A stretch of DNA of 64,000 nucleotides, from contig NZ_JADQBZ010000002.1 in assembly GCF_016278365.1 (NCBI RefSeq), positions 179,507 to 243,506 on the forward strand, given 5' to 3'. Made by a program: the position numbers and the translations under genes. This DNA is from Methanolobus sp. (lineage in GTDB: Archaea > Halobacteriota > Methanosarcinia > Methanosarcinales > Methanosarcinaceae). The notes beneath the pieces are model-generated. The model was not told where the DNA came from and did no database searches. It worked only from the letters and a program-made list of their open reading frames with translations. This document shows positions 1 through 64,000 of this stretch, piece by piece. How positions within the stretch are numbered: the first letter of the stretch is position 1; each line of letters starts with the position of its first letter.

Positions 1-2
1 AC

Positions 3-128
3 TTTGATGACAGAAATGATGATTTAGATGATCGGGATGAGGACTTTGATGACAGAAATGATGATTTAGATGATCGGGATGAGGACTTTGATGACAGGAA
101 CGATGATCTAGATGACAGGGATGAGGAC
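3..128 (+). repeat. 42-bp coding tandem repeat, 3 copies
   Basis: Three in-frame 42-bp units begin at 3, 45 and 87, followed by a partial unit. Units 1 and 2 look identical; unit 3 has synonymous changes (tta to cta, cgg to agg, aga to agg). The array may extend past the left edge. Confidence 0.85.
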
Positions 129-146
129 CTAGATGACGATGATTAA
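3..146 (+). CDS. Asp-rich repeat protein, C-terminal end (partial)
   Basis: The open frame enters from the left edge and stops at TAA 144-146. The 47 visible residues are almost only Asp, with Arg, Asn, Leu, Glu and Phe, in a 14-residue repeat of the pattern DDRNDDLDDRDEDF. Such acidic repeats often bind Ca2+ or occur in secreted or surface proteins; that role is inferred only from composition. The N-terminus lies outside the window, so no family can be assigned. Confidence 0.75.
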   Translation, partial: FDDRNDDLDDRDEDFDDRNDDLDDRDEDFDDRNDDLDDRDEDLDDDD

Positions 147-416
147 ATGATGGCTCTAGCAACATAACTTGATAAGGCGGCCACCATCAGACATCCATAT
201 CAAGGAGGATCCTAATGACCATATGAAAGATATGTGGAAACAGTACTTTGGAACTTTATTAAGATTCATTTTTTCTGTTCAAAAAAAGGCACAGGCACTG
301 GCTTAAGTGTCTGTTAAGATTTTTACTTTAAGGAGATAGACAACCTTGACAATCCTGCCAAGGATAGATATCTATGACTCAAATTCGGATTTCTACAGGT
401 CTATCGAATTGAACGA

Positions 417-1304
417 TTATTTCTTTTCTTTACCCTTATTTATGAAGAGAACAATTATTAGCGAAATTAAGAGAAACAGTGCTTCAAATCCGGGGATAGT
501 TTCATCACTATATTCATGTTCTTCATTATCCATATATTCTTCAGCTGCATCGTCAAGTAGTGTCTCACTTGCTGGTTCTGATAGAACACTAATATCCCCC
601 TTCCAATTGTATAAGTGCCTTTCTGCATAGTATGTTCCTGCAATATGGCCTATTTGTATCTGGATAGCTCGTTGCTGCCCAGGCTGGCCTTCAGGTAACG
701 CCCCTGTCCAGGTTGCCTCCATGGAATCCATTGAAACGTAGCGCTTCATAGGTTCTGTTTGGCCTTGTGTGTGGCCCCAATTTGAGTCTGTCCAAACCAT
801 CTCAGCATATTCTTCACCGTCGGGCCCTCTAAAATAGGTAGAAGCAAAATTCGTGCCAACAAGTCCAGTTTCTGCTTTGGACCAGATAAGTGGATACCAA
901 TCACCATGCTGGAATTGATGTACATCTCTATCTATATTAACATTGAAAACCTCACCTGGACGCAAAGTATGAGGTGGATTAGTCCATGTAAAGTCTAAGA
1001 GAATAATTTCTGGTGTTGTTTTATCGGGATTATTTTTAAGAAGCCTATTCGGCCGATTTTTATCGACTTCCATTCTTCCAGGGCTCATTTTCCCAAGTTC
1101 ATAACCACCATCATCAAAACGTAGTCCTATCTCAGATGGTTGAGTATCAAGCCATTGTCGGGAACCATCCTGGCTCAAATAGACTGTCTTCTCATATACC
1201 CAGGCACCTTCGGAAGCTTCAGCTTCCATAGGCATTATTACAAATATCATCAAGAGACATAAAGAATAGACAATACTTCTGTTGATCCTTGTTAAATTCA
1301 TCAT
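417..1304 (-). CDS. Secreted protein with PGF-CTERM archaeosortase tail
   Basis: A 295-residue protein. An N-terminal hydrophobic stretch (about residues 10-25, followed by AEAS) looks like a signal peptide. The C-terminus has an acidic spacer rich in D/E, then IPGF (about 270-273), a hydrophobic segment and a basic tail, the layout of PGF-CTERM proteins processed by archaeosortase A and anchored to lipid at the cell surface. I do not recognise the ectodomain, which is rich in Trp and Tyr. The start is supported by GGAGGAG upstream of tandem ATGs. It is a single gene between decayed neighbours. Confidence 0.85.
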   Translation of the reverse strand: MMNLTRINRSIVYSLCLLMIFVIMPMEAEASEGAWVYEKTVYLSQDGSRQWLDTQPSEIGLRFDDGGYELGKMSPGRMEVDKNRPNRLLKNNPDKTTPEIILLDFTWTNPPHTLRPGEVFNVNIDRDVHQFQHGDWYPLIWSKAETGLVGTNFASTYFRGPDGEEYAEMVWTDSNWGHTQGQTEPMKRYVSMDSMEATWTGALPEGQPGQQRAIQIQIGHIAGTYYAERHLYNWKGDISVLSEPASETLLDDAAEEYMDNEEHEYSDETIPGFEALFLLISLIIVLFINKGKEKK

Positions 1305-1481
1305 TTATTTAACTCCTCCTGTTTTTTCGACAAAAACGAATTAAAGAAAGTTTGTATCAATAAGAAGTTGAAGTAAATTATATAAATAATCTTCTTTTAA
1401 TCTTGAAGAAATCCTTGTTATCCAGGTGAAGTGGCAATTTTCAATAAGTAGAAACTTAATGCCAACTACTAGGATATATGA

Positions 1482-1721
1482 CCCTTCTTCCCAATAGTCG
1501 AATCAGTTGCAGCTGAAGAAACTCCTATTGAAGAGTCCACTGATGGAAAAAGACTTGGTTTCCTTGCATGGTTAATTGCAATTGTGCTTGTAATAGGGAT
1601 GATAATGGTTTATGTAAGAAAAAGAATGAAGGAGGGCTTTAATTCTCTCCTTTTTTATTGCATAGCGCTACTCTCCCTATTGAAAACTGCGAAAATCACA
1701 ATTTATCAAGAAAGAGCATGA
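1482..1721 (+). pseudogene. Remnant of a membrane-anchored protein C-terminus
   Basis: An open frame without a start codon, bounded upstream by TGA at 1479. It reads as an acidic stretch (AEETPIEE), then one hydrophobic segment (LGFLAWLIAIVLVIGMIMV) and a basic end (VRKRMK), the usual tail of an archaeal secreted or anchored protein. A terminator-like hairpin overlaps its end. With no 5' part it is best read as the leftover tail of a deleted gene; the parent family is unknown. Confidence 0.5.
1631..1656 (+). terminator. Hairpin plus T-run
   Basis: GGAGGG and CTCTCC can pair (one G-T) around an 8-nt loop and are followed directly by six T. This resembles an intrinsic terminator on the + strand, and sits at the end of the membrane-protein remnant. 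Confidence 0.5.
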
Positions 1722-1755
1722 TAAATATCTGCTTCAGATATGGCATTTCAACAAA

Positions 1756-2229
1756 TTATTTAACACGGGTACCGTATATTCTTTGCAGATGATCCCTTGG
1801 ATCGGCATCTGTCGTGAATTTCATAGTACCTGAGCTATATGTGATTGTAACTATCCAGAATATTAAGGAAGTGTGTTCTTCACGATCACGGCGAGTCTTC
1901 TTTTTTAAAGTAACAGAACTTATGTTTCCATTTGGGACTGAGAAATTCTCAGGACTCTCCATGAGAATTTCCTGTGGATTCATCCCAGCATATCTTTCAG
2001 CATAGTTAAATGATCCCTTTATCTGTGCTCCCCACTGCCCGAAAAAACCTTTGCCTTCAGCTTTCGCTTGATCGCGGGACTCTTGTACTATTTTCTTCAT
2101 CAATTTATTCGTTACCTTGGCAAAGATAGTTATGTCCGATGTTGCAACGAGTGTAAAAGTGTCTTCCGATAGACCTAGCATTTTACTCTTTTTCATATTT
2201 GGGATAATACTGATTATTTGACTCTCCAT
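1756..2229 (-). CDS. Hypothetical protein, possibly PH-like
   Basis: 157 residues with a clear ribosome binding site (aaggagag) a few bases before ATG. There is no signal peptide. The middle (about 47-75) is charged, with Gly and aromatic residues, and the C-terminal half alternates hydrophobic and polar residues, as in a beta-rich domain, ending in YGTRVK. I do not recognise the family. A PH-like or YcxB-like fold is a guess from the pattern only. No operon partner is visible. Confidence 0.6.
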   Translation of the reverse strand: MESQIISIIPNMKKSKMLGLSEDTFTLVATSDITIFAKVTNKLMKKIVQESRDQAKAEGKGFFGQWGAQIKGSFNYAERYAGMNPQEILMESPENFSVPNGNISSVTLKKKTRRDREEHTSLIFWIVTITYSSGTMKFTTDADPRDHLQRIYGTRVK

Positions 2230-2413
2230 AAAACCTCTCCTTCAAGTGCAGCAATTAATATAATTAGATGTAGGATTTATATAATATTATTGACTTGCAT
2301 TGATAAGTTCTAGAGTGCTTTTTAAATATTCTTATGAAACTCTCAAAAAGAGCATCATAACAACTATTGCCAATGATTAAGTTATAACTAAAAGCCCTTG
2401 GAGAACCCTGTCC

Positions 2414-2800
2414 TCAGCTCACTGCTTTCTTTACCACTGAGGTGATATTTGCTTCTTCGGCGGCAGTCAACTCCTTCAGTGCAAAAGAGGTCGGTCACAT
2501 GTGGCCTTCATCAAGATTCGCCTTCTCGTCGAAACCAAATGTCATATATCTATCATTCTTCGTGCCGCGGAAGAAGCAGATGACCTTGCCGTCCTTGCTA
2601 TAAGCAGGCATCCTATACCAGGTTCTTGGCGAGAGAGATGGTGCACTGTATGTGATGATGACATGAAGCCGCTCGCCCATGGAGCGATATGGTTGCGGCA
2701 TCTCAGCGATCTTTGCAAGCACAGCACTCTCTCCACTTGTCTTATCAGCAGACGAACTTGTCTTTTGTTTATTGGGTATTGATTCTTTTGTTGTTTTCAT
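2414..2800 (-). pseudogene. DUF1801/YdhG-like protein broken by TGA
   Basis: The first 101 residues match the DUF1801 (YdhG-like, iron-chaperone-like fold) pattern, including [17 protein letters not shown] and [17 protein letters not shown]. Translation stops at TGA 2495-2497, exactly where relatives have Trp in 'MWP'. Reading through gives PTSFALKELTAAEEA and then KKAVS, the normal end of the family, with stop at 2414-2416. A single TGG to TGA change explains this. Archaea use UAG, not UGA, for pyrrolysine, so recoding is not expected; a base error is the alternative. Confidence 0.8.
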
Positions 2801-2820
2801 AAAGTCATCCCTTGATAAGC

Positions 2821-2955
2821 ATGCTTAAACAAAACGGAGAATTTGATAACAAGTTTGTTCTAAGCACTAACACAGAATCAATTGAATGGGCAAAAGACTT
2901 ATTTGAATGCTACTTGAAAGATTCTACTCAAGTGACACATCTTGGAGTGTCTTGA
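2821..2955 (+). pseudogene. C-terminal fragment of a FilR1-family regulator
   Basis: 44 residues from ATG 2821 to TGA 2953-2955 align with the C-terminal end of the intact regulator at 37152-37943: [19 protein letters not shown], then WAKDLFECYLKDST against WGKDLFDHYLKDST. Everything N-terminal (winged helix and most of the FilR1 middle domain) is missing. It is the last eighth or so of a deleted gene. Confidence 0.75.
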
Positions 2956-3010
2956 TTGTTTAAAATCAAAAGTCTTGTTTTGTTTTGCTAATAATCTTCC
3001 GGTAAAAAGT

Positions 3011-4639
3011 TTAAAGAAGGACCTTGAGATCCTCTTCAACTGTGGAATTTGGTCTGATATTGAACTTCTCAACCAGCACATTCAGGATATTTGGTGAGAC
3101 GAATGCTGGAAGTGTCGGACCAAGTGTAATATTTTTTATTTCAAGTCGCAAAAGGGTAAGTAATACAAGGACCGCTTTTTGTTCGTACCATGCGATATTG
3201 TACGAGATTGGTGCATCGTTAACATCTGTGAATCCAAGTCTTGCCATAAGACCCTGTGCAATCACAATCAGCGAGAACGAGTCATTGCACTGCCCTGCAT
3301 CCAGTACCCTTGGAACTCCATCAATTTCCCCTAGGTTAAGTTTATTGTAGCGATATTTTGCACACCCGGCGGTGAGAATAACAGTATCTTTGGGCAATGC
3401 TTCTGCGAAATCCGTGTAGTATTGCCTGTCTTTGTGCCGTCCGTCGCAGCCTGCCATGACAACGAACTTCTTTATCTTTCCTGTTTTGACAGCATCAACG
3501 ATCTTGTCTGCATTAGATAACACCGAGTTGTAAGCAAAACCTCCCATAATGGTGCCTTCTTCTAGTTGTATCGGAGGTTCACATGTCTTTGCCTGCTCGA
3601 TGAGAGCGGAGAAATCTTTCATATCGTCCTCGGCTACAATATGTGTGACACCGTCATAACCTACGGAGCCTGTGGTGTATAGCCTGCCAATGTAGCTCTC
3701 CCTTGGAGGAATTATGCAGTTGCTTGTAAGTAATATAGGACCATTGAAACTCTCGAATTCCTCTTTCTGATGCCACCATGAGCCGCCATAGTTGCCGACA
3801 AGATGATCATATTTCTTAAATTCAGGATACGAGTTTGCAGGCAGCATCTCTCCATGAGTATAGACATCCACGCCTGTTCCTTTGGTCTGGTCCAGTAGTT
3901 GTTTCAGGTCTTTCAGGTCGTGTCCACTTATGAGAATCCCGGGATTGCCTCTTGTTCCGATGTTAACCTGTGTGGGTTCAGGATTTCCGAATTTAGTTGT
4001 ATTCACTCTGTCAAGGTCTGCCATCACATCAAAGCCTTGTTCCCCGCATTTCAGGACCAGTGAGATGAGGTCTTTATCGTTCAGGCTGTCATCCGTTGTT
4101 GCCACAAGTCCCTCTTCAATGAATGAGTTGGCCGTCTTATTGATATTACCAAGCATCATAGCATGATGTGCATATGCTGCAAGTCCTTTGATACCAAAGA
4201 TTAACAGTTCCCTTAATGACCGGATATCTTCATCCTCTGTTGCAAGTATGCCTGTATTCCTGTCCTTAAGGTTCTCCGGGGTCAAAGTTGCAATCTCAGG
4301 CAAACCGTTCTCATCAAGTGCATTGTTGTCCAGAAGTTTCTGCCTGATCTCATTTTGGATCTTGAATCCTCTGTCGATGCGCTCCTGAATTCCAGTAACT
4401 CTGAAATCGGTATTAGTTATGGTTGAGAACAATGCATCAAGCATAAAATCATCAGTGCTATTATCAGAAATGTTTGCCTTTCTTGCTTTCTGGTTGAAGA
4501 ATGCAACACTCTTAAGCACATAGATGAGATCATCCTGAAGATCTGCAACTTCCCCTTTCTTACCGCACATTCCATTCTTTGTGCAGCCTTTCCCCTTCAT
4601 TGTTTCTTGACACTGATAGCAGAACATTTTTTTCACCAT
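3011..4639 (-). CDS. hcp: Hydroxylamine reductase (hybrid cluster protein)
   Basis: Hcp/prismane protein, about 542 residues from the ATG at 4639. The cytoplasmic Fe-S enzyme reduces hydroxylamine and acts as an NO reductase/S-nitrosylase in nitrosative stress. The N-terminal cluster motif is visible ([15 protein letters not shown], then GMCGKKG), followed by the hybrid-cluster core: [21 protein letters not shown], a Cys in [16 protein letters not shown], a Cys in [11 protein letters not shown] and the DAGQCNDS segment. A longer reading from 4711 adds 24 residues not typical of the family, so an internal ATG is chosen. The divergent hemerythrin gene fits a shared redox or NO stress role. Confidence 0.93.
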
Positions 4640-4820
4640 GCTTCCTATAATTGATATCTTTTTGATACTTGTATTTAAGAGATACTTGCATATAAGGAGA
4701 ATAGTTTCCAAATGGATATCTGTGACTGCTCCGTAGAAGATTATCTCAATAGAATAAGCAATTGATTGCAGAAACTAGTAAGAAAACAATGGGGGAAATT
4801 ATACGAAACCAACCGATGAT

Positions 4821-5354
4821 TTGAAAGAAGAACACCATGCAGTAAATCTGATGCTTAAAATAATGGATGGGATGTGTATGAAAATAGAATCCGGAAAGGA
4901 AATTAAACATGAGCATCTTGAGAACGTGGTTGAATTCGTGAAAGTTTTTGTCGACAAATGCCACCACACAAAGGAAGAAGAATATCTTTTTCCTATAATG
5001 AGAAGGGCAAATGTTCCCGGTTCAACAGAAATCATAGATTCTCTTCTGGAAGAACATGAACATGGAAGAAGGAGTGTTGATATGATAGCTGGGGCAGTTT
5101 CGGTAAATATGGATTCTGAAGCTCTATCTACGATAGTCAAGAGCTCAAGAGACTATATTGAACTTTTGACCCAGCATATCAACAAAGAAGACAATATCCT
5201 TTTTCCATTGGCAGATAAACATCTTGCTGAGAAAGTTCAAGAGAATTTGCTAAAATCGTTTGAAATTGTTGAGATCGAGAAAATCGGTGAAGGCAAACAT
5301 GAGGAATTCCACAAAATGCTTCATAATCTGAAAGAGATATATGTTATGTCATAG
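4821..5354 (+). CDS. Hemerythrin-like oxygen/NO-binding protein
   Basis: A hemerythrin HHE-type cation-binding four-helix protein of about 177 residues. Iron-ligand patterns are visible: EEHHAV at the start, CHHTKEEEYLF, EEHEHGRRSVD and QHINKEDNILF. Family members bind a di-iron centre and handle O2 or NO. The coordinate uses the TTG at 4821. The better-placed start is ACG 4803, which lies 7 nt after GGGGG and would give a KPTDDLKEEHH N-terminus, so translation may use a non-AUG codon or the ATG has been lost. It is divergent from hcp. Confidence 0.88.
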   Translation: MKEEHHAVNLMLKIMDGMCMKIESGKEIKHEHLENVVEFVKVFVDKCHHTKEEEYLFPIMRRANVPGSTEIIDSLLEEHEHGRRSVDMIAGAVSVNMDSEALSTIVKSSRDYIELLTQHINKEDNILFPLADKHLAEKVQENLLKSFEIVEIEKIGEGKHEEFHKMLHNLKEIYVMS

Positions 5355-5404
5355 GTAGTTGTAACTTGGATTCTTTAGAAACAACTGTAGAGGACTTTGT
5401 TTCT

Positions 5405-5500
5405 CTACACCATCTTTTTCAGCTTGAGTTTCTCGATCACAAGCTCAGCAGTCTCTTCCAATTGCTTCTCCTCGATAAGGTTCTGCATTTTCGGGTTATG
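5405..5500 (-). pseudogene. Remnant of a phage ribbon-helix-helix protein C-terminus
   Basis: The minus strand encodes HNPKMQNLIEEKQLEET, then AELVIEKLKLKKMV and stop, clearly related to the C-terminal half of the protein at 6791-6997 (HYSKTQNSLREKQVEET, AERVIEKLKLKRLV). The N-terminal DNA-binding half is absent. It lies on the far side of the methyltransferase gene from the prophage, so phage-derived DNA once reached this far or a second element sat here. Confidence 0.75.
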
Positions 5501-5549
5501 TAGAATAGATATATTTCATAATGATCCTGGCACATATCTCAGTGTTCAA

Positions 5550-6572
5550 TCATTCATAATATTCGTCCCTTGCACTTACTAAGGCTTTTAAGTTTATAAT
5601 TGGAGTATGGGGTGCAAGTCCACAACCTGGCGCCAGGATATCCACACCATTCTCTATACACACCTTAGCTTCTCTTTTCACTTCGGAGGGTTGTGATAAT
5701 AAAAGAGTACCAACAGGAGCTACATTACCTATGAGGCAAGCTCTGCCCCCTATAACATCTTTAGCATATTTGAGATCCACTTTTTCTTCAATGCTCAATC
5801 CTTCAAATCCTGCATTTGCCATTGGATCTAGAATTGCAGTGGCATCTCCACACATATGCAAGATCATGGGGCCAGACGTATTGCGACACAATTTTTTATA
5901 CGCTGGTAAGAACAGGGATTCAAAAGAGTCTGGTGGTAACAGATCAGGACCTGCTTCTGAGTCGGGCATACATACGACATCTGCACCTCTTTCAAAAAGA
6001 GCATTGGAGTAATCCGTACATACCTCTGCTCCGAGTTGAACAACTCGTTCTATAATCTCCGGATCAGTAATGGACCACATCAGATAATTTCTTATACCTA
6101 CGAGAAATGCAGCTATTGCTGCAGGACCAACCATTCCCGCAACAACAGGTACATCATCCCCTACTTTTTCTCTGACAAATACTGTAGCATCTAATATTGT
6201 GGTAATACGGCAAGATTCCATAAAATTTTCAGGAATAGTATACTCTAAAGCATCTTCTTTATTCTGACATGGACCCTTAAGGACCGCTGGTTGGGAGTCA
6301 AATGTTCCTTCTTTGATAGTACAACCAAGAGTTTGCGCAATAGCAGTTCCATCAAAAGGATACCTTACTGCTTCTAAACCTGCAATCTCATATCCTCCAA
6401 TAGCAAGGATTGCCATCATTTTAGCATCATAATTTGCATCCGGCCAAAAGGTACCAGTGGCTTCCATCAATTCCACTGTTCCTGTCTGAGTTACTGAACA
6501 GACGGGCACTTTATCAACATATTTTCCCATCAGAGAATCTAAAAATCTTTGCCTTAGTGATATATCTGTCAT
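5550..6572 (-). CDS. Methylcobamide:coenzyme M methyltransferase, MtaA/MtbA type
   Basis: A uroporphyrinogen-decarboxylase-fold protein of 340 residues, the usual MtaA/MtbA length. It would move a methyl group from a methylated corrinoid protein to coenzyme M in methylotrophic methanogenesis. Zn-ligand motifs are visible: LHMCGD (His and Cys) and LAPGCGLAP (second Cys). The start at 6572 has AGAGGT upstream; a longer reading from 6605 adds 11 atypical residues. No corrinoid protein or substrate-specific methyltransferase is adjacent, so methanol versus methylamine use cannot be decided. No in-frame TAG is present. Confidence 0.87.
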   Translation of the reverse strand: MTDISLRQRFLDSLMGKYVDKVPVCSVTQTGTVELMEATGTFWPDANYDAKMMAILAIGGYEIAGLEAVRYPFDGTAIAQTLGCTIKEGTFDSQPAVLKGPCQNKEDALEYTIPENFMESCRITTILDATVFVREKVGDDVPVVAGMVGPAAIAAFLVGIRNYLMWSITDPEIIERVVQLGAEVCTDYSNALFERGADVVCMPDSEAGPDLLPPDSFESLFLPAYKKLCRNTSGPMILHMCGDATAILDPMANAGFEGLSIEEKVDLKYAKDVIGGRACLIGNVAPVGTLLLSQPSEVKREAKVCIENGVDILAPGCGLAPHTPIINLKALVSARDEYYE

Positions 6573-6790
6573 AAGATACCTCTTGGAATAACCTTGAAGA
6601 TCCATAAGGTTATAGATATAGAAAGTTAGTCTGCATCTGTTAAAATGGTTTCACATGAACACCACTTGAACCTACGAGCCTATCAATTTTGAGATATTGA
6701 TTCAAAAAGAAGATATGCTTTTTACACAGTTAGGCTTTTTGGCCTTACCTATAACCCCTCATAAAAGTGCGAAGCTTATAATTCGAATAT

Positions 6791-6997
6791 TTACACTAGC
6801 CTCTTCAGCTTTAATTTCTCAATCACACGCTCTGCAGTCTCTTCCACCTGCTTCTCCCTGAGACTATTCTGCGTTTTCGAGTAATGCTCCGCAATGAAGT
6901 CCACCGCCTGGCTCTTATTACAGTCCTGCTCTTTCATCACCCGATGAAGTACTGCGGTCGTATTCTTGCTCACGGTTGCATAGAGTTTGGGTCTCAT
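6791..6997 (-). CDS. Small ribbon-helix-helix-like phage protein
   Basis: 68 residues. The N-terminal half (KLYATVSKNTTAVLHRVM, then NKSQAVDFIAEHY) looks like a beta-helix-helix (Arc/CopG-type) DNA-binding unit; the C-terminal half is a charged helix that may form a coiled coil. It starts 3 nt after the large terminase gene and is the last gene of the leftward prophage operon. A portal gene would be expected next but is absent. A truncated paralogue lies at 5405-5500. Confidence 0.65.
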   Translation of the reverse strand: MRPKLYATVSKNTTAVLHRVMKEQDCNKSQAVDFIAEHYSKTQNSLREKQVEETAERVIEKLKLKRLV

Positions 6998-7000
6998 AGA

Positions 7001-8255
7001 TTACCTCGGTCTTGTTTTGATAAGTGCTGACATGTTCAGTTTCTGCGGCCCATATCTCGATTTGCTGAGCTCCGACAGGGCCCACACGAGAGCATCCACA
7101 CGGTCCGGGCTACTGCCTTCGCCCGGGACCCAGTCACACATCTGGTCCTCCAGGGCCGGGAAGGATCCTACGTGATGCACCTTGCCTTGCTCATACAGAG
7201 CACTGATAGGCTCGGCTCTGGTCTGCTTTCCCCGGCTGGCTCTGACCGAACGATAGGATACATTCGGGTCAATAGTCCGAAGCGTATACTCCACGAGCTC
7301 GCCCCCGTTGTTCACTTCGCCGATGACCCTGTCTGCAGAATGCTTGTAGTAGGCTGCAATGATCTCCTGAGCCCACTTCTTCGGTGTTGCATGGATGGTA
7401 TAGTCTCCCAGGACATAGTACTCTCCGCGTTCATCCACAGCTGCAACAACTATGCCGGTATCAGCTGAAGTTTCGTTGGATGTAACCGCCGGGTCCACGC
7501 CAACCACGATACGCAGAAGGTTAGGAACTTTGGACACCCTGGCATCTTCTATCATCCCCCGGGTCCAGAGTGCATCCGGGTTGTCGTCCAGGATCTCTGC
7601 GTTGAGCTCCTGCCTGCCCAGCCGAGTCCCTTCGTATCTGCTGATGATCACATCGATGAAGGCAGGTGCCAGGTTGGACAGGTTCTCGTAGGTGGACCCT
7701 CTTGTCACGTGGGTATTGGAATCGTTCAAGAGGGCTTTGACTAGCGGAATGGGGCGAGGTGTTGTGGTGATGGCTGCCCTTGGATCATCTCCCAGCCGGA
7801 GGCCAAACTGCAGCATGTCCCAAGTCCTGTCAGGATACTTCCAGGCCGCAATCTCGTCACACCAGGCAGTGTCATGCTGGGGTCCTCTCAGTCTATCCGG
7901 TTCCTCTGCAGAAAACAGCAAAGCCATCGCACCGTTGGGCCAGGTGAGCCTGCGTTTGGATGGCTCGTATAGGCCGATTCCATGGCGGGCAGACCGACAA
8001 TATGCCAGACTCTCCTTCAACCATAGTGTCCCTGGCATCCGCTGCAGTTGGAGCCACTAAGGCTATCCTGCGGGCCTTGCCGGATTCTACTCTGTCACGG
8101 ACCCATTCAGCCCCTACCATGGACTTCCCCCAGCCTCTCCCAGCACAAACCAGCCAGTACCGCCAGCTTCCTTCCGGAGCGAGCTGATTGGGTCGAGCCC
8201 AGAATCTCCAGTCATATTCCAGCTTCGAGAGCTCATCATCGCTGATATCACTCAT
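7001..8255 (-). pseudogene. Phage terminase large subunit, frameshifted
   Basis: The DNA-packaging ATPase-nuclease. The first frame (8255 leftward) holds LEYDWRFWARPNQLAPEGSW, the Walker A CAGRGWGKS and the segment VAPTAADARDTMVEGESGI. The second frame (7001-8038) holds LYEPSKRRLTWPNG, FSAEEPDRLRGPQH, the Walker B-like WCDEIAAWKY, and the RNaseH-like nuclease with GVDPAV and PDRVDALVWAL. The frames join near 7971-7976, where one surplus base in GGCC turns the expected W-N-R-L-Y-E-P into a shift; dropping it gives a 417-residue protein. Either a broken gene, a +1 programmed shift or a read error. It overlaps the small-subunit gene. Confidence 0.85.
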
Positions 8256-8682
8256 GATCTTCTGGCGCTCTGAGCCTGGAAGCAATGCTATTGATTCTGC
8301 TAACGATCCTCTCTCTTGTTTCATCTGTATTGATCTCGACGTTGTTCTGGGTCATATTGATCTCAACTTCACGCCTGCCAAACTCAGCAGGACATGTGCG
8401 CTCAAGCCACCACGCTGCAGCCTGCCATGAATGACCTGCTGCCTTCTGGATGATGGCCACATTCCTGGCAATGGCCTCTGCCTTGGCCTGCTTAACCTTG
8501 AGATAGAAGTCATGGTACTGCCCGGATGTTGCTCGTTCGCCACGCTTCATCCAGTCGTAGTAGGTGACAGAAGCGACCCCAATTGCATCACATGCATGGA
8601 TCACAGGGACACCGGACTTGAGCAGCTTGATTAGTGGCTCGGATACTTCGGCCATTATTGTGCTGCCTTTCTTTCTCCCCAT
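8248..8682 (-). CDS. Phage terminase small subunit-like protein
   Basis: 144 residues with an N-terminal helix-turn-helix of terminase small-subunit type (IHACDAIGVASVTYYDWMKRG, about 28-48), then a helical part with AGHSWQAAAWWLERTCPAEFGRR, common in phage small terminases. It would recognise phage DNA and start packaging with the large subunit. It lies between the ParB-methylase gene (28-nt overlap) and the large terminase gene (8-nt overlap). A start at 8655 (TAATG overlap) is also possible. Confidence 0.8.
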   Translation of the reverse strand: MGRKKGSTIMAEVSEPLIKLLKSGVPVIHACDAIGVASVTYYDWMKRGERATSGQYHDFYLKVKQAKAEAIARNVAIIQKAAGHSWQAAAWWLERTCPAEFGRREVEINMTQNNVEINTDETRERIVSRINSIASRLRAPEDHE

Positions 8683-9899
8683 ATGTAGTCATCACCATTT
8701 CGTTTCAGTTCACAGTTGCCTGTCAGATTGACATATCGTTGAACAATTACATCGGCGTACCGAGGGTCAAGTTCGCATGTGTAACAGACACGATTGAGTT
8801 GATGTGACGCAATTAGTGTCGTGCCTGAGCCGCCGAACAGGTCAATAACCAAATCCCCACGATTACTAGAATTTTCTATTGCTCTTGCAACAAGTTCTAC
8901 TGGTTTCATTGTCGGGTGTTCATCACTTCGTTTTGGCCGGGGTATCGCCCACAGGTCAGACTGTTTTCTATCTTCCACAGGGCATGCTCGAGGAGCATCA
9001 CCTTTCCAACCGTACCATATAGGCTCGTACTGTGTGTGATAATCTTTTCTGCTTACAACCAGACTGTCCTTTGCCCAGATTATAGTCGATGACCAGTGGA
9101 ATCCGCTTTCTTCTAGTTGAGACATTATCAGCCCCCATTCCTGAGCAGACATTGCCATGTACAATATTCCACCATGGATCAACCTGCGGTATATCTGGTC
9201 ACAAAATCTCTCTGCGAATTCACCGAACTTGTCACCAAGATTGTCGTTCAGGATGGTCCGCTTCTTCCATCCAAGAGCATTATTACCACCCCTGAAACCT
9301 TCGCCATATGATACATTCCATGGTGGATCCGTCCAGCATATGTTTGCCAGTCTCCCGTTCATCAATTTGTCAACATCTGCCTGCAATGTAGAATCACCAC
9401 AGAGCAATCGATGGTTGCCAAGCTCCCAGATATCACCGAGAACTGTCACCGCCTCCTCTGGCACCTCCGGTGGTTCATCTTCCACCACCTCTACTGGTGT
9501 TATCGACTCAAGTAAATCGTCCACTGCATCCAGGGTGTAACCAATCGCCTCAAAGTCGAAGTCCGGGATCTCTGCTATTTCCTGCAGCAGCTTTGCCAGC
9601 TTTTCTGTATCTGTCTCGGCCAGTTCGGCCAGCCTGTTATCGGCAATCACGTAGGCCACGGCTTTCTCGTATGGAAGGTCGAGGCTTATTACGGGAACCT
9701 CGGTAAATCCCAGCTCAAGGGCAGCCTGGAGCCTTGCGTGGCCTGCTACGACCATCTTGTCGGCTGTGATGAGGATGGGGTTTGTCCACCCAAACTCCCG
9801 CATCGACTTCTTCAGCATGCTCAACTGACTTTCCGGGTGCCTTTTAGGGTTATCGATGAATGGTTTCAAATCGCCTATCGGCATAGTAATGACTTGCAT
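8655..9899 (-). CDS. ParB-like nuclease domain fused to DNA methyltransferase
   Basis: 414 residues. Residues 1-100 form a ParB/Srx-like domain (IGDLKPFIDNPKRHPESQL, VVAGHARLQAALELG). From about 165 follows a beta-class N4/N6 DNA methylase, with catalytic motif TDPPWNVSYGEG and SAM motif DLFGGSGTTLIAS near the C-terminus. Such fusions are common in prophages and probably modify phage DNA against host restriction. The start ATG at 9899 has AAAAAAGGTAC upstream. No restriction endonuclease is nearby, so it is probably an orphan methylase. Confidence 0.9.
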   Translation of the reverse strand: MQVITMPIGDLKPFIDNPKRHPESQLSMLKKSMREFGWTNPILITADKMVVAGHARLQAALELGFTEVPVISLDLPYEKAVAYVIADNRLAELAETDTEKLAKLLQEIAEIPDFDFEAIGYTLDAVDDLLESITPVEVVEDEPPEVPEEAVTVLGDIWELGNHRLLCGDSTLQADVDKLMNGRLANICWTDPPWNVSYGEGFRGGNNALGWKKRTILNDNLGDKFGEFAERFCDQIYRRLIHGGILYMAMSAQEWGLIMSQLEESGFHWSSTIIWAKDSLVVSRKDYHTQYEPIWYGWKGDAPRACPVEDRKQSDLWAIPRPKRSDEHPTMKPVELVARAIENSSNRGDLVIDLFGGSGTTLIASHQLNRVCYTCELDPRYADVIVQRYVNLTGNCELKRNGDDYIWGERKAAQ

Positions 9900-9950
9900 T
9901 TTTTGTACCTTTTTTTTAATGTTAGATTTATCTATTATTTATACGAAAAT

Positions 9951-10097
9951 TCAGATCTTCTCGAGTTTCTCTCCGTTCCTCAGCACCCAGAATTTTGACT
10001 TGCAGTTAGTGCATTCCACCTCTTTTTGGTCAGCTGATGTGATGAAGAGGAACTTCTTGCATTCCGGACAGTGCTTGGACATTGGTTTGAATTTCAA
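9951..10097 (-). CDS. Com-like zinc-ribbon micro-protein
   Basis: A 48-residue protein with a TTG start 6 nt after GGAGGT. Two CxxC pairs (HCPECKK and ECTNCKSKFWVL) make one zinc ribbon, resembling the Com translational regulator of Mu-like phages. It sits between the primase-helicase and methylase genes in the leftward operon. In Mu, Com controls translation of a DNA-modification gene; the next gene here is a DNA methylase, which makes a similar role attractive, but that is inference. Confidence 0.65.
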   Translation of the reverse strand: MKFKPMSKHCPECKKFLFITSADQKEVECTNCKSKFWVLRNGEKLEKI

Positions 10098-10145
10098 TAG
10101 TTTACCTCCGATGTAATGACGGGCAACGGTTGCAGGGGATATAGG

Positions 10146-13100
10146 TCATCCTCCTATCCACACAAGGTCACCGTCAGGTTTCTCGTGTATCACTCCTTTC
10201 TGTTTTAGCAAATCGAGACGTTCTCCTACCATGGGCACATTCAACATTTTACATTGCGCCACTATCTGGTCTCTCTTGTAAGTCGTCTTCATAACTTCTC
10301 GAATGCAGGAATAAATTACACGTTGCTCTGTAAGAGTTTCATCCGGGCCAAAGAAGCAAGCTAGTTTCTCAGTTATTGATTGCAGGAATTGCTTGCCTGG
10401 TTCTGTCCCATTATCATAATTTGCCTGGACGTCAGAACCGTTGAGCAAAATCGAGTCCGGTTGACCAGAGGAGGTTGTTTGCCGTCCAGGCGTCCAGGCA
10501 TTTTCTCTATTGTACTCATATACATGAATTATATTTTCATTACACTCTATAGTGTTATTTTGGTTATTACTACAATGTAAAGAAGTGCTTGGACATATGG
10601 ACGAATCATCCTCAGCATCTTGTTTTTTGCCGTCCGGGCAGATTTTGTCTCCCTGGACGGATTGCCTGAGAGCACAGTTCTGCCAAGTCCGTCTCCTTTC
10701 ACCAGCGCTTTCTCTTCCGGTGATATACCCAAGCTTTGTGAACCTCTTTGAAAACACGTTCTCATGTACCAGGGGAACATCGTTATTTTGGCACCATACA
10801 ATGAACTCGTTATACATCCTTGACTTTAAAGTGTCACTGTCAGAGTAGACCACACAGTCGTCTGCAAACTGCGCTATAGGGTCAGAATTGATCCTGTAGA
10901 GCTTCATCACTTCATCTGTTGTAAGCTCAAAGCTATAGTGACCCCTCTGCAGCAGTCCCTTCAGGGCCTTCACACAGACATTGAACAGGCCTGACAGTTC
11001 CTCAGGCTGTGTGAGCTTGTCTATCAGATTCTTATCCGCTCTCTTCCCCTCAAAGGTATTCGGGAACTTCAGAGGGATCCATCTTCGGAAGTAAGCAAAG
11101 TCGTCACCAGGAACGGGGGGAAGGTTGTTGGCACTAAATATCAGGCGGGCAGTGTTCTTGAACTTGAACGGATGCTCGAACTTACGCTGTGCTCTGATCT
11201 CCTTCTCGTTACCTGTGAGCATCTTGAAGGTACTGTTCTCATAGATGGCTCGGGAGGCCAGGTCCGGGAAGATATTCGCCAGTTTCCCATACAGCTCTGC
11301 GGTAGAGTAAGGATCCTTCTCAAGCATGTGCAGGGATTCAGCACTGGTGTTGTGCCCTCCAAGGAACTCTCCGAATAGAGACAACATAACGGACTTCCCA
11401 TTGGCACCTTTGCCGATCAGCATAAGGGAATATTCCAGTCTGGTGTCGGGTACCATGCAGTAGCCAAGGAACTCATAGATCACCGGCACACGCTTGGGTT
11501 CAAGTACCTCGGCTACAAACTTCTCAATTAGCGGGCATTTAGCATCTCTATCATAGGTTACAGGTAACTGTACAATAGAGATATAGTCCGGTGTGTGCGG
11601 CTCCAATCGGTCTGTTCCAAGATTGTACAGACCGTTCAATAGGTTGATCCGCTTGAGGTCATGGTTGATCTGTCCACGCGGGATCAATGTCTCAAGCTGC
11701 ACGAAATTGAGGATTTCGGAAATATGCTTTTTCTTGGAAGCGTCCCCCAGAGATGTCTGGACTATACGAGCAATGATGTCCTCCCCTCCAGGCACATAGA
11801 CACCGTTACGATAATGGAAAATGTTCTTCGTATCCTCAAAGGTGATGAACCTGTGAAGTGAAAGGACGTACTCGCCAAGCTTCTTGACCTTGAGATTACC
11901 ACGCTCGGTGAAGAATCCATGGTCCTCCTCAACTTCTGCAGGAGTATCATCCTCAAATTTGACCGATCTCAGGATATCGCTGATGTCAGTATTCTGAAGC
12001 TCGAAGTAGCCCCTGACATCATTGCGAATAAAGATCTTCCTCATTACAGGGTCCATCTGTTTGAGCTCGTTCTGTATGAACCTCTTAGCTGCCCTGAACC
12101 TGTCCATTGCCTTTTCAGGAATGTTCTGAGTGTGGAGCTTGATCTCCCAGACATTGTTGGATTCCAGCTGCAGGAAATCTTCTTTGCTGTTGTCCTGCAG
12201 GTACTCTGCCAGGTCTATCTTGTCCACACCATCAGGCCTTGGCAACTCGATGACTTTGACGGGTACACCTCTTGACTCAAGGTACTCTGCAGTTGCAATG
12301 GCGCCTTTCTTACCGGTACCGTTGTCCTCATTGTCGTTGCATATGATGACCTCGGACTTGTTCTTGACCAGCTGATAGGCATACTCCTTCTGCTCATCCT
12401 TGATACGGACCGTGACAGGCGAGATGCAGGCCAGACCTTCCTGGAGAACTTTGATGCAGTCGGTGACACCTTCAGTGATGATCACAGAATCTGCTTTCTT
12501 GAGGGAATCCTCGCCGTAGAACACAGAATTGTCTATCACTTTGCTGACATATGGCCTGGTTTCGGAATGCACCAGCTGCTTGAAGTATTTGGGGCTATTC
12601 TCAGAAGGGTTGGGATCTCTGCCAATGAAGTAGACTACCTTTCCGCCTTTCCAGTAAGGAAAGATGATCCTCCCTCGGAAGATGTCTCGCATCCTGCCAT
12701 CGTTTGTGACATTGAAAAGGCCGGACATCTTCATGACATCTTCCGGGAATAGGTCCCACATCTCCTTCTGCAGGTGGCAGTTCTCCGGAGCCCAGCCTAT
12801 CAGGAGCTCATCGATCATCTTGTCGCTGATACCCCATTTGCGGTGTATGTATGCCCTACACTCATCGGAGAGCTGTGTATGGTAATACCCCGCAACTGCC
12901 CGGAGGAAAGAGTACACCAGAGCTTTGTCAGAGAGGAGCTCTTTGTGCTGGTGTTCCAGGACAACGCCTGCTTTTTCAGCTGCAATCTCAAGTATCCGGG
13001 GAAAATCGGATTCTATGTCAAGGTCCTCGCGGTACGCTATCCAGTTAAAAATATCTCCGCCATTATCTCCTGCGAAATTATTGTATATCTGTTTTGACGG

Positions 13101-13253
13101 ATCTACTATAAGCGAAGCACCTGACTTTGAGCTGGCAGATATTGCTCCCCGATAGAAGTTTCCTCTTTTCGTGAGTTTAACAGTTTCTCCAATTAGCGAA
13201 ACAATATCGATCTTCGACTTGATCTCCTCGATAGTGTCTCTATCACTCGCCAT
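10146..13253 (-). CDS. Phage primase-helicase (DnaG-type primase + D5/SF3 helicase)
   Basis: A large replication protein, about 1035 residues. The N-terminal 60 or so residues follow the CHC2 zinc-finger layout of bacterial DnaG (GNFYRGAI, SLIVDPSKQIYNNF, GDNGGDIFNWI) but the zinc-binding Cys/His are gone. A DnaG catalytic core and Toprim follow (RGRIIFPYW, SVIITEGVTDCIKVLQEG near 260), then a D5/SF3 helicase (Walker A MLIGKGANGKSVML near 605; FSANNLPPVPGDD). The end (about 870-1035) has a low-complexity linker and a winged-helix-like tail. The ATG at 13253 follows GAGGTG. A bacterial-type primase points to a phage rather than chromosomal archaeal origin. Confidence 0.9.
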   Translation of the reverse strand: MASDRDTIEEIKSKIDIVSLIGETVKLTKRGNFYRGAISASSKSGASLIVDPSKQIYNNFAGDNGGDIFNWIAYREDLDIESDFPRILEIAAEKAGVVLEHQHKELLSDKALVYSFLRAVAGYYHTQLSDECRAYIHRKWGISDKMIDELLIGWAPENCHLQKEMWDLFPEDVMKMSGLFNVTNDGRMRDIFRGRIIFPYWKGGKVVYFIGRDPNPSENSPKYFKQLVHSETRPYVSKVIDNSVFYGEDSLKKADSVIITEGVTDCIKVLQEGLACISPVTVRIKDEQKEYAYQLVKNKSEVIICNDNEDNGTGKKGAIATAEYLESRGVPVKVIELPRPDGVDKIDLAEYLQDNSKEDFLQLESNNVWEIKLHTQNIPEKAMDRFRAAKRFIQNELKQMDPVMRKIFIRNDVRGYFELQNTDISDILRSVKFEDDTPAEVEEDHGFFTERGNLKVKKLGEYVLSLHRFITFEDTKNIFHYRNGVYVPGGEDIIARIVQTSLGDASKKKHISEILNFVQLETLIPRGQINHDLKRINLLNGLYNLGTDRLEPHTPDYISIVQLPVTYDRDAKCPLIEKFVAEVLEPKRVPVIYEFLGYCMVPDTRLEYSLMLIGKGANGKSVMLSLFGEFLGGHNTSAESLHMLEKDPYSTAELYGKLANIFPDLASRAIYENSTFKMLTGNEKEIRAQRKFEHPFKFKNTARLIFSANNLPPVPGDDFAYFRRWIPLKFPNTFEGKRADKNLIDKLTQPEELSGLFNVCVKALKGLLQRGHYSFELTTDEVMKLYRINSDPIAQFADDCVVYSDSDTLKSRMYNEFIVWCQNNDVPLVHENVFSKRFTKLGYITGRESAGERRRTWQNCALRQSVQGDKICPDGKKQDAEDDSSICPSTSLHCSNNQNNTIECNENIIHVYEYNRENAWTPGRQTTSSGQPDSILLNGSDVQANYDNGTEPGKQFLQSITEKLACFFGPDETLTEQRVIYSCIREVMKTTYKRDQIVAQCKMLNVPMVGERLDLLKQKGVIHEKPDGDLVWIGG

Positions 13254-13261
13254 GAAACACC

Positions 13262-13579
13262 TCACTGTTCAAACAATTGCATTTCTACAACACGATCACA
13301 AAAATTAGGATCAGGTTTGCCGTTTGGAGCTATGCCTTTCGGTAATCTTTTCCTATTAACATCTTTGGCTCCGTGGAACATTATATCAAGCAAGCTCACC
13401 GCTTTTCCATTATGATACTCAATAATATCCTGGAAAAGAACTCGCATCGTGGACTGTGCACAATTGATACAAAGATCTCCTCCAGGAACGATCTCTATCC
13501 ATTTATCCACCTTTTTTCCACACACCTCACAGCCAATAGGCCCTCGCATAACATAATCAGATGTTTTGCATATACTCAT
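13262..13579 (-). CDS. Prophage zinc-finger protein
   Basis: 105 residues with two CxxC pairs (GCEVCGKKVDKW and LCINCAQST) that form a treble-clef or zinc-ribbon finger, followed by a helical, basic C-terminal part (DVNRKRLPKGIA). The ATG overlaps the stop of the RecA-like ATPase gene by 4 nt, showing translational coupling inside the prophage replication operon. Its role is unknown; nucleic-acid binding is likely. Confidence 0.7.
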   Translation of the reverse strand: MSICKTSDYVMRGPIGCEVCGKKVDKWIEIVPGGDLCINCAQSTMRVLFQDIIEYHNGKAVSLLDIMFHGAKDVNRKRLPKGIAPNGKPDPNFCDRVVEMQLFEQ

Positions 13580-14568
13580 GCTTTCAACTCCACACCATTG
13601 CTACTGATCTTCATGTCCGCTATCTTTGTCCTGTGCCCAACACTCCGGCTCCTGAAAGCACTGATGCGGATGTTAGTGTACGCGGGCTTGCGGTCCACTA
13701 TCTCTGTCTTCCAGATCTCCTTGGCAGCGAACTGGCTTTTGTCACCGAATGGTCGGAGGACATGCCCCGGTTCCTTGTTGAACTCGGACTCTGGCTGGTT
13801 CGTGACGACCACGACACCGCTGTTCAAGTATGCCCAACCCTTGAGGTCACCGAAGATTGCGATAAGCTTCAACAGAGCATCGCCTTTCTGCTTCATGTTC
13901 ATCCTGGCATAGGCTGTGAGCACTGGGAACCCGATGGAGTCGATGATGACGACATCCACCTTCGGGAGCTTCTGTACGATCTTGTCAATCTCATCGATAA
14001 TAGGAGTGTACTTGTACTCACATCCCTTTAGGTCCTTGATGTCAGTCTCTGTCAGGTTCCTCTCGGTGTCAAGATAGAACACCTTTTTTCCTGCAGCAAT
14101 GGCTTCCTTTGCGACTGCCATAGCAAACTTTGATTTCCCGCTGCCTGTGTCCCCGAAAACCTCAAGGACATCGTTCCCGACATATCCGTGGATAAGGCTC
14201 AGCAATTGTGTCGGAGTAGCGTTATTTTCATAAGCTGGTGATGCGTTCTCTTTATTGGTGGGCTCTTGCGGACAATCCTCTTTGCTTTGCTCGGCTAAGG
14301 TTTCGTCTTTTTGGGCTTCACCACTTTGTTCACATGAAGTTTCTACAAGCATCCTGAGCTCTGTGAGCACTTCGTCTCCAGGTACATCGTATTCCCGGTG
14401 GTCCTCTACCCATTTGAAGATCTCGTTCTTCTTGAAGTCCACGCCCCAGAACACGAACTCGTCCTGGTTGTCACTGGCCTTTTTCCACACGTCAGTACCG
14501 TTGAGGGTGTTATATCCCATCATATTGAGCATAGGTACAAGTGTGTCTTTGTCAAGTTTTACTTCCAT
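13576..14568 (-). CDS. Phage RecA/RadB-like ATPase
   Basis: About 330 residues. An N-terminal domain of roughly 100 residues ends in an acidic, low-complexity linker. The ATPase core follows: Walker A VFGDTGSGKSKFAM, FYLDTERN, Walker B VDVVIIDSIGF, and VVVVTNQPES. The layout matches phage recombination/annealing-associated ATPases and archaeal RadB-like proteins. The ATG at 14568 follows GAGGTG by 6 nt. Lying next to the primase-helicase gene, it probably acts in phage replication or recombination. Confidence 0.85.
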   Translation of the reverse strand: MEVKLDKDTLVPMLNMMGYNTLNGTDVWKKASDNQDEFVFWGVDFKKNEIFKWVEDHREYDVPGDEVLTELRMLVETSCEQSGEAQKDETLAEQSKEDCPQEPTNKENASPAYENNATPTQLLSLIHGYVGNDVLEVFGDTGSGKSKFAMAVAKEAIAAGKKVFYLDTERNLTETDIKDLKGCEYKYTPIIDEIDKIVQKLPKVDVVIIDSIGFPVLTAYARMNMKQKGDALLKLIAIFGDLKGWAYLNSGVVVVTNQPESEFNKEPGHVLRPFGDKSQFAAKEIWKTEIVDRKPAYTNIRISAFRSRSVGHRTKIADMKISSNGVELKA

Positions 14569-14603
14569 GTTCACACCTCACATCCTGCATATCTCGGTTT
14601 CAT

Positions 14604-14864
14604 TCACTGAACACCTCTCTTCAGGATCTCATCGATCGCAAGCATTACTTCCTCCACTCCTCTGGAAACATCTGCATGTATCAGTTCCCGGATCTCATCG
14701 CCGCTCTCCAGTTTCCGAGAGATTGTGACCTGTGCATTTGGCTTGATGTTGCCTTTTGAATCGATCTCTGCACCGATCTTTGTTGAGATCTCGTATCCCT
14801 GGGTGTAGACGATGCGGGTTTCAGAACTCATTTTTGATGCTGGATCTGACAAGGTATCGCTCAT
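14604..14864 (-). CDS. Small prophage protein of unknown function
   Basis: 86 residues starting MSDTLSDPA, preceded by AGGAGG and overlapping the stop of the upstream gene (TGATG). A longer in-frame reading from 14921 would run deep into the upstream gene and is rejected. The central part (IVYTQGYEISTKIGAEID, then ISRKLESGDEIRELI) looks like a beta-sheet DUF found in phage operons next to recombination ATPases. No firm family. Confidence 0.65.
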   Translation of the reverse strand: MSDTLSDPASKMSSETRIVYTQGYEISTKIGAEIDSKGNIKPNAQVTISRKLESGDEIRELIHADVSRGVEEVMLAIDEILKRGVQ

Positions 14865-15163
14865 CAGGTATTCCTCCTGAAATCCTTCACAACAATAGGC
14901 ACCATCCCAGCCTGAGACCATCCTATCCGGGTCACGTTATTGCATGATGCAAGCTCCGCTGTTGCGACCATATTCACAAATCGGGATGCTCTGCCGGTTA
15001 TGACCGCAAAGACCTCGTTCTCTCCGGAAACCTTGCTACGGACCCATTGCTGGATCCTGGTCACATCCGCAGCACCGATGTGTTTCAGAGGATCGTCCTT
15101 CGTGTAACCTATGCCAGTTGGCAATCGGTCGAAATCGATGTATACTTCAACTTCTTCTGTCAT
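14864..15163 (-). CDS. Small prophage protein, weakly Csx3-like
   Basis: 99 residues starting at MTEEVEVYIDFDRLP (AAAGGAAG upstream); the longer reading from 15415 would cross the zinc-ribbon gene at 15291-15437 and is rejected. The C-terminal half (VFAVITGRASRFVNMVATAE, then VTRIGWSQAGMVPIVVKDF) has the shape of the Rossmann-like core of Csx3-type proteins (V-V-I-S-G-R-x-P-x-W-L), but the family's His and DPRL residues are not present. The resemblance is by eye only. It is coupled to the next gene by a TGATG overlap. Confidence 0.6.
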   Translation of the reverse strand: MTEEVEVYIDFDRLPTGIGYTKDDPLKHIGAADVTRIQQWVRSKVSGENEVFAVITGRASRFVNMVATAELASCNNVTRIGWSQAGMVPIVVKDFRRNT

Positions 15164-15224
15164 TTCGTACACTTCCTTTCGGTTGTATCTCAAAAGCCTG
15201 CAATCTCTATGTTCTGCAGGCCGA

Positions 15225-15272
15225 TGCTCCGGCCGGGGCTCGAACCCGGGAGTGACCCAGAAGTCCCGGAGT
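15225..15272 (-). ncRNA. tRNA-like fold lacking a D-arm
   Basis: On the minus strand, ACTCCGG can pair with CCGGAGC (6 of 7 bp), giving an acceptor stem followed by the discriminator-like A. Directly before the 3' side lies a perfect T-arm: CCGGG, loop TTCGAGC, CCCGG, including the GTTCGAGCC consensus. Only 16 nt lie between acceptor and T-arm, with a short GAC/GTC hairpin whose loop contains TCT; there is no D-arm. It sits in the gap between two prophage micro-genes and in their transcript direction. It could be a decayed tRNA, an attachment-site relic or an mRNA element. Confidence 0.55.
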
Positions 15273-15290
15273 GGGTGGAGGAGGTGACCT

Positions 15291-15437
15291 TTAAGGTCTG
15301 ACCTCCTTATCACATTCCGGGCAGTAGATGGGTCGGTTCTTACACTGCCAGTCGATCTCAAAAATATGGCCGCATTGGTCGCATATGCACTCGGCCACGA
15401 TCCTTGTGCGTGCAAGCGGAATGCTGTTGATGGTCAT
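15291..15437 (-). CDS. Zinc-ribbon micro-protein
   Basis: 48 residues from ATG 15437 to TAA 15291. Zinc-binding pattern: ECICDQCGHIFEIDWQC followed by YCPECDKE. The ATG overlaps the stop of the upstream gene by 4 nt (ATGA), supporting a real, coupled gene. It is one of a chain of micro-genes in the early prophage operon. Function unknown. Confidence 0.65.
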   Translation of the reverse strand: MTINSIPLARTRIVAECICDQCGHIFEIDWQCKNRPIYCPECDKEVRP

Positions 15438-15781
15438 GCTGCAGCCTCATGAGATCTTGCATCGTTCATCCTGTTCAGGTCCTCACAATAATACTGAGCC
15501 ATCTTTTCAGGAGATATCTCACGTGTATGCTCATGTTCGCATTCAGAGCATTTCCACCAGGACCGGGCGCCAAGCTTTGTTGTAACCCCTGCCTCAATGC
15601 ATATTGCTGTCTTTTTGTGACATCTGGGGCACTGGCCTACCCGGTCCAATGTGGATCTGCAGACGTCCATGGCATGATTGTACCTGCGCTCCTGGTGGCC
15701 CTCACCTAGCCAGTATCGGTCCTTTGTGGACCCTATCGGCCGGCCTGCATAGCCTCCGCTCTTAGACCAGCCCATGCTCAA
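15434..15781 (-). CDS. Prophage zinc-finger protein
   Basis: Up to 115 residues, starting at TTG 15781 (overlapping the upstream stop) or at the ATG two codons later. Two CxxC motifs (QCPRCHKKTAICIE and WWKCSECEHEHT) predict a zinc ribbon of the DksA/phage type. The N-terminal part is rich in Gly, Arg and Tyr. It probably binds nucleic acid. Its end overlaps the 48-residue zinc-ribbon gene by 4 nt. Confidence 0.65.
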   Translation of the reverse strand: MSMGWSKSGGYAGRPIGSTKDRYWLGEGHQERRYNHAMDVCRSTLDRVGQCPRCHKKTAICIEAGVTTKLGARSWWKCSECEHEHTREISPEKMAQYYCEDLNRMNDARSHEAAA

Positions 15782-15912
15782 GCCCCCGTAAGAAATTTAA
15801 CCATATGAGCCGTTTCGAACATTGGGTACCACACGGGAAGAGCTCCATAATTTTCTCGGTGTGCCTTTTTGTGGACGGCCAGTGCCTTCTCTCCTGCAAA
15901 GTCAGATGGCAT
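15778..15912 (-). CDS. Micro-protein of the prophage operon
   Basis: 44 residues from ATG 15912 to TGA 15778: MPSDFAGEKALAVHK at the start and MVKFLTGA at the end. It is tightly packed between neighbours, and its stop overlaps the next TTG start. No known domain. Tight packing is the main reason to call it. Confidence 0.45.
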   Translation of the reverse strand: MPSDFAGEKALAVHKKAHRENYGALPVWYPMFETAHMVKFLTGA

Positions 15913-15979
15913 TGGTCATCACTCCAATCATTTCTCGTCTCGCGATCTGCGAGCGTATTGCCTTGTACTTTTTTCTCAC
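15902..15979 (-). CDS. Possible 25-residue basic peptide
   Basis: The GTG at 15979 overlaps the TGA of the upstream ribbon-helix-helix gene, and the frame runs 25 codons (VRKKYKAIRSQIARREM at its start). It is very basic. The overlap at both ends suggests translation, but chance cannot be excluded. Confidence 0.3.
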   Translation of the reverse strand: MRKKYKAIRSQIARREMIGVMTNAI

Positions 15980-16125
15980 TCTTTCACCTCATCTATCTGT
16001 AGACCGGATCTGATGTAGTGCCTGGCAGCGTCACTGACGTTGATATACTTTCCAGAATCTACGATCTGCAATATCTGTTCATAGTCACTGGAAGGCAAAT
16101 TCACATGTAAATGCTTGTACTTCAT
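15976..16125 (-). CDS. Ribbon-helix-helix regulator, first gene of prophage operon
   Basis: 49 residues: MKYKHLHVNLPSSDYEQI, then VDSGKYINVSDAARHYIR. This is the Arc/CopG/NikR-type ribbon-helix-helix pattern (beta strand HLHVNLP, helix, SDAARHYIR helix). ATG 16125 follows AGGAGA by 8 nt. As the first gene of the leftward operon and next to the inverted-repeat operator, it is a likely autoregulator. Confidence 0.75.
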   Translation of the reverse strand: MKYKHLHVNLPSSDYEQILQIVDSGKYINVSDAARHYIRSGLQIDEVKE

Positions 16126-16136
16126 GAGGATTATCT

Positions 16137-16193
16137 CCTAATTATGACATAGACTTTCTAATATAAATATGTAACCCAAGTGTCATAATTAGG
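16137..16193. promoter_or_regulatory. Divergent operator with 13-bp inverted repeat and TATA-like boxes
   Basis: CCTAATTATGACA at 16137-16149 is repeated as its exact reverse complement at 16181-16193; the centres are 44 bp apart, about four helical turns. An AT-rich TATA-like stretch (16161-16170) lies between the arms and suits leftward transcription; another (ATATATAT near 16209) lies about 35 nt before the rightward ATG. Genes on both sides encode ribbon-helix-helix proteins, so this is the likely prophage switch or operator. Confidence 0.75.
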
Positions 16194-16245
16194 CGGAATT
16201 CCTTGCAAAAACATATATATGGAATAAACACTACATCATCATGTA

Positions 16246-16557
16246 ATGGCAATCCAATATAAGAAAGAATCAATTCACGCAACAGTGAGTCCTTACATCA
16301 AGAAGCAGGCAGAAGAGCTGGTCGATACGGGTGATTTCAGCAGCATGTCCGATCTTGTAAGCGTTGCACTTGCGGAGTTCATTGGGCATTACAAGAGAGA
16401 GCAGAAAGAAAAAGACATGGAAGCTGAGGGGTCACTGTCAACACTTTCACAAAAAGACATAACTCCTGCCATGGTAAAGTTACTCAAGCAGATGTTTGAA
16501 GAGGGTAAGACTTCCAAGAGCATTCGCCCCATCATCGTGGACGACATAATCGAATAA
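16246..16557 (+). CDS. Ribbon-helix-helix (CopG/ParD-type) regulator
   Basis: 103 residues. The N-terminal part (KKESIHATVSPYIKKQAEEL, then FSSMSDLVSVALAEFI) is a typical ribbon-helix-helix domain of ParD/CopG type; the C-terminal part is a charged linker and helix. The TATA-like element lies close to the ATG and there is little space for a leader, so the mRNA is probably nearly leaderless. It is divergent from the prophage early operon across the palindromic operator and may be the repressor. Confidence 0.8.
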   Translation: MAIQYKKESIHATVSPYIKKQAEELVDTGDFSSMSDLVSVALAEFIGHYKREQKEKDMEAEGSLSTLSQKDITPAMVKLLKQMFEEGKTSKSIRPIIVDDIIE

Positions 16558-16618
16558 TTCAGTTGAAAAACACTGTTGATCGAAATTACAAGCTTGTCAG
16601 CATCCGGTTAAGTGCTAG

Positions 16619-16972
16619 GTGATTTGCATGTATATAAAAACAAAATGTGCAACATGTGGTGAGAGATCATTTCATAACATTCGATTTAATCGAAGAAATC
16701 TTATTTTAGGCGACATAAGAATATCATGGCTTACGGATGCTGAAGTAACAGACTCCTGTACCCCCGGCGAGTTGGCAGAATCTGTCCTGCACGAGCTTGC
16801 TGATCACGTTTATAATGGGATCTCAACCCATGAGCTCTGCAAGATACTCCGGGAGAAGTTCGGTGTCCTGGAACAGTATTGTTGTGACCTGGTGCAGAAG
16901 TTAAAGATCGAGCTGGATATGTACTGTCCGGACAGGCAGCATTTGTATTATGTAGAGACAAGGCCTCCATGA
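16619..16972 (+). CDS. Hypothetical protein between prophage and CRISPR array
   Basis: Up to 117 residues; the fourth codon (MYIKTKC) may be the true start. The N-terminus has a CxxC (CATCGERSFHNI) and a second Cys pair appears near QYCCDL, so zinc binding is possible. The middle (CTPGELAESVLHELADHVY) is helical. It is downstream of the ribbon-helix-helix gene on the same strand and ends about 45 nt before the trailer end of the CRISPR array. Family not recognised. Confidence 0.5.
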   Translation: MICMYIKTKCATCGERSFHNIRFNRRNLILGDIRISWLTDAEVTDSCTPGELAESVLHELADHVYNGISTHELCKILREKFGVLEQYCCDLVQKLKIELDMYCPDRQHLYYVETRPP

Positions 16973-17017
16973 ACTTTTCAGGGTTTACCTACATTACATT
17001 TAAATGAGTGGTTTCTT

Positions 17018-18206
17018 CGGTTCATCCCCACACATGTGGGGAACTCGTATTTGCCGCTAATTGTGTAAGCATTAATTCCGGTTCATCCCCACGCGTATGG
17101 GGAACTCATTCTATAGTCTTTTTCCGCGTATATTTTCGCCGGTTCATCCCCACGCGTATGGGGAACTCCTCTGTCGGGTGTGTGTCAATCGCCACAAGAT
17201 CGGTTCATCCCCACGCGTATGGGGAACTCGAGATGGGTTAGGGCCGTGCCCGAAGGGCACCACGGTTCATCCCCACGCGTATGGGGAACTCTGTTTTTGG
17301 ATGAAGAGGCTATGCTTGTGATGCGGTTCATCCCCACGCGTATGGGGAACTCTGTCTATTGTATCGAATTTCATTTTTATAAGGCGGTTCATCCCCACGC
17401 GTATGGGGAACTCTAAGCTGAATTTAAATCATAGTTGTGTATTGTCGGTTCATCCCCACGCGTATGGGGAACTCTTTAAAGTCCCTGTTAGATGCAATCT
17501 GGTATCCGGTTCATCCCCACGCGTATGGGGAACTCTAGTCAAATCCAAATCAATAGACAACGCACCCCGGTTCATCCCCACGCGTATGGGGAACTCTCCA
17601 CTATGCAGCCTTTCGCCACTATATATGTCGGTTCATCCCCACGCGTATGGGGAACTCCGATGATCATACTCTTGTCGCTAAGGTGGTGGCGGTTCATCCC
17701 CACGCGTATGGGGAACTCTGTCGAGAAATGCATAAGACTGTTTGACAAACCGGTTCATCCCCACGCGTATGGGGAACTCGCCATGATTAAAACCCTCTGC
17801 TATTTTTCATACGGTTCATCCCCACGCGTATGGGGAACTCATTCCATCTCTGCCACTGTTCCCAGTATCAACCGGTTCATCCCCACGCGTATGGGGAACT
17901 CATTTGAACCAACTAGCGTAAAAGCAGCCCTGTCGGTTCATCCCCACGCGTATGGGGAACTCTGGATTCTCTCCGGGGTTGGAGTTCATGAATACGGTTC
18001 ATCCCCACGCGTATGGGGAACTCACACAAATAACCCAGAAGTAGAGGAAGGAAATCGGTTCATCCCCACGCGTATGGGGAACTCATGGGCGACCTCACAA
18101 GCCAGCAGATCACCGCCGGTTCATCCCCACGCGTATGGGGAACTCCGAGAACATCCTGATATTCATAGGCATGGATCCGGTTCATCCCCACGCGTATGGG
18201 GAACTC
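17018..18206 (-). CRISPR. Type I-E CRISPR array, 20 repeats, 19 spacers
   Basis: 29-bp repeats start every 61 bp (17018, 17079, 17140, 17201, 17263 and onward to 18178). In transcript orientation (minus strand) the repeat begins GAGTTCCCCATACGCG and ends GATGAACCG, close to the Escherichia coli type I-E repeat. Spacers are 32 nt except one of 33 nt (17230-17262), which contains a hairpin GTGCCC/GGGCAC. The repeat at 17018-17046 differs (CACATGT for CGCGTAT), as expected for the leader-distal end. The array follows cas2 on the same strand. Confidence 0.97.
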
Positions 18207-18343
18207 TGTGCATCTTTTATCCAACTAACAAGGAAAAAGGATTCTGCCTTCTCGATATAAACAACTTGCAGCTATTTTGCACGTATTTTTAGATAGACTT
18301 TTCTGCAAATAAACATTTAAGTGCATAGAAATCCTCTTTTACT
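18207..18343 (-). promoter_or_regulatory. CRISPR leader
   Basis: 137 nt of AT-rich sequence between the cas2 stop and the first (newest) repeat at 18206. Repeat orientation and the degenerate repeat at the far end both place the leader here. It should carry the array promoter and the site where Cas1-Cas2 adds spacers; I cannot pick out an IHF-like site, and archaea lack IHF. Confidence 0.75.
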
Positions 18344-19520
<1,177 letters not shown>

Positions 19521-19531
19521 GGATTACCACC

Positions 19532-20215
19532 TTAACGAATCGGACGCACAAGAAGCAATCCGCAGCCAAAACCTTTTGCAGGACCAATTCCCTCAAAAAG
19601 TGCCTGTTTGAACAACTCTGGATCAGTTACAGTTAAAACTCCTGTAAAGTCAATGGTGTTGAAGCTAATGTTGTGCTTGCCATTTGGCTTGTAGAACTTG
19701 TGATTACGATAACCATCTGCACGCACCTGTTCTTCATCTATTAAAAAACCGCTTTTGTCTGCTTTCTTTTGTAACCATTCAACTCCTTTTCGCTGAACAA
19801 TCTCAGAAACATACGGGCAGTTATCTTTGTCGGAACTTTCTTTTTTCATGCTAAATTTTTCATCCATCACTACATCATGACGGTGCTGTTTTCCTTTTTC
19901 GTCTCTTTTTGAGACAATTGGATTGGCTCGAAGGGAAAAAGAAAGTTCCTGCCCTGGTCTTAATGCAGGATCATACGATTTTACATTGATATCCCATACT
20001 TCAGATTCGTTCTCCGGTTCACTTTCTGATACAATATAAAAAGTCGGCAGTGTCCCGTTCGATTCCTGACGATACAAAAAGCTCCTTTCATTATCAGGTC
20101 CTTTTGAAAATAAGGACCATACCATACGGTGAATATTGTAACTGCTTCCCATGTTAGTGAAAGATTTATCTGAAACTGCTATAGGAGGGAGCAGGTTTGC
20201 CTTACTCATGTACAT
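19532..20215 (-). CDS. cas6e: Cas6e (Cse3) crRNA endoribonuclease
   Basis: 227 residues (or 225 from the second ATG). It cuts the CRISPR transcript in the repeat and stays in Cascade on the crRNA 3' hairpin. Typical features: YNIHRMVWSLFS near residue 28 with the catalytic His, the central basic loop, and the C-terminal Gly-rich motif GIGPAKGFGCGLLLVRPI. It overlaps the end of cas5 by 10 nt. Confidence 0.95.
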   Translation of the reverse strand: MYMSKANLLPPIAVSDKSFTNMGSSYNIHRMVWSLFSKGPDNERSFLYRQESNGTLPTFYIVSESEPENESEVWDINVKSYDPALRPGQELSFSLRANPIVSKRDEKGKQHRHDVVMDEKFSMKKESSDKDNCPYVSEIVQRKGVEWLQKKADKSGFLIDEEQVRADGYRNHKFYKPNGKHNISFNTIDFTGVLTVTDPELFKQALFEGIGPAKGFGCGLLLVRPIR

Positions 20216-20952
20216 GCATCTTTCCTCCAGCTAATCATTGAATAGTATTCTTTTCTGTCAGCAAACTGCCACCTTTTCCGGCTCAGTACTTCATCGCGGC
20301 GGGAAACGCTATGCTCATGAGAAACTTCCTCATCCGGATCATCCCAATAGAACCGGCAACTTCTGACATCAATAAGTCTTCCGATAAACGCATCATCCTT
20401 AAACTCGGCATTTACAATTGCCTCCTTCATAGTGGGAGCAGATATGATCATAGGATCGAGTGGAAGTGCTACAGTACAGGACTTCCTCCCAAGATACATC
20501 GAGAATGAAGGCTCTTTAATAGCATTTGCAAGCATTTCAAGCGAATAAGGAGGATTCTCTTTCCTTGAAGAAAGAATTACAGTGTAAAGACCATCGCAGT
20601 AATAGTCACGAGTGGAAAGAATGGTGTTCAATTCCTCCTTGGGAACAGATAGCTCATCCTTTCTGGTCAAAAATATCTTCCTGTTCCTGCCTGTACCTGC
20701 AGAAGGGACCTGAGAAGTATGGTAGTCACGAAGCATAAAACCTGGTGAGTTTATGAGAACTCCGTAATTGTAGCCAGAAGCCAGTTCAAGCTGTTTTTCC
20801 TCTTCATCTCTGCGAATTCCCAATGCTGCTGCAAGAAGGCCCAATATTGCTGATTTAGAGGGGTGATCAAAAGTAGGCCTGTAAGAACCTACCGCAATGT
20901 CACCCCAGGAAGCCATTGGACCGTACAGTCGAAAAATTAAATAATTATCCAA
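20206..20952 (-). CDS. cas5e: Cas5e Cascade subunit
   Basis: 248 residues. The Cas5e N-terminus is typical: LIFRLYGPMASWGDIAVGSYR, then PTFDHPSKSAILGLLAAALG. It caps the 5' handle of the crRNA in Cascade. Its C-terminal part contains SRRDEVLSRKRWQFADRKEY, common in I-E members. It lies 20 nt after cas7 and overlaps cas6e. Confidence 0.95.
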   Translation of the reverse strand: MDNYLIFRLYGPMASWGDIAVGSYRPTFDHPSKSAILGLLAAALGIRRDEEEKQLELASGYNYGVLINSPGFMLRDYHTSQVPSAGTGRNRKIFLTRKDELSVPKEELNTILSTRDYYCDGLYTVILSSRKENPPYSLEMLANAIKEPSFSMYLGRKSCTVALPLDPMIISAPTMKEAIVNAEFKDDAFIGRLIDVRSCRFYWDDPDEEVSHEHSVSRRDEVLSRKRWQFADRKEYYSMISWRKDACT

Positions 20953-20972
20953 GCTAATCGACTCCTGTACAT

Positions 20973-22079
20973 CTAATTGACCACAAAGTTCAGCATTTCA
21001 TCCAATGAGCCTTCACCTGTGTAGGCGTTCATATCCATACTATTTTCACAGCAGCCACCGTATACTTTTATCATATTTTGGTTTGTCTGTTTGAGAGCAT
21101 CTATAGCACTTTTCAACATGCTCCTTCCTCTGACGGGCTCCAGGTACGAAACCGAGAGAGAACGAGGCTGTTGCTTACCTTTTTCTAGCATCATGTAAGA
21201 TGCATAAGCTCTGGATGCAAAACTATTCTGCTTTCCTGTCGGAGATACTTTTGCCATTGCCTCAACCAGTGCACACAAAGCCTTCTTTGCAAGTTCTTTA
21301 TCTCCACCAAGATTGCGCTCCAGAAGTTCGCAGTCTACACAGACATAAATATAGAAAAGACCGGAGGCAAACTCTGTTTCGCCAAGGTGACCTGAACCCA
21401 TGTCATCTTCACCTCTGTTCAAATCATCCACTGCTGTGAAGAAATCATCTTCAACTGCAACTTCATTTGTGGTAATGGCATGAGAAACCTGTACTGCCGC
21501 CTCGGTATTGAATTTGGTATTGGATGCAAGCATACGGCCAAACATGGCAATGTCTACAGCAGTGTGCTTCTGCCTCAAAAGATCAAGATCATCTTTTGAA
21601 GGAGCGCTTTTGCATGACGAAATTTTAGCAATAAGCTGATCTATTGCTGATATCTCTTCAGGGCTGAAATGAGCCAGCTGCTCTATCTCAAGGCCGGTTA
21701 AGGAATCTTCACTGTCCTTTTTGGATTTGCCAAAGACACCTGCAATTGATCTGGACCATTCCCTTGCATCTTTTTCAGATACCAGCGGGTTGACAGGAAA
21801 TGAATTATCTTTGCAGTCCAGAATATCCGCCAAATTGAAGCCTGTTGTCAGAGCCTTATAGACACTGGGCCCCATGCCCTTTGTGCGGATACCGATGTGT
21901 CCACTAAGGCTTTCTTTGAAGATATCTGATGTTCTCCAGGCCCTTTTAAGACTTTGTGAAGATACCCTTAACCTTTGAGTTCCCCCCATTACGGCAGTCT
22001 TTGGTCTTCCCAGATCATCCCGGTTAAGATTGGATGGGGGATACGATACAAGTGTGTGTATTTGTACGAATTTTGTCAT
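20973..22079 (-). CDS. cas7e: Cas7e (Cse4) Cascade backbone subunit
   Basis: 368 residues. The start has the family pattern: IQIHTL-like VQIHTLVSYPPSNLNRDDLG, then KTAVMGGTQRLRVSSQSLKRAWR. Six copies normally form the crRNA-binding backbone. Also visible are FGRMLA and TTNEVAVEDDFFTAVDD, a segment typical of Cse4. It lies between cse2 (18-nt gap) and cas5. Confidence 0.96.
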   Translation of the reverse strand: MTKFVQIHTLVSYPPSNLNRDDLGRPKTAVMGGTQRLRVSSQSLKRAWRTSDIFKESLSGHIGIRTKGMGPSVYKALTTGFNLADILDCKDNSFPVNPLVSEKDAREWSRSIAGVFGKSKKDSEDSLTGLEIEQLAHFSPEEISAIDQLIAKISSCKSAPSKDDLDLLRQKHTAVDIAMFGRMLASNTKFNTEAAVQVSHAITTNEVAVEDDFFTAVDDLNRGEDDMGSGHLGETEFASGLFYIYVCVDCELLERNLGGDKELAKKALCALVEAMAKVSPTGKQNSFASRAYASYMMLEKGKQQPRSLSVSYLEPVRGRSMLKSAIDALKQTNQNMIKVYGGCCENSMDMNAYTGEGSLDEMLNFVVN

Positions 22080-22097
22080 CTTTTTTCCTCCTGAGTT

Positions 22098-22601
22098 CTA
22101 ACGTTTACTTTCAGATGCTTTCTCATAGTAGCTATAAGCCCATTCTTTCTTTGTGTAATCATTCCACCAGTAGAGACCAGTTGCAAGATTGCAGGCATTG
22201 ACACTTCCATCCATCAGTTTAACAATCCGAACGATCGAGTTGAACAATTCCTCTTTATCTTTGATTTTCAACAATCTCTTAAACCTTAGACTGCTAATCT
22301 GCGGATTTGAATCATCTTTCATGCTCGCCATCTGAGCAGCAAACGACTCCCCTCCCTGATGATTTTTTACGTTAGCCAATACTCCAGCAATCAATGCAAC
22401 AGAATCGCGGTTTCCAAAACCAAGCTTATTCATAGTAAGCCAGAGTTTGTGGTAAGCTGGATTGAACACTATGTCCACTGTATTATGGCATCTGCGAAGA
22501 GCAGCCCTATCTCCCCGGTTATTATCCAAATCCTTCCACCATGTAAGCAAAACCCCACATGCTTCGGGATTCCTATCCAATGAATTTTTGTTTATTACCA
22601 A
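22098..22601 (-). CDS. cse2: Cse2 (Cas11) small Cascade subunit
   Basis: 167 residues, helical and basic. Features of Cse2: a tryptophan-containing start (LLTWWKDLDNNRGDRAALRRC), SLRFKRLLKI, and a C-terminus with CNLATGLYWWNDYTKKEWAYSYY split over two motifs. As a dimer it lines the belly of Cascade and stabilises the R-loop. It lies between cse1 (45-nt gap) and cas7. Confidence 0.94.
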   Translation of the reverse strand: MVINKNSLDRNPEACGVLLTWWKDLDNNRGDRAALRRCHNTVDIVFNPAYHKLWLTMNKLGFGNRDSVALIAGVLANVKNHQGGESFAAQMASMKDDSNPQISSLRFKRLLKIKDKEELFNSIVRIVKLMDGSVNACNLATGLYWWNDYTKKEWAYSYYEKASESKR

Positions 22602-22646
22602 TTCTAATCACCTTTCTGAAGTACAGTTGTAGTTACGAATGAACAT

Positions 22647-24218
22647 CTATTCTTTTGAGTTAGGCAATCCCAGAGTTTCCCTTATTTTCTTACCACCTTC
22701 TGAATTGTATCTTCTAAGATCTCTGCGAGCTATAGCCACTTTTTCGGGATCAACTACACTTAGCTGCATGGATTGAGAATATTCATCATACAATTTTACA
22801 GATACCTTTGATAGTGTCCGTACCCATTGAATTTTTAAATCCGCAACATCGGGGTTGTTTTCCAACTCTTGGATTAATTTATTCAAGACCCTGTAGAATT
22901 CAGGCTCGGTATCATGCCAGAAACGCGAATCGATAAAAGACATGTCACCTTTAATAGAATTGTCCTTAAATAGTGCCTGTTTGATACAGCTTCGGGTGTT
23001 GTACCCTATAATCTCAGCAGTCTTTACCAATTGAGATATGACAGATTCATACGAGAGTCTTATCTGATCAGGAACATTGAACAAAGGCATGGTATTTTCA
23101 TACCAGCAACGAACTTTCATGTTATCGAAATCATAGCCAAATGTCCATAATTGAGGAGGATATTGGAAAACATCGTCTAGTTTGACAAGGTCTTGCTGCT
23201 TGTTAATAAACTTTTCAAGTGCTAGAGATGGATGCTGACCTCTTTCGGGATCGTTTTGAACAAGACCCAGCCAGTGACGATAAGTTATTCCTCCTGGCTG
23301 TGGGTGCCTTGGTAATAGGGCATCTTTAGTTTCACTATGAGGACTCAAAACATGACACCACCCTCCCTCATAGTTAATTCCATAATTCTTCGTAATGTAA
23401 TCGGAAACAAGTCCATCAGAACTACAGCCGCACACGTCACAGAATCCTTCTTTAATATTATCAAAGTCAAGACTGATTCGACGTGGCATCCCCCAATACA
23501 TCTGTTTTGGGTTTACATCCATAGGAGTTGTTTCCATCCCTTTTTTTTCACTTGTACGAGTAGGCTTCATCCAAGGAAAAATATCGCCGATTTGAGTTTT
23601 ACTAACATCTCCTAATCTTTCAAAGTTTTCTTCAGTGATGACATTTAACCATATAGTTTGCCAGAGATTATTTCCTAGAACCAATGTTGTTAGTGGTCCT
23701 CCGCCTCGAAGGGAGGTACGATGACCTTGTCCACCAGAAGGTGCATTTAATTGCAGATTAAACAGTGCAGTTGCACAACACGGAATACACATTTTTGAGA
23801 TATAATCTCTTTTTATGAAATGATCCGTGTTATCTTTCAGAGTTTTCTCACCTGGCATCTCCATTAACAACGCTTCCACACGGTTCTCAACCCCTTCAAA
23901 CGATTCATAATCCTGCATAAAACGTTCATTTTCCCCATCCAGATTGAAAGCATCAGATACTTCCTCAAACATAACATGCAAATCATCTGTTTTTGGCGGA
24001 TTGGTGAAATATTTTCTCCAACCTCTTTCATTTCTTGGAGACATTATGGTTTGTGCCAGGCCAATCAGGAACTGGATTAGGGAACCGTTAAAATCCGGAC
24101 GTGATGCAGCCAGTGAAATAACCGGATTTGAATCTAGTTCATCAGTAATCTCCCATGGAGCTATTTTCTCCTTTTTGCCGTCCTGCCTTTTTACCCATAT
24201 CCACTTTTCATTAATCAA
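22647..24218 (-). CDS. cse1: Cse1 (Cas8e) PAM-recognising large subunit
   Basis: 523 residues. The beginning (INEKWIWVKRQDGKKEKIAPWEI) and the zinc-coordinating region (CIPCCATALFN at about 138; CDVCGCSSDG at about 260) are typical of archaeal and bacterial Cse1. It reads the PAM, opens the duplex and recruits Cas3. It follows cas3 with a 24-nt gap. Confidence 0.95.
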   Translation of the reverse strand: MINEKWIWVKRQDGKKEKIAPWEITDELDSNPVISLAASRPDFNGSLIQFLIGLAQTIMSPRNERGWRKYFTNPPKTDDLHVMFEEVSDAFNLDGENERFMQDYESFEGVENRVEALLMEMPGEKTLKDNTDHFIKRDYISKMCIPCCATALFNLQLNAPSGGQGHRTSLRGGGPLTTLVLGNNLWQTIWLNVITEENFERLGDVSKTQIGDIFPWMKPTRTSEKKGMETTPMDVNPKQMYWGMPRRISLDFDNIKEGFCDVCGCSSDGLVSDYITKNYGINYEGGWCHVLSPHSETKDALLPRHPQPGGITYRHWLGLVQNDPERGQHPSLALEKFINKQQDLVKLDDVFQYPPQLWTFGYDFDNMKVRCWYENTMPLFNVPDQIRLSYESVISQLVKTAEIIGYNTRSCIKQALFKDNSIKGDMSFIDSRFWHDTEPEFYRVLNKLIQELENNPDVADLKIQWVRTLSKVSVKLYDEYSQSMQLSVVDPEKVAIARRDLRRYNSEGGKKIRETLGLPNSKE

Positions 24219-24242
24219 GTTAAAAACCGTGTTATCACCAGC

Positions 24243-26993
24243 CTATTCTTTATTTATTCTAAGACCAATTTCTGAATTGTACGTTAACAATACTTGTTTT
24301 TTGTATTTGTTCAATGCAGAACCTTTCCAATTGATTCCATCGTCGGAAAACATAGGAATCAATAAACTCCATTTACCTTTGTCCTTCATCGAATCCTTAG
24401 ATTTCTCTATTAACCCGTTCATTTCCTTGCCATAATCATCCACATACCTTATACGGCCACCACTGACGCTTAATTGACTCATATCCCATGAATGACCTTC
24501 AGAAAAAAACATGGGAACAAGAACTCCATTTTCAACTCTTAAAAGGCGAATAGTCACTGATTCTCCAAGGCGGGTAGGAATTACAACATCATCCAGCCAC
24601 TGAGTACCTGAGCGCACGTAACCCTGCGACAGATTAAGGGATTTGAAATTAGCCATTGACGTTTGTGCCATTGCTTCCCCGTATGCCTTTTCGTCAAGAG
24701 CTTTCAGTTTTTCCGGGACCTTTTCGCTTGCATTTTCACCAAAAACACCTTCTATGAAATGTCTGCTTTCATCAGGCACTTTGAAACTTCCATGTTCAGA
24801 AAGCAGATGAGCCGTAAGCCACAACTGGCCGTGTGACTGGTAAACATGTGCTCCCTTTGGGAACATATCAGAGTACCAATCTTTTGAGACCAGATCTGTC
24901 AGTTTAGGCGAGAGGATTCCAAGAACGGGAGTGCCCCTTTCTTCATGCTCACCAATAGCACCGTTTGTATCACGGCAATGGCGCTGCAAACGTCCAGCCC
25001 GCTGAAAAACAAGATCAATAGGAACTAGATCCGTAACCATATAATCAAAATCAAGATCTAATGATTGCTCTACAACCTGAGTGGCAATCAGTACCTTGCT
25101 TCTGCGCTCCTGAACACCACTTGTTTTTCCAAACGAATTAAGAACTTCATTCTCAATCTTCAGGCGATCACCCATTGCATATCTTGCATGGAAAAGGATT
25201 ACTGAATCTGTCCCTAGTAAAGATACAAGCCTGTTACAGGATTCAATTGCATCGTCTACAGTGTTGCGTATCCAACAACTGCATTTTCCTTCAGCAGAAC
25301 ACGACACAAGTTTGTCGATTACTGCAGATTCATCATTGAAAAGCTCAACATTTACGGTACGTCCGGTTCCTTCACGAGATTCTATTTTTGTCTCAGAAAA
25401 ACCGGATTCGCAAACGTGTGTCAGGAGAGGATATTCTTCTTTTGAAATCCCCTCTATCGAGCATCCCAAACCTTTACAAAAATGAGATGCCAACTCTCTG
25501 CGGTGCTTTATTGGTAGTGTGGCGGAGAGAAGAATTGCACTTCCACCCATTGATGCGTGGAACTCTAAAAGGGTACATAGAATTCTGTGCATATAGGGAT
25601 CATATGCATGGACTTCATCAACAATCAAAACGTTACGCGACAAGCCCAGCAATCTTAGAGACTGGTGATTTGAAGGTAGGACACCCATCAAAGCTTGGTC
25701 AATGGTCCCTACTCCTACATCAGCAAGTAAAGCTTTTTTACGGCTGTCAGCTATCCAAGCTGAACACTGGGCAGAAACCGTTTCATCTTCTTGCGAAAAG
25801 TTCCCCCGATCACTTTGAGAACTCCTAGTGCCAATAGATTTACTAAATACACCTGACAAATGGCTTTGACCATGTGCAAGCACCAATGAAGGAAAAGAAT
25901 CGGGTCCATACAAGTTATTATAAAGATTCGCTAATCTTCCGTACATAGCATTCGATGTTGCCATTGTTGGTAGGCCGAAGTAAATTCCATTCTCTATGCC
26001 TTGCATCATTATTCTATGAGCTAAACATAAAGCTGACTCGGTTTTCCCGCTGCCTGTAATATCTTCCAATATGAAAAGCTGGGCACAATCAGCAATAAGA
26101 CAGTTAGATACATATTCTTGCATCGGACTGGGGACTTCAATCTCTGGAAATAGCGTGTTAATTCCTGAATTTGGCGATACTAACGATGGAAGAATACCTG
26201 AGTCTGAAAGTGCTTTTTCTGCCGATGGCAAAGCATGTTCTTTCCAATACTCCTCTAATGGAATGAATTCGGATAAATACTTGAAGTGTTCGTTTGAAGA
26301 ACCTATCCAATCACTTACAATCACGATACCTGCGAGTAACCAAGAAGTAATTTTGAATGCAGCCTCTATATCCTCAAACTCATATCCATAACCATCCGAA
26401 CTTGAAAAAACATCGAATGCATTTTTTAGTAGGAGGGAAGATGTTTTTTTTATAAATGAACCTGCCATGTCGAGATCTTCTTCAGTGAATAAATCATTTT
26501 GATTTATTGAGAGACCATTGTTCATGTTTTTTGGAGGGTTTCCATGATGACCAGTTGTGGAAGTAATCCATGGAGTTAATAGGTCATTCCAATCATAGGA
26601 ATCAAAAGAAGTTTTGTCAAGACAAAGCCAATTTTCATCCCATATTTTATCCCATAGTGCTTTCCACAAGTAGGAGCCCATGCTATCATGGCGAAGACTA
26701 TAACTTCTTGTACTGTCGTGTCCTCTAAGATTGACTAATAACTCCGGCTGAAGATTTTGAAATCGTTCTGAGAATTTGCCAATATCATGGATTGCAAGGT
26801 AAAAAGATACCAAAGAAATGATTTGTTCATCATCCAATGGAAGATGTTCTTTCAGTTTTTTAAGGAGAAGAGGGTCTTTTCTCAACAAAAGATTACCTGA
26901 AGCAGCTACATCCAAGCAGTGGTATACCAACAAATGATAACGTCGATCCGCAGAATTCTTTGCAGTATCGGTTTTTCCCCAGTTTTTATACAT
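24243..26993 (-). CDS. cas3: Cas3 HD nuclease-helicase
   Basis: About 916 residues from the ATG at 26993 (GGTGA upstream). The N-terminal HD nuclease domain has HCLD at about 25-28 and HDIGKF at about 69. The helicase follows: Walker A DITGSGKTES near 314, DEVHAYD near 461, SATLP, RHGM-like ILFHARYAM, VVEQSLDLDFD and RAGRLQRH. It degrades target DNA after Cascade binding. It is the first gene of the cas operon, and its promoter lies in the 196-nt divergent region shared with the CARF-HTH gene. Confidence 0.96.
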   Translation of the reverse strand: MYKNWGKTDTAKNSADRRYHLLVYHCLDVAASGNLLLRKDPLLLKKLKEHLPLDDEQIISLVSFYLAIHDIGKFSERFQNLQPELLVNLRGHDSTRSYSLRHDSMGSYLWKALWDKIWDENWLCLDKTSFDSYDWNDLLTPWITSTTGHHGNPPKNMNNGLSINQNDLFTEEDLDMAGSFIKKTSSLLLKNAFDVFSSSDGYGYEFEDIEAAFKITSWLLAGIVIVSDWIGSSNEHFKYLSEFIPLEEYWKEHALPSAEKALSDSGILPSLVSPNSGINTLFPEIEVPSPMQEYVSNCLIADCAQLFILEDITGSGKTESALCLAHRIMMQGIENGIYFGLPTMATSNAMYGRLANLYNNLYGPDSFPSLVLAHGQSHLSGVFSKSIGTRSSQSDRGNFSQEDETVSAQCSAWIADSRKKALLADVGVGTIDQALMGVLPSNHQSLRLLGLSRNVLIVDEVHAYDPYMHRILCTLLEFHASMGGSAILLSATLPIKHRRELASHFCKGLGCSIEGISKEEYPLLTHVCESGFSETKIESREGTGRTVNVELFNDESAVIDKLVSCSAEGKCSCWIRNTVDDAIESCNRLVSLLGTDSVILFHARYAMGDRLKIENEVLNSFGKTSGVQERRSKVLIATQVVEQSLDLDFDYMVTDLVPIDLVFQRAGRLQRHCRDTNGAIGEHEERGTPVLGILSPKLTDLVSKDWYSDMFPKGAHVYQSHGQLWLTAHLLSEHGSFKVPDESRHFIEGVFGENASEKVPEKLKALDEKAYGEAMAQTSMANFKSLNLSQGYVRSGTQWLDDVVIPTRLGESVTIRLLRVENGVLVPMFFSEGHSWDMSQLSVSGGRIRYVDDYGKEMNGLIEKSKDSMKDKGKWSLLIPMFSDDGINWKGSALNKYKKQVLLTYNSEIGLRINKE

Positions 26994-27002
26994 TGTCACC
27001 AA

Positions 27003-27189
27003 CCATATTAGATATTGTGGATTGTAGTCTATTAAATGGCTTATTAGATTAAATATTTAACAATAGCAATACTGTATACCCCTAATATATACTTTGCTAT
27101 ACTTGCTCTAAACAGTGACACATACAAACCTACTTATCACTACATATACCACTCACAAATATATAGTACCTATACGATATTATCATACA
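27003..27189. promoter_or_regulatory. Divergent promoter between cas3 and the CARF-HTH gene
   Basis: 187 nt of AT-rich sequence. A TATA-like stretch (about 27157-27165) lies 25-30 nt before the rightward ATG, suggesting a leaderless mRNA. The word TATAC recurs at 27075, 27088, 27098, 27144 and 27171. These could be regulator contact points or simply promoter composition. Confidence 0.45.
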
Positions 27190-27789
27190 ATGTCCCACCT
27201 AACGCTCATCACCACTCTCTACACCCTTGATCCTGTACTGTTCTGCATAACACGCCTCTCACCGACCAAGGTAATAATTCTCACAGAAGACGGAGCCGTG
27301 GACAAGAAAGTTCAGGCAGAGAATATGCTGGAGGCTACTTTCGGGAAGTTCATTGAGATTAAGAAACTCATTACCTCCCTGTACGATCCGGTGAGGGTTG
27401 CACTGGATGTGGCAGATGCCATCGAGAAGGAACATGATCTGGGTAACCAGGTAATGATCAACGTGTCGGGGGGCAGAAAGCCGCAGGCTTTCGGGACGCT
27501 GTTCGGGGCCTATGCACGTAGCGACATGGTAAAGCGGATCGTATATGTGACCGAGGAGGACAACTTCATGATAGAGTTCCCAATCTTGGGCTTCAACATC
27601 TCGCCCACCAAGAAGGCTATCCTGGAGCACATCAGGTTCGGGGAGAAGTCGGTCACCGCCATCGCCGTAAAGGTAGGCATCTCTAGGGGCATGGCCTACA
27701 ACCACATCCGGGAACTCAAGGACATGGGCTACATATCCGACGAGGACGGATTCAGCATAACCGACTCCGGCAGGCTTGCAGTCATCTGA
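27190..27789 (+). CDS. Csa3-like CARF-HTH transcriptional regulator
   Basis: 199 residues from ATG 27190 (a longer frame from 27115 lies upstream of the TATA-like box and is rejected). The N-terminal CARF-like Rossmann domain (KVIILTEDGAV, VMINVSGGRKPQAFGTLFGAYA) should sense a cyclic oligonucleotide or similar ligand. The C-terminal winged helix (ISPTKKAILEHIRFGEKSVT, then GISRGMAYNHIRELKDMGYI) should bind DNA. Csa3 proteins control cas genes, mostly in type I-A loci; divergent from a type I-E cas3 here, it probably regulates this locus. Confidence 0.88.
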   Translation: MSHLTLITTLYTLDPVLFCITRLSPTKVIILTEDGAVDKKVQAENMLEATFGKFIEIKKLITSLYDPVRVALDVADAIEKEHDLGNQVMINVSGGRKPQAFGTLFGAYARSDMVKRIVYVTEEDNFMIEFPILGFNISPTKKAILEHIRFGEKSVTAIAVKVGISRGMAYNHIRELKDMGYISDEDGFSITDSGRLAVI

Positions 27790-28193
27790 AATCAAAACAT
27801 AGTTGAATTTTCTCATCATCGCCACCATTTATCTAAAGCTCAACACACCTACTGTGGTTCAATATCTTAGTGATCTAAAAGCACATAGCCCTCCACCCGG
27901 ATAATGTGAAAATGTCCCGAAAGGCAGCATTACACCCCTTACGGTCAGAAAAGATGATATCTAACCTGTTCAATATAAAACACGCAAACGTAGAAAAATT
28001 GTACCTGGTGGGACAAACCCACCCGATGTTCTGGAAAAAGTCGCCCATTCTACCCACAACGCATATATAAAGAAAAATACTGTTCTACCATGTAGGCTTT
28101 TTACTGTGTTGCCGGCCCCCAACCTCGGCGTAGAATCATTCAATATTTTTTAAATTAGACCGGTTTCTCCAGAAGTTCAGGAAACAAAATATC
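27790..28193. other. Intergenic gap without a supported gene
   Basis: About 400 nt. A short minus-strand frame (27875-28057) has no ribosome site or recognisable protein. A small hairpin GGTGGG/CCCACC with a 5-nt loop lies at 28007-28023. I see nothing else convincing. Confidence 0.5.
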
Positions 28194-28681
28194 CTAAACT
28201 TCAGTTAAGGGTACGGAGTCCTGCAAGTAATAATTAAAGAGTTTCTTTCCCCCATTCCACCGAGTCCGGGCTATCAAATATCAATGACAGGTTTACCCCC
28301 CTGTTGATCATATCCGAGAACAGCTCAGGAAAGCCAGGGTGAAGACCGGCCGCAACCATGCGGAATGATTTTGAATAAAGAGAGTTTTCATGAGCCTGCT
28401 TGTTGTAGTCATAGATATCAGAAAAGTAAGGTTGTATGACATTGCAGCGATTAACTTCATGCAACTTTCTCAGCAAAAACGGAGGAATAAAATCCGGTTT
28501 CCGGTTCAGCCAATAGCTATCAGCACTATTAATGAACTCCTCAGGAGTTAAAAGAGGTGTCAGTTCCTCTGTAATTAACTCCCCAATACGAGTCAACCTG
28601 TAAACACCGTTTTCTCCTGATGAGATAGCACTCCTCAAGCAACTGAATGATAGAATGCAGCTGTTCTTTAGTTGTTTCCAT
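28194..28681 (-). pseudogene. Decayed FilR1-family regulator
   Basis: Pieces of a winged-helix/FilR1-middle regulator in three frames: HSIIQLLEECYLI, then after a frameshift near 28618 the segment NGVYRLTRIGELITEEL, PDFIPPFLLRKLHEVNRC and FPELFSDMINRGVNLSLIFD. Next comes a deletion of roughly 60 residues, then DSVEWGKETL, and after a second shift near 28234 the normal end NYYLQDSVPLTEV. The first 35-40 residues are also missing. Compare the intact genes at 31590 and 37152. Confidence 0.85.
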
Positions 28682-28798
28682 GGATATTACTAGTCCGGCA
28701 AGATCTGCCGGACCTTCATCCAGAAATAAAAGTAGAGAACAGAGAAAAGTGTAGGTATGGTTATTAAAAATAGTACACTAAAATAGCGTAAGGGGAGT

Positions 28799-29524
28799 TT
28801 AAGCTCCCCCCCTGCCACCGAAGGATTGGCTGCTTCCACCTGAGCCACCTTCTTCCAGTGATCGGCTTCCAAAAGCCTGCTTGTTCTCTTCGGAAGGTTC
28901 TTTTTCACCAAATGGCTGGCTGCTTTCGCTTTCAGATTCACCTTCAACCTTTCCTCTCAGCTCTTTTGCTTTCCTACTTACCTCTTCAGCGCCATGCCTG
29001 ACTTTTTCAGTCATTGAGCCTTCCTCAGATTGCATATCCTTCATTCTCTGACTTATCTTTCCTGCGCCCTCTTTGACCCTATCGGTCATCGAAGTTTTTC
29101 CTTCCTCAGACCGCTTCTCTCGCCTTTCCCTGATCTTTTTATTAACATCTTCGGCCATGTGGGTGCCGGCATCCTTTACTCTGGATGCGGCATAAGGCAG
29201 TCTGCTTGCCAGTTCAGGGATCACGTCTATAATGCTATTGAAACTGCTTCTACCCGACAATGTGAGCAAACGGACATCTTCTTCCGAGATCACAACAAAA
29301 CCAATAGGTTCCATGTTAACCCCGGCATATCCTCCACCGGCGTACCCTGCCTGCCCGCTTTCCTGATGATTTTCCCCGCCAGCACTCCCGAAACCGGCAG
29401 AAACTTTCATTATCGGCATTATGGTCTTCCCTTCCCAGGTAGTGGGTTCACCAATCAGTGTCTTGGTATTCACTATGCTCTCAGTTTCATGAGTTATTTC
29501 TTTGATTATTTCATCTAACCCCAT
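28799..29524 (-). CDS. GerW/YtfJ-family protein
   Basis: 241 residues from the ATG at 29524 (GGGGAG upstream); the longer frame from 29701 is rejected. The N-terminal part matches the spore YtfJ/GerW family: IVNTKTLIGEPTTWEGKTIM, PIMKVSAGFGSAGG, then a Gly/Ala/Tyr stretch, EPIGFVVISEEDVRLL. In bacteria these are sporulation-linked; archaeal members have no known role. The C-terminal 100 residues are highly charged and repetitive (KEGAGKISQRM-like units), ending in a Ser/Gly-rich tail. It is a single gene. Confidence 0.85.
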   Translation of the reverse strand: MGLDEIIKEITHETESIVNTKTLIGEPTTWEGKTIMPIMKVSAGFGSAGGENHQESGQAGYAGGGYAGVNMEPIGFVVISEEDVRLLTLSGRSSFNSIIDVIPELASRLPYAASRVKDAGTHMAEDVNKKIRERREKRSEEGKTSMTDRVKEGAGKISQRMKDMQSEEGSMTEKVRHGAEEVSRKAKELRGKVEGESESESSQPFGEKEPSEENKQAFGSRSLEEGGSGGSSQSFGGRGGA

Positions 29525-29777
29525 ATCTACTCCCCATTTATACAAAGTGTTTTTTGTATAATAGTTGATTATGTCCTTATAGTTTAAAAGTGAATCTGCA
29601 ATATATATTAAAATTTGATAGGTGTATAAAAATAAGCATACAGACCAGGTATTTACAGACAATTTGGCAAGAGGATTGATTTGTATCAGACCTATACCCA
29701 TTTAGCGAATTCTCACAAAACTTAAGTACTTCAAAAGTTAATAAATATATAAACTTAATAATGGATTTTTTGTAAGC

Positions 29778-31382
29778 ATGAATTCTAAAAATACTGCCAC
29801 CGATAAAAAACATTCAAATGCAAAAAGGACGAACACATTCCTCAGATCCAGGGTCCGGCATCTTAGCAAAGAGCTTGAAATAGTCAGAAAAGAACTGGTA
29901 AGAACACAGGATTTCTACAACGAGCGCCTGGAGAATCTTAATGATGTAGTTTTTACTATCGACAACGAGGGCATATTCACTTATCTCAATTCAGCCATCG
30001 AAAATATGACGGGGTATAAAAAAGAAGAGGTCATCGGAACACCATATGCGCGGTATATTCATCCTGAAGACCTTCCCGGACTTGTGGAAGATATCCGGTT
30101 GACAATCGCCGGTGAGAGAAAACCCTATATGTTCCGTGTTATAAGAAGATCGGGAGATATCAGTTATGTGCATACTACATCCCGTCCTATCATAAGCCAC
30201 GGAAAAGTTACAGGCATAAATGGCCTGATGGTAGATATCGCCCTGCTCAAACAGATTGAAATGAACCTTCGGCAAGAAAGGGATAAAGCTCAAAAGTATC
30301 TTGACGTTGTAGCCGTCAGCATACTTGTCACAGATATAAATGGAAACATAATCCTGATAAATAGAAAAGGTTGTGAGATCCTCGGATACAAAGAAAGCGA
30401 GCTTGTAGGTAAGGACTATTTCAATATTATCCTGCCGGAAGATACCAGGGAAACTGCAAGAGAAGAGTATCGGAAACTAATGAAGAGTGAAACATCCCTC
30501 AATGTATCTTTTGAATCACCTGTCCTGACAAAGGATAGGGAAATAAGGACATTTGAGTGGAGTAATATACTGCTGGAGGACACAAATGGCAACATACAGG
30601 GGCTTCTGGCCTCAGGTAATGATATAACTGACAGGAAAAAAGCTGTAAAAGCCATTTTGATGGCAAAGGCCCTTTCGGACAATGCCTCCCAGATGAAAAA
30701 AGATTTTATAACCACCATGAGTCATGAACTGAGAACTCCCCTCAACCATATCATAGGATATTCTGACATTCTTTGTAAAGGTGACCTTGGGCCCCTTAAT
30801 ACTGAACAGAAGAGTTGCATGGATATTGTTGCCAGAAGTGGAGGGCGATTGCTGATGCTTATTAATGCCATCATAGAGCACTCCCAGATTGAAGAAGGAA
30901 AGATGGGAACAGAGAAAAAAGACTTCCTTCTCCTGTCTGTTATTAAAAATATAGAAGCTTCTACAATGCCGCTTGCACAACAGAAAGAGATAGACATACA
31001 TTTTAATTTAGAAACTGGCATAAAAAAGATATATTCTGACGAAAGTAAATTCAAAACAATCCTTTATGACCTTATCAGCAATGCAATCAAATTCACTCCT
31101 GCGAAAGGAACGGTCACTATAAAATTCGTTTCAAGAAGCAAAGGTACCCTGACAGTCATTGTTGAGGATACAGGCATCGGCATATCCGCAGAGAACCAGA
31201 ACAAGCTGTTCAAACCTTTTTCCCAGATTGACTCATCCCTTACAAGGAATTTTGATGGCGTTGGGCTTGGATTATATATTGCAAAAGAATTTACAGGAAT
31301 GATTGGAGGAAATATACAACTGGAAAGTAAACCTGGTAAAGGGAGCATTTTTACGTTCACTATTCCAGTTGACAGGCAGTAA
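29778..31382 (+). CDS. PAS-PAS histidine kinase (soluble)
   Basis: 534 residues without membrane segments. An N-terminal coiled coil (about 15-45) precedes PAS 1 (about 50-160, DVVFTIDNEGIFTYLNSAIE) and PAS 2 (about 170-285, LVTDINGNIILINRKGCEIL). Then HisKA with SHELRTPLNHIIGYSDIL (phospho-acceptor His near 315) and HATPase (DLISNAIKFTPAKG, VEDTGIGI, GVGLGLYIAK). It senses a cytoplasmic signal and phosphorylates an unlinked partner. The FilR1-type regulator 200 nt downstream may be functionally linked. Confidence 0.93.
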   Translation: MNSKNTATDKKHSNAKRTNTFLRSRVRHLSKELEIVRKELVRTQDFYNERLENLNDVVFTIDNEGIFTYLNSAIENMTGYKKEEVIGTPYARYIHPEDLPGLVEDIRLTIAGERKPYMFRVIRRSGDISYVHTTSRPIISHGKVTGINGLMVDIALLKQIEMNLRQERDKAQKYLDVVAVSILVTDINGNIILINRKGCEILGYKESELVGKDYFNIILPEDTRETAREEYRKLMKSETSLNVSFESPVLTKDREIRTFEWSNILLEDTNGNIQGLLASGNDITDRKKAVKAILMAKALSDNASQMKKDFITTMSHELRTPLNHIIGYSDILCKGDLGPLNTEQKSCMDIVARSGGRLLMLINAIIEHSQIEEGKMGTEKKDFLLLSVIKNIEASTMPLAQQKEIDIHFNLETGIKKIYSDESKFKTILYDLISNAIKFTPAKGTVTIKFVSRSKGTLTVIVEDTGIGISAENQNKLFKPFSQIDSSLTRNFDGVGLGLYIAKEFTGMIGGNIQLESKPGKGSIFTFTIPVDRQ

Positions 31383-31589
31383 AAACACTAAATACTGAAT
31401 TGTTCCTGCCTTCTCTGCGATCCAAATATTAAAAGAGGTCAATTTAGCGTGTAGATTTGTATGGAATGCTCTCTTCCAAACCATGCAATCTTGAATTTTT
31501 TCCAATATCATATCCATATATTTGTACATATCACTTATGATCCGAGAAAAATCTTATATGCGTTCATTATCATTTAAATGTGAGACAAG

Positions 31590-32375
31590 ATGAAAAGACC
31601 GATTGTTGAAATACTGCTTTCATCAGAGAAGAGAAAAAAGACACTTATGCTATTACAGGATGGGCCCAGGGAGATGGAAGCTATCCTGAGATCACTGGAT
31701 ACAACCAGAACAGCGCTGCTTCCACAGATGAAAGTATTAAAGGAAAGGCACCTTGTATCCCAGCACGATGACATTTATGAGCTGACTACAATTGGGAAAT
31801 TGATCGTCAAGGAAATGGCATCCTTTTTAAAAATTGCGGAGACATTTGGCGAGAACTCAGATTATTTAGGAACACATTGCATTGATTTTATTCCGGAGTA
31901 TCTTTTAGAGAAACTACCTCTACTTGGTTCTTATGATGTAATTAACATTCCCATATACGAGATGTTCAATCCGGATATAGAAATGTACCAGAAAGCCTTG
32001 AAGTCGAAATACTGGTTTGAGGCCAGTTCTGTTCTCTACCCCACATTTCATGACTTTTACGTTCAGATGATAGAACATAACATAGATATATCGGTCATTA
32101 TCACCCGGGACTTTTACGAAAAGGCTAAAGAGGATTATTATGATCACTTAAAAGAGATAGTTGATCTTGAATTCATCTCACTATACGTATATCCCGGTGA
32201 TCTTGGTTTTGCATCTCTTATTGTTACTGATGAATGTATTCGTTTCAGACTGTTCACACACGAGCATATATTAGATAGTAAGAAACTGCAGATATGTGGA
32301 CCTGCTGCCCTTGAGTGGGGAAAAGAACTGCTTGAATACTACAGGCAGCAATCTACAATTATAACTCAGGTCTAA
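31590..32375 (+). CDS. FilR1/Msr-type winged-helix transcriptional regulator
   Basis: 261 residues. The N-terminal winged helix (KRKKTLMLLQDGPREME, then TTRTALLPQMKVLKERHL and YELTTIGKLIVKEM) is followed by the FilR1 middle domain (PF08350-type; DFIPEYLLEKLPLLGSYDVI, FEASSVLYPTFHDFYVQM). Methanosarcina Msr proteins of this family control methanol and methyl-sulfide methyltransferase genes, and FilR1 responds to a signalling pathway. A TATA-like promoter lies upstream (ATCTTATATG). It converges with the CheB-CheR gene. Confidence 0.9.
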   Translation: MKRPIVEILLSSEKRKKTLMLLQDGPREMEAILRSLDTTRTALLPQMKVLKERHLVSQHDDIYELTTIGKLIVKEMASFLKIAETFGENSDYLGTHCIDFIPEYLLEKLPLLGSYDVINIPIYEMFNPDIEMYQKALKSKYWFEASSVLYPTFHDFYVQMIEHNIDISVIITRDFYEKAKEDYYDHLKEIVDLEFISLYVYPGDLGFASLIVTDECIRFRLFTHEHILDSKKLQICGPAALEWGKELLEYYRQQSTIITQV

Positions 32376-34373
32376 AGATGTTTGGTCTATTCAGTATTTT
32401 ATCTGACGCTCAGTGGTAGATACTGAATAAACATTACCATCCTCATCTGCCAGAGGGGTAGATGTCACCCACACATCTATTATACGGCCGTCTTTAGTGA
32501 GTCGTTGGGTACGATAAGTCTGCGGGATCTCAGCCTGAATTAGCTTTTTCAATGTAGCTGATTCTTCGTCTTTTCGGTCCTCCGGGATCATGCTGCTAAT
32601 ATTCATAGAAAGTGCTTCATCTTCGTTCCAGCCATACATATTCTCAGCCATAGGGTTCCATGCCATGATGTTACCCTCCATATCCTGCAGAACTATAGCA
32701 TCCACAGAGTCCTGCACCACCACGGACAGGCGGCGCAGTGTCTTTACCTGTTCCTCCTGCTTCTCCTTTAGTCTGGTGATCTCAGTAAATGTGATCACAG
32801 CACCTTCAACTTCATTTTTCAAGGAGAGATATGGCCGGATGGCCATGACATACCATTCACCTGCATCAGTACTGACTTCAATATCCACAGGAACAAGGCT
32901 ATCCAGCATGCCCTGTATGTCCGGTATCAGATTGTTATAGCCTGATATGTTTGAAACGGTATGCTTGATAGGCCTTCCTACATCTGTAGGTATCAAATTG
33001 ATCACTTTCGTGGCTGCAGGTGTAAAGCGCCGGATACGCAACTGGTTATCCACAATAATAATACCCACATTTGTTGAAGCCAGTATCTTGTTCGTCTCCT
33101 CATTAGCTTCAGACAGCTCTCCAATCTTGGTCTGCAGTTCATTGTTTACAGTGATCAATTCCTCGTTGACGGATTGCAGTTCCTCCCTGGAAGTCTCCAG
33201 CTCCTCGTTCGTGGATTGGAATTCCTCGTTCATGGACTGCATCTCTTCATTGGAGGATTTGAGCTCCTCATTGGAGATTTCCAGTTCCTCATTAGCAGAT
33301 TTGAGATATTCCTCTGTGGTCCTCAGCTCTTCTTTCAAGGCTGCAACGCTTTCCTCCTCGCTTTCGTTAACTGCATCTTTCTCTTTATGGAGTACGGGTT
33401 CTGAAGGTATTTCAAAGGTGACAAGGAACAGTTTTTGGTCACCAGCCTCTTCTAAAGGTCGCACTTTTAAATTGACGATGGTAAAATCACCATTTGTCTT
33501 AACCCGAAGTCCGGAACGGGTTACCTGCTCTTTATGGACCACTGACTTGCGCAGGGCTGCAGTCAAAGCCTCCTTAAGCCCTTTACGCGCCATCTTCAGG
33601 ATATTTTGACTAGGCTCACCTGAAGGTAATCGTAGATATGGACCGGTCTCTCCCTGGAAATAGAGGATATCACCACGTTCGTCGACCAGCACACCTGCCG
33701 GAGCGTACTCCTGCAGCATCCTTTTTTCTGTCAGTTCACGCAATTGAAGTTTATTGCCGCCTGAAGGTTTTCTTGAGGGTTCCTGCGGTATACCTTTTCC
33801 CTGGGAAGATGAAAGGAAAGTTTCTATCGAATAGGGGCGGGGAATCGCTTTGCTTTGATATAGCCGGGACTGGCGGTCTACTGTATCAAAGAGATTAGAG
33901 AATTCTCCAATGCTCTCGGAAGAGCCAAGTAATAGGAATCCACCCGGATTCAGCGCATAATGGAACATAGGAATGAGCTTATTCTGCGTTTCCCTGTTCA
34001 GGTATATCAGCAGGTTACGGCAGCTGATCAGGTCCATTTTGGAGAACGGAGGATCCATGATCAGATCCTGTTCTGAAAAGATGATCATATCGCGGATGTT
34101 CTTTTCAATGCTATAGGTGTCGAGTTTGGGATCATGGACAAAATAGCGCTTTAGTCTTTCAGGTGAGACATCTGCTGAAATATTGGCAGGATACACGCCT
34201 TTGCGGGCCTGCTCAATTGTCCGGCTATCAATATCGGTGGCAAACATCTGTACCTTATATTTTTGCTTCAGCTTTTCCATCTGTTCCTGAAGAAGAATGG
34301 CGATTGAGTATGCTTCTTCTCCGGTGGAGCAACCTATCACCCAGACGCGGATCATCTGGCCTGGAGATTTATT

Positions 34374-35253
34374 GAGCTGGTTTCATAAGTATAAATACTC
34401 CTTTTCCCAACATTATTATGGGGATTTGAATGGGGTTTGAAGAACTCTCAGATGAACAGTGGAAGTTTATTAAACCGTTTTTACCACCACAACCTATAAC
34501 CGGAAGAAAGAGAGCTGATGACCGTAAGGTCATCAATGGCATTCTGTTTGTCCTGGCTACAGGTTGCAGGTGGAGAGACCTGCCACCTTGCTATGGTTCG
34601 GGTGTTACTGCGTGGAGAAGGCTGAAAAAGTGGTCAGAAGAAGGAATATGGGAACAGATCATAGAATCCCTTCGGGATTCCGCTTACCATGATTCTAAGT
34701 TCTCAATGGAAACGGTGTGTGTTGATAGCAGTTTTATAGAAACTAAAAAAGGGGAGAAGATTCCGCTTACAACGGCCACAAGAAAAAGAAAGGTATTAAG
34801 ATTCATGCTTGTGTAAGTTGCGAAGGTTTTCCTCTTACAATTCAAATATTTTGCGGGAAAGATTATGATAATCATCATTTCCTCGAACTTATGAAAGATG
34901 TCAAGATAAGAACCGATGGAAGACCAAGAACAAGACCACTAGAAGTTCTGGCAGATCCGGCTTATGATGATGTGAAGATAAGACAGTATCTAAGGTCTAG
35001 AAGGATACAAAGTAACATTCCAATGAATCCCAGAAATACGAAAACAAGGAAAAGGGGAAGACCTACAAGATTTGATTCTGTATCCTACAATCGAAGAGGA
35101 GCGATTGAACGATTTTTTGGATGGCTAAAGATGAGATTTAGAAGATTGGTGATTAGATATGAAAGACTTAACGTAGTGTTTAAAGGACTTTTAGATATTG
35201 CATGTTTTATGGTGAGTTGGAAAAAGATATAAGGGGGGTTTTGAAACCAGCTC
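34374..35253 (+). mobile_element. IS5-type insertion sequence (880 bp)
   Basis: Ends are GAGCTGGTTTCA on the left and its exact reverse complement on the right (12 bp). It is flanked by the 3-bp direct repeat ATT (34371-34373 and 35254-35256). It encodes a two-frame DDE transposase. It lies inside the CheB-CheR gene, in the opposite direction. Confidence 0.93.
34430..35232 (+). CDS. IS5-type DDE transposase in two frames
   Basis: The first frame (34430-34816) encodes the N-terminal DUF4096-like part (LSDEQWKFIKPFLPP, LATGCRWRDLPPCYG) and the first catalytic Asp in VCVDSSFIETKKG. Reading then needs a -1 shift at the A6G4 run (about 34746-34755), giving EDSAYNGHKKKKGIKIHA. The second frame holds the next Asp (ADPAYDD) and the Glu (RRGAIERFFGWLK). 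The combined length is about 267 residues, normal for the family. Programmed -1 shifting at such runs is known in IS5 relatives; a disabling mutation is the alternative. Confidence 0.88.
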
Positions 35254-36255
35254 ATTGTTAAAGAGAGTGGGAATCGCATGTGTCTGAAGCGCTTCAAAGA
35301 CCTTGGAATTACGGAAGAAACTTGTGACACCAATTAACAGGTCAAGGAAAAGTGCCTCTATTTCCTCAGGTTTCTGTTGCAAGTAGTGCGCGTACCCGTC
35401 TATACGTTTTATATTGTTGACGATCATGCGACGCCTGATACGTCGGTCTATGGTCTTATGTTTATATTGGGAAAAGTCGTGGCCCGTCTGAGTGAGCAAC
35501 AGATGGAAGATACTTTTCATCGCTTCCTCAGTACTGGGAGAGGACTGGAATTCATCTTCATACATATGAGATACATATTCCCGGAGTTTAGCTGGCATCT
35601 CGCCCGGTTTCAGGATATAGTCGACCAAACCTGTGTCAATAGCACTTTTCGGCATTCCGTTATATTCACTATGTTCCGGGCTTTCCGCCATTACCATACC
35701 GCCTTCAGCCTTGATAGCCCGCACACCCATTGTGCCATCACTGCCGGTGCCCGAGAGCACAATACCAATAGCACACTCCTTCTGATCAGATGCAAGAGAA
35801 CGGAAAAAAGAGTCTATAGGCAGACGATAGCCATGTTCCTCAGCCGGCTCTAACAAATTCAAGAGACCATCTATAATGACCATATCCCAGTTGGGAGGAA
35901 TAACATATACATTATCGGGTTTTACAACCATCCTGTCCGTGACTTCATATACCTGCATTTTTGTATAACGCCTGATGATATCGGAGAGCATACTTTTATA
36001 ATCTGGTGCCATGTGTTGCACCAGAACAAAGGCCATGCCTAATTTATCATGGGATATCGCTGAAAAGAACTCCTCAAATGCAGATAGCCCACCGGCAGAT
36101 GCTCCAATGCCTACAATAGGGAACTTGCCATTGGAGAAGCCTTGAGCATCCTGAGAAGGTTTGTTATTTTCAGATGTCTCTAATGTAGCAGATCCTGATT
36201 CCTTTTTTACGACTTGCGCCTTCTTTTCGCTTGTAGCTTTCTTGTTTGCAACCAT

Positions 36256-36654
36256 AGTATTAATCCTTGAAATGCAGATTTCCAGGGTAAGTATACAATA
36301 ACAGGATGTACTCCAATGATATTATGATAATATTCTATTTGCTTACTATTAGTAATCTTTCTCATTCTCCTGATAAATGCTTTACTTTAAATTATAGCAG
36401 GGAATCAATGCAAGAGACTAATTCTGTTAAATAAAAATAATTGGGAACTTGGTTAAAATAAGACATTGGATTTTCAATGATAACTCGAGGTAATTGAATA
36501 GTCGGTAGTTTTATATGAACTACTTTATATTTATAATAAAAAATGAAACTATCTTGAAATATGACGTATAAATACTGTTGCGAATTTCCATATAATGCCC
36601 AGCGCATCAGTAAGCAATTTTAAACTTGCTAATTAAGACCTTAATGTAAAAAGA
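36256..36654. other. AT-rich intergenic sequence before the structured element
   Basis: About 400 nt with many TATA-like stretches (for example around 36523-36540). A minus-strand frame at 36392-36607 has no ribosome site and AT-driven composition. I see no gene. Confidence 0.5.
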
Positions 36655-36953
36655 GTAACCTAATAAAAATAACATTACCTCTGTTATTAATCAGAGGTTA
36701 GGTTAAATATAACAGGTTACTTATTACAACTTGCGGGCAATGGGGTGCTCGCAAACGCGGGAGTGGATTAATCGAGAGATGTTGGGGAACATCTCGGATT
36801 CGCAAGGAGAGAGGCGCCTTAAAGCGTGGTGGTTTCCAGGCGCCTCATCCTACCTCTCAATTGAAACTAGGGGTAAAAGTGCTTAATGGTATAAAAACCA
36901 TTCATGGTAAAAGTTATTTGATCTTGCTCAATCGTTTATTCACTTACGATTGA
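36655..36953. ncRNA. Candidate structured RNA with serial hairpins
   Basis: In an AT-rich gap lies a GC-rich island with ordered hairpins: GTAACCT/AGGTTAC (36655/36714) enclosing ACCTCTG/CAGAGGT; TTGCGGGCA/TGCTCGCAA with loop ATGGGG (36731-36754); GAGATGTT/AACATCTC with loop GGGG (36776-36795), extended by AATC/GATT; AGGCGCC/GGCGCCT (36812-36845), flanked by GAGAG/CTCTC; AATGGT/ACCATT (36885-36902); and CAATCGT/ACGATTG near 36929-36952. No open frame covers it. The strand is uncertain. It does not match tRNA, RNase P, SRP or riboswitch cores that I know. Confidence 0.65.
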
Positions 36954-37151
36954 TTAATTAACGTGGGTTTCAAGTCGAGACAATGTTATATTACCCTTAC
37001 ATATTATTTTTTAATGAGATTATAATTTCAGTTTGCTTTATCCTTATCTTTACAAGTAGTAGGGTTCACGTAAAGTTATCCGCTCTGTAATTCATTTGAA
37101 ATCAGTTTGATCTCAGAGAAAAGAGAGAACGATAGTTGAATTTAATAGGAA

Positions 37152-37943
37152 TTACATTTCAGTTATTGGTGTTGAATCTTTCAGATAATGATCAAAGAGG
37201 TCTTTTCCCCATTTAAGCGCATCTTCTGTACTGCATAAGATATACTTGCTATCAAAGTCACCATCTTTCTTTAGTGGGTTTATGACAATATGATAATCAT
37301 CAAATGTAAAGAACAGGAAATTCATTTTTTTGTTGTAAACATATAGTTTAAAATAGCCACTTTCGATGACTAATTTGAAGTATTCATAATATTCAGTTCT
37401 TACTTTATCCAACAGATTCCCAGACACAATATAATTTATAGTTATGCCATTCTCTATCATCTCAGTGAATCTTGTTTGATAATCCGGATAAAAAGTGTTA
37501 CCAACTGAATAGACTGACTCGGTTATTTTATGTTCATGATATCTTTTGTGCATAGAATACAAATCTGTCAGGCGAGGGTTTATAATCTCATGGCTTCTCA
37601 GCTCATTAATTCTTTTAAGCAGATCAGGTGGAATAAAATCAAAGTTATGAGTACCCCAGTACTCAGTATCTACATCCAGAACTTCAAGAGTATCCACTAA
37701 CGGGCTCATCTCATCAACTAACAATTTACCAATGGTTGTCAGGTCATAGCTATCATCAGAGTGAGTAACCAGATAATGCTCCTGAAGTATCTTTACTTGA
37801 GGTAGTAGTGCCTGCCTGTTAGTTTCAAGAGCCTTGAGGAGGGTCCCCATCTCCTTTTTGCCATCCTGTAATAATAAGAGCATATTCTTTCTCTTTTCAG
37901 ATGCAAACATTACATCAAGCAATGATCTTTTCATTTGCTGCAC
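37152..37943 (-). CDS. FilR1/Msr-type winged-helix transcriptional regulator
   Basis: 263 residues, a paralogue of the gene at 31590. The winged helix is at about 10-75 (EKRKNMLLLLQDGKKEMGTL, YDLTTIGKLLVDEM), and the FilR1 middle domain follows (FDFIPPDLLKRINELRSHEI, SVGNTFYPDYQTRFTEMI). The end (WGKDLFDHYLKDSTPITEM) is diagnostic of the family and is also seen in the two remnants of this window. It lies next to a kinase and response regulator on the same strand, so it may take part in the same control circuit of methanogenesis genes. Confidence 0.9.
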   Translation of the reverse strand: MQQMKRSLLDVMFASEKRKNMLLLLQDGKKEMGTLLKALETNRQALLPQVKILQEHYLVTHSDDSYDLTTIGKLLVDEMSPLVDTLEVLDVDTEYWGTHNFDFIPPDLLKRINELRSHEIINPRLTDLYSMHKRYHEHKITESVYSVGNTFYPDYQTRFTEMIENGITINYIVSGNLLDKVRTEYYEYFKLVIESGYFKLYVYNKKMNFLFFTFDDYHIVINPLKKDGDFDSKYILCSTEDALKWGKDLFDHYLKDSTPITEM

Positions 37944-38068
37944 ACCCTCTAAACCACTTATAACCTCACCTGCAATATTATTATTTCTGTGAAATTACTT
38001 ATAGTAATTCTATCTGACCTTATATAATTAATTCAATTGATTATTTCGGAACTGCAGAATGATAGAAC

Positions 38069-39808
38069 TTAACTCTGCGCCTTTTTTAGAGTGAGAATAA
38101 ATTTGCTACCCACACCAGGCTTACTCTCAACTCTTATCGAGCCGCCCATACCTTCAACCAGACCTTTTGTGATTGCAAGCCCAAGACCACAACCTCCTGC
38201 AGTGCGGGTTGAGGTGCTGTCTATCTGGTAGAACTTATCGAATATGTGCCCGACATGAGATGGATCGATACCTATACCCGTATCACTGACAACTACCTCG
38301 ATGTTATCACCGGAATCTTGTGCAAGAACAGTTACAGCCCCACCCCTTTGAGTGAACTTGACAGCGTTGTTCAGGAGGTTGACAAATACCTGGATGAGCT
38401 TATCCCTGTCCGCAATGACTGCCGGAAGAGACTGAGGCATATCCACCCTGAGGACAACTCCTTTGCTTTCAGAGAGACGGCGAATGTTTTCAATTGAATG
38501 GTCAAGAGCCTCCGGCAGGCTCACCGGTTCCATATTGAATTTAATCCTGTTGGATTCGATCCTGGAAATGTCCAGAAGGTCATCGACCAGTCTTGCCTGC
38601 CTGTCAACATTGCGTACTATGAGTGCAAGCAGTTGATTCCTGACAGCGGGCTCACACCGGTCCTCCAGCAGGAACTCACTCGAAGTTTTCATGGCAGTCA
38701 AAGGAGTCTTGAGTTCATGCGAAACCATGGACAGGAACTCATTCTTCAGCCCGTCAAGTTCCTTGAGCTTTATATTTGCAGCAGTCAGTGATTCATTGGA
38801 TTCCTGGAGTTCACTGGTCTTTTTCTCAACTTCCCTCTCAAGGGTCTTATTCCAGTTAAGGAGAATAATATAGACCTGGGAACTCACAAACAGGATGAAG
38901 AGCACAGAAACCGCGGCCACGGTGAACAGTTTTACATAAACAGATAGAATAATGTCATCAACAGCATCTCCAGGGCTAGTAAGACCTACAGACCATCGTT
39001 GATTGTACCAGTTTATAGGGGAATAGGAAACCAGCACATATTCACTGCCATCAGTAGTTTCCTGCCAGTATTTACCATTGCCCATCATTCCCCCCATCTG
39101 TGCTTCAAGGACATGCAGGCGGTCAGTATCATTCTGATCAATATGGTCAAGATAATTTGTGCCTTTCTCATAGGTGCCTGACTGATCGTAGAGTATCATG
39201 CCTTTATCGTCTACAATATAGACATAATTACTGCTGTCCGAAGTGGTTTCAAATTGTGTTATAATGTTCTCATCCGAAACAATTCCGAGGATAGAACCCC
39301 TGAACTGTCTGTTCTCAAACACCGGGACCCATACATAAGCTCCGAAAATACCTTCCATCGTATTCACTGGTTCGGAGATATAAACCTCTCCTGTATCCCT
39401 GACATGTTCAAATGCCCAAGTCATATTGTTAGAATAAAGGTTGAAACCTAAAGGCACATTCTCCACAGGATAACCTGAAACGACAGTGCCATTTGCATCT
39501 ATGAACTCCAGCACGTAGTAAATATCAGCGACCTCATATACCGTTTCAAATTCAGACCTGAACAGGTCATCAGGAACACCCTGCTGTTTCTGTGCCACCA
39601 CCTCCAGCAGCAGCACTCTTTCATTGAGCAGTTCCCCGATAGAGTATGAGACATATTGAGTAAGGATGAGCTGCTGAGTCTGGTATTGTTCTTCTACGAT
39701 GGACCGGACCTCATCGTTAGCCCTCATCCAGAAAAAGAAGATAGAACCTACCAGCAGTAGCACTATAACTGCAAAAACAACGAGACTCCATCTATTTTTT
39801 TTGTTTAA
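38069..39808 (-). CDS. Membrane dCache histidine kinase
   Basis: About 579 residues from the internal ATG (MLNKKNRW); 585 if the upstream start is used. One membrane helix near the start, a large extracellular dCache/PAS-like sensor (about 40-280, with YVYIVDDKGMILYDQSG), a second helix (about 285-312), a coiled coil, HisKA (SMVSHELKTPLTAMKTSSEF) and HATPase (NLLNNAVKFTQRGG, VSDTGIGIDP, GCGLGLAITKGL). It senses an external small molecule. The response-regulator gene ends 38 nt upstream on the same strand, so the two form a two-component operon. Confidence 0.93.
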   Translation of the reverse strand, partial: LNKKNRWSLVVFAVIVLLLVGSIFFFWMRANDEVRSIVEEQYQTQQLILTQYVSYSIGELLNERVLLLEVVAQKQQGVPDDLFRSEFETVYEVADIYYVLEFIDANGTVVSGYPVENVPLGFNLYSNNMTWAFEHVRDTGEVYISEPVNTMEGIFGAYVWVPVFENRQFRGSILGIVSDENIITQFETTSDSSNYVYIVDDKGMILYDQSGTYEKGTNYLDHIDQNDTDRLHVLEAQMGGMMGNGKYWQETTDGSEYVLVSYSPINWYNQRWSVGLTSPGDAVDDIILSVYVKLFTVAAVSVLFILFVSSQVYIILLNWNKTLEREVEKKTSELQESNESLTAANIKLKELDGLKNEFLSMVSHELKTPLTAMKTSSEFLLEDRCEPAVRNQLLALIVRNVDRQARLVDDLLDISRIESNRIKFNMEPVSLPEALDHSIENIRRLSESKGVVLRVDMPQSLPAVIADRDKLIQVFVNLLNNAVKFTQRGGAVTVLAQDSGDNIEVVVSDTGIGIDPSHVGHIFDKFYQIDSTSTRTAGGCGLGLAITKGLVEGMGGSIRVESKPGVGSKFILTLKKAQS

Positions 39809-39846
39809 CATAAGGTCAATATACAAAAAGAAGTGAGAAATAAGGA

Positions 39847-40359
39847 TTAGACAGTGCCTCTTCTGAGAACTATCCTGATACGGGCTTTCAGTTCCTTGAG
39901 GTTGAAAGGCTTTGTGATATAGTCATCCGCTCCCATTTCAAGTCCTTCCACTTTATCATCGACCTCTCCTTTTGCGGTCAGCATGATGATAGGTATATGC
40001 CTGGAAGCCGGGTCAGCTTTAAGAAGTTGGCATACTTCAAAACCATCCATACCTGGCATCATAATATCAAGAAGGATTATGTCAGGATTTTCAGATTTTG
40101 CCTTCATGAGACCTTCATATCCATCAAGAGCCTCTATAACATTATAGCCCTCTGTTTCAAGCGCTAATTTAAGTGCGGTTGATGCGTCAATTTCCTCATC
40201 CACGATGAGGATCTTCTCACGTGTGTCAGACAGAAAAGCTATCCTCTGGCTGATAAGGCTTTCATCCAGTCCAAGTGACATGGCAATCTCCTTATCTGTC
40301 ATGTGTGGGTTCTGCTCCATCAGTGCCAGGATCTTAGGGTCAATGTTTTCAGTATTCAT
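39847..40359 (-). CDS. HTH-REC response regulator
   Basis: About 170 residues. The N-terminal 45 residues look like an AsnC/Lrp-type helix-turn-helix (PKILALMEQNPHMTDKEIAM, LGLDESLISQRIAFL). A REC receiver follows, with acidic pocket VDEE, phospho-acceptor DIILLDIMMPGMDG, Thr in IIMLTAKGE and Lys in YITKPFNL. The HTH before REC is the reverse of the usual bacterial order. It is the first gene of the operon with the dCache kinase, its likely partner. Confidence 0.9.
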   Translation of the reverse strand: MNTENIDPKILALMEQNPHMTDKEIAMSLGLDESLISQRIAFLSDTREKILIVDEEIDASTALKLALETEGYNVIEALDGYEGLMKAKSENPDIILLDIMMPGMDGFEVCQLLKADPASRHIPIIMLTAKGEVDDKVEGLEMGADDYITKPFNLKELKARIRIVLRRGTV

Positions 40360-40507
40360 GGTGATACTACCCAAGCTGTGAATAAGTATAGCAGGATGAT
40401 GCTATTAAAACCTTTCCAAATATCAAAGGGTTATATCTTAATTAGACCAGTCGTCCAAATTAAAGAAAGTATTATAACCCATCAATGAATATCTAAGGTA
40501 CGATACA

Positions 40508-40783
40508 ATGGATGCACTGGAAGAGATATTTGGAAAGACAGCCCAGATGACCGTTCTGAAAAACCTGATACAGCATCAGAACGAATCAACTTATCTTTCA
40601 GGGATAGCAGAAGAGACAGGTCTGTCCCATTCCAGTGTGGCAAGAGTTATCGCACCCCTGATTAAAACTGGAATCGTTATTGAGAAACCTCTGGGTAAGC
40701 AGATACGCACTTTCCGCCTGGACCTTGATAATGAAAAGACACAATTAATACTTGATTTTTACAACAGGCTGAACGAAAGATAA
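40508..40783 (+). CDS. Small winged-helix regulator (MarR/ArsR-like)
   Basis: 91 residues, almost all winged helix: FGKTAQMTVLKNLIQHQNES, YLSGIAEETGLSHSSVARVI, APLIKTGIVIEKPLGKQIRT. No ligand domain. It is divergent from the HTH-REC regulator gene, so it may control the signalling operon or itself. The start ATG follows a TATA-rich stretch. Confidence 0.8.
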   Translation: MDALEEIFGKTAQMTVLKNLIQHQNESTYLSGIAEETGLSHSSVARVIAPLIKTGIVIEKPLGKQIRTFRLDLDNEKTQLILDFYNRLNER

Positions 40784-40833
40784 TTGACTTTCAGAATCTA
40801 TCTCTTTCAAGGATATCAAGCTGGATAATACTT

Positions 40834-41508
40834 CTACATTTCCTGCATTGCAGAATCCTCCTTCTTCTGCGAAATCCCAAGCATCAGTAATGCAAACCTC
40901 CCAGAGAGCTTTGCAAGGAAATTCATTACATGCAGGGATAACAATCCTGCCGGGATTCCTGCAAAAAAGGCTACCAGAGAGAATTCTAATGTATACCAGG
41001 GCATATCCGGGGTGGAAGGATACCCAGCATAATACATAAGAGGAGACATCAAAAGGAACAAGGTTACAGCTAGCATTAATATTGCCAATGCAAGCGAGAA
41101 TATTCCCAGGGGGAATTTCATGAACAGGAACAATAACGCCTTCCATGTAACAGGGTTCCTTAACTTGACTATCCATCTCTCAAACAGGCTATCTGCTTCA
41201 AGCTGCTCGCGGGACATCGGAGGCATCTTCATACCAAGCAGCCATTCGGCAAGCTGGCGTTCAAAGGATGCCATTTCCCACCAGGCAAGGAGGACAAGCA
41301 TCAGAATAGGGATACCTATCCAGATGCCTACCAGATGGAAGCCCAGTGACAGTCCTGTAACCAGGAATACAAAGTAAGCTGTGCCAAGAGGGAACGTGAA
41401 CAGCAGGTAGAGCATATTCATATAGGTCTGTCTTCTGAAAGCTACAGCTACAAAGTCAACTGCATACTTTTGTGCTAAACCGACTGCTGTGTTAATTATC
41501 TCAAGCAT
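40834..41508 (-). CDS. Membrane protein with putative Sensor domain
   Basis: 224 residues with about four membrane helices in two pairs (around 35-80 and 130-200). The layout (FRRQTYMNMLYLLFTFPLG, then FERQLAEWLLGMKMPP, NPVTWKALLFLFMKFPLGI) matches the 'putative sensor' family PF13796, often fused to kinases but here alone. It may report envelope state to a separate kinase. On the same strand as the small gene at 41638 and the ABC cluster. Confidence 0.75.
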   Translation of the reverse strand: MLEIINTAVGLAQKYAVDFVAVAFRRQTYMNMLYLLFTFPLGTAYFVFLVTGLSLGFHLVGIWIGIPILMLVLLAWWEMASFERQLAEWLLGMKMPPMSREQLEADSLFERWIVKLRNPVTWKALLFLFMKFPLGIFSLALAILMLAVTLFLLMSPLMYYAGYPSTPDMPWYTLEFSLVAFFAGIPAGLLSLHVMNFLAKLSGRFALLMLGISQKKEDSAMQEM

Positions 41509-41637
41509 TTTATCTTATCCATATATCCGGCAGAGATACTGGCATCGCCGGCACATCATCTGCTTCTGCTTTCCTTCCCATGTGCTACCCGATAGAAGCC
41601 AGGCTCTATCCAACTTGCTCTGCAGAAATACTGCTCT

Positions 41638-41874
41638 TTATTCCCCGAGCTCACGTATGCGCTTTGGTCTTCTGACCAGGAAGTAGACCAAAGCACCAAG
41701 CAGGTGCGTGAATATTATGATCAATATCCAGATCAGCTTGTCATTGCCTGATGAGGGCTCTTTTGTCGCGCAGTCGATGAGCATCCATATCCAGAAAAGG
41801 GTCCCGATGATGCCCACCCCAAAGAAGAGGAAGAACATCAGAAAGGGAAGCCCTATATACAACATATCGAACAT
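41638..41874 (-). CDS. Small PLDc_N-type membrane protein
   Basis: 78 residues with two helices: GLPFLMFFLFFGVGIIGTLF, then WIWMLIDCATKEP, WILIIIFTHLLGALVYFLV and a basic end RRPKRIREL. The pattern (W-x-DC-x-E-P and the basic end) fits the phospholipase-D N-terminal (PLDc_N) membrane family. Function unknown. It lies just downstream of the ABC permease on the same strand. Confidence 0.75.
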   Translation of the reverse strand: MFDMLYIGLPFLMFFLFFGVGIIGTLFWIWMLIDCATKEPSSGNDKLIWILIIIFTHLLGALVYFLVRRPKRIRELGE

Positions 41875-41900
41875 TTTACCTCCACTATTTTTTGAATATT

Positions 41901-43115
41901 TTATTCATGCCTCAGAGCATCCACGGGATTCATCTTTGCAGCCTTGTTTGCAGGATAGACACCTGCAACAAGTCCTACGATAATAGATACTGCAACCCCG
42001 ATGAAGATCATATCCAGCGGGAACACGTGAGGCATGCCCATTGCACCGACAACCACGTAAGCGCCGATAACTCCGAGTGCTGTGCCAAAGATACCACCGA
42101 TAAGACCTACAACCATGGATTCCACAATGAACATGGAGAGAACCTCATGGTTCTTGTAGCCGAGTGACTTCATTATGCCTATCTCGCTTGTTCTCTCGGT
42201 TACCGTCACCAGCATGATATTCATGATACCGATAGATCCAACTATTAGGGATATCAGCGCAACAGCCGTCAGCAATGATCCGAGTGCCCCTGACAACTGA
42301 TCGACCTGCTCCAGTATTTCCTCCTGATTGAGAAGGGAATAAGGTTTAGCATCTTCGTTATCCAGGTCACGTGCCGGGACTCCGAGGTTCCTGGCAAGCC
42401 TGCGATCCACTTCATCAGTTACGTCGGAAATGCTTTCCATGTTCTCTGAGGCAGCAAAGAAACCCCAGTAATAGTTCTCTCCCATTATCTCATTCATTGT
42501 GGCAATGGGAATGAATATTCTCACATCGGGTTCAATACCACTCTGGACGAATGAGGTTTCCGGGCTGGATATTATGCCTTTTACCTTGAACTTCTGGGTA
42601 ACAACTTCCCCGTTAGCTTTCACAAAGGTCATCTCAATGGTATTCTTCTCTGAGATGAAACGGTCAAACTTTTCGTATGCAACGTCATGCCCCAGTACAG
42701 CCACATACTTGTCATTATCAGTGAGGAAACTTCCGGATTCCATCTGGATATTTGCTACTTCCTCATAGTCTTCTGAGACACCCTGCACAGATATCTGCCG
42801 GGTAGTGGAAATATACTTGACTTCTGCCACCTGCTGGCTGACAGGAGAAACACCCGTTATCCCAGGCGTGCCCCTCACCAGTTCAAGCTCGTTATCATGA
42901 AGCAGGTTGGAAGTCTTGCTCTCTATTATGATGAAATTATTGCCTACCGAACCTATCTCTTCGGTGAAGTACTGACTAAAGCTTGCACCAAGGGAGACAT
43001 TGGCGATGACCGCGGCAACGCCTATGACTATTCCGAGCGTTGTCAGGGCCGAGCGCATTTTTGCGCTTCCAATGCTGCCAAGAGCTATCTTTATTGATTG
43101 TTTCAGGCTCAGCAT
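41901..43115 (-). CDS. MacB/LolCE-type ABC permease (module 1)
   Basis: About 404 residues from the internal ATG (MLSLKQSIKIALGS). An FtsX/MacB permease: N-terminal helix with KMRSALTTLGIVIGVAAVIAN, large extracytoplasmic MacB-PCD domain, three C-terminal helices with SIGIMNIMLVTVTERTSEIG (coupling region) and a YPANKAAKMNPVDALRHE end. The extracellular domain contains RNLGVPARDLDNEDAKPY, shared with the permease of module 2. Its 5' end overlaps or adjoins the stop of the secreted-protein gene. Confidence 0.9.
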   Translation of the reverse strand: MLSLKQSIKIALGSIGSAKMRSALTTLGIVIGVAAVIANVSLGASFSQYFTEEIGSVGNNFIIIESKTSNLLHDNELELVRGTPGITGVSPVSQQVAEVKYISTTRQISVQGVSEDYEEVANIQMESGSFLTDNDKYVAVLGHDVAYEKFDRFISEKNTIEMTFVKANGEVVTQKFKVKGIISSPETSFVQSGIEPDVRIFIPIATMNEIMGENYYWGFFAASENMESISDVTDEVDRRLARNLGVPARDLDNEDAKPYSLLNQEEILEQVDQLSGALGSLLTAVALISLIVGSIGIMNIMLVTVTERTSEIGIMKSLGYKNHEVLSMFIVESMVVGLIGGIFGTALGVIGAYVVVGAMGMPHVFPLDMIFIGVAVSIIVGLVAGVYPANKAAKMNPVDALRHE

Positions 43116-43126
43116 AAGGCATCCCA

Positions 43127-44374
43127 TCACTTATTGTTCTGTTTCTTGCGCCTGTAAAGAACCATTCCGGGAAGACCTAACAACAACGCCAGTCCGATAG
43201 CTGTGACTGCAAGAGTGCCGGTGTTGCTATTGTTTTCCTGCACTATACTGGCATTACGTGTGCCGACCTGATTGCTGTGGCTGTTCATGCCATTCCTGTA
43301 GTCGACCTCGATTGACAGGGGAACTGAGGATTCGGTGCCGGTACTCCGGGCTTTGATCTGGATAGTGAAAAGCTCATCAGAACCCATGGATCCGATATAA
43401 TATTCCTCGGGAGAGAACTCAAGATCATCCGACACCAGCCTGACACTCACTGAATTGAGAGTATTGGGATGACTGTTGGCCACATCAAATTCAAAAACAC
43501 CTTCTCCATTGGTGATGATCAGCGGCTTGGAAGGGATGACCTTGATAGCAGATGAATCTACCTTGACAGGTATCCTCCAGTTGTTATTGTATGCATGGGA
43601 GTTACCGACCATGTAGAAGTCCAGATAGTACGTCCCATCCTCTACATTATCATCTATCCGGATATTATAGTTAAGAGTGATAGAGTCACCCGGACCTATA
43701 ACACCCGAGCCTGCATAAGTGTCACTTATGACCGTGATCCCATCAGTTCCCCTCAGAGTTGCGGACTGGACTCTGGCATTGGTATCATAATCGTTTCCAT
43801 CAATTGTAACAGAGCTGGTTGTGGCTGTATTCTGTAGAGTGAAACTCACAGTTCCCCTGTCACCAGGCATAAAGACTGTCGGATCGCTGGATATATCGCT
43901 AAGCTGGATGGTACCCTTGCTGTCAAAAGTATTGGAACCTACTCTGAGGTCAACGGTCTTTTTGAACCAGGCATCCCCGTCGTCTGCCTTATAAAATATA
44001 TCTATGCTGCCGGTGCCTACCTTGGCATTCTCATCCACGAACAGCCGGTACTCATGAACGACTGCTTTTTCAGGAGTCAGTATCCCAATGAATTTAATCG
44101 CGTTCTTATCGGAGTCAAGGGAGAACGGATAGTCAGGTTCGATCTTCAGGGAAACAGCATCCGCACGACCATAACCGATATTCTCTACCTTGACACGGAC
44201 ATCCACATATTTGCCTATCTCGGCAGGATATGGGTCATAGTCCAGCACGTCCACTTTCAGATTTGCACCGGAACTTGCAGATACCGGTGTGAATAATGTA
44301 AATATCATTCCAAGGCAGATCAATGTTCCCAGGATCTTTCTTATAATATCGTTTATCTCAGTCATCAGAACCAC
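43127..44374 (-). CDS. Secreted COG1361/CARDB-like protein (module 1)
   Basis: 415 residues: signal peptide (about 10-30), three or four Ig-like beta-sandwich domains, one C-terminal helix (about 385-405) and a basic RRKKQNNK tail. The first domain has PAEIGKYVDVRVKVENIGYG, a COG1361/CARDB feature, and the second VFMPGDRGTVSFTLQN. It is probably anchored outside with its body in the pseudoperiplasm. Encoded between the ATPase and permease genes, it is likely their external partner. Confidence 0.88.
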   Translation of the reverse strand: MVLMTEINDIIRKILGTLICLGMIFTLFTPVSASSGANLKVDVLDYDPYPAEIGKYVDVRVKVENIGYGRADAVSLKIEPDYPFSLDSDKNAIKFIGILTPEKAVVHEYRLFVDENAKVGTGSIDIFYKADDGDAWFKKTVDLRVGSNTFDSKGTIQLSDISSDPTVFMPGDRGTVSFTLQNTATTSSVTIDGNDYDTNARVQSATLRGTDGITVISDTYAGSGVIGPGDSITLNYNIRIDDNVEDGTYYLDFYMVGNSHAYNNNWRIPVKVDSSAIKVIPSKPLIITNGEGVFEFDVANSHPNTLNSVSVRLVSDDLEFSPEEYYIGSMGSDELFTIQIKARSTGTESSVPLSIEVDYRNGMNSHSNQVGTRNASIVQENNSNTGTLAVTAIGLALLLGLPGMVLYRRKKQNNK

Positions 44375-44375
44375 T

Positions 44376-45086
44376 TCAGTTGTTATTTATATATCCGTCT
44401 TTTATGAGCACGACCCTATCTACATATTTTTGCATCTCAGGGTCGTGTGTGATCATTATTATTGTGCATCCCTTACGGTGCAATTCCGAGAAAATACCCA
44501 GTATTTCCTCACTTGTCTTTGAATCCAGGTTACCTGTCGGCTCATCAGCAAGGATAAGGGAAGGTTCATTTATCATGGACCTGGCTATAGCAACTCTCTG
44601 GCGCTGCCCTCCTGAAAGCTCCGTTGGCCTGTGATACATACGGTCATCAAGACCAACCAGCTTTAGCAGGTCTTTTGCCCTTTGCGGAGCATCGTGTCCC
44701 TTTTTTGAATTGGAGTAAGTAGGAAGCAGTACATTCTCGTATGCACTCAGCCTTGGTATGAGATTGAAGCTCTGGAACACAAAACCGATCTCAAAACCCC
44801 GAAGCTCTGCAAGCTCGTTGTCAGAGACGGAACATGTATCCTTTCCCATGAGCACGACCTTGCCACTTGTAGGCCTGTCCAGGCATCCGATCATGTTCAT
44901 CAGGGTGCTCTTGCCGGAGCCGGATGGACCCATTATAGCAACAAATTCCCCTTTCTTCACGCAGAGATCGATTCCGTGGAGGATCGGGACTTCCATATCC
45001 CCCAGACGGTAGCTCTTCTTTAGATCGCAGATATCGATCACAACTGTGCTTTCTGAAACTGAACTCTCCAAGTTCTTGCCAACCAT
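44376..45086 (-). CDS. MacB/LolD-type ABC ATPase (module 1)
   Basis: 236 residues. Walker [17 protein letters not shown]-loop FVFQSFNLIPRL, signature ELSGGQRQRVAIARS, Walker [17 protein letters not shown] and H-loop ITHD. Subfamily features (NLIPRLSAYENV) are those of LolD/MacB/FtsE-like ATPases that drive mechanotransmission permeases. First gene of module 1, with AGAGGTAT before ATG. Confidence 0.93.
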   Translation of the reverse strand: MVGKNLESSVSESTVVIDICDLKKSYRLGDMEVPILHGIDLCVKKGEFVAIMGPSGSGKSTLMNMIGCLDRPTSGKVVLMGKDTCSVSDNELAELRGFEIGFVFQSFNLIPRLSAYENVLLPTYSNSKKGHDAPQRAKDLLKLVGLDDRMYHRPTELSGGQRQRVAIARSMINEPSLILADEPTGNLDSKTSEEILGIFSELHRKGCTIIMITHDPEMQKYVDRVVLIKDGYINNN

Positions 45087-45213
45087 GCATATACCTCTAG
45101 TAACCAGTCGAAAAGCTCGCCTATTTTTCGACAGGTTAGACTATTATGACTAAGTACTTAAGAGTTTCTATAAATCGCCCGGTTTGCCTAATTACAAAAG
45201 AGTAAAACCAATA

Positions 45214-46428
45214 TTATTCATGTCTTAAGGCTTCCACGGGATTCAGACTGGCGGCCCTGCTGGCAGGATAGACACCTGCAACCAGGCCGACAATGACTGA
45301 TATGAAAAAGCCCAGGAAGATCAGGTACATTGGAAAGATGCGTGGGATATTCAGATAGGTCTCGACTATGAACGAACCTGCCATTCCCAGAAGGGTTCCC
45401 AGGATACCTCCTATCACACCTACAACAATGGATTCCAGCATAAAGAGTGTCAGGATGTCATATCTGGCATAACCCAGGGATTTTAACAGACCAATCTCCT
45501 TTGTCCTCTCGGTCACAGTCACAAGCATGATGTTCATAATGCCAATAGAACCTACAAGCAGAGCCACCAGAGCTATTATCGTTATCAGTATGGTAAGGGA
45601 ATTGGAAAGCATGTCAAGCTGCTCCAGGATATCTGCCTGGTTGAATATACGATATGGCTTTGCATCCTCATTGTCAAGGTCCCGCGCAGGGACACCGAGA
45701 TTGCGGGCAAGACGCCTGTCCACTTCCTCTGACACCGACCTTACTGATTCCGCGTTTGCAGTCTTTGCAGAAAAGCCGCTGTAGTCATCCACATCCAGAA
45801 TATCATTCATGGTCTGGATCGGAATATATATGCTCACGTCCCTGTCAGGCCCGCCCTGGACAAAAGTATTGTCCTCGCCTGCCAATACGCCTTTGACCCT
45901 GAATTTTCTGGTCACGGTCGTACCGTCATTCCTGCGGAAAGTGATATCCACGTAATTCTTGACAGGTACATTCCGGTCAAATTTCTCTTCAGCTACATCT
46001 TTCCCAAGGACAGCCACATACCGGTCCTTGTCTGTGAGAAAACTACCGGATTCCACATGCAGGTTGGATATTTCCTGTGCAGCCGCACTCACTCCCTGGA
46101 CATCTATCTGCCGCGTCGAGGAAAGATAAGTCACAGCAGCTGTCTGCTGATTAAAAGCCGAAGCGCCCACCACACCCGGAGTATTCTTTATCACTTCAAG
46201 CTGGGCGTCATAGAAGATATTCACATCCTGACTGTATATGATTATGAAATTGGAACCAAGCGAACCAAGTTCATCAGTGAAATACTGGTTGAAGCTGGCG
46301 CCAAGCGAGACATTGGCAACTACTGCTGCCACACCTATGATAATACCAAGTGTGGTGAGGGCTGAGCGCAGCTTTGCGCTCTTGATGCTTCCAAGAGCTA
46401 TGACCAATGCCTGCCTGATATCTATCAT
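45214..46428 (-). CDS. MacB/LolCE-type ABC permease (module 2, second permease)
   Basis: 404 residues with the same MacB layout: KLRSALTTLGIIIGVAAVVAN, external domain, SIGIMNIMLVTVTERTKEIG and YPASRAASLNPVEALRHE. It also has RNLGVPARDLDNEDAKPY. It follows another permease gene by 3 nt, so module 2 may form a permease heterodimer, as LolC-LolE do. A 127-nt gap separates it from module 1. Confidence 0.9.
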   Translation of the reverse strand: MIDIRQALVIALGSIKSAKLRSALTTLGIIIGVAAVVANVSLGASFNQYFTDELGSLGSNFIIIYSQDVNIFYDAQLEVIKNTPGVVGASAFNQQTAAVTYLSSTRQIDVQGVSAAAQEISNLHVESGSFLTDKDRYVAVLGKDVAEEKFDRNVPVKNYVDITFRRNDGTTVTRKFRVKGVLAGEDNTFVQGGPDRDVSIYIPIQTMNDILDVDDYSGFSAKTANAESVRSVSEEVDRRLARNLGVPARDLDNEDAKPYRIFNQADILEQLDMLSNSLTILITIIALVALLVGSIGIMNIMLVTVTERTKEIGLLKSLGYARYDILTLFMLESIVVGVIGGILGTLLGMAGSFIVETYLNIPRIFPMYLIFLGFFISVIVGLVAGVYPASRAASLNPVEALRHE

Positions 46429-46431
46429 ATA

Positions 46432-47646
46432 TTAGTCCTTCCTCAGTGCTTCGACCGGGTTCATCCTTGCCGCCTTATTGGCAGGATAAACACCTGCTAT
46501 CAGACCAACACCTACAGCTACCACAAAACCAATAGCAATCTGTCCTATGGGGAAGATGTTAGGCAACTCAAGGTAACTGTTCACCGCCAGAGCTGCGGTA
46601 ACTCCTAATGCAACACCAAGCACACCACCTATCAGACCCACTACCATCGACTCTATAATGAACAGCACCAGGATATCCTTTTTAGTGAATCCCAGAGCCT
46701 TCATCAGACCTATCTCCCTGGTCCTTTCAGCAACTGTTACTAACATAATGTTCATTATACCGATGGAACCTACCATGAGCGAAATAAGTGCAACAGATGT
46801 CAGAAGGGATGTGAGGGCCGTAGATAACTGGCCTGTTTGTTCCAATATCTCAAGCTGATCAAAGAGCACATAGGGTTTTGCATCATCATTATCAAGGTCC
46901 CTGTTTGGCACCCCGAGACTGCGCGCCAGACGCCGGTCTATTTCGTCCCCGGTGGTTTCAACAGCTTCGAGACTTTCAGCTTTGATAAAAAAACCGCCAT
47001 AATAGTTGACCCCGAGTATCTCATTCATGGTGGCGACAGGTATGAAAATACGAATCTCCGGTTCGACTCCGGTCTGTGCAAACGTGGTATTGGGATCCTG
47101 TATCACACCCTTGACTATGAATTTCTGGGTGACGACACCTCCGTCCTCACGCCTGAAGGTGATCTCTATTGGATTCTTAACCGATATCCTCGTATCAAAT
47201 TTTTCGTTTGCCACATCCGCACCCAGCACAGCCACATACCTGTCATTGTCGTCCAGGAATTCCCCCGATTCCATTATTATATTGGCGACCTCGTCATAGT
47301 CCTCGTTCACTCCCTGGATATCTATCTGCCGGGAAGTGGAAAGATAGGTTACCCTCGCCATCTGCTGATTTATGGGAGACACCCCAACCACCCCCGGAGT
47401 ATTGCTTATAAGTTCAAGTTGGTTATCAAAGAAGATGTTAGTGTTCTGGCTGTAGATGACAATGAAATTGGACCCCACAGCACCGATCTCATCAGTAAAG
47501 TACTGGTTGAAGCTGGCACCAAGGGTAACATTAGCTATCACGGCAGCGACCCCGATAACTATACCCAGCGTCGTGAGGGCCGACCTGAGCTTAGAACTGC
47601 TGATGCTTCCCAATGATATACTGAAAGACTGCTTCAGACTCAGCAT
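46432..47646 (-). CDS. MacB/LolCE-type ABC permease (module 2, first permease)
   Basis: 404 residues, a paralogue of the previous two, with KLRSALTTLGIVIGVAAVIAN, an external domain with RSLGVPNRDLDNDDAKPY, SIGIMNIMLVTVAERTREIG and YPANKAARMNPVEALRKD. It begins 12 nt after the secreted-protein gene. The ATG at 47646 begins MLSLKQSFSISLGS, which guided start choice in module 1. Confidence 0.9.
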   Translation of the reverse strand: MLSLKQSFSISLGSISSSKLRSALTTLGIVIGVAAVIANVTLGASFNQYFTDEIGAVGSNFIVIYSQNTNIFFDNQLELISNTPGVVGVSPINQQMARVTYLSTSRQIDIQGVNEDYDEVANIIMESGEFLDDNDRYVAVLGADVANEKFDTRISVKNPIEITFRREDGGVVTQKFIVKGVIQDPNTTFAQTGVEPEIRIFIPVATMNEILGVNYYGGFFIKAESLEAVETTGDEIDRRLARSLGVPNRDLDNDDAKPYVLFDQLEILEQTGQLSTALTSLLTSVALISLMVGSIGIMNIMLVTVAERTREIGLMKALGFTKKDILVLFIIESMVVGLIGGVLGVALGVTAALAVNSYLELPNIFPIGQIAIGFVVAVGVGLIAGVYPANKAARMNPVEALRKD

Positions 47647-47657
47647 TGATCCGGTAC

Positions 47658-48902
47658 CTATTCTTTGCTCTTCCTGCGCCTGTAAAACATGTAGCCTCCG
47701 ACAGCTATTGCTGCAAGCAGGATAAGAGCCACGGCTATACCAAGGTTACTATCCTCATTCACAGTAACACTACGCAACTGCCGGGCACTCAATAAAGTGG
47801 AATGCTGGTTGACTCCATTCCTGTAGTCGGCTATTATGGTCAGGTTTCTCGGGGAAAGTGATTTGTTATCAACAGACGTTGCTTCGAACTGGATGGTGAA
47901 AAGCTCATCCGGGTCCATAGAACCTATGAAGTACTCCGATGGTGAGAACTCGACGTCTTCAGCCTGAAGGCGTACACTCACAGATGAGAGCTGGTTGGGA
48001 TGGACGTTCGCAACATCGAACTCAAGCACACCTGCACCATTCTCAAGCACCAGAGAGCTTGACGGTATAACTCTCACGGAAGAGGAGTCAACCCTTACAG
48101 GAATCCTCCAGGTATTGCTTAAAGAATGGGAATTTCCTTCAACCACTAAATCAAGGTAATATGTGCCATCCTCGATATCGTCGTTCACTCTTATACTATA
48201 AGTAAGATTGACAGACTCGCCGGGACCTATGACACCACTATCGTGATAGGTGCCTGTTATGACATCTATCCCATCAGTGCCTTCAAGAGAAGCAGCTTGT
48301 ATCCGGGCATTAGTGTCAAATTCCTCCCCTCCTACCATTACAGACGGAGAGGTAGCTGCATTTACTAAACTGAACCTGATAGTACCCCTATCACCAGGTA
48401 TGAAGACTTCAGGTTCTGTCACAGGGCTTCCCTGAATCTGGACACTGCCCCTGCTGTCAAAAGTACTCTGACCGACCCTTATATCGAACTCTTGCTGGTA
48501 CCATACACCCTCAGTACCTTCCTGGTACCATATCTCTATTGATTCGGTTCCATCCCTTGCATCTTCATCAACGAAAAGACGATACTCGTGCACAGCTGCC
48601 CTTCCCGGAGTTAGCACCCCTGTAGTCTTGTTCGCATTCCCGGGAGAATCCAGAGTAAAAGGAAAATCAGGTACCATCCTTACTGAAACATCTTCTGCCC
48701 GTGAAAAGCCTATGTTTTCCACCTTGACCCATACAGTCACATATTCCCCTATCTCAGCAGGAATGGGTTGGTATTGTAATATACTTACATCCAGATCCGC
48801 CCCGGTTGCAGCTGTGCACGGAGAGGAAAATAATACAGTTAATAAGATGAGCCCAATCGCCTGGATCGATATTCTCCACATTCTATGATAACTATATGAC
48901 AT
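47658..48902 (-). CDS. Secreted COG1361/CARDB-like protein (module 2)
   Basis: 414 residues: signal peptide (about 10-32), beta-sandwich domains (PAEIGEYVTVWVKVENIGFS, VFIPGDRGTIRFSLVN, IEDGTYYLDLVVEGNSH), a C-terminal helix (about 388-405) and a basic YRRRKSKE tail. It resembles the module 1 protein along its full length, so the modules arose by duplication. It lies between the ATPase and the permeases. Confidence 0.88.
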   Translation of the reverse strand: MSYSYHRMWRISIQAIGLILLTVLFSSPCTAATGADLDVSILQYQPIPAEIGEYVTVWVKVENIGFSRAEDVSVRMVPDFPFTLDSPGNANKTTGVLTPGRAAVHEYRLFVDEDARDGTESIEIWYQEGTEGVWYQQEFDIRVGQSTFDSRGSVQIQGSPVTEPEVFIPGDRGTIRFSLVNAATSPSVMVGGEEFDTNARIQAASLEGTDGIDVITGTYHDSGVIGPGESVNLTYSIRVNDDIEDGTYYLDLVVEGNSHSLSNTWRIPVRVDSSSVRVIPSSSLVLENGAGVLEFDVANVHPNQLSSVSVRLQAEDVEFSPSEYFIGSMDPDELFTIQFEATSVDNKSLSPRNLTIIADYRNGVNQHSTLLSARQLRSVTVNEDSNLGIAVALILLAAIAVGGYMFYRRRKSKE

Positions 48903-48916
48903 ATGATATCTCCTCC

Positions 48917-49621
48917 TCAGGTTGCACCAATCACTCCGTCCTTTAGATGAACCACCCTGTCAGCATATTCCGCAAGATTGGGATCATGGGTGATCATTAT
49001 GATTGTCCTGCCTTTACTGTGAAGCTCTTCAAAAATTCCCATGATTTCCTTTCCGCTCTTTGAGTCAAGATTGCCGGTTGGCTCATCGGCCAGTATGAGG
49101 GAAGGGTCATTGATCAAAGCCCGTGCAATTGCCACCCTCTGTTGCTGTCCGCCGGAGAGAGCTGTGGGTTTGTAATTTATGCGGTCCTGCAATCCTACCA
49201 GTCCTATAAGCTCCTTTGCTTTTTTTCTGCCGTCTATTCCTTCCTTTTTGTTGGCATACGTCGGCAATTCCACATTTTGAAGAGCACTCAGCCTTGGAAC
49301 GAGATTAAAAGTCTGGAATACGAACCCAATCTCAAAACCCCTGAGTCGTGCGAGTTCGTTATCTGTGAGCTGGTTAACGTCTTTTCCCATTATGAGGACC
49401 ATTCCACAGGTCGGCCTGTCCAGACACCCGATCATATTCATAAGAGTGCTCTTACCTGAGCCGGACGGGCCCATTATCGCGACGAACTCCCCCTTTTTCA
49501 CTGACAGGTCTATGCTTTTCAGGATAGACACTTCCATATCCCCAACCTGATAACTTTTGCACAGGCTGACAAGTTCAATAACAGGCTCTCTTTTATCCAT
49601 GGTTTCGCTTGATTCGGCCAT
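48917..49621 (-). CDS. MacB/LolD-type ABC ATPase (module 2)
   Basis: About 234 residues from the ATG at 49621 (GGGGAGT upstream). Walker [34 protein letters not shown], signature [15 protein letters not shown], Walker [17 protein letters not shown] and ITHD. A LolD/MacB-class ATPase, a paralogue of the 44376 gene. It heads the leftward module 2 operon and is divergent from the Yip1 gene. Confidence 0.93.
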
Positions 49622-49776
49622 AGTTACTCCCCGCACATAATACCGGATTCATCTTTCTGGCATCTAAATATCCGGCCCGGAATGTATTTAAAAATTAATT
49701 AATGGAATAAACGATTACAGATAAAGAAAACATGTCTTAAAATATAAATTGTTGCTTTGGATTGGAGTTGTAAAAA

Positions 49777-49873
49777 GATTAATAGTAAAATATAAATATA
49801 CCTGCCACCTAAAAGGTTTGGCTATTAATCGTCAGGTTTGAATATACACGTATTAAACCTGATTTCACGGAGG
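49777..49873 (+). promoter_or_regulatory. Promoter and leader with two inverted repeats
   Basis: A TATA-like stretch lies at about 49787-49800. GATTAATAG (49777-49785) and CTATTAATC (49822-49830) are exact inverted repeats around the predicted start region. TCAGGTTT (49832-49839) and AAACCTGA (49855-49862) can form a hairpin ending 4-5 nt before the ribosome site CGGAGG. This suggests operator control and possibly leader-level control of the rightward module 3 operon. Confidence 0.5.
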
Positions 49874-49880
49874 TAGAAAC

Positions 49881-50495
49881 ATGCTGGAAGTACTGACAGA
49901 CCCAAACGGGTTCTTTAAAAGAAAAAGTAATGAAGAGATTAAATTTAAAACGCCATTATTGATCGTACTCCTGATGGCAGTAGTCGGGGCCATCACTGTT
50001 GTTCTAATGATGCAGAATATCATGGGAAATCTCCCTGAAGAAGCCGCAGCTTTTGCCTGGATCGGTTCAGTATTCGGAGTAGTAGGTGCAGTAATTGGGG
50101 CTTTTATAATGTGGGCTGTTTACAGCGCAATATTTTACGTGATATCCATGCTCTTCAACGGTGAAGGAAGTTTTAAAAGAGTAATGGAATTTGTATCATA
50201 CGGATTTATACCTTCCATTATAAGCTCCATAATTTCTGCGATCTTTACAAGCAGGGCCTATTCTAACATTGACTTTTCCGATCCTATGATCGCAGATGTA
50301 TTGCTTTCTGATCCAACACTCAGGATTGCCGGCATAGTAGGAATAATTTTCACGCTATGGAGCGCGAATATATGGATATTTGCACTGGTCCATTCCAGGA
50401 ATTTGTCTGTTAAGAATGCAGCAATTGCCGTAGGAGTGCCTATACTGCTATACGTTCTTTATACATTATATACACTCAGGATATTTGGTGCATGA
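49881..50495 (+). CDS. Yip1-family membrane protein
   Basis: 204 residues. The start (LTDPNGFFKRKSNEEIKFKTPLLIV) is typical of Yip1/DUF1282 archaeal proteins, followed by about five membrane helices. Yip1 proteins have no firm archaeal role. It is the first gene of the rightward module 3, overlapping the secreted-protein gene by 4 nt (ATGA), so it is probably part of the ABC system. Ribosome site CGGAGG lies 7 nt before ATG. Confidence 0.88.
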   Translation: MLEVLTDPNGFFKRKSNEEIKFKTPLLIVLLMAVVGAITVVLMMQNIMGNLPEEAAAFAWIGSVFGVVGAVIGAFIMWAVYSAIFYVISMLFNGEGSFKRVMEFVSYGFIPSIISSIISAIFTSRAYSNIDFSDPMIADVLLSDPTLRIAGIVGIIFTLWSANIWIFALVHSRNLSVKNAAIAVGVPILLYVLYTLYTLRIFGA

Positions 50496-51790
50496 AAGTG
50501 AGAAATATTTTCAAAAAACTTGTGGCGGCCTTTCTTGTCATGGCCGTATTTTCCACTTTATCCCTTGCAGCTACCAGCGAAGTACGCCCGACGGTCACCC
50601 TGAGCTATGAGATCGAACCTGAAGTATTCATGCCGGGGGATACAGGCACAATCACTGTCACCCTGCAGAACATGGCCACCGGAGGTATGTACGTAACCGA
50701 GGATGCCGAAACACTGAGCATGAATGCGTACATCACCAGTGCAACCATGGGCGGGAACAGTAATTTTGAGATACTTGACAGTGGCTACAGTAACATCGGC
50801 CTTCTTGGACCACAGGACTCCCTGAAGCTTTCCTTCAATGTCAAAGCAAAGAATAATGCTGCTTTAGGAACACATTTCCTGAATCTGCAGCTCATCGGCG
50901 GGAGCAATATGTACGACCTTAATTACCGGATCCCGGTCAAGGTTGATGACCGTGACCTGAAGATCATCCTGTCGGACGTACCTTCCACCCTGATGAACGA
51001 GGTTTCCACCATTAATGTAGAAGTAGTTAACAGAAGGCCGAATGAAGTAACGAGTGTTATCATAAGTCCGGAATGCGAAGGGATGGTATTTACACCTTCC
51101 GAGTATTTCATCGGGGCAATTCCTGCAGGAGAGAAATCAACTGCGACCTTCACGCTAAACACTATGTACAGCAATCCGGAGAAAAGGGATATGTCCTTCA
51201 CAGGATCCTACTTTAACGGTGACAATCTCCGCCAGACTGTTAAGACGACAAGAGAAGTGGAGGTCATTGAACAGCATTCCCTCATTTTTACATCACTCGA
51301 TGTGAGCAAAACAGGAAACAGATACACAATCTCGGGAGACCTGAACAATTTCGGGACCACTGAGGCAAGGAATGTGATGGTGTCTGTAGCGGAGTCTGAC
51401 AATGTGATACCTGTCCAGCCTTCTGCAAGATATTATATTGGTACGCTTGAAGCAGATGATTTCAGCAGCTTCGAACTATCTGCACAAGTGTTATCCAGCA
51501 ACATCTCAGGCATACCCATAGTTATCGAGTTCAGGGACCCAAATAATGCATACATGTCGGTTCGTGAGAACATCCCAATTGGCAGTAACATTTTTACTCC
51601 TGCTTCCACCAGTGCAGAGGACAAAGACAGCCCGATGCTCCTCTGGGCAGTGGCAGGAATACTTGCTATCGGAATAACTGCATTGGTATATAATTCATGG
51701 AAGAAGCGCAAGGAAGATGAAGGCGCTTTGCAACCTGAAGAAGAAGAAGAAGAAGACGAGGAAGATGATGGGGAGATCCTTGACTCCTGA
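50492..51790 (+). CDS. Secreted COG1361-like protein (module 3)
   Basis: 432 residues: signal peptide (about 8-27), beta-sandwich domains (EPEVFMPGDTGTITVTLQNM; TLMNEVSTINVEVVNRRPNE; SGDLNNFGTTEARNVMVSV), one helix near 380-400 and a cytoplasmic tail with a run of Glu and Asp (EEEEEEDEEDD). It lacks the first PAEIG-type domain of modules 1 and 2. The acidic tail is unlike the basic tails of its paralogues. Confidence 0.87.
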   Translation: MKVRNIFKKLVAAFLVMAVFSTLSLAATSEVRPTVTLSYEIEPEVFMPGDTGTITVTLQNMATGGMYVTEDAETLSMNAYITSATMGGNSNFEILDSGYSNIGLLGPQDSLKLSFNVKAKNNAALGTHFLNLQLIGGSNMYDLNYRIPVKVDDRDLKIILSDVPSTLMNEVSTINVEVVNRRPNEVTSVIISPECEGMVFTPSEYFIGAIPAGEKSTATFTLNTMYSNPEKRDMSFTGSYFNGDNLRQTVKTTREVEVIEQHSLIFTSLDVSKTGNRYTISGDLNNFGTTEARNVMVSVAESDNVIPVQPSARYYIGTLEADDFSSFELSAQVLSSNISGIPIVIEFRDPNNAYMSVRENIPIGSNIFTPASTSAEDKDSPMLLWAVAGILAIGITALVYNSWKKRKEDEGALQPEEEEEEDEEDDGEILDS

Positions 51791-51801
51791 ACGGTGCCAA
51801 C

Positions 51802-52488
51802 ATGCCAGAAACCATTGCAGACATCAGAAAAGTGACAAAGGTCTACACTCTGGGCGAGAATAAGATATATGCCCTTAACAAGGTGAGTGCAAAGATAGAG
51901 AAAGGAGACTTTGTCACTATAATGGGCTCTTCGGGCTCCGGTAAAAGCACCCTTCTTAATATGCTTGGCTGCCTTGACCTGCCCACGAGCGGAAAAGTGC
52001 TGATCAATAATACGAACCTTTCTAAACTCGATGATGACGGGCTTACCTCCCTCAGAAGGAACAATATCGGTTTTATTTTCCAGCAGTTCAATCTGATCCA
52101 GACCCTGACAGCTGTGGAGAATGTAGAGATCCCCATGATATTCAATGGAGCATCACCCGGAAAGCGTAGAAAAAGAGCACTGAAGCTGCTGCAGAAAGCC
52201 CAGCTTCCACCGGAGTATGCTGATCACAAGCCCAGTGAACTATCAGGAGGACAGCAACAGAGGGTCGCAATAGCTAGGGCCCTTGCAAACAATCCCACGA
52301 TACTGCTTGCTGATGAACCCACAGGTAACCTGGATTCTAAGACAGGACACGGTGTCATGGAGCTCCTCAGGGAACTCAACCAGGCAGGCACCACCGTGAT
52401 AGTGGTCACCCACGATCCCAGAATGGAAGAGTATTCCCGAACTACCATAAGGCTGCAGGATGGAGAGGTCGTTAATGAGAATTCCTGA
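51802..52488 (+). CDS. MacB/LolD-type ABC ATPase (module 3)
   Basis: 228 residues. Walker [34 protein letters not shown], signature [15 protein letters not shown], Walker [17 protein letters not shown] and VTHD. It follows the secreted-protein gene by 11 nt and overlaps the permease gene by 14 nt, so the proteins are made together. Confidence 0.94.
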   Translation: MPETIADIRKVTKVYTLGENKIYALNKVSAKIEKGDFVTIMGSSGSGKSTLLNMLGCLDLPTSGKVLINNTNLSKLDDDGLTSLRRNNIGFIFQQFNLIQTLTAVENVEIPMIFNGASPGKRRKRALKLLQKAQLPPEYADHKPSELSGGQQQRVAIARALANNPTILLADEPTGNLDSKTGHGVMELLRELNQAGTTVIVVTHDPRMEEYSRTTIRLQDGEVVNENS

Positions 52489-53650
52489 TCCCCTGAAGAA
52501 CAACATGTATGCAGAACTTGCCAGAAGAAACCTTAAAAGGCAGGCAGTCCGCACGGCACTTGCAGCTATTGGCATTATCATAGGGGTTATAGCAATATCC
52601 TCAATGGGAATACTTGGTAACAGTCTGAAACTCTCAGTCACGGATTCCTTTTCAGATATCGGGGATAAGATCATAGTCTCGCCAGTTCCCGGAGAGGATT
52701 ATATTACAGACAAGCAGGTAGATCAGATCAAAAAGGTCAGTAACATTGAAAGTGTAATACCTGTGATATCCGGCGGGGAGATAGTCGAATACAAAAAAAG
52801 TGGAACCACTATACAGTATTACGTTGCAATATATGATATAAAGAAAGATGATATGGATAAGCTTGTCGACCTCCAGGAGGGCCGTTATTTCAAACCTGGG
52901 TCCACTGAATGCGTAGTAGGATCCGGCATAGCGAAGAACCTTGATCTTAAACTCGGGCAGAAGATTGAGATAGATGGCTCAAATTTAAGAGTTGTCGGAA
53001 TACTCAAGGAAAGAGGACTTGGATTTGATATCAATACAGACAGCGGCGTTTTCACGTCCTCTGAAATGTATGGAAAATTATACCCTGACGCCGATGAAGG
53101 TTATGGTACGGTCATAGTTATAGTGAAGGATATCGACAAAATAGATAGTGTTATGGAGGATATCCAGGAACGTATCAATAAAAAAGAGGAACTCGTCACA
53201 GTCTTTGCCACGAATATGATAACTGAAAGCCTGGACAGTGTCTTCAGGTCCATCTCCCTTTTCCTCATGGGCATAGGTTCGATATCATTGCTCGTTGCAG
53301 GTGTGAGTATACTCAATGTGATGCTTATGTCCACCATGGAGCGGACAAAAGAGATAGGCATTATGAAAGCTGTGGGAGCCTCAAGGAGAGATATACTGAA
53401 GATGTTCTTGCTGGAAGCATTGTTCCTCGGAGTCATAGCCAGCACTGCAGGAGCGATATTAACCATTGGAGGAAGTTACCTCATAATGTCCCTGCTCGTC
53501 AAGAACACTTCATACCTGTTCACACTTTCCAGCATGTTCTACGTAGTGGAAGGTTTCTTTTTCGGGATAGCCACAAGCCTTCTTGGCGGCATGTATCCTG
53601 CGTGGAAGGCTTCAATGATGAGACCGCTTGACGCACTCAGGTACGAATGA
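52475..53650 (+). CDS. MacB/LolCE-type ABC permease (module 3)
   Basis: About 391 residues from ATG 52475 (GGAGAGG upstream; a longer reading from 52460 adds 5 residues). MacB layout: QAVRTALAAIGIIIGVIAIS near the start, external domain (VIPVISGGEIVEY; LDLKLGQKIEIDG), C-terminal helices with STMERTKEIGIMKAVGAS and the end YPAWKASMMRPLDALRYE. It is only distantly similar to the permeases of modules 1 and 2. Confidence 0.92.
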   Translation: MRIPDPLKNNMYAELARRNLKRQAVRTALAAIGIIIGVIAISSMGILGNSLKLSVTDSFSDIGDKIIVSPVPGEDYITDKQVDQIKKVSNIESVIPVISGGEIVEYKKSGTTIQYYVAIYDIKKDDMDKLVDLQEGRYFKPGSTECVVGSGIAKNLDLKLGQKIEIDGSNLRVVGILKERGLGFDINTDSGVFTSSEMYGKLYPDADEGYGTVIVIVKDIDKIDSVMEDIQERINKKEELVTVFATNMITESLDSVFRSISLFLMGIGSISLLVAGVSILNVMLMSTMERTKEIGIMKAVGASRRDILKMFLLEALFLGVIASTAGAILTIGGSYLIMSLLVKNTSYLFTLSSMFYVVEGFFFGIATSLLGGMYPAWKASMMRPLDALRYE

Positions 53651-53951
53651 GGAGCGTAACATCCCCTAAGGTTGTTTTCCCAGCCTAAGGGGTGACCCTC
53701 AGTTCCCTATATGCTTTTTCGTTCCACAGAGGACTCTGCCCCCTCAAAAACCTCAGTAATTCATGCATTGATATACCTTCTTCCTGCAGAATATACTACA
53801 ATGGAAAGTGTCCTCAATGACACAGTGCCCGATGGTTTTTCAAGACTGATGATAATGTGTGTATTTTTCATAATCGGGGCACCAGATTCTTCACGGATTG
53901 ATATAAATACTATCACACAATAAATTTCATTTAAAAACCAGGAGCCCTGAG
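53651..53951 (+). other. Gap with a strong hairpin after module 3
   Basis: CCCCTAAGG (53663-53671) and CCTAAGGGG (53684-53692) pair with one mismatch, 12 nt after the permease stop; no T-run follows. It may end or protect the module 3 mRNA. A 70-codon frame (53711-53923) has no ribosome site or family and is not called. Confidence 0.45.
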
Positions 53952-55055
53952 ATGAGACCTGTTTTTATTTTATTGACCAGTATTTTGTTAGTGTTTGTTT
54001 TTGTCGGCAACTCTTTCGCAGCCGATTGCCCTGAAGGGACCTATGATGTAAGGATAATTGACATGTACTCCGATATCGACAGTGGGGATATGACAATATA
54101 TTCCTCTATTGGATTACAGGCGCTCAACCTTGAACTGCAACTGGTACACGACGGAGAGGTGCTTGATACGACTACCATCAGGATAGACAGGATATCAGCA
54201 GGTTCAACTGTTGCCAAGGTATTCGAATGGGATACAGGCAGCCTGTCTGACGGAAGATATACCGTAACAGGCAGAATTATGCAGGGCGACTGCCAGTTAT
54301 ATTCAGGGAATTATTCTTTTGTACACGGTCGTCAGGTCATACCCAGGATAACAGCTAATGACCTTGTAGCCAATTCCGAAGGGGCCAGTCTCATGATCAT
54401 GCCGGTGCAGCCTGTGATAATAGACCTTGAATTCATGCTTGTGAATGGATCGGATGTCATATACACAGCCAGGGAACAAAAAGTTGCCCTGCACACGCAG
54501 CCGGGAGTCATTGAGCATCAATGGAACACACTACTTGCAAATGAGAAAGACTACCAGGCAAGAGTGAAGATCAATATGTATACGCCTGCAGAGTCTGTCA
54601 CCCTGATGGAAAGTTTCACGGCAATCGAGGATGTATTCATCTCTGATATCTACAGGGACGCTGTAGGTGCAAGCGCTACTATCGAAGGACGCTCACAGGT
54701 CCCTTTTACAGGGTCGGTAAAATTCACACTTATAAGGAATAGCGACGGGGCTATCATTGAATCAGTATCCCGGAGATCACCTGTGCTTCTGAGGGGTGAT
54801 GACGAGACTGTGGAAACTATCTGGGAGAACAGGCTTCCTGAGGGTACCTACAGGCTGACGATCGAAGTCATTGGCAATGACGGAAAACTACTCGATCAGA
54901 GACAGACCATCATCGAAGCTGCAGCCGTCCAGCGTACGGCAACTCCTGCCAATGATACAGGAAACGAAAGCCAGCAGGCTCCGGGATTCACGGCAGCTTA
55001 CCTTCTGTCAGCACTTATTGCTGTTGCTTTAGTCCTGAGGATCAGGAGCAAGTAA
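53952..55055 (+). CDS. Secreted PGF-CTERM protein paired with an ABC permease
   Basis: 367 residues: signal peptide (about 3-23), three beta-sandwich-like domains with repeats of the theme DGEVLDTTTIRIDRI and WDTGSLSDGRYTVTGRI, and a PGF-CTERM end (APGFTAAYLLSALIAVALVL, then RIRSK). Archaeosortase processing and lipid anchoring are expected. The permease gene starts 15 nt downstream. It is a variant of the module theme with a lipid anchor in place of a membrane helix. Confidence 0.87.
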   Translation: MRPVFILLTSILLVFVFVGNSFAADCPEGTYDVRIIDMYSDIDSGDMTIYSSIGLQALNLELQLVHDGEVLDTTTIRIDRISAGSTVAKVFEWDTGSLSDGRYTVTGRIMQGDCQLYSGNYSFVHGRQVIPRITANDLVANSEGASLMIMPVQPVIIDLEFMLVNGSDVIYTAREQKVALHTQPGVIEHQWNTLLANEKDYQARVKINMYTPAESVTLMESFTAIEDVFISDIYRDAVGASATIEGRSQVPFTGSVKFTLIRNSDGAIIESVSRRSPVLLRGDDETVETIWENRLPEGTYRLTIEVIGNDGKLLDQRQTIIEAAAVQRTATPANDTGNESQQAPGFTAAYLLSALIAVALVLRIRSK

Positions 55056-55070
55056 ATGCAGGTGCCCTGA

Positions 55071-56223
55071 ATGCGATATGAACTCTTCATTGCACTCCGT
55101 TATATAAGGTCAAGAAAGCGCCAGACCATCCTCTCGGTTGCTGCTATAGGGATAGCCGTAATGATCCTGATGGTCTCCCAGGCTTTCATGGTAGGGTTCA
55201 CGCAGGAGATATATGATACTACTGTTGCTAACATGCCCCATGTTGTTGTATCGCCTGACCAGGAAGACGACTACATTCATCTCTACAGGAATATTGTCCA
55301 GCAAATAAACTCCATGGATGACGTAGCTGCCTCTTCCCCCTATCTGGCAGGTGAGGCCTCCTTCAGGCACAGGGACAAAACCTCAAATGTTGTACTTAGA
55401 GGAGTCATTCCCTCTGAAGAGGAAGCAGTGGCTCATGTGAGCAATGATGTGATAGACGGTAGCTTTGAGGAGCTTGCCTTCTCAAGAAGAACTATAGTGA
55501 TAGGCGATGATCTTGCCAGCAGACTGGAGCTCAGTATTGGTGATACGGTGGAAGTATCATTTCCCAATGCAAACACACTTTCACTGTATGTTGTAGCTAT
55601 TTACGATACCGGCACGCCTGTGGATGAAAGTTTGACATACACATCCCTTGAGACCGCCCAGAACTTCTATGGCACCCCGGATGTCATCAATGGCATCTAC
55701 CTGAGACTGGAAGATTTTAACCGTGACAGGGAGATAGCTTCCATGCTAAGGGAAGAAGGATACAGGGCAACAGGCTGGACCGTGAACAATCCGGACATTC
55801 TGCGCACCCTGGCAATTGAAAGAACATCCAACAACATCACACTGGGATTTATCCTCCTGATAGCATCCTTTGGGGTTGTGAGCACTTTGAACATGGTAGT
55901 GATGAGCAAGATCAAGGAGATAGGTATCCTCATGGATGGGTGCGAACAGGTCCGGTATCAGACTCATCTTTTTGATTGAAAGTGGAATACTGGGACTTGC
56001 AGGAGCTTTGCTGGGAACGTTTGCCGGAGTTGTCATAGCTCTTGCTATAGGAGGTTATCCTCTGCCGGAAGGAGTATACGGGATCACTACAATACCGGTG
56101 CTGATACGTCCCGGCGATGTTATCTGGATAATAGCCATCGTCTTCCTGCTCAATCTGATAGCCGGCATCTATCCCGCACAGCGCGCCGCCAACCTTGATC
56201 CTGTTAAGGCCATCTCCAGATAA
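55071..56223 (+). pseudogene. MacB/LolCE-type ABC permease with a 2-nt deletion
   Basis: The first frame (55071-55979) reads LFIALRYIRSRKRQTILSVA, the external domain (VVVSPDQEDDYIHLYRNI) and up to SKIKEIGILM. The frame then leaves the family. The second frame (from 55936) continues MGANRSGIRLIFLIESGILG to the normal end YPAQRAANLDPVKAISR. At about 55933-55937 the bases ATGGATGGG stand where ATG-GCN-ATG-GGT is expected (compare MLMAMGTS in the gene at 56891), so two bases are missing. Restored length is about 384 residues. It is either a broken gene or an assembly error. Confidence 0.88.
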
Positions 56224-56261
56224 TGAGGAATTTCGGCTGCGTGTGCGCATAATTTCAAGCT

Positions 56262-56681
56262 TTATTCATCTTGCACGCCTGCATAAGGAAATTCTATGCC
56301 CTCAAACCTGCAAGTGCATAACTTCCTTTTGTGCAGGAGATAGAGAGCAGATTTGAATAAGGCATAGAGACGGAAATAGAAAGCGAAAAAGGGTTTTGGG
56401 AAGAATCCCCCCATATAGATTATGTGTTTATCGTCCCGGATAGAATCATCGATAAATCTCACGACACCATCAAAGTGATTCCTGTCGAGGACATCCCCCT
56501 GATGCATGGCAGGACCTATAACAATGACATCGGTTTCCATACCATCCTCACTCAGGCTTTTATCGATGAAACCATAGTTGAAGAGCACAGGTATGGGAGA
56601 GATGAACTCGGTTTTGAATTGTGAACCTTCTTTTCGATATTTAAGGAAGCTATATTTAGGCGTCTCGATCACAATCCTCAT
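56262..56681 (-). CDS. Inorganic pyrophosphatase-like protein
   Basis: 139 residues. The start (MRIVIETPKYSFLKYRKEG) and the stretch ISPIPVLFNYGFID, DGMETDVIVIGP, FDGVVRFIDDSIRDDKHI are those of class-I-like pyrophosphatases of archaea. The usual D-x-D-P-x-D active-site signature reads D-G-M-E-T-D, so activity may be altered. It is a single gene between permease genes. Confidence 0.8.
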   Translation of the reverse strand: MRIVIETPKYSFLKYRKEGSQFKTEFISPIPVLFNYGFIDKSLSEDGMETDVIVIGPAMHQGDVLDRNHFDGVVRFIDDSIRDDKHIIYMGGFFPKPFFAFYFRLYALFKSALYLLHKRKLCTCRFEGIEFPYAGVQDE

Positions 56682-56725
56682 AATACATTATTGGCCCATA
56701 TTATAGAAAAAACTAACATTCTTAG

Positions 56726-56797
56726 GCGAACGGGAAGAAGGATTGAATGCACAGGTTGTTGGTGCTGGTTTGTGGAGAGGTACTAGAACCCGTTCGC
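56726..56797. ncRNA. 72-nt inverted-repeat structure, possible small RNA
   Basis: GCGAACGGG (56726-56734) and CCCGTTCGC (56789-56797) are perfect reverse complements and enclose a 54-nt loop with an inner GCAC/GTGC hairpin. It is tRNA-sized but has no T-arm consensus. It lies between the permease stop (56891) and the pyrophosphatase start. It may be a transcript end or a small RNA. Confidence 0.4.
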
Positions 56798-56890
56798 ATG
56801 AGTACAAATGACAATATAAGATATAAACCTTTCGTGTTTATACGAACATGATTGGTTCATTCCCTCCGGCAGTGAAAGTCAGAACCCGCC

Positions 56891-58060
56891 TTACTCACTC
56901 TCGATAGCTTCAACAGGGTCCAGCCGGGATGCCTTTCTTGCAGGATAAACACCAGCTGCTAAGTTGATAATGAAAGAGAATACGATAGCATAAATGAAAT
57001 TGCTCACTTCAATGCTTAAAGGAAGTGTTGTCAGCCCGAAATACACCTCACTGGGCAGGTCTATCTGGTAATTTGAGAGCAGGACGGTTCCTATGTATCC
57101 CAGAACGCATCCCAACAATACACCCATAGTACCGAGGATAAGTGATTCCAGCAGAAAGATGGTTGTTATGTTTCTCCTGGAAGTACCCATGGCCATTAGC
57201 ATGCCTATCTCCCTCTTTTTTTCTGCAACCACAGTAATAAGAGTATTCGCAACACCAAAACCGGCTATGAGATAGATAAGCCCGTAATATAGCCAGACAA
57301 TGACCGCCTGGGTATTCAGCAGTTCTAGGATATCCCTGTTGGCCTCTTCCCAGCTTACAGCATCCAGCCCGGTGGTTGCTTCGATGGAGCGGGATATTGC
57401 CTCTGCCTGGTACGGGTCCTGGGTACGTACATTTATGTTGCTTGCAACTCCGCTCTCTCCAAAGAAGGACTGGGTGGAATCAAAGCGTGCATATGCAAGG
57501 GTCTCATCCGTAGGCGTGCCGGTGTGGAATATACCGACTACTTTGTATGAAATAGGACCTGCGGTTGGTGTCACTGCAGAAACAGTATCCCCAACTCCTA
57601 CTCCAAGATCTTCTGCGAGCCTGTTACCAAGAACTATTCCGTTATTACTTCTTGAAAGAGAGGAGAAGCTTCCTTCAACAATGTCTTCGCCGATACTTAT
57701 TACAGCATCTTCTGCCACGGGATCTATCCCATAGAGCTCAACGCCCTGGGCCCTGTCTCTGTATTGCAACGCAGCCTGCCCTGCGAATACAGGTGAAACA
57801 GCTAACACCCCTTCAGTATTAAGGATCTGCTCAGAATAGTGTCTGTAGAAATGTATGTATTCCGTGGTGTCTTCCATGGGGCTTACGACAATGTGAGGTG
57901 AGCTCTCTACTGTCAATGATACCAGCTCGTTCGTGAATCCCGACATAAGAGACATCAGCACTACAATAACGCCTATAGCAAGAGCTACAGCAAATACAGC
58001 GAAGAATGTTAGTCTTTTGCGTGCACTGATGTGCCGAAGGGCTATATCCAGTTCGTACAT
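56891..58060 (-). CDS. MacB/LolCE-type ABC permease (solo)
   Basis: About 389 residues from the internal ATG (MYELDIALRHISARKRLTFF; GAGGGAC upstream). FtsX/MacB layout with external domain (PHIVVSPMEDTTEYIHFYRH; GVGDTVSAVTPTAG), C-terminal helices with EKKREIGMLMAMGTS and the end YPARKASRLDPVEAIESE. It is close to the frameshifted permease at 55071 but has no adjacent ATPase or secreted protein. The LolD-like ATPase at 62455 could serve it. Confidence 0.9.
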   Translation of the reverse strand: MYELDIALRHISARKRLTFFAVFAVALAIGVIVVLMSLMSGFTNELVSLTVESSPHIVVSPMEDTTEYIHFYRHYSEQILNTEGVLAVSPVFAGQAALQYRDRAQGVELYGIDPVAEDAVISIGEDIVEGSFSSLSRSNNGIVLGNRLAEDLGVGVGDTVSAVTPTAGPISYKVVGIFHTGTPTDETLAYARFDSTQSFFGESGVASNINVRTQDPYQAEAISRSIEATTGLDAVSWEEANRDILELLNTQAVIVWLYYGLIYLIAGFGVANTLITVVAEKKREIGMLMAMGTSRRNITTIFLLESLILGTMGVLLGCVLGYIGTVLLSNYQIDLPSEVYFGLTTLPLSIEVSNFIYAIVFSFIINLAAGVYPARKASRLDPVEAIESE

Positions 58061-58164
58061 CTGTCCCTCTGTTAGCAAGACTAATGATTATTTGAGTATA
58101 TGGCTATAATATGTTTTGCATGTAGGAAATGTATAGTGAATTCAAAGGTCCGCAAGTACATATC

Positions 58165-58791
58165 TCATCTTTGGGAAAGCGCAAGTTCAAGGCCGATAAT
58201 CATAAAGACGCCTGCTTTTGTGCGATTGACGTATTTACCGATACCGGGCCTTCCCATTAGCCTTGTGCCAATATGCCCTGCAAATACAGAGACCAGGAAG
58301 AATATAGCCAATGCCTGGATAAGGAACACACATCCCAGAAAGACCATCTGCAGGGGAACATTCCCGGCCCCGGCGTTCACGAACTGAGGCAGGAAAGCAA
58401 GGAAGAAAATGGATACTTTGGGATTGAGCAGGTTCATGAAGACGCCTCTTTTGTAAAGCAAAGGAGCACCGTATTCCCTTACAGACACCGAAGATATGAA
58501 CCTGTCACCCTCCTGAATAGCCCTGAGAGCAAGATAGAGCAGGCAGACTGCGCCTGCATACTTCAGGACTGTGAAGGCAAAGGCGGATTTATAGATGATG
58601 GCAGAAACACCCAGTGCAGCCGCAGTCGTGTGGAACAGCAGACCGGTGCAAAGGCCGCAGGCTGTAGCTATTCCGGCCCCCTTGCCTGAAGATATGCTCT
58701 GCGTCAGCACAAAAATAATGTCCGGGCCCGGAAGCAGTGTGAGAGCTGCAGAAGCTGCAATGAAATACAGTAGCTGTGCGGGTTCTATCAA
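58165..58791 (-). CDS. LysE/RhtB-family exporter
   Basis: 208 residues with six membrane helices. The start (LLYFIAASAALTLLPGPDIIFVLTQS) holds the family's LxPGPD motif, followed by GKGAGIATACGLCTGLLFHT. Members export amino acids such as lysine, homoserine or threonine. The substrate here cannot be told. Single gene, divergent from the LarA-like gene. Confidence 0.92.
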   Translation of the reverse strand: MIEPAQLLYFIAASAALTLLPGPDIIFVLTQSISSGKGAGIATACGLCTGLLFHTTAAALGVSAIIYKSAFAFTVLKYAGAVCLLYLALRAIQEGDRFISSVSVREYGAPLLYKRGVFMNLLNPKVSIFFLAFLPQFVNAGAGNVPLQMVFLGCVFLIQALAIFFLVSVFAGHIGTRLMGRPGIGKYVNRTKAGVFMIIGLELALSQR

Positions 58792-58920
58792 TAGTTCACC
58801 TTGTCCTTATATTTAATTCTGCTCTTGGATTGTTTAAGCTAGATATATGAGACGAAATGCTATAAATAAAGCTTCCTACTATGAACTGTCCTGAGACAAG
58901 ACACCAGCGGAGGAATTTCT

Positions 58921-60171
58921 ATCAGAATACCGATACCTTATGGAAAAGATTTCATTGAACTTGACGTGCAAATCCCTAATGAGGTCATTGCACCCAACCA
59001 GGTGGATGTGGAGAATGAATCAGATATCATGGATGGGGCTTTGAAGAATCCTATTGGGACAGGATCACTTGAAGACTTTATAAAGAGCAGTGATAAAATT
59101 CTGATACTGGTCAATGATGCCACCAGGCCAACACCCACGGCAAAAGTACTCCTTAAAATACGTGATATCCTGCGAAGTCACGCAGATGTACGATTCCTTG
59201 TCGCAACCGGTGCGCACAGAGGACCTACCGAGGATGAGTCAAGGTACATTTTTGGAGAGGTTTACGAGGAATTCAGGGACAGGATCTTTGTGCACGATGC
59301 CCGCAAGGACGAGGATATGGAATTCCTGGGTATCTCAGGCAATGGCACTGAAATGTACTTAAATAAGATGGTGAATGAAAGCAGGAATATCATTGTCATC
59401 GGAAGTGTGGAACCCCACTATTTTGCAGGTTATACAGGCGGAAGGAAAGCATTCCTGCCAGGCGTGGCATCATACAGGACCATAGAGATGAACCATAAAC
59501 ACGCACTTTCCGAAGCTGCCCAGCCCCTGGCCATCAAAGGGAACCCTGTTGCAGAGGATATGAATGATGCTATGAAAGTGCTTAAGGACCTTAACATATT
59601 CTCCATACAGACCGTCCTCACGGCAGACCATGGGCTCTATGCCATGCTTGCAGGCGATCTTTTCAAATCATTCGATGCTGCAGTTATGAAGGCGAACGAG
59701 GTTTTCTGTGCCAGTTGCAGCCGGAAAGGCAATATAGTGCTTACAGCTGCACCTTACCCTATGGACATTGACCTCTACCAGTCTCAGAAGGCATTGGAGA
59801 ACGGCAAGCTGGCACTGGAAGACGGCGGAATAATCATCCTTGTTTCAAAATGCAGGCAGGGGGTGGGCGATGATGCGTTCCTGAATCTGCTATGTTCTGC
59901 GAACACCTGTGAAGAAGTGATGTGTAAGATAGATGAGGGTTACAAGCTCGGGTATCATAAAGCTGCCAAGATGGTGCAGATCGGCGTGTATGCCGAGATG
60001 TGGGCAGTGTCGGAGCTTGATGATGCAACCGTCAGAAAGGCAAAACTGCAACCCTGCATGGACATTCAGGGAACCTTTGACAGGGCGGTTGCAAAAATAA
60101 GGAATCAGGGGAAAGAGCCCTATGCAGTGATCCTGCCACAAGGCAGCCTGACCGTCCCACTCCTGAAGTGA
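58921..60171 (+). CDS. LarA-like nickel-pincer racemase family protein
   Basis: About 416 residues if read from the ATC at 58921, which lies 7 nt after GGAGG and keeps the conserved PYGKDFIELD start; the first standard start is GTG 58966, which would lose this. LarA features: ILVNDATRPTP, ATGAHRGPTEDE, SVEPHYFAGYTGGRKAFLPG and MNHKHA. LarA racemises lactate or other 2-hydroxy acids with a Ni-pincer cofactor. No larB/C/E maturation genes are present nearby. The missing ATG is odd (see finding). Confidence 0.87.
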   Translation: MRIPIPYGKDFIELDVQIPNEVIAPNQVDVENESDIMDGALKNPIGTGSLEDFIKSSDKILILVNDATRPTPTAKVLLKIRDILRSHADVRFLVATGAHRGPTEDESRYIFGEVYEEFRDRIFVHDARKDEDMEFLGISGNGTEMYLNKMVNESRNIIVIGSVEPHYFAGYTGGRKAFLPGVASYRTIEMNHKHALSEAAQPLAIKGNPVAEDMNDAMKVLKDLNIFSIQTVLTADHGLYAMLAGDLFKSFDAAVMKANEVFCASCSRKGNIVLTAAPYPMDIDLYQSQKALENGKLALEDGGIIILVSKCRQGVGDDAFLNLLCSANTCEEVMCKIDEGYKLGYHKAAKMVQIGVYAEMWAVSELDDATVRKAKLQPCMDIQGTFDRAVAKIRNQGKEPYAVILPQGSLTVPLLK

Positions 60172-60186
60172 AAATATAAAAAAGAT

Positions 60187-61461
60187 TTAAAGCTGCATGT
60201 AACGTGCAGCTTCACCCAGGTCTTCTTCTATCCGCAGGAGCTGGTTGTATTTTGCAGTCCTTTCACTTCGTGCGGGAGCTCCGGTCTTGATAAGATCCGC
60301 AGATATTGCAACTGCTATGTCTGCGATGGTGGTGTCTTCAGTCTCTGCCGAACGGTGGCTGACGACAACGCTATAACCATTCCGCACTGCCATGTTAGCA
60401 GCGTCGAGAGCTTCGGAGACAGATCCGATCTGATTGACTTTGAGAAGAAGCGCATTACCTGCACACATCTCTATACCTTTTGCAAGGCGTGATACATTGG
60501 TCACGAAAAGATCATCGCCTACAATTATTGTTTCCCACGCTTCTGTGGTGAGAGCTGCGAAATCCTCGAATGACTCCTCATGGAAGGGGTCCTCGATAAG
60601 TATTATCGGATAGGTCTCTATAAGTTCAAGATAATAATCCACCATCTCGCCTGGTGTAAGTAATTTCCCATCGATGGAATAGTTCTGCCCGTCAAAGAAC
60701 TCTGATGCTGCAGCGTCAAGACCAAGACTTATTTCAGATTCGGTGTAGCCAGCCTCCTCTATTGCAGTAATGAGAGCATCGAGGGCATCTGCGGTCATCT
60801 CAAGCGGAGGAGCATAGCCTCCTTCGTATCCCACATTCAGAGCCGATGCTCCATATTTGGATTTGAGGACCTTCCCAAGGGCATGATAAGTTTCAACGCC
60901 CATGCGCAGAGCTTCGGAATATGTGTCGGCGCCTTTTGGCTGGATCATGAACTCCTGTATGGAAAGTTCATTACCCGCATGCTTTCCACCATTGATGACG
61001 TTCATAGTAGGAACAGGAAGAGTGTAGGCATTGACACCGCCAAGATACCTGTAGAGAGGGACACCAAGCGAGTCAGCGGCTGCTTTTGCAACGGCCATAG
61101 AGACTCCGAGTATTGCATTAGCGCCAAGCTCCATCTTATTGTCAGTACCATCAAGGGCGAGCATCAGCCCATCGATCTCACGCTGGTTCCTGACATCTAT
61201 TCCCAGTAGCTCACTTCCAATTGTAGTGGCGACGTTATCAACTGCATCGAGAACACCTTTTCCACCATAGCGTTCTTCCTTGTCACGCAGCTCCAGAGCT
61301 TCATGAGTTCCGGTAGAAGCACCGGATGGCACACTGGCTCTCCCGAAACCACAGGAAGTACGAACGTCTACTTCAATAGTCGGATTACCTCGTGAATCCA
61401 GGATCTCACGTGCATGGATCTTCTCAATCCTATATTTATTATCCTCGCTAATATACGCCAT
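60187..61461 (-). CDS. eno: Enolase
   Basis: About 424 residues from the ATG at 61461 (AGGTGG upstream), the normal enolase length. Converts 2-phosphoglycerate and phosphoenolpyruvate in glycolysis and gluconeogenesis. Visible: AREILDSRGNPTIEVDV, SGASTGTHEALELRD, NVINGGKHAGNELSIQEFM, LGLDAAASEFF, ILIEDPFHEE, VGDDLFVTN, LLKVNQIGSVSEA and the signature SHRSAETEDTTIADIAV, with RSERTAKYNQLLRIE near the end. Convergent with the LarA-like gene. Confidence 0.97.
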   Translation of the reverse strand: MAYISEDNKYRIEKIHAREILDSRGNPTIEVDVRTSCGFGRASVPSGASTGTHEALELRDKEERYGGKGVLDAVDNVATTIGSELLGIDVRNQREIDGLMLALDGTDNKMELGANAILGVSMAVAKAAADSLGVPLYRYLGGVNAYTLPVPTMNVINGGKHAGNELSIQEFMIQPKGADTYSEALRMGVETYHALGKVLKSKYGASALNVGYEGGYAPPLEMTADALDALITAIEEAGYTESEISLGLDAAASEFFDGQNYSIDGKLLTPGEMVDYYLELIETYPIILIEDPFHEESFEDFAALTTEAWETIIVGDDLFVTNVSRLAKGIEMCAGNALLLKVNQIGSVSEALDAANMAVRNGYSVVVSHRSAETEDTTIADIAVAISADLIKTGAPARSERTAKYNQLLRIEEDLGEAARYMQL

Positions 61462-61610
61462 CCTATTCCACCTTTCAATTATACATCTACTTCGCAATTA
61501 CCGTATATATTGTTACCGTTCATTGGGAAGTTTTGGCTTTTGTGGAAATATTCGTAAAATTAAATATATATACATAAATTATATAAACGTATAAGTATTA
61601 TAGTATGTGA

Positions 61611-61994
61611 ATGAAAACTGATCATACCAGTCTTTTAGCAGGTAAAGGGCACGAGATCATAGAGTTACTACAAGGCCTGGATGTACCAAGGACAGAAGCC
61701 ATATGCATAGCATGTCTTGTCTGCGGAAAAGAATTAACATCCCAGAACATAGAGCAAGCTTCAGGTCTCAGGCAGCCGGAAGTAAGTATCGCAATGCGTC
61801 CTTTAAGGGAAAGAAAATGGATAGAGGAACGCAACGAGAAAAAGAACAGCGACAAGGGTAGGCCCGTAAAGTACTACAAACTTGTCGTGCCCTTTGAACA
61901 GATCGTTGGAACTTTTGAGAATGGCGTCCTGAAAAGAAACAGGGAAATAGCAGAAGCCCTTGAACATCTCAAAGAGCTTAGTGCGAACAACTAG
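61611..61994 (+). CDS. Helix-turn-helix transcriptional regulator
   Basis: 127 residues. A winged-helix/MarR-like core: LQGLDVPRTEAICIACLVCG, LTSQNIEQASGLRQPEVSIA, MRPLRERKWIEERNEKK, RPVKYYKLVVP, then a C-terminal helix that may dimerise. The family (archaeal COG4738-like regulators) has no known ligand. A TATA-rich region (TAAATATATATA) lies 35-45 nt upstream. Divergent from enolase; convergent with the PPC gene. Confidence 0.82.
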   Translation: MKTDHTSLLAGKGHEIIELLQGLDVPRTEAICIACLVCGKELTSQNIEQASGLRQPEVSIAMRPLRERKWIEERNEKKNSDKGRPVKYYKLVVPFEQIVGTFENGVLKRNREIAEALEHLKELSANN

Positions 61995-62000
61995 ATGTGA

Positions 62001-62441
62001 TCATTTACTGAATCTCACAGGCGCAAAGCCTCTGTTTGCATCGAAGATTCTCTCAGCAGTAATACCTGTGAGTTCAAGGATGAATACTTCTGCGACCATG
62101 AATATCTCACTTCTGCCACGCATGCAACCTACTTTAGGTTCCATACCCCTACCTGCCGCAGCATGCAGATGTATCTTTGGCTGGCTATCCTCTGTAAAGA
62201 TATTACCTATGCCAAGCACTTCATGTACATCCTGGAAACCGGCCCACTGGACATCAGGCGGAACTTTACTTTCCTTAGGCCCGACAACGAGACTGGCTTC
62301 CTTAACAGCGCCAAGCAACACAAACATTGCAGACCTTATTCCTTCAGCTCTTGCAAGACCTTCCAGTTCATGGAGCAGATCGTCACCATGATCCATCCTA
62401 ACAGTGAAAACCCTTCCTATAGACCCTTTTGTATATTCCAT
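62001..62441 (-). CDS. PPC (DUF296) domain protein
   Basis: 146 residues, nearly all PPC/DUF296 domain: RVFTVRMDHGDDLLHELEGL, GIRSAMFVLLGAVKEASLVV, IHLHAAAGRGMEPKVGCMRG. In plants this fold belongs to AT-hook proteins; archaeal stand-alone versions form trimers with unknown ligands. His residues in HLHA resemble those of metal-binding members. It lies 13 nt after the LolD-like ATPase gene on the same strand. Confidence 0.88.
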   Translation of the reverse strand: MEYTKGSIGRVFTVRMDHGDDLLHELEGLARAEGIRSAMFVLLGAVKEASLVVGPKESKVPPDVQWAGFQDVHEVLGIGNIFTEDSQPKIHLHAAAGRGMEPKVGCMRGRSEIFMVAEVFILELTGITAERIFDANRGFAPVRFSK

Positions 62442-62454
62442 GTACCCACCTTAG

Positions 62455-63138
62455 TTAATCCTCGTATATCTTTCCGTCAACCAGCCGGATTACACGGTCT
62501 GTCTTCTTTGCCATTTTCTCATCGTGTGTCACCAGAATGAATGTCTGCCCTTTTTCATGATTCAACTTCCTCAGCAGGTCATATATCATGTCACTTGATT
62601 TTGTATCAAGATTACCGGTGGGCTCATCCCCTATGACTATACCCGGATTGTTTGCAAGTGCTCTTGCAACAGAAACTCTCTGGGCCTGCCCTCCTGAGAG
62701 CTGGCTTGGCAGGTGATCCATTCTTTCAGCCAGGCCCACATCCTTAAGTATACCGGAAGCTACCTCTCTGGCATTTTTCTTATTGGTGCCGGCTATCAGC
62801 AGAGGCATCATTACATTCTCAAGTGCGGTGAAATCAGGCAAAAGATGATGATACTGGAAAACGAATCCAAGTATTTCATTGCGCGCCTTTGAACGTTCTT
62901 TTTCAGACATATCGGTTACAATGCGACCATCTATAGTAATAGTGCCCGAGGTTGGCGTGTCAAGTATGCCGATCATATGCAGCAAAGTACTTTTTCCCGA
63001 ACCGGAAGGCCCGATTATGGAAAGGAACTCACCTTTTTGAATATCGAGGTCTATGCCGTCAAGAGCGCGTACCTCCACACCACCAGGATAAACTTTAGAG
63101 AGATTCCTTATCTCAATGATACTGGATTTGTCATTCAT
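62455..63138 (-). CDS. LolD-type ABC ATPase
   Basis: 227 residues. Walker [34 protein letters not shown] (a LolD hallmark), signature QLSGGQAQRVSVARA, Walker [16 protein letters not shown] and VTHD. No permease is adjacent; the solo MacB-like permease at 56891 or the broken one at 55071 could be its partner. Probably co-transcribed with the PPC gene. Confidence 0.92.
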   Translation of the reverse strand: MNDKSSIIEIRNLSKVYPGGVEVRALDGIDLDIQKGEFLSIIGPSGSGKSTLLHMIGILDTPTSGTITIDGRIVTDMSEKERSKARNEILGFVFQYHHLLPDFTALENVMMPLLIAGTNKKNAREVASGILKDVGLAERMDHLPSQLSGGQAQRVSVARALANNPGIVIGDEPTGNLDTKSSDMIYDLLRKLNHEKGQTFILVTHDEKMAKKTDRVIRLVDGKIYED

Positions 63139-63286
63139 AACCTATCAAGGATTTTAAAGCTACATTTGAGCTTACACTATTTCAATGTATTCGAGGAGAA
63201 TGATAAAAGAAAACAAAGAGGCAATAGAAATGAAGGCCTGGAGTCAAAGACTCCTACCTGAATGGAGGACACTGCCGAAAAAATGA

Positions 63287-64000
63287 TCAGTAGGAAGGAT
63301 CCATGCCATCTATCTGTGAGAAGGCCTTATCCATTTCTTTCATACTGTCGACACGTTCTTTTTTCTGGCGTTCGTAATTGATCGCTTCCACAGCTATGGC
63401 ATACAATTTCTCAAGCTCAACTGCAGACTCCAGGGTGAGCACTGTCAGCACCTGCGGCAATTCATCGTTACGCACAATTATTCCTTTGAACACCTGACCT
63501 ACACTGCTTGACAACTGCTCAACCTCAGATGAGACTTCATCAATGCTCATGTATTTCCGATCACCCCTGATAATTATCATTGATCGGCTTGCTTCCTGAT
63601 AAGCATCCGTGGAGAAAAGCAAACCTTCGGGGGAAAGAGCCTTCTTTATAACAGACCTGATGGGCATTTCGGAATCCGCTTCATAGAAGCCAATAGTTGC
63701 AACCCCTGCGCCGCCGCTCATAACTGTTTTGAAATCACCCAGATCAGTCACCATCATCATTTCACTATCGAGAGCATCCAACAGGAACAAGAGTCTTCTG
63801 GCGATCATATCGTTAATTCCATTGTAGGCTGACTCCACATTACCGCCCATTTGCTTGAGGAACTGGTTATCAGCAAGGATGATACCGTCAACACCGCTAT
63901 CACGCATATCTTTCAGGCAGAAGGCAGCATTCTGCAGATAAAGTGTCCCCTCTTCCCTGAAAGGCAGGACAACAATTGCATAAATAGGATAATTGCATTT
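63287..64000 (-). CDS. Tubulin/FtsZ-family protein (CetZ-like), C-terminal part
   Basis: The frame runs off the right edge; 237 residues are visible. Features: YAIVVLPFREEG, LQNAAFCLKDMRDSGVDGII, LADNQFLKQMGGNVESAYNG, MVTDLGDFKTVMSGGAGVAT and IGFYEADSEMPIRSVIKKAL, which match the C-terminal half of archaeal FtsZ/CetZ-type GTPases. The nucleotide-binding half is outside the window. CetZ-like proteins shape archaeal cells. The 3' helix-rich end (QKKERVDSMKEMDKAF) is charged. Confidence 0.8.
   Translation of the reverse strand, partial: KCNYPIYAIVVLPFREEGTLYLQNAAFCLKDMRDSGVDGIILADNQFLKQMGGNVESAYNGINDMIARRLLFLLDALDSEMMMVTDLGDFKTVMSGGAGVATIGFYEADSEMPIRSVIKKALSPEGLLFSTDAYQEASRSMIIIRGDRKYMSIDEVSSEVEQLSSSVGQVFKGIIVRNDELPQVLTVLTLESAVELEKLYAIAVEAINYERQKKERVDSMKEMDKAFSQIDGMDPSY

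Follow-up and report, generated by a model that had tools for sequence, protein, structure and literature searches.

A tRNA-like element of 48 nt was found on the minus strand of the window (the whole 64,000-nucleotide stretch of Methanolobus sp. DNA that was analysed). It lies in an untranslated gap inside the operon of a head-tailed provirus and is, on balance, probably a t-element-like substrate of RNase P and tRNase Z at which the polycistronic provirus transcript is cut. The element was present at the same operon position at ten loci, with its fold retained.

Structure and detection of the element

Read from 15272 to 15225, the element is ACTCCGGGACTTCTGGGTCACTCCCGGGTTCGAGCCCCGGCCGGAGCA. 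The 6-bp acceptor stem, perfect T-arm, 3' A and mini-hairpin that the original prediction had placed within 48 nt were all present on the minus strand (Table 1), and the predicted setting, a leftward untranslated gap in a prophage operon, was likewise confirmed. The prediction had called the fold D-armless, and the reduced tRNA fold stood. As the loop of the mini-hairpin keeps GG as in D loops, the hairpin is read here as a D-like arm and the missing arm is taken to be the anticodon arm, not the D arm. The element would thus consist of an acceptor stem, a D-like arm and a T-arm. A seventh possible acceptor pair, the first pair (A1·C72), is an A·C mismatch.

Table 1. Location of the tRNA-like element, its parts, the neighbouring features and the copies of a second, unrelated element
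Feature	Location	Strand	Details
tRNA-like element	15225..15272	-	Sequence, covariance model, pair counts
A1 of element (5' end)	15272	-	Faces C 15226
Acceptor 5' strand	15271-15266	-	CTCCGG
Putative D-like hairpin	15265-15254	-	GAC-TTCTGG-GTC; loop TTCTGG = 15262-15257; 3 pairs
Linker	15253-15250	-	4 bases
T-arm	15249-15233	-	CCGGG-TTCGAGC-CCCGG; perfect 5 bp, canonical T-loop
Acceptor 3' strand	15232-15227	-	CCGGAG; 6-bp stem with CTCCGG
Unpaired C	15226	-
Discriminator-like A	15225	-
48-aa zinc-ribbon ORF	15291..15437	-	Upstream of element; stop codon 18 nt before element
99-aa ORF	14864..15163	-	Downstream of element; without Pfam or PHROGs family
Shine-Dalgarno-like AAAGGA of 99-aa ORF	15174..15179	-	AAGGA kept in 10 loci
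Hairpin directly 3' of element	15195..15222	-	GGCCTGCA/TGCAGGCT, 12-nt loop; 10-sequence consensus fold
Stem around 48-aa ORF stop codon	15280..15306	-	GGAGGT/ACCTCC, inner GACC/GGTC; window-leader minimum-energy fold
CCCGGA inside 48-aa ORF	15316..15321	-	Complementary to TCCGGG, acceptor 5' side of element
Second element, two copies	L164 (G082:C2) 8261-8319 and about 6800-6867
Second element, two copies	L165 (G084:C77) 8715-8773 and about 9754-9815

ARAGORN, which had been suggested together with the prediction, called 0 genes in the window and did not recognise the element as a tRNA. The element was also not detected with Rfam at gathering thresholds, and no tRNA (RF00005) match was obtained even at permissive thresholds. 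The best permissive match was mascRNA-menRNA (RF01684) with 21.6 bits and an E-value of 0.037, about half the gathering score of 42.5. The element therefore falls outside RF01684 (>42.5 bits), and with 48 nt only it also falls outside RF00005, which requires a cloverleaf with an anticodon arm and a match to the tRNA model. It does have the acceptor stem and T-arm upstream of another RNA by which a t-element is structurally defined. The folding energy of the 48-mer alone was unremarkable (z of -1.15 and -0.46). When the 260 nt ahead of the 99-aa gene were dinucleotide-shuffled 2000 times, 0.1% of the shuffled sequences contained a 5-bp T-arm whose loop reads TTC[AG]A. The rarity of this arm in the shuffles and the retention of the fold at ten homologous loci place the element beyond chance.

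Position within the provirus operon

The gap that holds the element separates the 48-aa zinc-ribbon ORF from the 99-aa ORF, and the start codon of the latter lies 61 nt past the end of the element and 109 nt past its first base in the window. The operon belongs to a head-tailed provirus that encodes a small terminase, a large terminase subunit interrupted so that it occupies two frames, a ParB-methyltransferase, a D5-type primase-helicase and a RecA/UvsX-like ATPase. The large subunit is split at 7001-8324 in the window; L115 and L163 have it uninterrupted and in frame throughout the stretch compared, which indicates that the provirus of the window is decaying and that its relatives look intact there. 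The hairpin directly 3' of the element showed one-sided changes of the G-U type only and a few broken cells in the ten-sequence consensus. The stem at the 48-aa ORF stop codon is weak and absent from the consensus fold, the alignment being gapped there.

The 99-aa protein had no match worth naming in Pfam, PHROGs, PADLOC or PDB, and its AlphaFold model had a mean pLDDT of 47.5. A likeness to Csx3 was unsupported by searches of the same four resources and is not claimed. A coding role of the element was also considered, as a window ORF (14864-15415) spans it. The distance from the first base of the element to the start codon was 100, 104, 105 or 109 nt across loci (the start of L051 is misplaced in this count), and open frames of 97-105 aa were present at five of ten loci. 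Given the variable spacing, and the absence of the long frame at several loci, the element is not coding.

A CRISPR array with a spacing of 61-62 nt was observed at 17079-18200 of the window, beside a Cas2 gene and adjoining the provirus. The 18 spacers read had no match longer than 13 nt to the provirus of the window or its relatives.

Conservation among close relatives

Of 60 relatives searched at the DNA level, 7 had the region, and alignment placed the element identically in eight loci plus the window. Named relatives of the locus were M. halotolerans SY-01, M. profundi Mob M and a MAG, all Methanolobus. In total the element was found at ten loci, nine in Methanolobus genomes and one (L091) in another genus of the family, and at all ten it lies between the 48-aa zinc-ribbon gene and the 99-aa gene of a head-tailed provirus. 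Among 185 genomes of the order, a covariance model trained on nine sequences recovered ten copies at 72-82 bits, with scores of 33 bits or less elsewhere. The 52 model-match loci that were fetched comprised 40 ordinary tRNAs (mostly tRNA-Glu), the ten elements and two MAG loci, L108 and L110. At the level of the phylum, 392 sampled genomes contained no further copy of 72-82-bit strength, and the genome of the window held no other strong copy. Viral contigs yielded no further copies by DNA pattern or by the 99-aa protein, and phages gave 27-nt chance matches only.

RNAalifold gave the same structure unprompted, and 98.6% of base-pair cells were paired over the ten sequences. Two compensated pairs occurred in the T-stem, the acceptor stem was invariant except for one broken pair, and the other helices were nearly invariant. 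The covariation score was matched by 11 of 500 shuffles, the thin covariation being due to the low divergence among the loci. Mean column identity was 0.861 in the element, compared with 0.659 and 0.634 in the flanking stretches and 0.673 at the third codon positions of the 99-aa gene. The two G of the mini-hairpin loop were invariant, as were the unpaired A and C of the acceptor end, i.e. the A·C mismatch (10/10 loci, nine plus L091). Loss of the fold in related prophages, or its mutation without compensation, had been named beforehand as evidence against the prediction; in close relatives the fold is retained.

Distant homologues of the 99-aa gene

A profile search with the 99-aa family provided ten further distant loci for examination; L147 (E 9.6e-4) stood outside the ten, and L150 was dropped as a false match because its translation, inspected by eye, is phosphatase-like. 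At five of the ten loci the stretch directly upstream of the homologue held a tRNA, a tRNA-like element or a T-arm. At L133/L156 (G021:C51) the place of the element is taken by real genes for tRNA-Gln and tRNA-Thr, and in L156 the primase, ATPase, 87-aa and 115-aa genes follow the order of the window provirus. L129 has a quasi-tRNA at the site (27.0 bits against the Rfam cut-off of 29 bits), in L127 and L132 (both G111) a T-arm and acceptor strand are accompanied by a long insert, and L143 has 4/5 T-arm and 6/7 acceptor pairs. L128 (G009:C89), which resembled an element with a 7-bp acceptor, has no standard T-loop and lies in a short ORF read by eye, and was counted as ambiguous; L144, L145, L153 and L146 had no T-arm upstream of the homologue. 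In shuffle trials of the distant loci other than L145 and L153, a five-pair T-arm was obtained in at most 1%; for an arm of four pairs such as that of L143 the rate was 3.2%. Acceptor sequences differed among the distant loci.

With four homologues lacking a T-arm and one ambiguous, the element is not obligatory for the 99-aa gene. The real tRNA genes at the L156 site suggest that it is tRNA-likeness in itself that is retained. The viral tRNA-Gln of L156 (9295-9366) shares the A1·C72 mismatch with the tRNA-like element. By eye, a large hairpin whose loop is rich in C and A was seen beside the tRNA or tRNA-like element in L127, L128, L133 and L143.

Proposed cleavage of the provirus transcript

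Cleavage of the element RNA and an effect on expression are proposed here by analogy. Host RNase P would cut before about 15272 and host tRNase Z after 15225. The upstream product would be an mRNA that ends past the zinc-ribbon ORF. The downstream mRNA would have its 5' end two bases ahead of the predicted hairpin at 15195..15222, thus starting with this hairpin, and would encode the 99-aa protein and the replication genes.

The available portions of PMC7479834 report that RNase Z of Methanolobus psychrophilus processed pre-tRNAs lacking the D or anticodon arm in vitro, that the acceptor stem was required and that activity was reduced with 5' extensions of at least 10 nt; its authors proposed a broad substrate spectrum. 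Because such extensions inhibit the enzyme, RNase P should act first. According to the sections available of PMC4326828, t-elements are described as RNase P and tRNase Z substrates, and the one that precedes 5S rRNA in Haloferax serves as a substrate of tRNase Z; in Haloferax, t-elements flanking a designed RNA release that RNA in vivo (same source and PMC4946936, in excerpt). For mascRNA, the elbow of two D-loop guanines and the T-loop is given in the accessible part of PMC11693755 as crucial for recognition by RNase P and RNase Z, the recognised part being a minimal acceptor and T-arm with a D-like elbow. On these three precedents the element is proposed as a cut mark. A tRNA mimic for processing or stability, among the roles originally suggested, is therefore the likeliest reading, given the compensated fold, the tRNA genes of L156 and the arm tolerance of RNase Z (PMC7479834, as far as available).

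Alternative readings

The leader might instead stay uncut and act in cis, with a tRNA-binding protein (a host enzyme or the viral 99-aa protein) binding the element and thereby controlling downstream translation or stability; this is considered rather unlikely. tRNA mimicry controls known autoregulated leaders, and the 61 nt between the element and the start codon, which contain a hairpin and a conserved Shine-Dalgarno-like site, would suit such a leader, as would the possible pairing of the acceptor 5' side with the invariant CCCGGA of the preceding ORF, which fits a switch. However, ordinary tRNA genes are found at the same place in L156, and the acceptors of the distant loci differ, hence no specific tRNA identity is kept.

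It is doubtful that the excised small RNA is itself the product, i.e. a viral decoy or stable RNA like mascRNA that would, for example, occupy host tRNA-binding or tRNA-cutting factors. The permissive Rfam match to mascRNA-menRNA, below the gathering score, and the closeness of several members to tRNA-Glu in the acceptor and T-arm are in its favour, whereas distant loci with unrelated acceptors or full tRNAs are better suited by a generic processing signal. The exchange of element and tRNA at one site fits a cut mark better than a specific decoy.

A regulated form of the cut mark can also be envisaged. In the full window leader, a competing fold in which CCGG of the upstream ORF pairs into the element was 1.5 kcal/mol more stable than the fold with the element, and the CCCGGA of the 48-aa ORF was present at all ten loci with its codons invariant. 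This alternative pairing of CCCGGA with TCCGGG may be a switch or a coincidence. As a switch, CCCGGA in the tail of the upstream ORF would pair with the acceptor TCCGGG and hide the acceptor strand; only ribosomes translating the upstream ORF would free that strand, the tRNA mimic would then fold, and RNase P and tRNase Z would release the downstream replication mRNA. That translation of the upstream ORF governs folding and cutting of the element in this way is quite improbable; if true, the virus would have reduced an ordinary tRNA gene to a cut mark that is both minimal and regulated.

Little probability is likewise given to a decaying viral tRNA gene with no present function. Real tRNA genes at the site in L156, the quasi-tRNA of L129 just under the cut-off and the broken state of the window provirus, with its split terminase, would agree with decay. 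Against it stand the compensated changes and the conservation of the element above flanks and third codon positions, over ten loci.

Comparison with host tRNAs

Archaeal elements often integrate at tRNA 3' ends, and an attachment-site relic had been raised as one origin of the fold. The host genome gave 41 tRNA-model matches, of which 40 were compared, all recognised by ARAGORN; a 28.6-bit match below the cut-off was left out. The position-wise comparison took 27 of the 40, the T-loop of the other 13 not fitting the search expression, and local alignment covered all 40. None of the 40 host tRNAs shared the 3' end of the element, an outcome that had been named in advance as speaking against the original prediction. 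Within the host genome, the 21-nt T-arm and acceptor 3' stretch matched only the element itself at up to 3 mismatches. Lacking identity to a host tRNA 3' end, the element does not qualify as an attachment site, and since it also keeps the same operon-internal position at 10/10 loci, an attachment-site relic is very improbable despite the general frequency of integration at tRNA 3' ends in archaea.

The closest host tRNAs to the window element were tRNA-Glu and tRNA-Gly, each with 20/25 nt of the T-arm and acceptor. The L057 element shared 23/25 nt of the T-arm and acceptor 3' side with tRNA-Glu. The element differs from Methanolobus tRNA-Glu in its length of 48 nt, the A1·C72 mismatch and the missing anticodon arm, and tRNA-Gly is equally close to the window copy, which leaves descent from tRNA-Glu unproven.

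Comparison with known systems and further tRNA-like elements

In mitochondrial transcripts, tRNA structures punctuate genes as cut marks, and armless mitochondrial tRNAs exist. The proposed cut mark resembles these in its place between genes and its reduced form; it differs in having no anticodon, whereas mitochondrial tRNAs are functional in decoding. With the t-elements of Haloferax volcanii it shares being an archaeal tRNA-like element upstream of another RNA, e.g. 5S rRNA (PMC4326828, in the part available), but it lies in the mRNA gap of a methanogen provirus, is followed by a hairpin and a coding gene, and its cleavage is proposed by analogy. The likeness to the 5S t-element is one of description; one of four genomes searched for a 5S rRNA had one, and none was found in G383, G000 or G137. 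mascRNA/menRNA (RF01684) is similar in its acceptor, T-arm and reduced D-like arm with two guanines, and in recognition by RNase P and RNase Z (available text of PMC11693755), but has an extra arm at the anticodon position and originates from human lncRNA, and the element reaches half its gathering score.

A second, unrelated tRNA-like element was observed in another family of the order, with two copies in each of two genomes (Table 1). It lies upstream of paralogous genes for repeat-rich secreted proteins (ORFs read in L108) and is followed by a hairpin. Its acceptor is ATACGCC/GGCGTAT, in one copy ATGCGCC/GGTGCAT, and a TATA-like stretch was seen about 25 nt before one copy. A pattern search of 185 genomes returned no further real copies of this second element, only two matches with 3 mismatches that lacked the fold. 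In the 392-genome phylum sample, a 36.9-bit match (L113, G383:C2:302915-302969) was observed in a distant GC-rich genome. It has the same topology, with a 7-bp acceptor (GCTCCCG/CGGGAGC), a D-like hairpin with GG and a T-arm, and ends a few bases ahead of an ATG.

Significance of the element

Searches of the open-licence literature returned no account of an element of this kind in a provirus of a methanogen. In the literature consulted, archaeal tRNA-like cut marks are known from the 5S rRNA of Haloferax; the present element is a conserved one without an anticodon in a viral mRNA. The element is a candidate in vivo non-tRNA substrate of Methanolobus RNase Z. Together with the tRNA genes of a sister virus, the element loci offer a natural series from a tRNA to a minimal substrate, and they suggest that methanogen viruses may divide their transcripts by means of the tRNA-processing enzymes of the host.

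Follow-up and report, generated by a model that had tools for sequence, protein, structure and literature searches.

A multicopy, covarying structured RNA family restricted to some Methanolobus species, very probably that of the cold-induced sRNAs of M. psychrophilus R15

A GC-rich island in an AT-rich intergenic gap of a Methanolobus sp. genome (contig NZ_JADQBZ010000002.1) raises the question of whether a structured RNA is encoded there and, if so, of what kind. The window, i.e. the whole stretch of DNA analysed, comprises 64,000 nt, and the gap that encloses the island spans 896 nt (36256-37151). In agreement with the original prediction of a local GC jump within a 0.9-kb AT-rich gap, the GC content reaches 0.56 at 36750-36849 vs. 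0.24-0.31 on the left and 0.26-0.31 on the right. The segment 36640-36970 folds far more stably than its dinucleotide shuffles, none of 100 of which equalled it (z of -6.4 for the + strand and -8.1 for the - strand), and the conserved core by itself yields a z of -4.0. As had been noted, the neighbours are regulators and kinases, namely CheB/CheR, a FilR1-type regulator, a histidine kinase and a response regulator. The CheB-CheR-PAS gene (- strand) is present in two parts (35191-36255 and 32391-34355), interrupted by an IS4/5-family transposase that itself consists of two reading frames on the + strand (34430-34816 and 34891-35232). A second FilR1-type regulator (31728-32375), with a short N-terminus as listed, adjoins this split chemotaxis gene. 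The features of the locus are as follows.

36647-36690, + strand: predicted upstream promoter boxes, A-rich at 36647-36651, A-rich at 36665-36671 and ATTAA at 36686-36690, spaced by 18-20 bp
36697-36709, + strand: putative BRE/TATA element GTTAGGTTAAATA, ending 20 nt upstream of the core
36730-36859, + strand: conserved RNA core, matched by covariance model R1 with 139.5 bits (E 4e-32, genome search)
36731-36754, + strand: hairpin 1, 9-bp stem with loop ATGGGG, varying in sequence from copy to copy with paired changes
36776-36795, + strand: hairpin 2, GAGATGTT-GGGG-AACATCTC, with G-C/A-U covariation under the GGGG loop
36811-36846, + strand: hairpin 3, GAGGCGCC/GGCGCCTC enclosing the near-invariant apical AAGCGTGGTGGTTT (36822-36835)
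36866-36953, + strand: less conserved downstream region with hairpins and TATAAAA (36890-36896)
37152-37943, - strand: FilR1-type regulator gene (PF08350 + PF25213), 3'-to-3' with the RNA

The island is not a single-copy sequence. Its own genome holds 15 matching places, counting the island, and their common part lies at approximately 36686-36856; the covariance model R1, built from 12 copies, detected 16 copies in the same genome (E 8e-35 to 4e-8). A covariance search of 186 genomes identified the family in 11 of the 27 Methanolobus genomes (10 besides its own) at 2-30 copies each, and found no copies in the other 16 Methanolobus genomes or in 26 other genera of Methanosarcinales; a weak match in a genome of genus g5 (E 1.8e-4) was not counted. 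Meanwhile a motif scan of 84,980 species returned 41 contigs, 40 of which belong to Methanolobus or an unnamed Methanosarcinaceae. The remaining one, an Acidobacteria contig with a short-pattern match, was rejected as a family member, the match being ascribed to chance because the covariance model did not recognise it, and viral contigs gave no match to the motif pattern. Several copies, one tandem pair among them, occupy orthologous positions in the present species and in strain R15 (see below). Tandem copies are frequent, with a shorter second unit directly behind the first. In M. halotolerans many copies (loci L071, L077, L081, L082, L089, L090 and L091) form such pairs, in which the second unit belongs to a separate, shorter type whose hairpin 1 is strongly reduced. 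In two species a TIR-domain protein gene lies just 3' of a tandem RNA pair (L011, 5462-6025; L114, 3005-3634), the domain being assigned by a Pfam match for the L011 protein and by similarity to that protein for L114.

Comparison of the copies revealed a common unit layout, i.e. the promoter-like AGGTTAAATA, then some 20 variable bases, then a core of roughly 130 bases with three conserved hairpins, of which hairpin 1 is the most variable. In the set of 52 matches, the alignment of which was made to the covariance model and hence leans towards the structure, 95.4% of the cells pair and both sides have changed in 23 of the 28 pairs. An independent MAFFT alignment of 37 copies gave 93.0% and 12 of 28, respectively, with a covariation score of 0.225 vs. 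0.131 for shuffled alignments (none of 500 reached the observed value) and at most 0.098 for slid partners. Hence the covariation among relatives that had been proposed as a check is found well above both controls, and the three-hairpin structure is under selection. RNAalifold by itself puts hairpin 2 in the wrong place because three copies have a shifted version of it. The counts of G-U vs. A-C combinations, tried as a test of the strand, did not differ significantly (34 vs. 23).

The strand is indicated by what precedes the core. The positions of the upstream boxes are kept across 62 copies from several species, and the distance from the end of the TATA element to the start of the core is 19 nt in 49 of these copies and 20 nt in 8. 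A 96-bp promoter weight matrix matched 77 times in the scanned loci, a set enriched for RNA copies; all the matches lie at RNA copies, including diverged ones missed by the covariance model, and 127 kb of shuffled sequence gave none. Among such diverged copies in R15, one at L113:1492 (2.928 Mb) has an intact promoter signature and no model match, and another at L122:2413 has an intact signature near a weak model match. A strict palindrome pattern for the distal box recovered two copies plus others at chance level and was of no use by itself. The promoters of R15 are reported, in the main text of the study concerned, to sit 19-22 nt from the transcription start (PMC5378194). Judging from its position, the putative promoter therefore places the RNA on the + strand with a start near 36730, and boxes plus BRE/TATA appear to form a dedicated promoter for each copy.

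This bears on the further details of the original prediction. The loops ATGGGG and GGGG are both present on the + strand, and the idea that C-rich loops on the - strand pair with ribosome sites is not supported, as the promoter assigns the RNA to the opposite strand. The proposed series of six or more stems is borne out as regards the strong folding and the three conserved hairpins. The first of these stems (36654-36721), in contrast, overlaps the promoter, since the start is set near 36730, and is unconserved in other copies; the hairpins beyond 36860, which were the last two of the series, fall outside the conserved core. The region 36866-36953 may be the 3' part of the RNA or a terminator. 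TATAAAA occurs in most copies some 20-40 nt 3' of the core, as a candidate terminator, 3' hairpin or TATA box of the opposite strand.

Known classes of sequence do not account for the locus. No Rfam 15 family was found in the window at gathering or permissive thresholds (best chance match, E 1.6), nor was any tRNA or tmRNA. A small protein gene was rejected, given that the copies differ in length modulo 3 and that the 37 aligned ones have no frame in common, which agrees with the initial impression that no protein frame explains the island. H/ACA and C/D guide RNAs were rejected on alignments inspected by eye, where loops and linkers are near-invariant and neither an ACA end nor C/D boxes are seen. 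A viral origin was dismissed as well, viral contigs lacking the motif and a search with a neighbour protein finding no viral relatives. Thus the candidate, being multicopy, covarying, apparently equipped with its own promoter and without an Rfam match, represents a genuine structured RNA family that is limited to some Methanolobus species.

By dRNA-seq of M. psychrophilus R15, Li et al. (2015) detected "nine highly conserved" sRNAs that are induced by cold and preceded by a "cold box", according to the main text of that paper (PMC5378194). Genome G044 was taken to be R15, based on its RNase J, which matches PDB entry 5haa ("Ribonuclease J") over 447 residues without mismatch; chain 5ws2, near-identical to 5haa, carries the name MPY-RNase J. 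This genome contains 24 copies of the present family, of which exactly nine score above 127 bits, the next one scoring 114. Nine copies to set against the published sRNAs lie at 214415, 602121, 760138, 1537334, 1863142, 2445669, 2839934, 2934053 and 3071990. About nine highly conserved copies would be expected if the two sets are the same, as would a conserved motif upstream of their promoters, and the latter was found too, in the form of boxes fixed in spacing and exclusive to RNA copies among the scanned loci. As far as the main text of the 2015 study describes them, its sRNAs are likewise small intergenic RNAs with a conserved motif upstream of the promoter. Since the copies above 127 bits are as many as the published sRNAs, the family very probably is that of the nine cold-induced RNAs. 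The main text gives neither structure nor sequence of the sRNAs, nor a copy number beyond nine, and it says nothing of tandem units, of relatives in further species or of FilR1 genes (PMC5378194). No earlier description of the structure, size and spread of the family was found in the literature. The claim of novelty consequently divides: the description of the family appears to be new, and the 2015 study was probably the first detection of some of its members.

As to what the RNA does, the following course of events is proposed. Transcription from the upstream boxes and BRE/TATA element would start at approximately 36730 on the + strand and produce a core of about 130 nt, or an RNA of about 240 nt from two tandem units. 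As the promoter very probably is the cold-responsive one of R15, the RNAs would be made mainly at low temperature and, being present in bulk, could act as a sponge or platform to which a protein or the ribosome binds. Copy number, structure, covariation, promoter sequence, distribution and the link to FilR1 genes are established, and transcription in the present species, cold induction and protein binding are inferred. A bulk sponge is preferred because loops and linkers hardly vary among the 10-30 copies that a genome carries and because the most conserved loop lacks a perfect complement at other sites of the genome. Taken as a whole, the reading of the family as a multicopy, cold-made sRNA with its own promoter, acting through binding of a protein or the ribosome, as a platform or sponge, and not by antisense pairing, is considered probable, and its part concerning bulk production of a protein- or ribosome-binding RNA in the cold is put forward tentatively. 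A wider picture, in which 10-30 near-identical genes with a private promoter form a cold-response system whose G-rich loops bind a regulatory protein or the ribosome and which spread together with an expanded FilR1 set, seems rather doubtful.

The best surviving alternative is that the RNAs are trans-acting antisense (sibling) sRNAs, the G-rich loops and linkers of which pair with C-rich stretches of several mRNAs and block translation or alter stability, in the manner of sRNA154 of Methanosarcina mazei. The loops GGGG/GTGGGG and the linkers are indeed conserved and unpaired, and archaeal sRNAs of such size and action are known (review PMC5867862). However, in genomes G000 and G056 every exact 12-mer complement of the apical loop falls at an RNA copy; in R15 one site, near the contig end, is unassigned. 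Pairing of the loops with the start regions of FilR1 mRNAs also showed no preference over 70 other genes (P 0.4-0.97), which favours binding of a protein or the ribosome. Pairing with the 16S tail gave energies, calculated without controls, that are weak to moderate. Antisense action through short or imperfect pairing is possible, and the antisense explanation in general is regarded as unlikely.

FilR1 genes are also central to the idea that the RNA, transcribed towards the 3' end of the regulator gene, acts in cis, read-through antisense transcription or a shared terminator setting the mRNA level of its neighbour. Far more RNA loci than expected have a FilR1 domain within 600 bp (6/15, 8/15, 8/18 and 2/10 in four genomes vs. 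0.2-0.4), mostly 3'-to-3' and often with an equal gap of about 100 bp, and the copy numbers of FilR1 and RNA correlate across 27 genomes (Spearman 0.73, phylogeny ignored). On the other hand, over half of the RNA loci lack a FilR1 gene at that distance, and the similarity of some copies extends past the core, in L013/L014 to +250 and into the 3' end of FilR1, so that joint duplication accounts for part of the association. Action in cis therefore seems improbable as the function of the family.

A match to a known repeat or mobile element had been named in advance as refuting the RNA, and the island does match a dispersed repeat, except that the thing repeated is the RNA gene itself. It is very improbable that the family represents, transcribed or not, a MITE/REP-like non-autonomous mobile element with hairpins serving transposition: the many dispersed copies, the imperfect palindromes, the position of some copies within or beside IS-rich regions and the duplication of more than 1.3 kb (86-96% identity) shared by R15 copies L108 and L110 (near 1537334 and 2445669) speak for it, yet similarity between paralogues stops at -31 to -106 and +103 to +251 without common ends, copies in different species share orthologous positions, the promoter keeps its spacing in the absence of terminal repeats, and viral contigs have no copies. 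The L108/L110 duplication is possibly a mobile segment. Given the variable ends and the kept orthologous positions, a MITE, an IS200-605 derivative and a REP were all rejected, and the family is not a hopping repeat.

Among archaeal structured RNA families, such a high copy number combined with tandem units and a promoter of its own is unusual. Dictyostelid amoebae possess numerous Class I RNAs, which are preceded by an upstream element. Like the Methanolobus family these constitute a lineage-restricted small RNA class (PMC7919456), but they belong to an unrelated lineage and are likened to it by description. Sibling or multicopy sRNAs of bacteria, such as those of Neisseria (PMC5362039), likewise come from several similar genes in one genome, part of them adjacent, from which the Methanolobus family differs by 10-30 copies in most carriers and an archaeal promoter. 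Within the same archaeal family, sRNA154 and sRNA41 of Methanosarcina mazei and other methanoarchaeal sRNAs are likewise intergenic and structured; their reported mode of action is antisense pairing (PMC5867862). The genome searches gave no Methanosarcina-wide match to the Methanolobus family.

The present analysis adds structure, copy number and relatives to RNAs whose detection probably dates from 2015 and which are uncharacterised in the main text of that paper. With the covariance model, the promoter signature and the list of carriers and non-carriers, expression and deletion tests in cultured Methanolobus can be designed. The family also bears on the RNA-level cold response of archaea without CspA.
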